Shown: piece after piece, positions 1 to 16,953 of the stretch | Position numbering within the stretch: the stretch's first letter is position 1 | How the letters are laid out: each line of letters opens with the position of its first letter | Source of the DNA: a bacterium | GTDB taxonomy: Bacteria; AUK180 | Direction: 5' to 3' | Length of the DNA stretch: 16,953 nucleotides | Assembly: GCA_030622125.1 (NCBI GenBank) | Contig: JAUXGM010000035.1 | Location: 1-16,953 of the forward strand | Program-made: the position numbers and the translations under genes | The notes under the pieces: generated by a model | Database searches by the model: none | What the model was told of the DNA's origin: nothing | The model's input: only the letters and a program-made list of their open reading frames with translations

Positions 1-83
1 GCCATTTTGATCTTGTTTACAATGATTTCAGGCAGATACCTTGATAGAGATTTAATGATCAGGTCTTTTTTATCCTCATTCAT
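1..83 (-). CDS. 5' end of an unidentified protein, cut by the window edge
   Basis: An ATG at 83 reading toward position 1 opens a frame that stays open to the window edge (27 full codons). The visible protein starts MNEDKKDLIIKSLSRYLPEI and continues VNKIKM. No domain can be assigned. The SLSRYLPEIIVNKI stretch vaguely recalls the segment ahead of the catalytic domain in some class III nucleotide cyclases, but this is too short to use. Support for a real gene comes mostly from the near-consensus promoter at 91-119, which points into this start and whose -10 box lies only 7 bp from the ATG. There is no ribosome binding site before the ATG, so the mRNA may be leaderless. The gene lies downstream of the AbiE toxin gene on the same strand and may be transcribed separately. 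Confidence 0.5.
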   Translation of the reverse strand, partial: MNEDKKDLIIKSLSRYLPEIIVNKIKM

Positions 84-90
84 ATATGCT

Positions 91-119
91 ATTATACAGT
101 TTTATTCACTTTTTTTCAA
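91..119 (-). promoter_or_regulatory. Sigma-70-type promoter for the partial gene at 83
   Basis: On the minus strand, TTGAAA (119-114) is followed by a 17-bp spacer and a perfect TATAAT (96-91). The predicted transcription start falls at about position 84, next to the ATG at 83, so a leaderless or near-leaderless transcript is expected. The match is seen directly; activity is inferred. Confidence 0.6.
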
Positions 120-122
120 TTG

Positions 123-893
123 TTAAATTGTTCTAACAAAATCGGGAAAAAGTTCTACCCTTTTTGAATCATTCGGATTTATCAGAAATACTTCTATTTC
201 TTTCCGAAGTTTTTTTAGATCAATCTTTTCACATTTTTTTAATAACATTGATTTTAATGAACTATCGTTTTCTATTTCATTCGTGATTTTAAGATACCCA
301 TATTCCGGTCTTGTAAATGAAAACATATAAATAATATCATAAATATCTCTGGCTTTGGCTCTTTTTCTATTTAGAAAAGCAGATATTTTTTGTGATAGGA
401 GTATATTTTGAGGAACTATATAAATTCTTGTCAAAATTGCGAATTTATTCAAAAGGTAATTGTCGGCTACATAATTATATGGCTGACTTTCAGCATCAAG
501 CTGTATTGTTATTTTTTCCTTTTCATATCCCGATAGATTGTAATTAAAAAGAAGTTTGGGGAATCTTATATAACATCTGAAGGCTTTTTTAGATACAATT
601 TTCATTTCTGTGATAAACCCTTCCAATCTAAGTTCAGCTCGCACTATTTCAGTCAATTTGTTGAATTCATCAGGGGAAAGGTCTCTACTGTCAAAATCAA
701 CATCTTCGGAAAATCTTTGCGAATTATGAACTATTCGTATTGCCGAGCCACCCATAAAAACAACCCTGTTTGCGAATTTGCTACTAAAAATAATATCAAG
801 TATCTTGTATTGAAGATATTCTCTTAAAAGCTGCCTTTTATAAATATACATATTTTCAGGGTAGAACTTTGCTATTTCATTAATATTAAGCAT
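123..893 (-). CDS. AbiEii/AbiGii-family nucleotidyltransferase toxin
   Basis: This is the toxin half of a type IV (AbiE) toxin-antitoxin pair, 256 aa. The family belongs to the DNA polymerase beta-like nucleotidyltransferase superfamily; studied members inhibit growth by modifying RNA, including tRNA, and some act in phage defence by abortive infection. Visible motifs are GGSAIR (residues 48-53), RFSEDVDFD (60-68) with metal-binding Asp64 and Asp66, a third acidic position in the IQLD strand (Asp133), and the C-terminal basic motif with Lys169 and a KARDIYD block (180-186). All four blocks are present and the length is normal, so the toxin looks intact. The start overlaps the end of the antitoxin gene by 8 bp (886-893), suggesting translational coupling. 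The actual target cannot be told from sequence. Confidence 0.9.
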   Translation of the reverse strand: MLNINEIAKFYPENMYIYKRQLLREYLQYKILDIIFSSKFANRVVFMGGSAIRIVHNSQRFSEDVDFDSRDLSPDEFNKLTEIVRAELRLEGFITEMKIVSKKAFRCYIRFPKLLFNYNLSGYEKEKITIQLDAESQPYNYVADNYLLNKFAILTRIYIVPQNILLSQKISAFLNRKRAKARDIYDIIYMFSFTRPEYGYLKITNEIENDSSLKSMLLKKCEKIDLKKLRKEIEVFLINPNDSKRVELFPDFVRTI

Positions 894-1503
894 TATTCAT
901 CTCCTCTATTAAATAATCAACACATCTACCTACTCTTTGATTGGTAATTATTTTTGTATAATTTCTTAAAATGTCAATATTTATTAAATTTTTAAATACA
1001 TCTGAATTTATCCTTATTCCGATAATGTCCTCTCTGTCCTTGACATCGGAATGAAAATAAAAATAATCAATCAAAGTTTTTTCCGGAGAAGCAATCTTCC
1101 AATATATATTCCCATTCTTTTCTATGTTATATCCAAAGAAATAATTTTCCAATATCTTTCGATAATAAAAATTTCCTATCTGTGTTTTAAATGTCACTGT
1201 TTTTCTCGTTGATACGGACAAAATAGAGTATGATTGGTCGGGAATAAGATCATAGTAGTTCAATGCGGTCTCAAGAGAAATATATGAATGCCTATATATC
1301 TTATTTGCAATTTCATAAAGTAGATTTTCATTTAATTCAAGGTCGGAAAAGATATAGTATCCATTATGGATTTTAATGATATAACCCTTATTTTGCCATT
1401 CGTAAAGGCGTCTCGAATCGAAATTGGGTTCAATCTTATGAATCTCCGTAAGATTGAACACCAACATCTTTTGTAAGTTGTTTCTAAACTCTATATACTT
1501 CAT
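886..1503 (-). CDS. AbiEi-family antitoxin (winged-helix DNA-binding)
   Basis: A 205-aa protein encoded immediately before the AbiEii toxin gene in the normal antitoxin-first order. An N-terminal winged-helix region is visible (about residues 15-52), with the characteristic RRLYEWQNKGYIIKIHNGYY stretch. A C-terminal antitoxin domain follows, including SLETALNYYDLIP and the SPEKTLIDY block (about residues 139-147) typical of AbiEi-like proteins. AbiEi antitoxins bind inverted repeats in their own promoter and repress the operon; they counteract the toxin without stable complex formation (type IV). The ATG is preceded by an AGAGAA-like weak ribosome binding site and a plausible promoter at 1523-1551. 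There is no sign of truncation. Confidence 0.85.
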   Translation of the reverse strand: MKYIEFRNNLQKMLVFNLTEIHKIEPNFDSRRLYEWQNKGYIIKIHNGYYIFSDLELNENLLYEIANKIYRHSYISLETALNYYDLIPDQSYSILSVSTRKTVTFKTQIGNFYYRKILENYFFGYNIEKNGNIYWKIASPEKTLIDYFYFHSDVKDREDIIGIRINSDVFKNLINIDILRNYTKIITNQRVGRCVDYLIEEMNNA

Positions 1504-1522
1504 ATATTTCTCTTTTTAGTTA

Positions 1523-1551
1523 TTTATAACATATTTTAGAAATAAAATCAA
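1523..1551 (-). promoter_or_regulatory. Candidate promoter for the abiE pair
   Basis: On the minus strand, TTGATT (1551-1546) is followed by a 17-bp spacer and TATAAA (1528-1523), about 20 bp before the AbiEi ATG. The spacing is ideal and each box has one or two mismatches. I did not see a convincing inverted-repeat operator, which AbiEi repressors usually use. Confidence 0.5.
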
Positions 1552-1597
1552 GTTTTAAATAGCAATAATAAAAAATTTATTGAAAGCAAAAATGAAT

Positions 1598-1626
1598 TTG
1601 CAATTTTACTCTAAATTTGGTAAAAT
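1598..1626 (+). promoter_or_regulatory. Candidate promoter for the 1652-12189 gene run
   Basis: TTGCAA (1598-1603), a 17-bp spacer and TAAAAT (1621-1626) lie about 25 bp before the ATG at 1652. An A/T-rich AAAATTTATTGAAA tract lies just upstream. The boxes are imperfect but correctly spaced. The divergent promoter for the abiE pair lies in the same 148-bp gap. Confidence 0.5.
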
Positions 1627-1651
1627 AAAAAATTGTTTATAGGAGAATGCA

Positions 1652-2296
1652 ATGGTTGAAAAGCTTATTAGTGAAAGTGATAAAGCGGAATTAAAAAAGG
1701 AATTTGATTCTTTTAAGAATGATGTAGATGTTAAGATCATTAAAGGACCCGAAGAAAACGAATTTACCGCCTTTACAATAAATTTTGTAAGCGAGCTTGC
1801 CGAAATATCCGATAAGATCAAAATAGAGGTGTTGGATAGTGATCATAATATCGCAAAGAAGGAAGAAATTACTTTCTTTCCACATATCTTTATCGGATAT
1901 GATCGTGGGTATCATATAGAATTTATGGGAGCACCGATCGGATATGAAGCAAGAAGTTTAATTGAAGCAATAAAAACCGTTTCAACAAAAAAAACAGAAC
2001 TACTTGATGATAATTTGAGAGCAAAGATAAAAGAAGTCAAAAAACCGACAAAAATACATGTTTTTGTTACACCCACCTGCCCATATTGTCCAAACTCAGT
2101 GATCCTTTCTCACACGCTTGCTTATGAGAATAAAAATATTAGAGCAATATGTGTTGAGGCATCTGAAAATTCCGAACTTTCACAAAGATTTAATGTTTCA
2201 TCCGTACCACAGCAGGTTATAAATGAAAGCTTTGACCACATAACCATAGGAGCTCAACCACCTGCAAAATTTGTTGCAGAGATATTAAAAATTTAA
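1652..2296 (+). CDS. Glutaredoxin-like protein with two thioredoxin folds (PDO / AhpF N-terminal type)
   Basis: A 214-aa protein with two thioredoxin folds in tandem, the layout of protein disulfide oxidoreductases (PDO) and of the AhpF N-terminal domain. The second fold (about residues 130-214) keeps the redox motif TCPYCP with Cys143 and Cys146, and a cis-proline loop SVPQQ at Pro186. The first fold has no CXXC, but retains its FFPHIF cis-proline region (Pro77) and the FMGAPIGYE turn. This one-active-site arrangement matches AhpF-like domains better than archaeal PDOs with two active sites. The likely role is cytoplasmic thiol-disulfide exchange, perhaps as electron carrier to a peroxiredoxin or thioredoxin-reductase-like partner, neither of which is visible nearby. 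The start has AGGAGA five bases upstream. It heads the plus-strand run, 30 bp before the acyl-CoA dehydrogenase gene. Confidence 0.85.
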   Translation: MVEKLISESDKAELKKEFDSFKNDVDVKIIKGPEENEFTAFTINFVSELAEISDKIKIEVLDSDHNIAKKEEITFFPHIFIGYDRGYHIEFMGAPIGYEARSLIEAIKTVSTKKTELLDDNLRAKIKEVKKPTKIHVFVTPTCPYCPNSVILSHTLAYENKNIRAICVEASENSELSQRFNVSSVPQQVINESFDHITIGAQPPAKFVAEILKI

Positions 2297-2326
2297 TTAA
2301 AAAATATAAGTGACTTGGAGGTAAAT

Positions 2327-3499
2327 ATGATTAGTATGCCCTACAATTTAACAGAGGAGCAAAAGGAACTTGTTGCAATAGCAAAGCAGATTGCAGAAGA
2401 AAAGATCAAACCGTTAAGAGAACAATATGATGAGGAGCAATTATTTCCCGAAGAGATCGTAAAGATACTTGGAAATTCAGATCTCTACCGTGTATTTATT
2501 CCGGAAGAGTATGATGGTCTCGGAATGGGAGTTTTTGAAATGGCACTCGTTACGGAAGAATTATCAAGAATTGACGGAGGTATCGCCCTTGCTTATGCAG
2601 GAAGTGCACTTGGAGCATTTCCCATTATTCTTTTTGGGAATGAGCAACAGAAGAAAAAATATCTTCCGCCGATCGCTTCGGGTGAAAAAATCGCAGCATT
2701 TGCACTCACCGAACCGGAAGCGGGTTCCGATGCAGCAAATGTAAAAACAAAGGCAGAAAAAAAGGACGGCTATTATCTATTAAACGGTACAAAGCAATGG
2801 ATAACTAATGGTGGATACGCCGGCATATATTCTGTTTTTGCAAATGTTGATTTTGAAAGAGGTATTAGAGGCATGACCGCTTTTATCGTTGATAGAGATA
2901 CGGAAGGTTTTGAGATCGGTAAAAAAGAAAATAAACTCGGGATAAGAGCTTCGGATACAAGAGAATTGATCTTCAATAATTGTAAGGTTCCTACAGAAAA
3001 TATTATCGGAAGAGAGGGCATGGGTTTTAGGGTTGGAGTGGCAACATTTGATCAATCCCGCCCCGGCGTTGCAGCGCAAGCATTGGGAATAGCTCAGGGT
3101 GCTTTTGAAGAGGCATTAAAATATGCTCATGAAAGGGTACAATTTGGTAAAAATATTTACTCTTTTCAAGGAGTTAGTTTTATGATAGCGGATATGGCAA
3201 TAAAGATCGAAGCTGCAAGAGCACTTGTTTACAATGTTGCAAAATTGGTGGATAGCGGTGCAAAACGAACCGGTGGTTATTCGGCGATGGCAAAAACTTT
3301 TGCTTCAGATGTCGCTATGGAAGTAACAACAAATGCAATTCAGGTTTTAGGTGGTTATGGCTATATGAAGGATTACCCTGTTGAAAAAATGTTCCGAGAT
3401 GCAAAGGTAACACAGATATATGAGGGAACAAATCAGATACAAAGAGAGGTTATTGCAATTCATCTTGCAAAAGAGTTAGCGAGGATACCGAAAAAATGA
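2327..3499 (+). CDS. Acyl-CoA dehydrogenase
   Basis: FAD-dependent alpha,beta-dehydrogenation of an acyl-CoA, with electrons passed to EtfAB encoded directly downstream. The protein is 390 aa from the ATG at 2327, chosen because GGAGG (2317-2321) sits 5 bases before it; the in-frame TTG at 2315 overlaps that ribosome binding site. Both family signatures are present: FALTEPEAGSDAA (about residues 125-137) and the C-terminal QVLGGYGYMKDYP plus IYEGTNQIQ block. The catalytic base is the Glu of IYEGT (about residue 366), as in short-chain/butyryl and glutaryl-type enzymes. Arg and Asp of the conserved RDAK segment are kept. Acd-etfB-etfA order resembles bcd-etfBA clusters of anaerobes, but no crotonase, thiolase or hydroxyacyl-CoA dehydrogenase gene is in the window, so chain-length specificity and direction cannot be assigned. 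The stop overlaps the etfB start by 4 bp. Confidence 0.93.
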   Translation: MISMPYNLTEEQKELVAIAKQIAEEKIKPLREQYDEEQLFPEEIVKILGNSDLYRVFIPEEYDGLGMGVFEMALVTEELSRIDGGIALAYAGSALGAFPIILFGNEQQKKKYLPPIASGEKIAAFALTEPEAGSDAANVKTKAEKKDGYYLLNGTKQWITNGGYAGIYSVFANVDFERGIRGMTAFIVDRDTEGFEIGKKENKLGIRASDTRELIFNNCKVPTENIIGREGMGFRVGVATFDQSRPGVAAQALGIAQGAFEEALKYAHERVQFGKNIYSFQGVSFMIADMAIKIEAARALVYNVAKLVDSGAKRTGGYSAMAKTFASDVAMEVTTNAIQVLGGYGYMKDYPVEKMFRDAKVTQIYEGTNQIQREVIAIHLAKELARIPKK

Positions 3500-4287
3500 A
3501 TAGAGTAATAGTTTTTATTAAGCAAGTGCCTGATACTGCCGAGTTAAAGATAGATCCGACAACAAATACAATGATCAGGGAAGGTGTTCCGTCAATTATC
3601 AATCCATTTGATATGTATGCAATTGAAGAAGGCATCAGAATTAAGGAAAAATGGGGTGATACGGAGGTAGTTGTCGTTACGATGGGTCCGCCTCAGGCTG
3701 AGACGGCATTACGAGAAGCCCTTTCACTCGGCTGCGATAGAGCAATACTGCTTTCCGATAAAAAATTTGCTGCATCCGATACTTATGCAACATCCTACAT
3801 TCTATCATGTGCCGTAAAAAAAATCGGTGATTATGATGTTCTGATCACAGGAAAACAGGCATCCGACGGTGATACCGCACAGGTTGGTCCGGGAATTGCC
3901 TCCTGGTTAAATATTCCAAGTATTACATACATTAGAAAGATAGATGAGATAAGAGCCGGTTATGCTAAGGTTGAAAGAATGAGAAATGACGGTTTTGACA
4001 TTATCGAGGTAACCGGTAAATTTTTGATGACCGTTTTAAAAGAACTTAATGAACCGCGAATCCCTTCATTTAGAGGCAAGATGGCGGCAAAAAAAGCAGA
4101 GATACCGATATGGAGCGCAGAATATTTGGAAGCCGATGATGGAAAGATCGGTTTTTTAGGCTCCCCGACAAGGGTTGTAAGAGCATTCAGTCCACCTCCC
4201 AAAAAAGGCGGGATCAAAGTTGAAGGCGAGGATGAAGAGACGGTTAACGGACTTTATAATTTTTTGTCCGAGAACAAAATGCTTTAG
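3496..4287 (+). CDS. etfB: Electron transfer flavoprotein, beta subunit
   Basis: A 263-aa ETF beta subunit, near the family's usual 250-260 aa. It forms a heterodimer with EtfA and carries electrons from the acyl-CoA dehydrogenase encoded just upstream. Visible blocks are the N-terminal VFIKQVPDTAEL strand, the TALREALSLGCDRAILLSD segment, the nucleotide-binding GKQASDGDTAQVGPG loop (about residues 119-133) that holds AMP or, in bifurcating ETFs, a second FAD, and the TVLKELNEPRIPSFRGKMAAKK region near residue 175-200. ATGA overlap (3496-3499) with the dehydrogenase gene indicates translational coupling. Whether this ETF bifurcates cannot be decided by eye; a tree placing it within bifurcating groups would be needed. 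Confidence 0.95.
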   Translation: MNRVIVFIKQVPDTAELKIDPTTNTMIREGVPSIINPFDMYAIEEGIRIKEKWGDTEVVVVTMGPPQAETALREALSLGCDRAILLSDKKFAASDTYATSYILSCAVKKIGDYDVLITGKQASDGDTAQVGPGIASWLNIPSITYIRKIDEIRAGYAKVERMRNDGFDIIEVTGKFLMTVLKELNEPRIPSFRGKMAAKKAEIPIWSAEYLEADDGKIGFLGSPTRVVRAFSPPPKKGGIKVEGEDEETVNGLYNFLSENKML

Positions 4288-4296
4288 GAGTATTAA

Positions 4297-5268
4297 ATGA
4301 GAGATAAGATAATAGTTGTCGGTGAATCTACCGGTCAGAATGTTCATCATGTAACTTACGAACTAAGTTCTAAGGCAGCAGAACTTGCTAAAAAGATAGA
4401 TGCAAAGGTAATTGTTTTACTTCCCGGATATACAATAAACAGAATTCCAATTGAAAAATTATTCAAGACAGGTGCCGATAAGGTAGTTGTAATTGATAAT
4501 GAAAATCTCAAATTTTTAAATGATATTCATTTTGTAAGAAATATTGAGGCATTCCTTAAAGAGGAATCCCCAAAAATAGTTCTTACCGGTGCAACCCCGC
4601 AAGGAAGATCAATTATTCCAAAACTTGCGATAAAACTCGGAGCCGGGCTAACAGCCGATTGCACCGAACTTGATATAGAAGATGGAACAAACCTCCTCTT
4701 ACAAACAAGACCCGCTTTTGGCGGAAATCTTATGGCAACTATCAAAACTCCAAACAGATTACCGCAGATGGCAACGGTTAGGCCCAAAGTTTTTAAGATA
4801 AATGAGACATACACCAAAGAAGTAAATATTGAATACAGAAATTATATTGATGGAAATTCCGATATAAAAATTATTGAGGCGGTTAAAAGTATGGAAGAAC
4901 TTATTAACCTTGCAGATGCCGATATAATAGTTTCCGGAGGTAGGGGACTTGGGAAAAAGGAAAATTTTTCCTTAATATATGAATTAGCAGACAAACTTGG
5001 CGCTGCGGTTGGAGCATCCCGCCCAACCGTTGATGCTGAATGGATATCTTACGCTCATCAGGTAGGACAAACCGGTACTACCGTTTCACCTAAGATATAT
5101 TTTGCTATCGGTATCTCGGGTGCTATTCAACATCAGGTCGGCATGAAATCATCCGATTATATTATTGCAATTAATAAAGATATTAATGCCCCTATTTTCA
5201 ATATTGCCGATTACGGTATAGTAGGAGATCTATTTGAGGTAGTACCGAAACTAATAAAGAAGTTGTGA
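4297..5268 (+). CDS. etfA: Electron transfer flavoprotein, alpha subunit
   Basis: A 323-aa ETF alpha subunit. Its C-terminal FAD-binding domain (about residues 198-323) is well conserved, with SGGRGLGKKENF, the GASRPTVDAEW turn, VGQTGTTVSPKIYFAIGISG, GAIQHQVGM, and the family signature INKDINAPIFNIADYGIVGD. The N-terminal domain (about 1-190) carries GATPQGRSIIPKLAIKLGAGL, the usual ETF alpha segment. The gene starts 9 bp after etfB, with AGGAG formed partly by the etfB stop region. It has no N-terminal ferredoxin extension of the sort seen in some anaerobic EtfA proteins. Its TGA stop overlaps the GTG start of smc (5265-5268). Confidence 0.95.
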   Translation: MRDKIIVVGESTGQNVHHVTYELSSKAAELAKKIDAKVIVLLPGYTINRIPIEKLFKTGADKVVVIDNENLKFLNDIHFVRNIEAFLKEESPKIVLTGATPQGRSIIPKLAIKLGAGLTADCTELDIEDGTNLLLQTRPAFGGNLMATIKTPNRLPQMATVRPKVFKINETYTKEVNIEYRNYIDGNSDIKIIEAVKSMEELINLADADIIVSGGRGLGKKENFSLIYELADKLGAAVGASRPTVDAEWISYAHQVGQTGTTVSPKIYFAIGISGAIQHQVGMKSSDYIIAINKDINAPIFNIADYGIVGDLFEVVPKLIKKL

Positions 5269-8200
5269 AATTAAGAAAAATAACATTAAAAGGCTTTAAA
5301 ACATTTCCAAGAAAGACAGAAATTGAATATAAGGAAGGTATCAATATTATAATAGGACCTAACGGTTCCGGAAAATCCAACATTGTAGATGCCGTGAAAT
5401 GGGCACTTGGGGAAAAGAGTATCAAATCACTTCGAGGCGGAAATATGGATGATGTTATTTTTAAAGGAAACGATCAAGGCATGCTTCCTTCAAATTTCGC
5501 CTCCGTATCAATGATATTTGATAATCAAGACAGAAAATTACGTCTTGATGTTGATGAAGTTGAAATAGAAAGAGCATTTTCAAAAGATAAAGCATCTAAA
5601 TTTATGATCAATAAAAAGCGGGCAAAATTAAAAGAAATTGTTTCACTATTTGCAGATACGGGTATAACATCAAACAGTTACGCAATTATTGAACAGGGAA
5701 AGATAAATAATTTACTCTTGTCTTCCTCTCAGGAAAAAAGAGTGATCTTCGAAGAAGCTGCCGGTGTTATGAATGAAAAATTTGAAAAGATCGAAACGGA
5801 AAGAAAATTGGACAGGGCAGGCGAAAATCTACAGAGAATCGATGATATAATTGAAGAAAAGGATAAGCACTACGGGAGTTTAAAAAGAGCCGTATCAAAA
5901 TATAATAGATATTTACAATTCAAAGATAATCTAAACGAAAAAAAGAGACGATACAATGGTTTAAATTATTTACATTTCAAGGAAGAACTTGAAAAATTCG
6001 ATGAGAAGCGAAATCCCCTGTTTTTAAAAAAGGCGGCTCTTCTTAAAGAGGTATCGCAACTTGAAAGTGAACTCGCTGAACTTGATCTTGCCATTACAAA
6101 CATCTGGGAATCTCATTCATCTGCCTCGGATAAAAAACAAACGATCACTACGGAAATTGGAAAGGCGGAGAATGAAAAAATATTACTTCAACAGGAAAAT
6201 ACAAATAAAAAAGAGACGATCAAAGAGCACAAAAAAAGAATATCTGAAAATGAAGACCGAAAAAAACGGCTTTCAGAAAATATAACGACATGGAAAAATG
6301 ATGTTAAAGAAAAAAAAGAAGAATTGATAACACTTTCAAACGAATCAAAAAAACTGGATAATGATTATGAGATCGCACAAAAAGACCTTGATGATATATT
6401 AAAGAACAATAAAGAAATTGAAGATATTTACCTGAATTTCTCCGGGCAGCTTACCGATATTCAAAATCAGCGAATACAGGTATCAAGTGAAAAATCATCA
6501 AAAGAGAATCAACTTGAACAAACAAAAACAAGATTATCGAATTTCGATAAAAAATTAGCTCTCTTTAACGCTGATTATGAAGCTTCCTTAAAGGATCGCG
6601 ATAGGATGCAGGAGAAATTGGATTTAGAGGATGAAGAAGAAGAAAAATTGAATGAAGAGTTAAAAACTACCATTCGTGAGTATGATGAATATAAGGATCG
6701 ATATGGAAAGACATCGGTAATTGTTGAAACCATTACTCAAAATATGAAGTTGCTTTCCGATTCCCTTGAAAAATATTCAGGTTACGGAAGTGGTGTAAAA
6801 AATGTTATGAATAAAGCAAAGTTGCGGGATGAAAAAGCACTTTCCGGTATTCATGATGTAGTTGCAAATCTAATAGATTTTTCATCAAATACCGCTCACG
6901 CCCTGGAAATTGCCTTCGGAGGCGTTTTGCAGTATATTGTAGTTGATAGCGAAGCCGATGCAAAAAGAGCGATTAGTTATCTCAATAGGATCAGAGGCGG
7001 TAGGGTAACTTTTCTCCCTATTGATTCGGAAAAATCAAGAGGAAAACCGTTTGAACTACCTCTTCTTGGCGGGATCGTTGGTTGGGCAACGGAACTTTAC
7101 TCTGCTCAAAAGGTTTACAAAGATATCATAGATAGATTTATCCGCAATGTTATCATCGTTAAAGATATGAATGTTGCAAGTGAATTGAAACAAAAAATAA
7201 GAGGAAAAAATTTTCGGATCACGACACTTGCAGGAGAAGTTTTTTATTCGGATGGTAGGATCATAGGCGGTAAAAGAGAACGGGAATCCGGTCTTCTTAC
7301 ACTTAAGAATAAACTAACTACTCTGGAAGAGAATTTAAACGATAAGAAAGTGGAACTGAATGAACTTGAGGAAGAATTTCAAAAACGATTTAAAAGAAAG
7401 GATGAGATAGAGAAAAAGAAAATAGAGATTCAAAAGAGAAGAAGGAATTTAAACCTTGAACTTGATAAATACAAGGAAGAATGTATAACGATTGGTAACA
7501 ATATAAAAAATGCCGTTGAAAATAAATCCATTGAGGAAGAAACGGTGGATATATTAACCGATCAAATAAAAGAATCTACAAAAAAATTGAACTCCATAGA
7601 CAAGATCTATGAAGGAATAAATTCCGATAATGAAGAGATCAAAAAAAAGTATGAAAAATTTAACAAAAAGGTGACTGAAAAGAATAATGAGATCATTGAT
7701 ATAAAAACCAACATTCAAGGGAATGAGGCACAGATAAAACTCTGCAATTCCGAAATAGAAAATTTGACATCAAGTATTCAAAATTACGATCAACTTACAG
7801 AGGAAATTGAAGGAGATATAAAATTTTATAAACAGGAAATAGGATCTTTCAAAAAAGCCATTGAGCAAAATACGATAACTATTAAAAAAATAGTAGATAA
7901 AATTGCCGGTATCTCCCAAAAGCTCGAGGGTTCAGAAGAAGTGATCGGAAAATTATCGGAAGAGATAGACAAGAAGAATAAAAAGAAGGAAGGGAAAAAT
8001 ATAACTATTAAAGAAAAAAGAGAAAAATTGGAAGAAATAACAGATGAGCTTGAGGAGTTTCAGAATGGTAAGAACGATATCTCCGTAAAAGCGGAACTCT
8101 ATTATGAACATCTCAATGAGCTCTTTGATGATAACGATGATATAGTCGAATATTTAGATGAAATAGAAAATGTTACCGATATTGAAATTACCAATGCAAA

Positions 8201-8858
8201 TGAGGAAATAAATATAATATCGGGGAAAATAGAAAGGCTTGGACCGATAAACTTTGAGGCGGTAGAAGAATTTGACAGGTTTAAGGAAGAATATGAATTA
8301 TTAAAAGAGAATTATAATGACATTGCAGATTCAATTGAAAAATTGAAGGATATTATTATAAGTGTAAATAAAGATATAGCAGAAAAATTTTCCAGGACCA
8401 TTGAAAATATCAATCGGCATTTTGATAAAACATTCAAGGCAATGTTTGAAGGTGGTGAAGCAACGGTTATAATGTTGAGCCCGGAGGACCCCCTTGAAAC
8501 AGGGGTAGATATTCAAGTAAAACTCCCCGGAAAAAATATTGAGGTTTTGAGCCTAACCTCAGGTGGTGAAAAGGCACTTATTGCCGCCTCTCTGATCTTT
8601 GCGATCTTTTTGCAAAACCCGTCACCTGTTTGTATATTGGATGAGGTTGATGCTTCAATGGATGCAGCAAATATTGAAAAATTCTTTAAGATGATCAAAA
8701 AATTCTCAAGTGAGATTCAATTTATCGTCATTACTCATAATAAAAAAAGTATGGAATTTGCGGACACACTTTATGGTGTAACAATGGAACAAAAAGGAGT
8801 ATCGAAGATATTATCCGTTCATTTTAAAAATAAAAAGAACAACGATGATATACTATAA
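5265..8858 (+). CDS. smc: Chromosome segregation ATPase Smc
   Basis: A full-length Smc of 1197 aa, the usual family size. Walker A is GPNGSGKSN (residues 31-39). A Q-loop/coiled-coil entry segment (AIIEQGKI) lies near residue 143. Long Lys/Glu-rich coiled coils run from about 170 to 500 and 680 to 1030. The hinge domain between them (about 503-670) contains YSGYGSGVKNV and RIRGGRVTFLPID. The C-terminal head has the ABC signature TSGGEKALIA (about 1096) and Walker B ILDEVDAS (about 1124-1131). Smc forms the condensin complex with ScpA and ScpB, which are not in this window. The start is GTG at 5265, supported by overlap with the etfA stop and by the family-typical start (M)KLRKITLKGFKTF. The end overlaps ftsY by 14 bp. 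Smc next to ftsY is a known arrangement; etfBA directly upstream is unusual. Confidence 0.97.
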   Translation: MKLRKITLKGFKTFPRKTEIEYKEGINIIIGPNGSGKSNIVDAVKWALGEKSIKSLRGGNMDDVIFKGNDQGMLPSNFASVSMIFDNQDRKLRLDVDEVEIERAFSKDKASKFMINKKRAKLKEIVSLFADTGITSNSYAIIEQGKINNLLLSSSQEKRVIFEEAAGVMNEKFEKIETERKLDRAGENLQRIDDIIEEKDKHYGSLKRAVSKYNRYLQFKDNLNEKKRRYNGLNYLHFKEELEKFDEKRNPLFLKKAALLKEVSQLESELAELDLAITNIWESHSSASDKKQTITTEIGKAENEKILLQQENTNKKETIKEHKKRISENEDRKKRLSENITTWKNDVKEKKEELITLSNESKKLDNDYEIAQKDLDDILKNNKEIEDIYLNFSGQLTDIQNQRIQVSSEKSSKENQLEQTKTRLSNFDKKLALFNADYEASLKDRDRMQEKLDLEDEEEEKLNEELKTTIREYDEYKDRYGKTSVIVETITQNMKLLSDSLEKYSGYGSGVKNVMNKAKLRDEKALSGIHDVVANLIDFSSNTAHALEIAFGGVLQYIVVDSEADAKRAISYLNRIRGGRVTFLPIDSEKSRGKPFELPLLGGIVGWATELYSAQKVYKDIIDRFIRNVIIVKDMNVASELKQKIRGKNFRITTLAGEVFYSDGRIIGGKRERESGLLTLKNKLTTLEENLNDKKVELNELEEEFQKRFKRKDEIEKKKIEIQKRRRNLNLELDKYKEECITIGNNIKNAVENKSIEEETVDILTDQIKESTKKLNSIDKIYEGINSDNEEIKKKYEKFNKKVTEKNNEIIDIKTNIQGNEAQIKLCNSEIENLTSSIQNYDQLTEEIEGDIKFYKQEIGSFKKAIEQNTITIKKIVDKIAGISQKLEGSEEVIGKLSEEIDKKNKKKEGKNITIKEKREKLEEITDELEEFQNGKNDISVKAELYYEHLNELFDDNDDIVEYLDEIENVTDIEITNANEEINIISGKIERLGPINFEAVEEFDRFKEEYELLKENYNDIADSIEKLKDIIISVNKDIAEKFSRTIENINRHFDKTFKAMFEGGEATVIMLSPEDPLETGVDIQVKLPGKNIEVLSLTSGGEKALIAASLIFAIFLQNPSPVCILDEVDASMDAANIEKFFKMIKKFSSEIQFIVITHNKKSMEFADTLYGVTMEQKGVSKILSVHFKNKKNNDDIL

Positions 8859-9789
8859 TTTGGTCTTACTTATTCTTTTTTTTACGCTTTTTCTTATCTT
8901 GATAAGGAGATTATCAAAAAAAAAATACAAAGTTACAACAAAAGAAGGTATTCTCGCTGAAAAACTTCAAGGAATCATCAAGGGCGGAAAGAATATATTC
9001 GAGGAAATTGAGAAACTGCTTATAGAAGCCGACATCGGTCCCTCAACTGTTTACGATATATTGGAAGCAATCAGGGAGGATAACAAAAGGATCAAAAATT
9101 ATAAAGAATTAACCGGATTTTTAAAAGCACATCTTACAAAAGTGTTAGACGGCTCGGAAGGCAAACTCAATCTTTCGGATAAATCAATTATTCTTATTTA
9201 TGGTGTTAATGGGGTTGGTAAAACGACCACGGTTGCAAAACTTGCAAGGTATTTGACTGTAAAAGGAAAGAAAGTAGCTCTTGTAGCCGGTGACACTTAT
9301 CGTGCAGCAGGAGGAGAGCAGCTTGATGTTTGGGCGAACAGACTGAATGTTAAGATATATAAACAAGGGCATGGTGCAGATCCCGGGGCAGTTATATTTG
9401 ATGCAATAACCTCATTTAAAAATAAAAAAGAGTATACTACCTTGATCATCGATACAGGTGGACGACTTCATACGAACGAAAATCTTGTTAACCAATTTTC
9501 AAAAATCATCCGTGTAATCCGGAAAGCATGGGGGAAAATACCCGATGAAAGATTATTGGTCCTCGATGGAACGATGGGACAGAACACCGTGAACCAGGTA
9601 AATATATTCTCAAAGGTTATTGATATAAATGGAATAATAATGACAAAACTTGATGGAACTGCAAAGGGCGGGATACTCATTCGGATCTTCAAGAAATACA
9701 ATATCAAAATCAAGTTTCTCGGCATGGGTGAAAAGATTGGTGATCTTGAGGAATTCCGTATTTCAAATTATCTTGAAAGGTTATTTTAG
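8845..9789 (+). CDS. ftsY: Signal recognition particle receptor FtsY
   Basis: A SIMIBI-class GTPase that docks SRP-ribosome complexes to the membrane for co-translational insertion. All G elements are present: GVNGVGKTT (residues 120-128), DTYRAAGGEQL (150-160), DTGGR (203-207), TKLDGTAKGG (267-276) and GMGEKIGDLEEF (293-304). The helical N domain is at about 33-110. In place of the long acidic A domain of E. coli FtsY there is one hydrophobic segment (about residues 3-20, YYNLVLLILFFTLFLILI) followed by a basic patch RRLSKKKYK, so the receptor looks directly membrane-anchored. The DTYRAAGGEQL loop differs slightly from the common DTFRAAAxEQL. The ATG lies inside the smc end with a 14-bp overlap, implying coupled translation. 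Confidence 0.95.
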   Translation: MIYYNLVLLILFFTLFLILIRRLSKKKYKVTTKEGILAEKLQGIIKGGKNIFEEIEKLLIEADIGPSTVYDILEAIREDNKRIKNYKELTGFLKAHLTKVLDGSEGKLNLSDKSIILIYGVNGVGKTTTVAKLARYLTVKGKKVALVAGDTYRAAGGEQLDVWANRLNVKIYKQGHGADPGAVIFDAITSFKNKKEYTTLIIDTGGRLHTNENLVNQFSKIIRVIRKAWGKIPDERLLVLDGTMGQNTVNQVNIFSKVIDINGIIMTKLDGTAKGGILIRIFKKYNIKIKFLGMGEKIGDLEEFRISNYLERLF

Positions 9790-9850
9790 ATGGATATTTT
9801 TAGGTTTGTAAACGGTGAATGATTTTGAAAATATAAGTGAGGTTTTGCGT

Positions 9851-10459
9851 ATGAAAAATAAGCACTTTTTGATTGCACTATTGATTTTTATGGTAGGTAT
9901 GGGCATATTTCATTATTTTGAAAAGAAAGGTCCGAAAGTCGAGAACTTAGACGAAATGAAAGACAGGGATAAGAAGATTAGTGAATGGAATGATGGTAAA
10001 CTTGCTCCCGACTTCGATATTGAACTGCTCAACGGGCAAAACTTTTCGTTATCCGAACACATCGGAAAGAAGGTGATAATTCTTTATTTTACGGCAAGTT
10101 GGTGTCCACCATGCAAGATAATGGTTCCAGAACTGAAACATCTTTACAAAGAATACGAAAAGAAGCCGTTTACTATGGTTGCGCTTTTTGTAGATAAGAA
10201 AAAAGAGGATGTTGAAAAAACAGTAAAAAAATACGGTCCACCCTTTACATCCATTGCGGCGTGGATTAATAAGGAGCTTGCTGAAAAGTACGAGGTACCC
10301 GGATTGCCGACCTTTGTTGTAATAGGCAAGGATGGAAAGACACTTTTTTATAAAACCGGAATGATCCGCAATGTTGATATAACGCTCAAACCGCTCATAG
10401 AAAAGGAATTGAAACGGGGCGGTTGGAATGTTTCTTTTAAGTTAAGTATAGGAGAATAG
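9851..10459 (+). CDS. Membrane-anchored thioredoxin-like protein (TlpA/ResA type)
   Basis: A 202-aa extracytoplasmic thiol-disulfide protein. An N-terminal signal anchor (HFLIALLIFMVGMGIFHYF, residues 5-23) is followed by a linker and a thioredoxin fold from about residue 52. The fold has the redox motif ASWCPPC (Cys85, Cys88) and the cis-proline loop VPGLPTF (Pro153). WCPPC is typical of the TlpA/ResA/tryparedoxin group, whose members often reduce apocytochrome or other envelope substrates. The ATG at 9851 is preferred to an in-frame GTG at 9815 because GTGAGG (9837-9842) precedes it by 8 bases and the protein then begins directly with a signal sequence. It follows ftsY by 61 bp and precedes the ABC ATPase by 10 bp. 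No lipobox Cys is present, so it probably stays anchored by the uncleaved helix. The substrate is unknown. Confidence 0.85.
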   Translation: MKNKHFLIALLIFMVGMGIFHYFEKKGPKVENLDEMKDRDKKISEWNDGKLAPDFDIELLNGQNFSLSEHIGKKVIILYFTASWCPPCKIMVPELKHLYKEYEKKPFTMVALFVDKKKEDVEKTVKKYGPPFTSIAAWINKELAEKYEVPGLPTFVVIGKDGKTLFYKTGMIRNVDITLKPLIEKELKRGGWNVSFKLSIGE

Positions 10460-10469
10460 AGGTTTTTTC

Positions 10470-11378
10470 ATGGAAGTAATAAATTGCAACAACATTTCGG
10501 TAACCTTTAAAAATCATTTCAAGAGATTCAAGGCACTTGACGGCGTATCTTTCAAGGTCAACACCGGCGACATATTCGGATTTCTCGGTCCCAACGGTGC
10601 CGGAAAAACTACTACAATGAACTGTCTTCTTGGAATGCTGAAACCCAATAGTGGAGCGGTAGAAGTGTTCGGAAAAGAGCTTTCTGTGGGTAGCCCGGTA
10701 TTCAAAGAAATTGCTTACCTTCCGGAGGTCCCCATCTATCCCGAATATTTGACGGTTTTTGAGGCGATAAAATACTTTGCGAAATTGTATAATACCAGTA
10801 TTAGTGATGTTCTTATTGAGGAATATTTGAAGACATTTCAACTGACCAAATATAAAAACTTCTCTTTGAAAAACTGTTCAAAGGGTATGAAGCAGAAAGT
10901 TGGTGTGATCCAGAGTATTATATCGAAGCCCCGACTTCTTTTCCTCGATGAGCCGACCCGTGGGCTTGACCCGATAACGGTTAAAGTGATGCGGGATGCA
11001 ATTTTGAAGTTAAACAGTGCCGGCACGACCATTTTTTTGAATTCTCATGTTATTGCCGAGGTAGAGATGATATGTAACCGTATAGCGGTGATAGATGAAG
11101 GAAAAATCGTTAGCGAAGAAGAGACGATTAATTTTAGAAAGGGAGACCATACCGGTTATTCGGTCAAGTTTGAGGCGAATGAAAAGATACCGGACTATAT
11201 CTCCGTTATGTCAACTACTTCAACAATCGTAGACGGGGAAATTCCGGAGGAGAAACTTGATAAATTCATGAAGTATATTTCAAAAAGTAAGGCAAAACTT
11301 CACAGTTGTTCATTAAAAAAGAGTACTCTTGAAGATGCGCTGTTTGATCTTTTGGAAAAGGAGGAAGAACATGCTTGA
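10470..11378 (+). CDS. ABC transporter ATP-binding protein
   Basis: A 302-aa nucleotide-binding subunit that pairs with the permease encoded directly downstream. Walker A is GPNGAGKTT (residues 40-48). The Q-loop position carries Glu in YLPEVPIYPEYLTVFE. The signature is CSKGMKQK (136-143), Walker B is LLFLDEPTRGLDP (156-168), and the H-loop His is His193. The SKGM signature, Glu Q-loop and a C-terminal extension of about 80 residues after residue 220 are typical of ATPases of ABC-2 exporters (drug, lipid, Na+ or polysaccharide type). Substrate cannot be assigned. GAGG (10459-10462) precedes the ATG by 7 bases. The end overlaps the permease start by 8 bp. Confidence 0.92.
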   Translation: MEVINCNNISVTFKNHFKRFKALDGVSFKVNTGDIFGFLGPNGAGKTTTMNCLLGMLKPNSGAVEVFGKELSVGSPVFKEIAYLPEVPIYPEYLTVFEAIKYFAKLYNTSISDVLIEEYLKTFQLTKYKNFSLKNCSKGMKQKVGVIQSIISKPRLLFLDEPTRGLDPITVKVMRDAILKLNSAGTTIFLNSHVIAEVEMICNRIAVIDEGKIVSEEETINFRKGDHTGYSVKFEANEKIPDYISVMSTTSTIVDGEIPEEKLDKFMKYISKSKAKLHSCSLKKSTLEDALFDLLEKEEEHA

Positions 11379-12189
11379 ACCGTTAAAAGTTAATGTTTTG
11401 AATAACCTGCTTTATTATAGAAGAAAGCACTATGTAACGATGTTCGGTCTTTTTGTCATATTTGTTTTACTTAACTTCATCGGTGGCGCTTGGCAACGCT
11501 TTTCAAGTGGAGACAATTTTGAAGCAATTACAATAATACTGAATAGCTTTTTGAAGATGGGATATTGGACAGCACCGATACTCTGTGCCTTTTTTATCTA
11601 CACATACCACACAAAAAAGTACCTAAAAATGGTTTTTACAAAACCATGCTCGCCGGAGAGATGGCTTTTTTCGGCAATTTTTTCCGCTTTGTTTGTTTCT
11701 GGGATAATTTATCTTTTTACTGTGGTGTTGGGAGTTATACTCTTTACCGCATTTAGGGTACCAATTCAACTTGGGTTCTTCTATATCGTGCTATATAAGT
11801 TTTTTAGCATAATTATCATGGTATCATTTACTGCTTTTCTTGTTACAGTTTTTACGAAGAGCGGGCTTGCAATAGTTTTTTTTATGTTTATAGGCGAAAG
11901 GCAATTCCATTCATTAAGAGATAATATGAATTCAAGTATTGTGCAAGACGCGATGCAGGGTGTAGGGAAATTCTTCTTTGTCGGGATTTACCACTTATCT
12001 AATTTCCTCTATGCGATTTTGCCTTTGAGAACTCCTTATTCGGATGAGATAAAAGCGGTTTTTGTCAGTTACAGAGTTCTGCCCGTCTACTGGAGTTACC
12101 TTTTGCTTATGATTCTCTATGCTCTTGTCGCCTTTGGGGTTTATTTTATCCTTTCTGTTTTCTTGCTGAAAAAAAGAAATTATATTTAG
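11371..12189 (+). CDS. ABC-2-like transporter permease
   Basis: A 272-aa integral membrane protein with about six hydrophobic segments (roughly residues 22-40, 64-80, 99-127, 136-160, 163-176 and 240-265), an ABC-2 permease layout. The ATG at 11371 is chosen because AAGGAGG lies 6 bases upstream; the in-frame ATG at 11329 lies well inside the ATPase gene. The 8-bp overlap with the ATPase stop indicates a two-subunit exporter. There is no clear sequence signature beyond hydrophobicity and context, so the cargo is unknown. It is the last gene of the plus-strand run; no convincing intrinsic terminator follows. Confidence 0.8.
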   Translation: MLEPLKVNVLNNLLYYRRKHYVTMFGLFVIFVLLNFIGGAWQRFSSGDNFEAITIILNSFLKMGYWTAPILCAFFIYTYHTKKYLKMVFTKPCSPERWLFSAIFSALFVSGIIYLFTVVLGVILFTAFRVPIQLGFFYIVLYKFFSIIIMVSFTAFLVTVFTKSGLAIVFFMFIGERQFHSLRDNMNSSIVQDAMQGVGKFFFVGIYHLSNFLYAILPLRTPYSDEIKAVFVSYRVLPVYWSYLLLMILYALVAFGVYFILSVFLLKKRNYI

Positions 12190-12355
12190 TAAAATTGGGG
12201 ACGGTAGAGAACTTTCGCAACTTAGTGATAGAGGAATGATTAGCAATGATAATTTTGAAGAAATTGTGAAAAATAATAAGAAAGTATTAAATTATTTTGG
12301 ATTGGATACTAAAAAATTGGAGGCTGATGTAGGTAAGACATTTTATAGTGTCTAA
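12170..12355 (+). pseudogene. Possible remnant or small protein between convergent operons
   Basis: A frame open from 12170 to TAA at 12353-12355 reads, after the permease stop, KIGDGRELSQLSDRGMISND, then NFEEIVKNNKKVLNYFGLD, ending TKKLEADVGKTFYSV. Its composition looks protein-like (charged, helical, typical codons for this window) and resembles the C-terminal tail of a larger helical protein. The only ATG (12236) has AGAGGA touching it, too close for a ribosome binding site, so a decayed fragment is more likely than a 39-aa gene. I do not recognise the parent family. Positions 12356-12423 hold nothing clear. Confidence 0.3.
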
Positions 12356-12423
12356 ATTGGGGTTTTAAGCCAATGGTACAGTGTTTGAAGGCTGCCTCTT
12401 ATTTTTTTGGCGTCCAACTGAGG

Positions 12424-13332
12424 TTATTGTCTAATCTGATGCTGCACTGATACCAAAATTTTATTTTTGTCTAAAGCCCATTTTGGAGCGATAAGGTTCT
12501 GGTTTGAAGTTGTTCCGCCTATGCGCATAATAACAATATTGTTTGAAAGAGTTTTTAAAAATTGCACTGTCAATTCGACAAATTCATCCATTGAAATGAT
12601 CCCAAATGTTTTCTCTTCATAATATTTTGCCAATCTGCTCGTTTTAGGTATATAAAGATTATGGATCTTTACTCCATCTATCTTTAATTTATTTAGATAA
12701 TCGGCAAGCCTCAAATGATAATTATTTTTTTCCCCCGGTAGCCCAAGGATAATATGTGTCCCAATAAATATTTTCGGAAATATTTTTGTTAAAAATATCG
12801 CATCTTCAAAGTCCTTTAAGGTCTCACATCTATTTGACCATTTCCTTATTTTTTCATCCAATGTTTGCAGTCCATACTCAATTTGAACAAAATATTCATC
12901 GGTAAAACTATCTATGATCCTGAGTTTTTCTTCATCAATACAATCTGCGCGGGTACCGATTATAAGCCCGACAAATTCATCATACTTTTTGATAATCTCA
13001 TATTTTTTCAAAAGCCTCTCCGGAGCATCATAAGTATTTGAAAAAGACTGAAAATATAATAAAAATTTATTGTATTTATTTTTTCTTTTTTCAAGTTGAT
13101 CTTCAATCTGCCTTTCTATCTCAATTTTTTTTTCCGTTCCGCTTCCATAAACATCACAGTATATACATCCGCCTACACCCTTTTTGCCGTCCCTATTCGG
13201 ACAGGTAAAACCACCGTCAACACTTACTTTTCCTACATTTTCACCAAATAATGATCTTAAAAAGAGGGAATACCTAAAGTAGTTTCTTGATGTAATCGAT
13301 TCTTTCAGAAATCTGTTTTGAAAAACTGCCAT
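12424..13332 (-). CDS. TIGR01212/YhcC-family radical SAM protein
   Basis: A 302-aa radical S-adenosylmethionine protein. The 4Fe-4S cluster cysteines are Cys44, Cys56 and Cys59 in FTCPNRDGKKGVGGCIYC; the wide first spacing rather than CX3CX2C is characteristic of the TIGR01212/YhcC and Elp3-like groups. Other family blocks are VDGGFTCPNRDG, FQSFSNTYDAP, IIGTRADCID, VQIEYGLQTL and GTHIILGLPGE. The reaction of this family is not established. The ATG at 13332 overlaps the preceding small TPR gene by 59 bp, and there is no alternative ATG, GTG or TTG before the conserved core; an AAAGGA sits about 11 bases upstream. It is the last gene of the minus-strand group, so it may simply be a carried-along housekeeping enzyme. 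Confidence 0.88.
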   Translation of the reverse strand: MAVFQNRFLKESITSRNYFRYSLFLRSLFGENVGKVSVDGGFTCPNRDGKKGVGGCIYCDVYGSGTEKKIEIERQIEDQLEKRKNKYNKFLLYFQSFSNTYDAPERLLKKYEIIKKYDEFVGLIIGTRADCIDEEKLRIIDSFTDEYFVQIEYGLQTLDEKIRKWSNRCETLKDFEDAIFLTKIFPKIFIGTHIILGLPGEKNNYHLRLADYLNKLKIDGVKIHNLYIPKTSRLAKYYEEKTFGIISMDEFVELTVQFLKTLSNNIVIMRIGGTTSNQNLIAPKWALDKNKILVSVQHQIRQ

Positions 13333-13558
13333 CCTTTTTAAATTCCTTTAAATAAATTTCGTAGTAGTGAAGTGCTTTTTGCGGATCCTTAAATATTTCA
13401 AGGTAACTATCTCCTGCCTTAAACAATATCTCTTCATATTCATCTCTACAATGATAATTTTTAATTATCGTTTCACAGATCCGACTAAATTCTTTTTTAT
13501 CAAAATCATAAATACTTTTGTAGAGTTCTTTCCAGAGTCTATTGTTCCGCTTTTTCAT
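13274..13558 (-). CDS. Small TPR-like helical protein
   Basis: A 94-aa, lysine-rich, all-helical protein. Residues about 46-78 (KAGDSYLEIFKDPQKALHYY continuing EIYLKEFKK) fit one tetratricopeptide-like helix pair, with a probable partial repeat on each side. TPR units mediate protein-protein contacts, so it may be an adaptor. There is no signal peptide, so it is probably cytoplasmic. It overlaps the lipoprotein gene upstream by 20 bp and the radical SAM gene downstream by 59 bp. No good ribosome binding site is adjacent (a GAGGA is about 15 bases away), which favours coupling to translation of the lipoprotein gene. The function is unknown. Confidence 0.65.
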   Translation of the reverse strand: MKKRNNRLWKELYKSIYDFDKKEFSRICETIIKNYHCRDEYEEILFKAGDSYLEIFKDPQKALHYYEIYLKEFKKDGSFSKQISERIDYIKKLL

Positions 13559-13841
13559 AATAGAACTTATGTTCCTCTACATTGTATTTATAAACGCCCC
13601 TTGGAGCAGTAAGAGAACTTCCGCCAAGATAGGGTTTTAATTCTTCAAAGGTGGTCGGATATTTACTTTTTTCTAAATAAAAAAGTTCTACCTTACCATC
13701 CAACACCTTTATACTTTGTTTTATTGCCATTTTTTCGGCTTTTGTCAGTGCCTTTGGATAATTTAAAAGTTCACTGCCCGGTTTGTAAGAACAAGAGGCA
13801 AATAACAAAAAAAATGTAATTATGTATATTGTTCTGCTCAT
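13539..13841 (-). CDS. Lipoprotein with pseudopilin-like soluble domain
   Basis: A 100-aa protein with a lipoprotein signal peptide: basic start, hydrophobic core IYIITFFLLF, and lipobox-like LFASC with Cys17 as the lipidation site. The mature part (about residues 33-97) resembles the periplasmic part of GspG-type pseudopilins: a helix ending KVELFYLEKSKYP, then the TTFEELKPYL helix, a short TAPRG turn and C-terminal strands GVYKYNVEEHKFYYE. The usual type III prepilin signal and the transmembrane alpha1-N helix are absent, so a lipid anchor appears to replace the pilin stalk. The start has GGAGG 7 bases upstream. It overlaps the glycosyltransferase-like gene by 4 bp and the TPR gene by 20 bp. 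The fold assignment is by pattern resemblance and needs a structural comparison. Confidence 0.7.
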   Translation of the reverse strand: MSRTIYIITFFLLFASCSYKPGSELLNYPKALTKAEKMAIKQSIKVLDGKVELFYLEKSKYPTTFEELKPYLGGSSLTAPRGVYKYNVEEHKFYYEKAEQ

Positions 13842-14443
13842 TTTTTACCCTCCGAAATATATTTTTCAATAATTTCCTTGAATTTTTTCTGAAATTCTTC
13901 TTTTGTAGATATGCTCCTGTCAATTGGCGGATATAAAGTTATACTCTCGCTTTGAAAATATTTTTTAATCTCTTTTTTTATAATTTCGGATCCGACAATA
14001 AAATAATCCACCCGAGCCGCTGATATTTTGTCCCACATTCTAATGTAAGTAAGAAAAAGAGAATTAATACTAAGTCTTCTTTTTGTATGATCATTGAAAA
14101 TTCTCCCCCGCCAATTTTTCTCTATGGATCTTAAAATATATGCAATATGAATAGTTCCGGGATGGATCAATACGCCCTTGGCAAATATTTCCGATAAGGA
14201 GATCACAAGATCATAATTACTCAGATCAAATGTCTCCACAGCTATCGGCATAAGAAATGTATATTGTTTATATTTTTTTTTGGCAAAAGGGAAACTCTTA
14301 ATAAATGAGAACCTTTTAACCCTTTTGGCTAATTTTTTATCGGGAACCGGAAGAAGTGAAAAAAGATCACTATTTGGGTAGAGCTCTAAAATTGCGTCTA
14401 ATAATTCCTTATTTAATCTATCAAATACAATTGCAACTTTCAT
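13838..14443 (-). CDS. Stand-alone glycosyltransferase family 4 N-terminal domain protein
   Basis: A 201-aa protein that aligns by eye with the N-terminal Rossmann domain of GT4 glycosyltransferases (WbaZ-like group). Seen blocks are MKVAIVFDRLN, LMPIAVETFDLSNYDLVISL (residues 64-83) followed by SEIFAKGVL, the HIAYILRSIEKNWR segment, and RMWDKISAARVDYFIVGSEI to YPPID (135-175). Normal enzymes are about 350-400 aa; this one stops about 25 residues after YPPID, where the nucleotide-sugar-binding C-terminal domain would begin. The glycine-rich GGAE loop normally found after the first strand is also missing (KELLDA instead). Transferase activity is therefore unlikely; a binding, scaffold or acceptor-recognition role is more plausible. 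The 3' end overlaps the lipoprotein start by 4 bp with no GT C-terminal coding sequence after it, so this is not a simple frameshift. No ribosome binding site precedes the ATG. Confidence 0.75.
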   Translation of the reverse strand: MKVAIVFDRLNKELLDAILELYPNSDLFSLLPVPDKKLAKRVKRFSFIKSFPFAKKKYKQYTFLMPIAVETFDLSNYDLVISLSEIFAKGVLIHPGTIHIAYILRSIEKNWRGRIFNDHTKRRLSINSLFLTYIRMWDKISAARVDYFIVGSEIIKKEIKKYFQSESITLYPPIDRSISTKEEFQKKFKEIIEKYISEGKK

Positions 14444-14451
14444 ATAATCAT

Positions 14452-14481
14452 ATTACACTTTTTTCAGTCTTCTCCGTTCAA
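14452..14481 (-). promoter_or_regulatory. Weak candidate internal promoter before the GT4-like gene
   Basis: On the minus strand, TTGAAC (14481-14476), an 18-bp spacer and TGTAAT (14457-14452) lie in the end of the GGDEF-PilZ gene. The predicted start is within a few bases of the ATG at 14443, which would explain the missing ribosome binding site by a leaderless mRNA. AT-rich sequence makes chance matches common. Confidence 0.25.
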
Positions 14482-15588
14482 TATATATTTTTCTATAACT
14501 TTCTTTATACTTTTCACCTCCGCATCGGTGATCTTGATGAAATCAATACCCATTTCAAACATGTTTTCAGCAATTTTTTCAATTCGCGTAACCTTTCCGA
14601 TACCATTGATCCTTTTTTCTTCATTAGGAAATCTAAATGAAAATTCCATTGACATATCTACACCGATAGGTGTATCACTCAGGAATAATATTCCTGTTTC
14701 AGAGAAATTTATTCCTTCCGTGAAGATAAAATCCTTTGTCCCTTTAAGTCTATACAAAAATTCAAATGTATAAGGTAATCGAAAATATCTTCTCCTCTCT
14801 TTTAAATAAGTTTTGATCTTACCCTTCCCATCCTTTTTCGCTTGATAAAGTGCAATATCGGCATGTTCTAACATTTCCCGTATTGAAAAACTATCCATTT
14901 TATAAGAAGACATTCCGCAAGAAACGGTAACCTTTAACCTTTTTTTGATCATATTTTGTAATCTCTTGATAAGTATAAGTGTTCCATTAATATCGGTTTC
15001 AGGAACAAGTAATATAAATTCATCGCTTCTATATCTAAATAAAAAATCAGCGGTTCTAATATAATCCTGGATGATCTGAGCAACCTCTTTTAATACCTTA
15101 TCTCCTGCAAGATGCCCTTTTTTCTCATTGATCATCTTAAAATTATCTATATCAATTAAAACCATTGTCAGGTATTTTTTATATCTATGGGCACGATCTA
15201 CTTCTAATTTGATTATTTTTTCAAAGAAATTGCGGTTATATACCTTTGTTAAATGGTCATGTATCACACTATTTTTAAGATTGCTATATGTTAAATAATC
15301 CAAGATAAAGGGGTGAACAATCTCTTTTTTTACCTCGATAAAGTAGTAAAGTATAATGATGCTTAGATTTATCTCGGAATCAAATTTTTTCTTAAAGTTA
15401 GCAACAAGGTCAATGATATTACTCCAATCCTCAATTGCTGTTTCTGCATTTTTCCCTATACCGACAAAAAGGTTCAAGGCTTCAATATAAAATTTTTCAT
15501 CGTCCATCTCTTTTAATGATTCTGTAAAAAATTTATTAATAGCTTTGTTTTTTTGTAACAGTCCCATAATTTTTTTTCTTAGCTTCAT
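14464..15588 (-). CDS. Degenerate GGDEF plus PilZ protein, likely cyclic-di-GMP receptor
   Basis: A 374-aa soluble protein. Residues 1-100 form an unrecognised helical region. A GGDEF domain spans about 103-262: it begins with DHLTKVYNR (111-119) and has the metal-binding LIDIDNFK segment and GHLAGDKVL, but the active-site loop reads R187-S-D-E-F191, so both glycines are lost. The inhibitory I-site RTAD (178-181) is intact at the normal five-residue spacing. A C-terminal PilZ domain (about 264-370) keeps both cyclic-di-GMP-binding motifs, RRYFR (266-270, RxxxR) and NFSETG (294-299, NxSxxG). The protein is therefore more likely a receptor with up to two cyclic-di-GMP sites than a cyclase. GAGG lies 6 bases before the ATG. 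It is the first gene of the five-gene minus-strand group, so may control or sense for it. Confidence 0.9.
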   Translation of the reverse strand: MKLRKKIMGLLQKNKAINKFFTESLKEMDDEKFYIEALNLFVGIGKNAETAIEDWSNIIDLVANFKKKFDSEINLSIIILYYFIEVKKEIVHPFILDYLTYSNLKNSVIHDHLTKVYNRNFFEKIIKLEVDRAHRYKKYLTMVLIDIDNFKMINEKKGHLAGDKVLKEVAQIIQDYIRTADFLFRYRSDEFILLVPETDINGTLILIKRLQNMIKKRLKVTVSCGMSSYKMDSFSIREMLEHADIALYQAKKDGKGKIKTYLKERRRYFRLPYTFEFLYRLKGTKDFIFTEGINFSETGILFLSDTPIGVDMSMEFSFRFPNEEKRINGIGKVTRIEKIAENMFEMGIDFIKITDAEVKSIKKVIEKYILNGED

Positions 15589-15605
15589 ATTCTACCTCAC
15601 CTATT

Positions 15606-15633
15606 ATTATAATAATTTTTTGTTTTTTTTCAA
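15606..15633 (-). promoter_or_regulatory. Candidate promoter for the five-gene minus-strand operon
   Basis: On the minus strand, TTGAAA (15633-15628) is followed by a 16-bp spacer and TATAAT (15611-15606). The leader would be only about 11 bases but would still include the GAGG ribosome binding site (15598-15595). Confidence 0.5.
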
Positions 15634-15636
15634 GTA

Positions 15637-15676
15637 TTAAATACAATTTAAAATTTAGGGTTTGGAATTTGGGGTT
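15637..15676. repeat. Degenerate short-period repeat (AATTTA / GGGTTTGG units)
   Basis: The stretch runs through related 6-8 bp units: AATTTAAA, ATTTAGGG, TTTGGAAT, TTGGGGTT. On the other strand it reads as CCAAA/CCTAAA-type units. It has no open coding potential and looks like intergenic slippage sequence. Confidence 0.4.
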
Positions 15677-15717
15677 AAAAAGAAAAAAAATATAAAACTC
15701 CGTACCCCATAAAAAGA

Positions 15718-15762
15718 GGGACATACCTCATCAAACTGATTTTTTTTGTTGAGATGTGTCCC
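15718..15762. repeat. Imperfect palindrome with GGGACA / TGTCCC ends (REP-like)
   Basis: GGGACATACCTCATCAA (15718-15734) faces TTGAGATGTGTCCC (15749-15762) across a T-rich loop. The six terminal bases pair perfectly, then pairing continues with one mismatch and small bulges. Flanking AAGA and TCTT can extend the stem past a GGAC bulge. It is flanked by AT-rich sequence and is not followed by the T tract expected of a terminator in either direction. Its form suits a REP-type or IS200-like palindromic element; no transposase gene is nearby. Confidence 0.5.
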
Positions 15763-15861
15763 GGACTCTTCATTAGATAACAATAGACCACCCGAAAACA
15801 ATATAACCAAGGGAAAAGAAAAAAATTTATTGAAAATAGAAAAATTTTTAGAATCTACCTT

Positions 15862-15990
15862 TAAATTTTCAGTATAAGTGATTTTATTAAATCACTTTCT
15901 ATTAAATCTTTTCTATAAAGTAGAAAATTAATTTTCTAATAATTTAAAAGATTTAGAATAATGAAATTTCATTTCATAACTGAAAATTTA
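15862..15990. repeat. Four-armed nested inverted-repeat structure, AT-rich
   Basis: A perfect 12-bp outer inverted repeat, TAAATTTTCAGT (15862-15873) and ACTGAAAATTTA (15979-15990), encloses three further self-complementary elements: AAGTGATTT/AAATCACTT with a 4-base loop (15876-15897); TAAATCTTTT/AAAAGATTTA (15903-15912 with 15946-15955), itself enclosing an 18-bp perfect palindrome TAGAAAATTAATTTTCTA (15921-15938); and the 14-bp palindrome AATGAAATTTCATT (15960-15973). Gaps between arms are only 2-5 bases. Folded, it forms a cloverleaf-like four-way junction. There is no long ORF. Confidence 0.6.
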
Positions 15991-16001
15991 GAAATCTTAA
16001 A

Positions 16002-16026
16002 AATCCGTATAATCCGTTAAATCCGT
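16002..16026 (+). repeat. Three AATCCGT units at exact 9-bp spacing
   Basis: AATCCGT occurs at 16002-16008, 16011-16017 and 16020-16026, separated by AT and TA. The third copy runs into GGTT. It lies about 50 bp upstream of the pilin -35 box. Too short for a CRISPR unit. Confidence 0.6.
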
Positions 16027-16075
16027 GGTTAAAGAAATCTTATTTCGTAAAAAACTAAAAATTTATTCAAAAGAG

Positions 16076-16104
16076 TTGACAAAAGATAAAAAAAAATATA
16101 TAAT
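16076..16104 (+). promoter_or_regulatory. Consensus sigma-70 promoter of the pilin gene
   Basis: TTGACA (16076-16081), exactly 17 bp, TATAAT (16099-16104): both boxes are perfect. The spacer is almost all A/T. An AAAATTTATTCAAAA tract upstream could act as an UP element. High constitutive transcription is expected. Confidence 0.85.
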
Positions 16105-16117
16105 TTAATAGAAATCA

Positions 16118-16129
16118 CAGGGAGGTGAT
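16118..16129 (+). promoter_or_regulatory. Extended Shine-Dalgarno of the pilin gene
   Basis: AGGGAGGTGATT matches the 16S rRNA 3' end over nearly its whole anti-Shine-Dalgarno length, with GGAGG 9 bases before the ATG at 16135. It is the strongest ribosome binding site in the window. Confidence 0.8.
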
Positions 16130-16134
16130 TTAAT

Positions 16135-16563
16135 ATGAAGAAAAAAGGTTTTACACTGATCGAACTTATGATCGTTGTAGCGATCATTGGTATCTTAGCG
16201 GCGATTGCAATACCGAATATGGTTTACACAAAGAAAAAGGCAAAACTTGCTGCCTGTGAAAGTAACCTAAAAAATCTTGCTCAAGCACTTGATATGTATG
16301 CAGGTGATAATGACGATCAATATCCACAAGGTGCGGGTCAGAATATAGGTCAAGCTGCTGGTATACTTATTACAGGTGGTTACCTTCAAAAAGTAGTGGC
16401 ATGCCCCGTAGGTGCTGGTGCCGCATACACTTTTGATTGTACGATTGATTCTTATACAATTGACTGTCCTACTCCAGCCAACCATTATTGGAGTCCTAAG
16501 AAAACAATAGCAACACTTAGATACCTATCGCAAGGCGGTATTGAAAAGGTTAAAAACCCATAG
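16135..16563 (+). CDS. Type IV pilin / pseudopilin major-subunit-like protein
   Basis: A 142-aa prepilin. The leader MKKKG is followed by FTLIELMIVVAIIGILAAIA, a canonical type III signal: cleavage after Gly5, methylated Phe+1, Glu+5 for subunit packing, and a hydrophobic alpha1-N helix with Pro at +22. The soluble domain has four cysteines (Cys41, 90, 102, 111), enough for two disulfides, with the CP...C...CP pattern after YLQKVVACP. The DQYPQG segment after the helix is common to small pilins and GspG-like proteins. The perfect promoter, extended ribosome binding site and immediate strong terminator mark an abundantly made, monocistronic structural subunit. Processing would be by the prepilin peptidase encoded next door. 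Whether it serves a pilus or a type II secretion pseudopilus is undecided. Confidence 0.93.
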   Translation: MKKKGFTLIELMIVVAIIGILAAIAIPNMVYTKKKAKLAACESNLKNLAQALDMYAGDNDDQYPQGAGQNIGQAAGILITGGYLQKVVACPVGAGAAYTFDCTIDSYTIDCPTPANHYWSPKKTIATLRYLSQGGIEKVKNP

Positions 16564-16590
16564 GAAAAATCTATTTTTTTATATGATTTC

Positions 16591-16616
16591 GGGGGAATTT
16601 ATTCCCCCTTTTTTTT
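16591..16616 (+). terminator. Rho-independent terminator of the pilin gene
   Basis: GGGGGAAT-TT-ATTCCCCC forms a 7-8 bp stem (16591-16608) followed at once by eight T (16609-16616). This is a textbook intrinsic terminator 27 bp after the stop codon. Confidence 0.92.
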
Positions 16617-16643
16617 ATTTGAGCAAATTAAACAATCGTAGGG

Positions 16644-16660
16644 GCTCTTTGAAAAAGAGC
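16644..16660. other. Hairpin in the leader of the prepilin peptidase gene
   Basis: GCTCTTT-GAA-AAAGAGC is a perfect 7-bp stem with a 3-base loop, 38 bp before the peptidase ATG. No T tract follows directly, so it is not a convincing terminator; a leader RNA or processing hairpin is possible. Confidence 0.35.
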
Positions 16661-16698
16661 AATCCAATGCTTTTTTGCACAAGAATAAGATTCATTGA

Positions 16699-16953
16699 AT
16701 GACGGTTTTATATATATTGTATTTCTTATTGATCGGATTGATTTTAGGAAGTTTTTCCAATGTTCTGATATACAGAATTCCGAATAAATTATCAATTGTT
16801 TTTCCCTTTTCTTTCTGTCCTATTTGTAAGAAGAAGATCAAATGGTATGATAATATCCCTGTTCTATCCTATGTTATTCTCGGAGGCAGGTGTCGAAACT
16901 GTAAAAGTAAAATATCCATTCAATATCCTCTTGTTGAACTTGTCTCGGGCATA
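16699..16953 (+). CDS. Prepilin peptidase (PilD/GspO family), 5' part
   Basis: The frame from ATG 16699 is open to the window edge (85 codons) and encodes the N-terminal part of an A24-family prepilin leader peptidase/N-methyltransferase. After the first membrane segment (LYILYFLLIGLILGSFSNVL) comes the family hallmark GSFSNVLIYRIP (residues 17-28), then the cytoplasmic zinc-binding loop with two CXXC pairs, Cys40/Cys43 and Cys65/Cys68, and QYPLVEL (75-81). The zinc loop suggests a full bifunctional type. The two catalytic aspartates lie in the part beyond the window. An in-frame TGA directly before the ATG fixes the start region; no clear ribosome binding site is seen. It would cleave the pilin encoded 136 bp upstream. 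Confidence 0.92.
   Translation, partial: MTVLYILYFLLIGLILGSFSNVLIYRIPNKLSIVFPFSFCPICKKKIKWYDNIPVLSYVILGGRCRNCKSKISIQYPLVELVSGI

Follow-up and report, generated by a model that had tools for sequence, protein, structure and literature searches.

A three-armed, cloverleaf-like cassette of an AUK180 genome as a probable MITE-like module of a composite intergenic repeat

Results

Genes and features of the locus

The window, that is the whole stretch of 16,953 nucleotides that was analysed, carries a gene for a GGDEF-PilZ protein (14464-15588) that is divergent from the genes for a pilin and a prepilin peptidase, and a cassette of 129 nt (15862-15990) lies in the space between them. Each side has a predicted sigma70 promoter outside the repeat: TTGAAA-16-TATAAT at 15606-15633 on the minus strand for the GGDEF-PilZ gene, and TTGACA-17-TATAAT at 16076-16104 on the plus strand for the pilin gene. 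As both predicted promoters point away from the cassette, it would be left out of the two transcripts. No site resembling a terminator was detected at the cassette. No tRNA or tmRNA was found in the window. At the other end of the window (123-1503), a 205-aa protein with no Pfam match is encoded ahead of an AbiEii-type nucleotidyltransferase (PF08843), in the same direction, and may be its antitoxin partner.

Anatomy and folding of the cassette

The cassette is closed by a perfect outer stem of 12 bp, formed between TAAATTTTCAGT (15862-15873) and ACTGAAAATTTA (15979-15990) as read on the plus strand, and this stem encloses three arms. Arm 1 (15876-15897) is a simple hairpin with a perfect 9-bp stem (15876-15884/15889-15897) and a loop of 4 nt. 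Arm 2 (15903-15955) is a two-tier hairpin in which a 10-bp stem (15903-15912/15946-15955) surrounds the 18-bp palindrome TAGAAAATTAATTTTCTA (15921-15938). Arm 3 (15960-15977; ATGAAATTTCATTTCAT) is a simple hairpin that contains the 14-bp palindrome AATGAAATTTCATT (15960-15973), over which the minimum free energy (MFE) fold favours the overlapping pairing 15961-15967/15971-15977. All elements of the nest of inverted repeats described in the first-pass annotation are therefore present, and the MFE structure of 15862-15990 is exactly this nest of an outer stem and three arms.

As RNA, the plus strand folds at -32.1 kcal/mol, compared with -14.05 +/- 2.71 for dinucleotide shuffles (z -6.7; none of 200 as good), the minus strand has a z of -5.7 and folding with DNA parameters gives a z of -7.1. 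The cassette is 85% AT; nevertheless, none of 104 non-repeat background windows of the same length and with a GC content of 20% or less, taken from the same genome, reached -24 kcal/mol, the lowest being -23.3. The strength of the fold relative to both the shuffles and this AT-rich background indicates that AT-richness does not explain the cassette, in agreement with the first-pass view that composition alone would be a poor explanation. Six of seven type-1 copies that were folded (type 1 being the kind found in the window) have z values of -4.2 to -6.8 on both strands and the seventh has -4.6 and -2.9, and the complete copies of this genome adopt the three-armed fold or a near variant.

Copy number and distribution

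A search of the genome to which the window belongs (2.08 Mb in 192 contigs) returned 74 matching pieces, among them 13 complete cassettes and others cut by contig ends; the number of copies is estimated at about 25. The type-1 copies of this genome are 85-100% identical and occupy unlinked loci. Many contigs begin or end within the cassette, and as the genome is a MAG that often breaks inside it, some junctions and orientations may be assembly errors. A covariance model identified four complete, diverged copies in JAGGYO01, an AUK180 MAG from a different genus within the same family, and none in three further genomes of the family (G001, G003, G004) or in two of the same class (G005, G006). 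A first search of 60 genomes gave clear copies in JAGGYO01 only, and a scan of 84,980 GTDB species genomes for the pattern of the outer-stem pair had this MAG as its sole match. The outer-stem pattern returned nothing from IMG/VR, and a strict core-palindrome pattern had no matches in GTDB genome contigs.

Conserved pairing and compensatory change

Across 17 distinct copies in a model-based alignment, 97.6% of stem cells are paired, and 10 stem pairs carry two-sided compensatory changes with pairing kept, compared with 1.6 in shuffles; because the structure guided this alignment, the pair counts are biased in its favour. Sliding the partner by 1-3 columns as a control lowers pairing to 38-56%, and 6 two-sided compensatory pairs are seen even when 16 copies are aligned with plain MAFFT. 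Such changes affect five of the nine pairs of arm 1. In the JAGGYO01 copies, the arm-2 palindrome TAGAAAAT/ATTTTCTA has become TGGAAAAT/ATTTTCCA on contig C307 and GAAAAC/GTTTTC on C260, and the outer stem AATTTTC/GAAAATT has become AACTTTC/GAAAGTT on C307. Cells with G.U (7) and with the complementary A.C (4) are both few and similar in number, and selection on one RNA strand is consequently not clearly indicated. Palindrome correction, through template switching at replication, could be a non-selective alternative source of compensatory changes. The three findings that the first-pass annotation had named as counting against its claim, namely shuffled sequences that fold equally well, a lack of homologues and a lack of covarying pairs, are each contradicted by these data.

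A larger composite repeat

The borders given in the first-pass annotation, 15862-15990, delimit the cassette correctly but fall short of the full repeat, as homology among copies extends over about 15820-15861 and 15991-16057. The composite is bounded by iterated, imperfect inverted ends of 31 bp (TTAACCACRGATTNNACRGATTNNACRGATT), of which there are 62 in the genome and none for a reversed control pattern. In the window, the A-side flank module (15820-15861) has lost its A-type end TTAACCAC, whereas on the other side a G-type iterated end TTAACCACGGATTTAACGGATTATACGGATT (16002-16032, minus strand) is followed by the outermost module AGAAATCTTATTTCGTAAAAAACTA (16033-16057), which stops shortly before the pilin promoter. 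At about 15820 the A-side flank gives way to a second repeat family (GGGACATACCTCA...TGAGATGTGTCCC), seen also in the interior of such a composite on C115. This adjoining family (GGGACATACCTCA...TGAGATGTGTCCCGG..., 15700-15815) is frequent between genes of the same genome, has similar sequence in JAGGYO01 and is joined to cassette fragments at two loci (L064 and L070).

Complete composites with a type-1 cassette alone consist of a G-type end, the cassette and an A-type end, and measure 231-250 nt in most complete cases; both ends of the C122 composite are A-type, and the C43 composite folds into a long stem that contains the cassette (z -7.8). Between like ends the interior varies, and may hold the type-1 cassette in either orientation, a second cassette, both, or other repeats. 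Ends of like kind adjoin the cassettes on C260 and C307 of JAGGYO01. Iterated ends of the ACCACRGATT type occur in 10 of 386 genomes searched, scattered (G100, G177, G189 and G315 among them) and often in several to many copies, and in G100 they are present too as bare end-to-end inverted pairs, palindromes of about 62 bp. A literature search with the literal strings of these ends gave no match.

Orientation and a sister cassette

Going inwards from 16 distinct G-type ends, the first arm met is arm 1 in 10 cases and arm 3 in 6; from 12 A-type ends it is arm 1 in 5 cases and arm 3 in 7. The same G-flank, GGATTTCAAAGTCTTT, adjoins both orientations of the cassette (L003 as against L045 and L076). 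Either the cassette flips within inverted repeats of 12-18 bp or it inserted more than once, and assembly error is possible at some loci.

A sister cassette of about 150 nt is present at the A-side flank on C62, C82, C8, C109 and C124, and in part on C25 (loci L155, L061, L151, L146, L148 and L154). It has no significant similarity to the type-1 cassette (18 of 200 shuffles score as high, and BLAST matches are short or weak and AT-rich). It nevertheless folds (z -7.8 to -8.8) on the type-1 plan, with a two-tier hairpin and two simple ones inside an outer stem, but has the arms in a different order. It is placed within a palindromic AATAAATTTATT-like site of the same composite, which it splits at the centre, and an empty locus (L009) and a filled one (L038) with the common flank AAAGATTAATCTCAAATATTTTTCTGT represent paralogous sites for it. 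Among five genomes searched it was found in that of the window alone.

Gene context and promoters

The cassette and its composites are intergenic in all contexts read. Gene starts are divergent around them in the window and on C14, C43, C80, C122 and C115, genes are in tandem on C57, C82 and C160 and convergent on C184, some copies are found at gene ends (C184, C170, C91), and no rule relates cassette orientation to the genes. The outermost module (TTATTTCGCAAAAAACTA and variants) stops about 4-20 nt (about 40 nt for a longer variant) before the -35 box of a sigma70 promoter; in the window a perfect -35 starts 19 nt past it. A sigma70 promoter matching at least 10 of 12 positions lies within 90 nt of 23 of the 40 distinct outer-module ends, compared with 3.0 in shuffles, although most ends face gene starts and the shuffles are blind to that. 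This is a pattern of placement and not proof of targeting, for which targeted insertion, survival bias and a role in expression are options. The genes for the pilin and prepilin peptidase also form a conserved pair in G001, G003 and G004, genomes in which the cassette was not found and the upstream neighbour of the pair differs, and regulation by the cassette that is specific to the pilin was rejected on these grounds.

Candidate mobilisers

The presence of DDE_Tnp_1 transposases coincides with that of the cassette in the five genomes of the family: there are three each in the genome of the window and in JAGGYO01, and none in the other three. As mobilisers they were nevertheless rejected at all three loci of the window's genome, where the ends are unrelated to those of the cassette or composite or none can be read. 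On C65 (L233:2076-4031) the transposase, of 576 aa, belongs to an IS1182-family element with the ends GACCATxCTGCAA, one end of which is about 12 nt beyond a cassette copy and merely adjacent to it; on C45 the ends, CAATGTCxGTGAATTAAG, are unlike those of the cassette or composite, and on C144 no ends were found. Y1/RAYT-like genes, which each of seven searched genomes of the class contains, were also rejected, as the four in the window's genome have no repeat copies beside them. With no rve transposases in this genome, a mobiliser was not found among the DDE_Tnp_1, Y1/RAYT-like and rve families searched.

Discussion

The cloverleaf is probably a non-autonomous, DNA-level, MITE-like module of a composite, BOX-like intergenic repeat that spreads or once spread. 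Of the three readings put forward in the first-pass annotation, a small non-autonomous mobile element is the one that is supported, by the number of copies, their two orientations, their intergenic placement, their nesting and their presence in a second genus; the support comes from anatomy and distribution and is not proof by movement. Terminal inverted repeats are present as the perfect 12-bp outer stem and the imperfect 31-bp composite ends, and the repeat is small, non-coding, dispersed and multi-copy (129 nt, or 231-250 nt as a composite; about 25 copies). No clean target-site duplication could be read, the flanks being AT-rich and the cassette nested in repeats, and the same holds for the filled and empty pair of the sister cassette. 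Given that the DDE_Tnp_1 and Y1 loci examined have no ends in common between an IS and the repeat, it is termed MITE-like and not a proven MITE. Conserved outer modules surround variable inner ones as in BOX, a likeness of plan for which no common descent is claimed.

It is suggested that the cassette would spread mostly as the core of the larger composite with its iterated inverted-repeat ends, and that copies would arise by transposition in trans. The mobilising enzyme, or a replication-coupled process, may see a folded single strand or cruciform beyond the ends alone, since the inner arms are kept paired though a classical DDE transposase would not need them. Insertion or survival just upstream of promoters may be favoured. 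To our knowledge, recognition of folded DNA is well argued for only a few systems, namely IS200/IS605, REPINs and integron attC, and the maintenance of paired inner arms by compensatory change in a transposon-like repeat suggests recognition of this kind here. Furthermore, two dissimilar cassettes with one plan in the same nests raise the possibility that it is the shape as such that is copied and moved, as a class of structure-recognised, single-strand cloverleaf elements with their own mobiliser that can flip, or enter in either orientation, and settle beside promoters; this stronger proposal is rather unlikely to be correct.

A cis element used by the host, whether a cruciform, a protein-binding site or an upstream activating or insulating element, is an improbable primary explanation. 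It draws on the 23 of 40 outer-module ends with a nearby promoter and on the 19-nt distance in the window; however, the promoter-proximal part is the outer module and not the cloverleaf, the ends mostly face gene starts in any case, the pilin-peptidase pair is retained by relatives that lack the cassette and have another upstream neighbour, and copies occur at gene ends too. The cruciform or protein-binding site of the first-pass annotation may be a property or a later use of the element. Equally improbable is a self-made palindrome, whose hairpins template switching and slippage would have produced and perfected at inverted repeats rich in AT, and which recombination would have copied without any transposase. 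Short repeats do often carry chimeric joins (L064, L070, L062), and the sister cassette splits a palindromic site at its centre; but such a process alone leaves about 25 dispersed copies with fixed borders and 85-100% identity unexplained, and the same cassette lies beside like iterated ends in another genus.

A structured non-coding RNA or a 5' or 3' UTR element kept for its RNA fold, also among the first-pass readings, would fit the strong fold and the compensatory changes but is very improbable. The whole window has no Rfam match at gathering scores, the complementary strand and the DNA fold well too, and the cassette occurs in divergent, tandem and convergent settings and in both orientations with no rule relative to the genes. 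At the window locus, where the cassette is upstream of both outward promoters and has no terminator-like site, an RNA role is unlikely. Finally, the AT content and the many contigs that end inside the repeat might suggest that AT-rich DNA folds by chance here or that the assembly is at fault; for the cassette itself this is refuted by its copies within the genome, by the shuffles and background windows, none of which reached its energy, and by its presence in a separate public record, the MAG of the other genus.

The repeats fill much of the space before many of the promoters seen here, which has a bearing on gene regulation and on the poor assembly of such genomes. In GTDB, AUK180 stands for the phylum Candidatus Uvuciota, the source of which is deep-sea hydrothermal sediments (PMC11382960). 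Both orientations of one cassette together with a sister of like plan constitute a natural experiment in this small candidate phylum, to which the genome of the window presumably belongs.

Known systems resemble the repeat in part. REPINs and REP sequences with RAYT (Y1) are likewise hairpin-forming extragenic DNA with compensatory changes and proposed single-strand intermediates (PMC3116915, PMC3733652), and the genome of the window has Y1/RAYT-like genes; in contrast, the present cassette has 129 nt and three arms, no copies flank a RAYT-like gene, and there is no conserved GTAG/CGTC tag, as the GTAG that opens the arm-2 palindrome is not conserved in the JAGGYO01 copies. QMITE2 of Coxiella, Nezha and the Correia elements are similarly non-coding, about 100-250 bp in length, with terminal inverted repeats and many copies in AT-rich intergenic sites (PMC10969869; PMC3049150), whereas here no matching IS was found in the host among the transposase families searched, no target-site duplication is clear and inner arms are paired besides the ends. 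The BOX, RUP and SPRITE repeats of Streptococcus pneumoniae are also short, intergenic, strongly folding repeats that cluster and insert into one another, and pneumococcal BOX is a composite with variable inner modules between outer modules (PMC3049150; PMC10969869). Comparing the plan and not the sequence, the repeat described here differs from them in its three arms within a perfect outer stem, its two orientations, its iterated 9-nt ends and its occurrence in another phylum.
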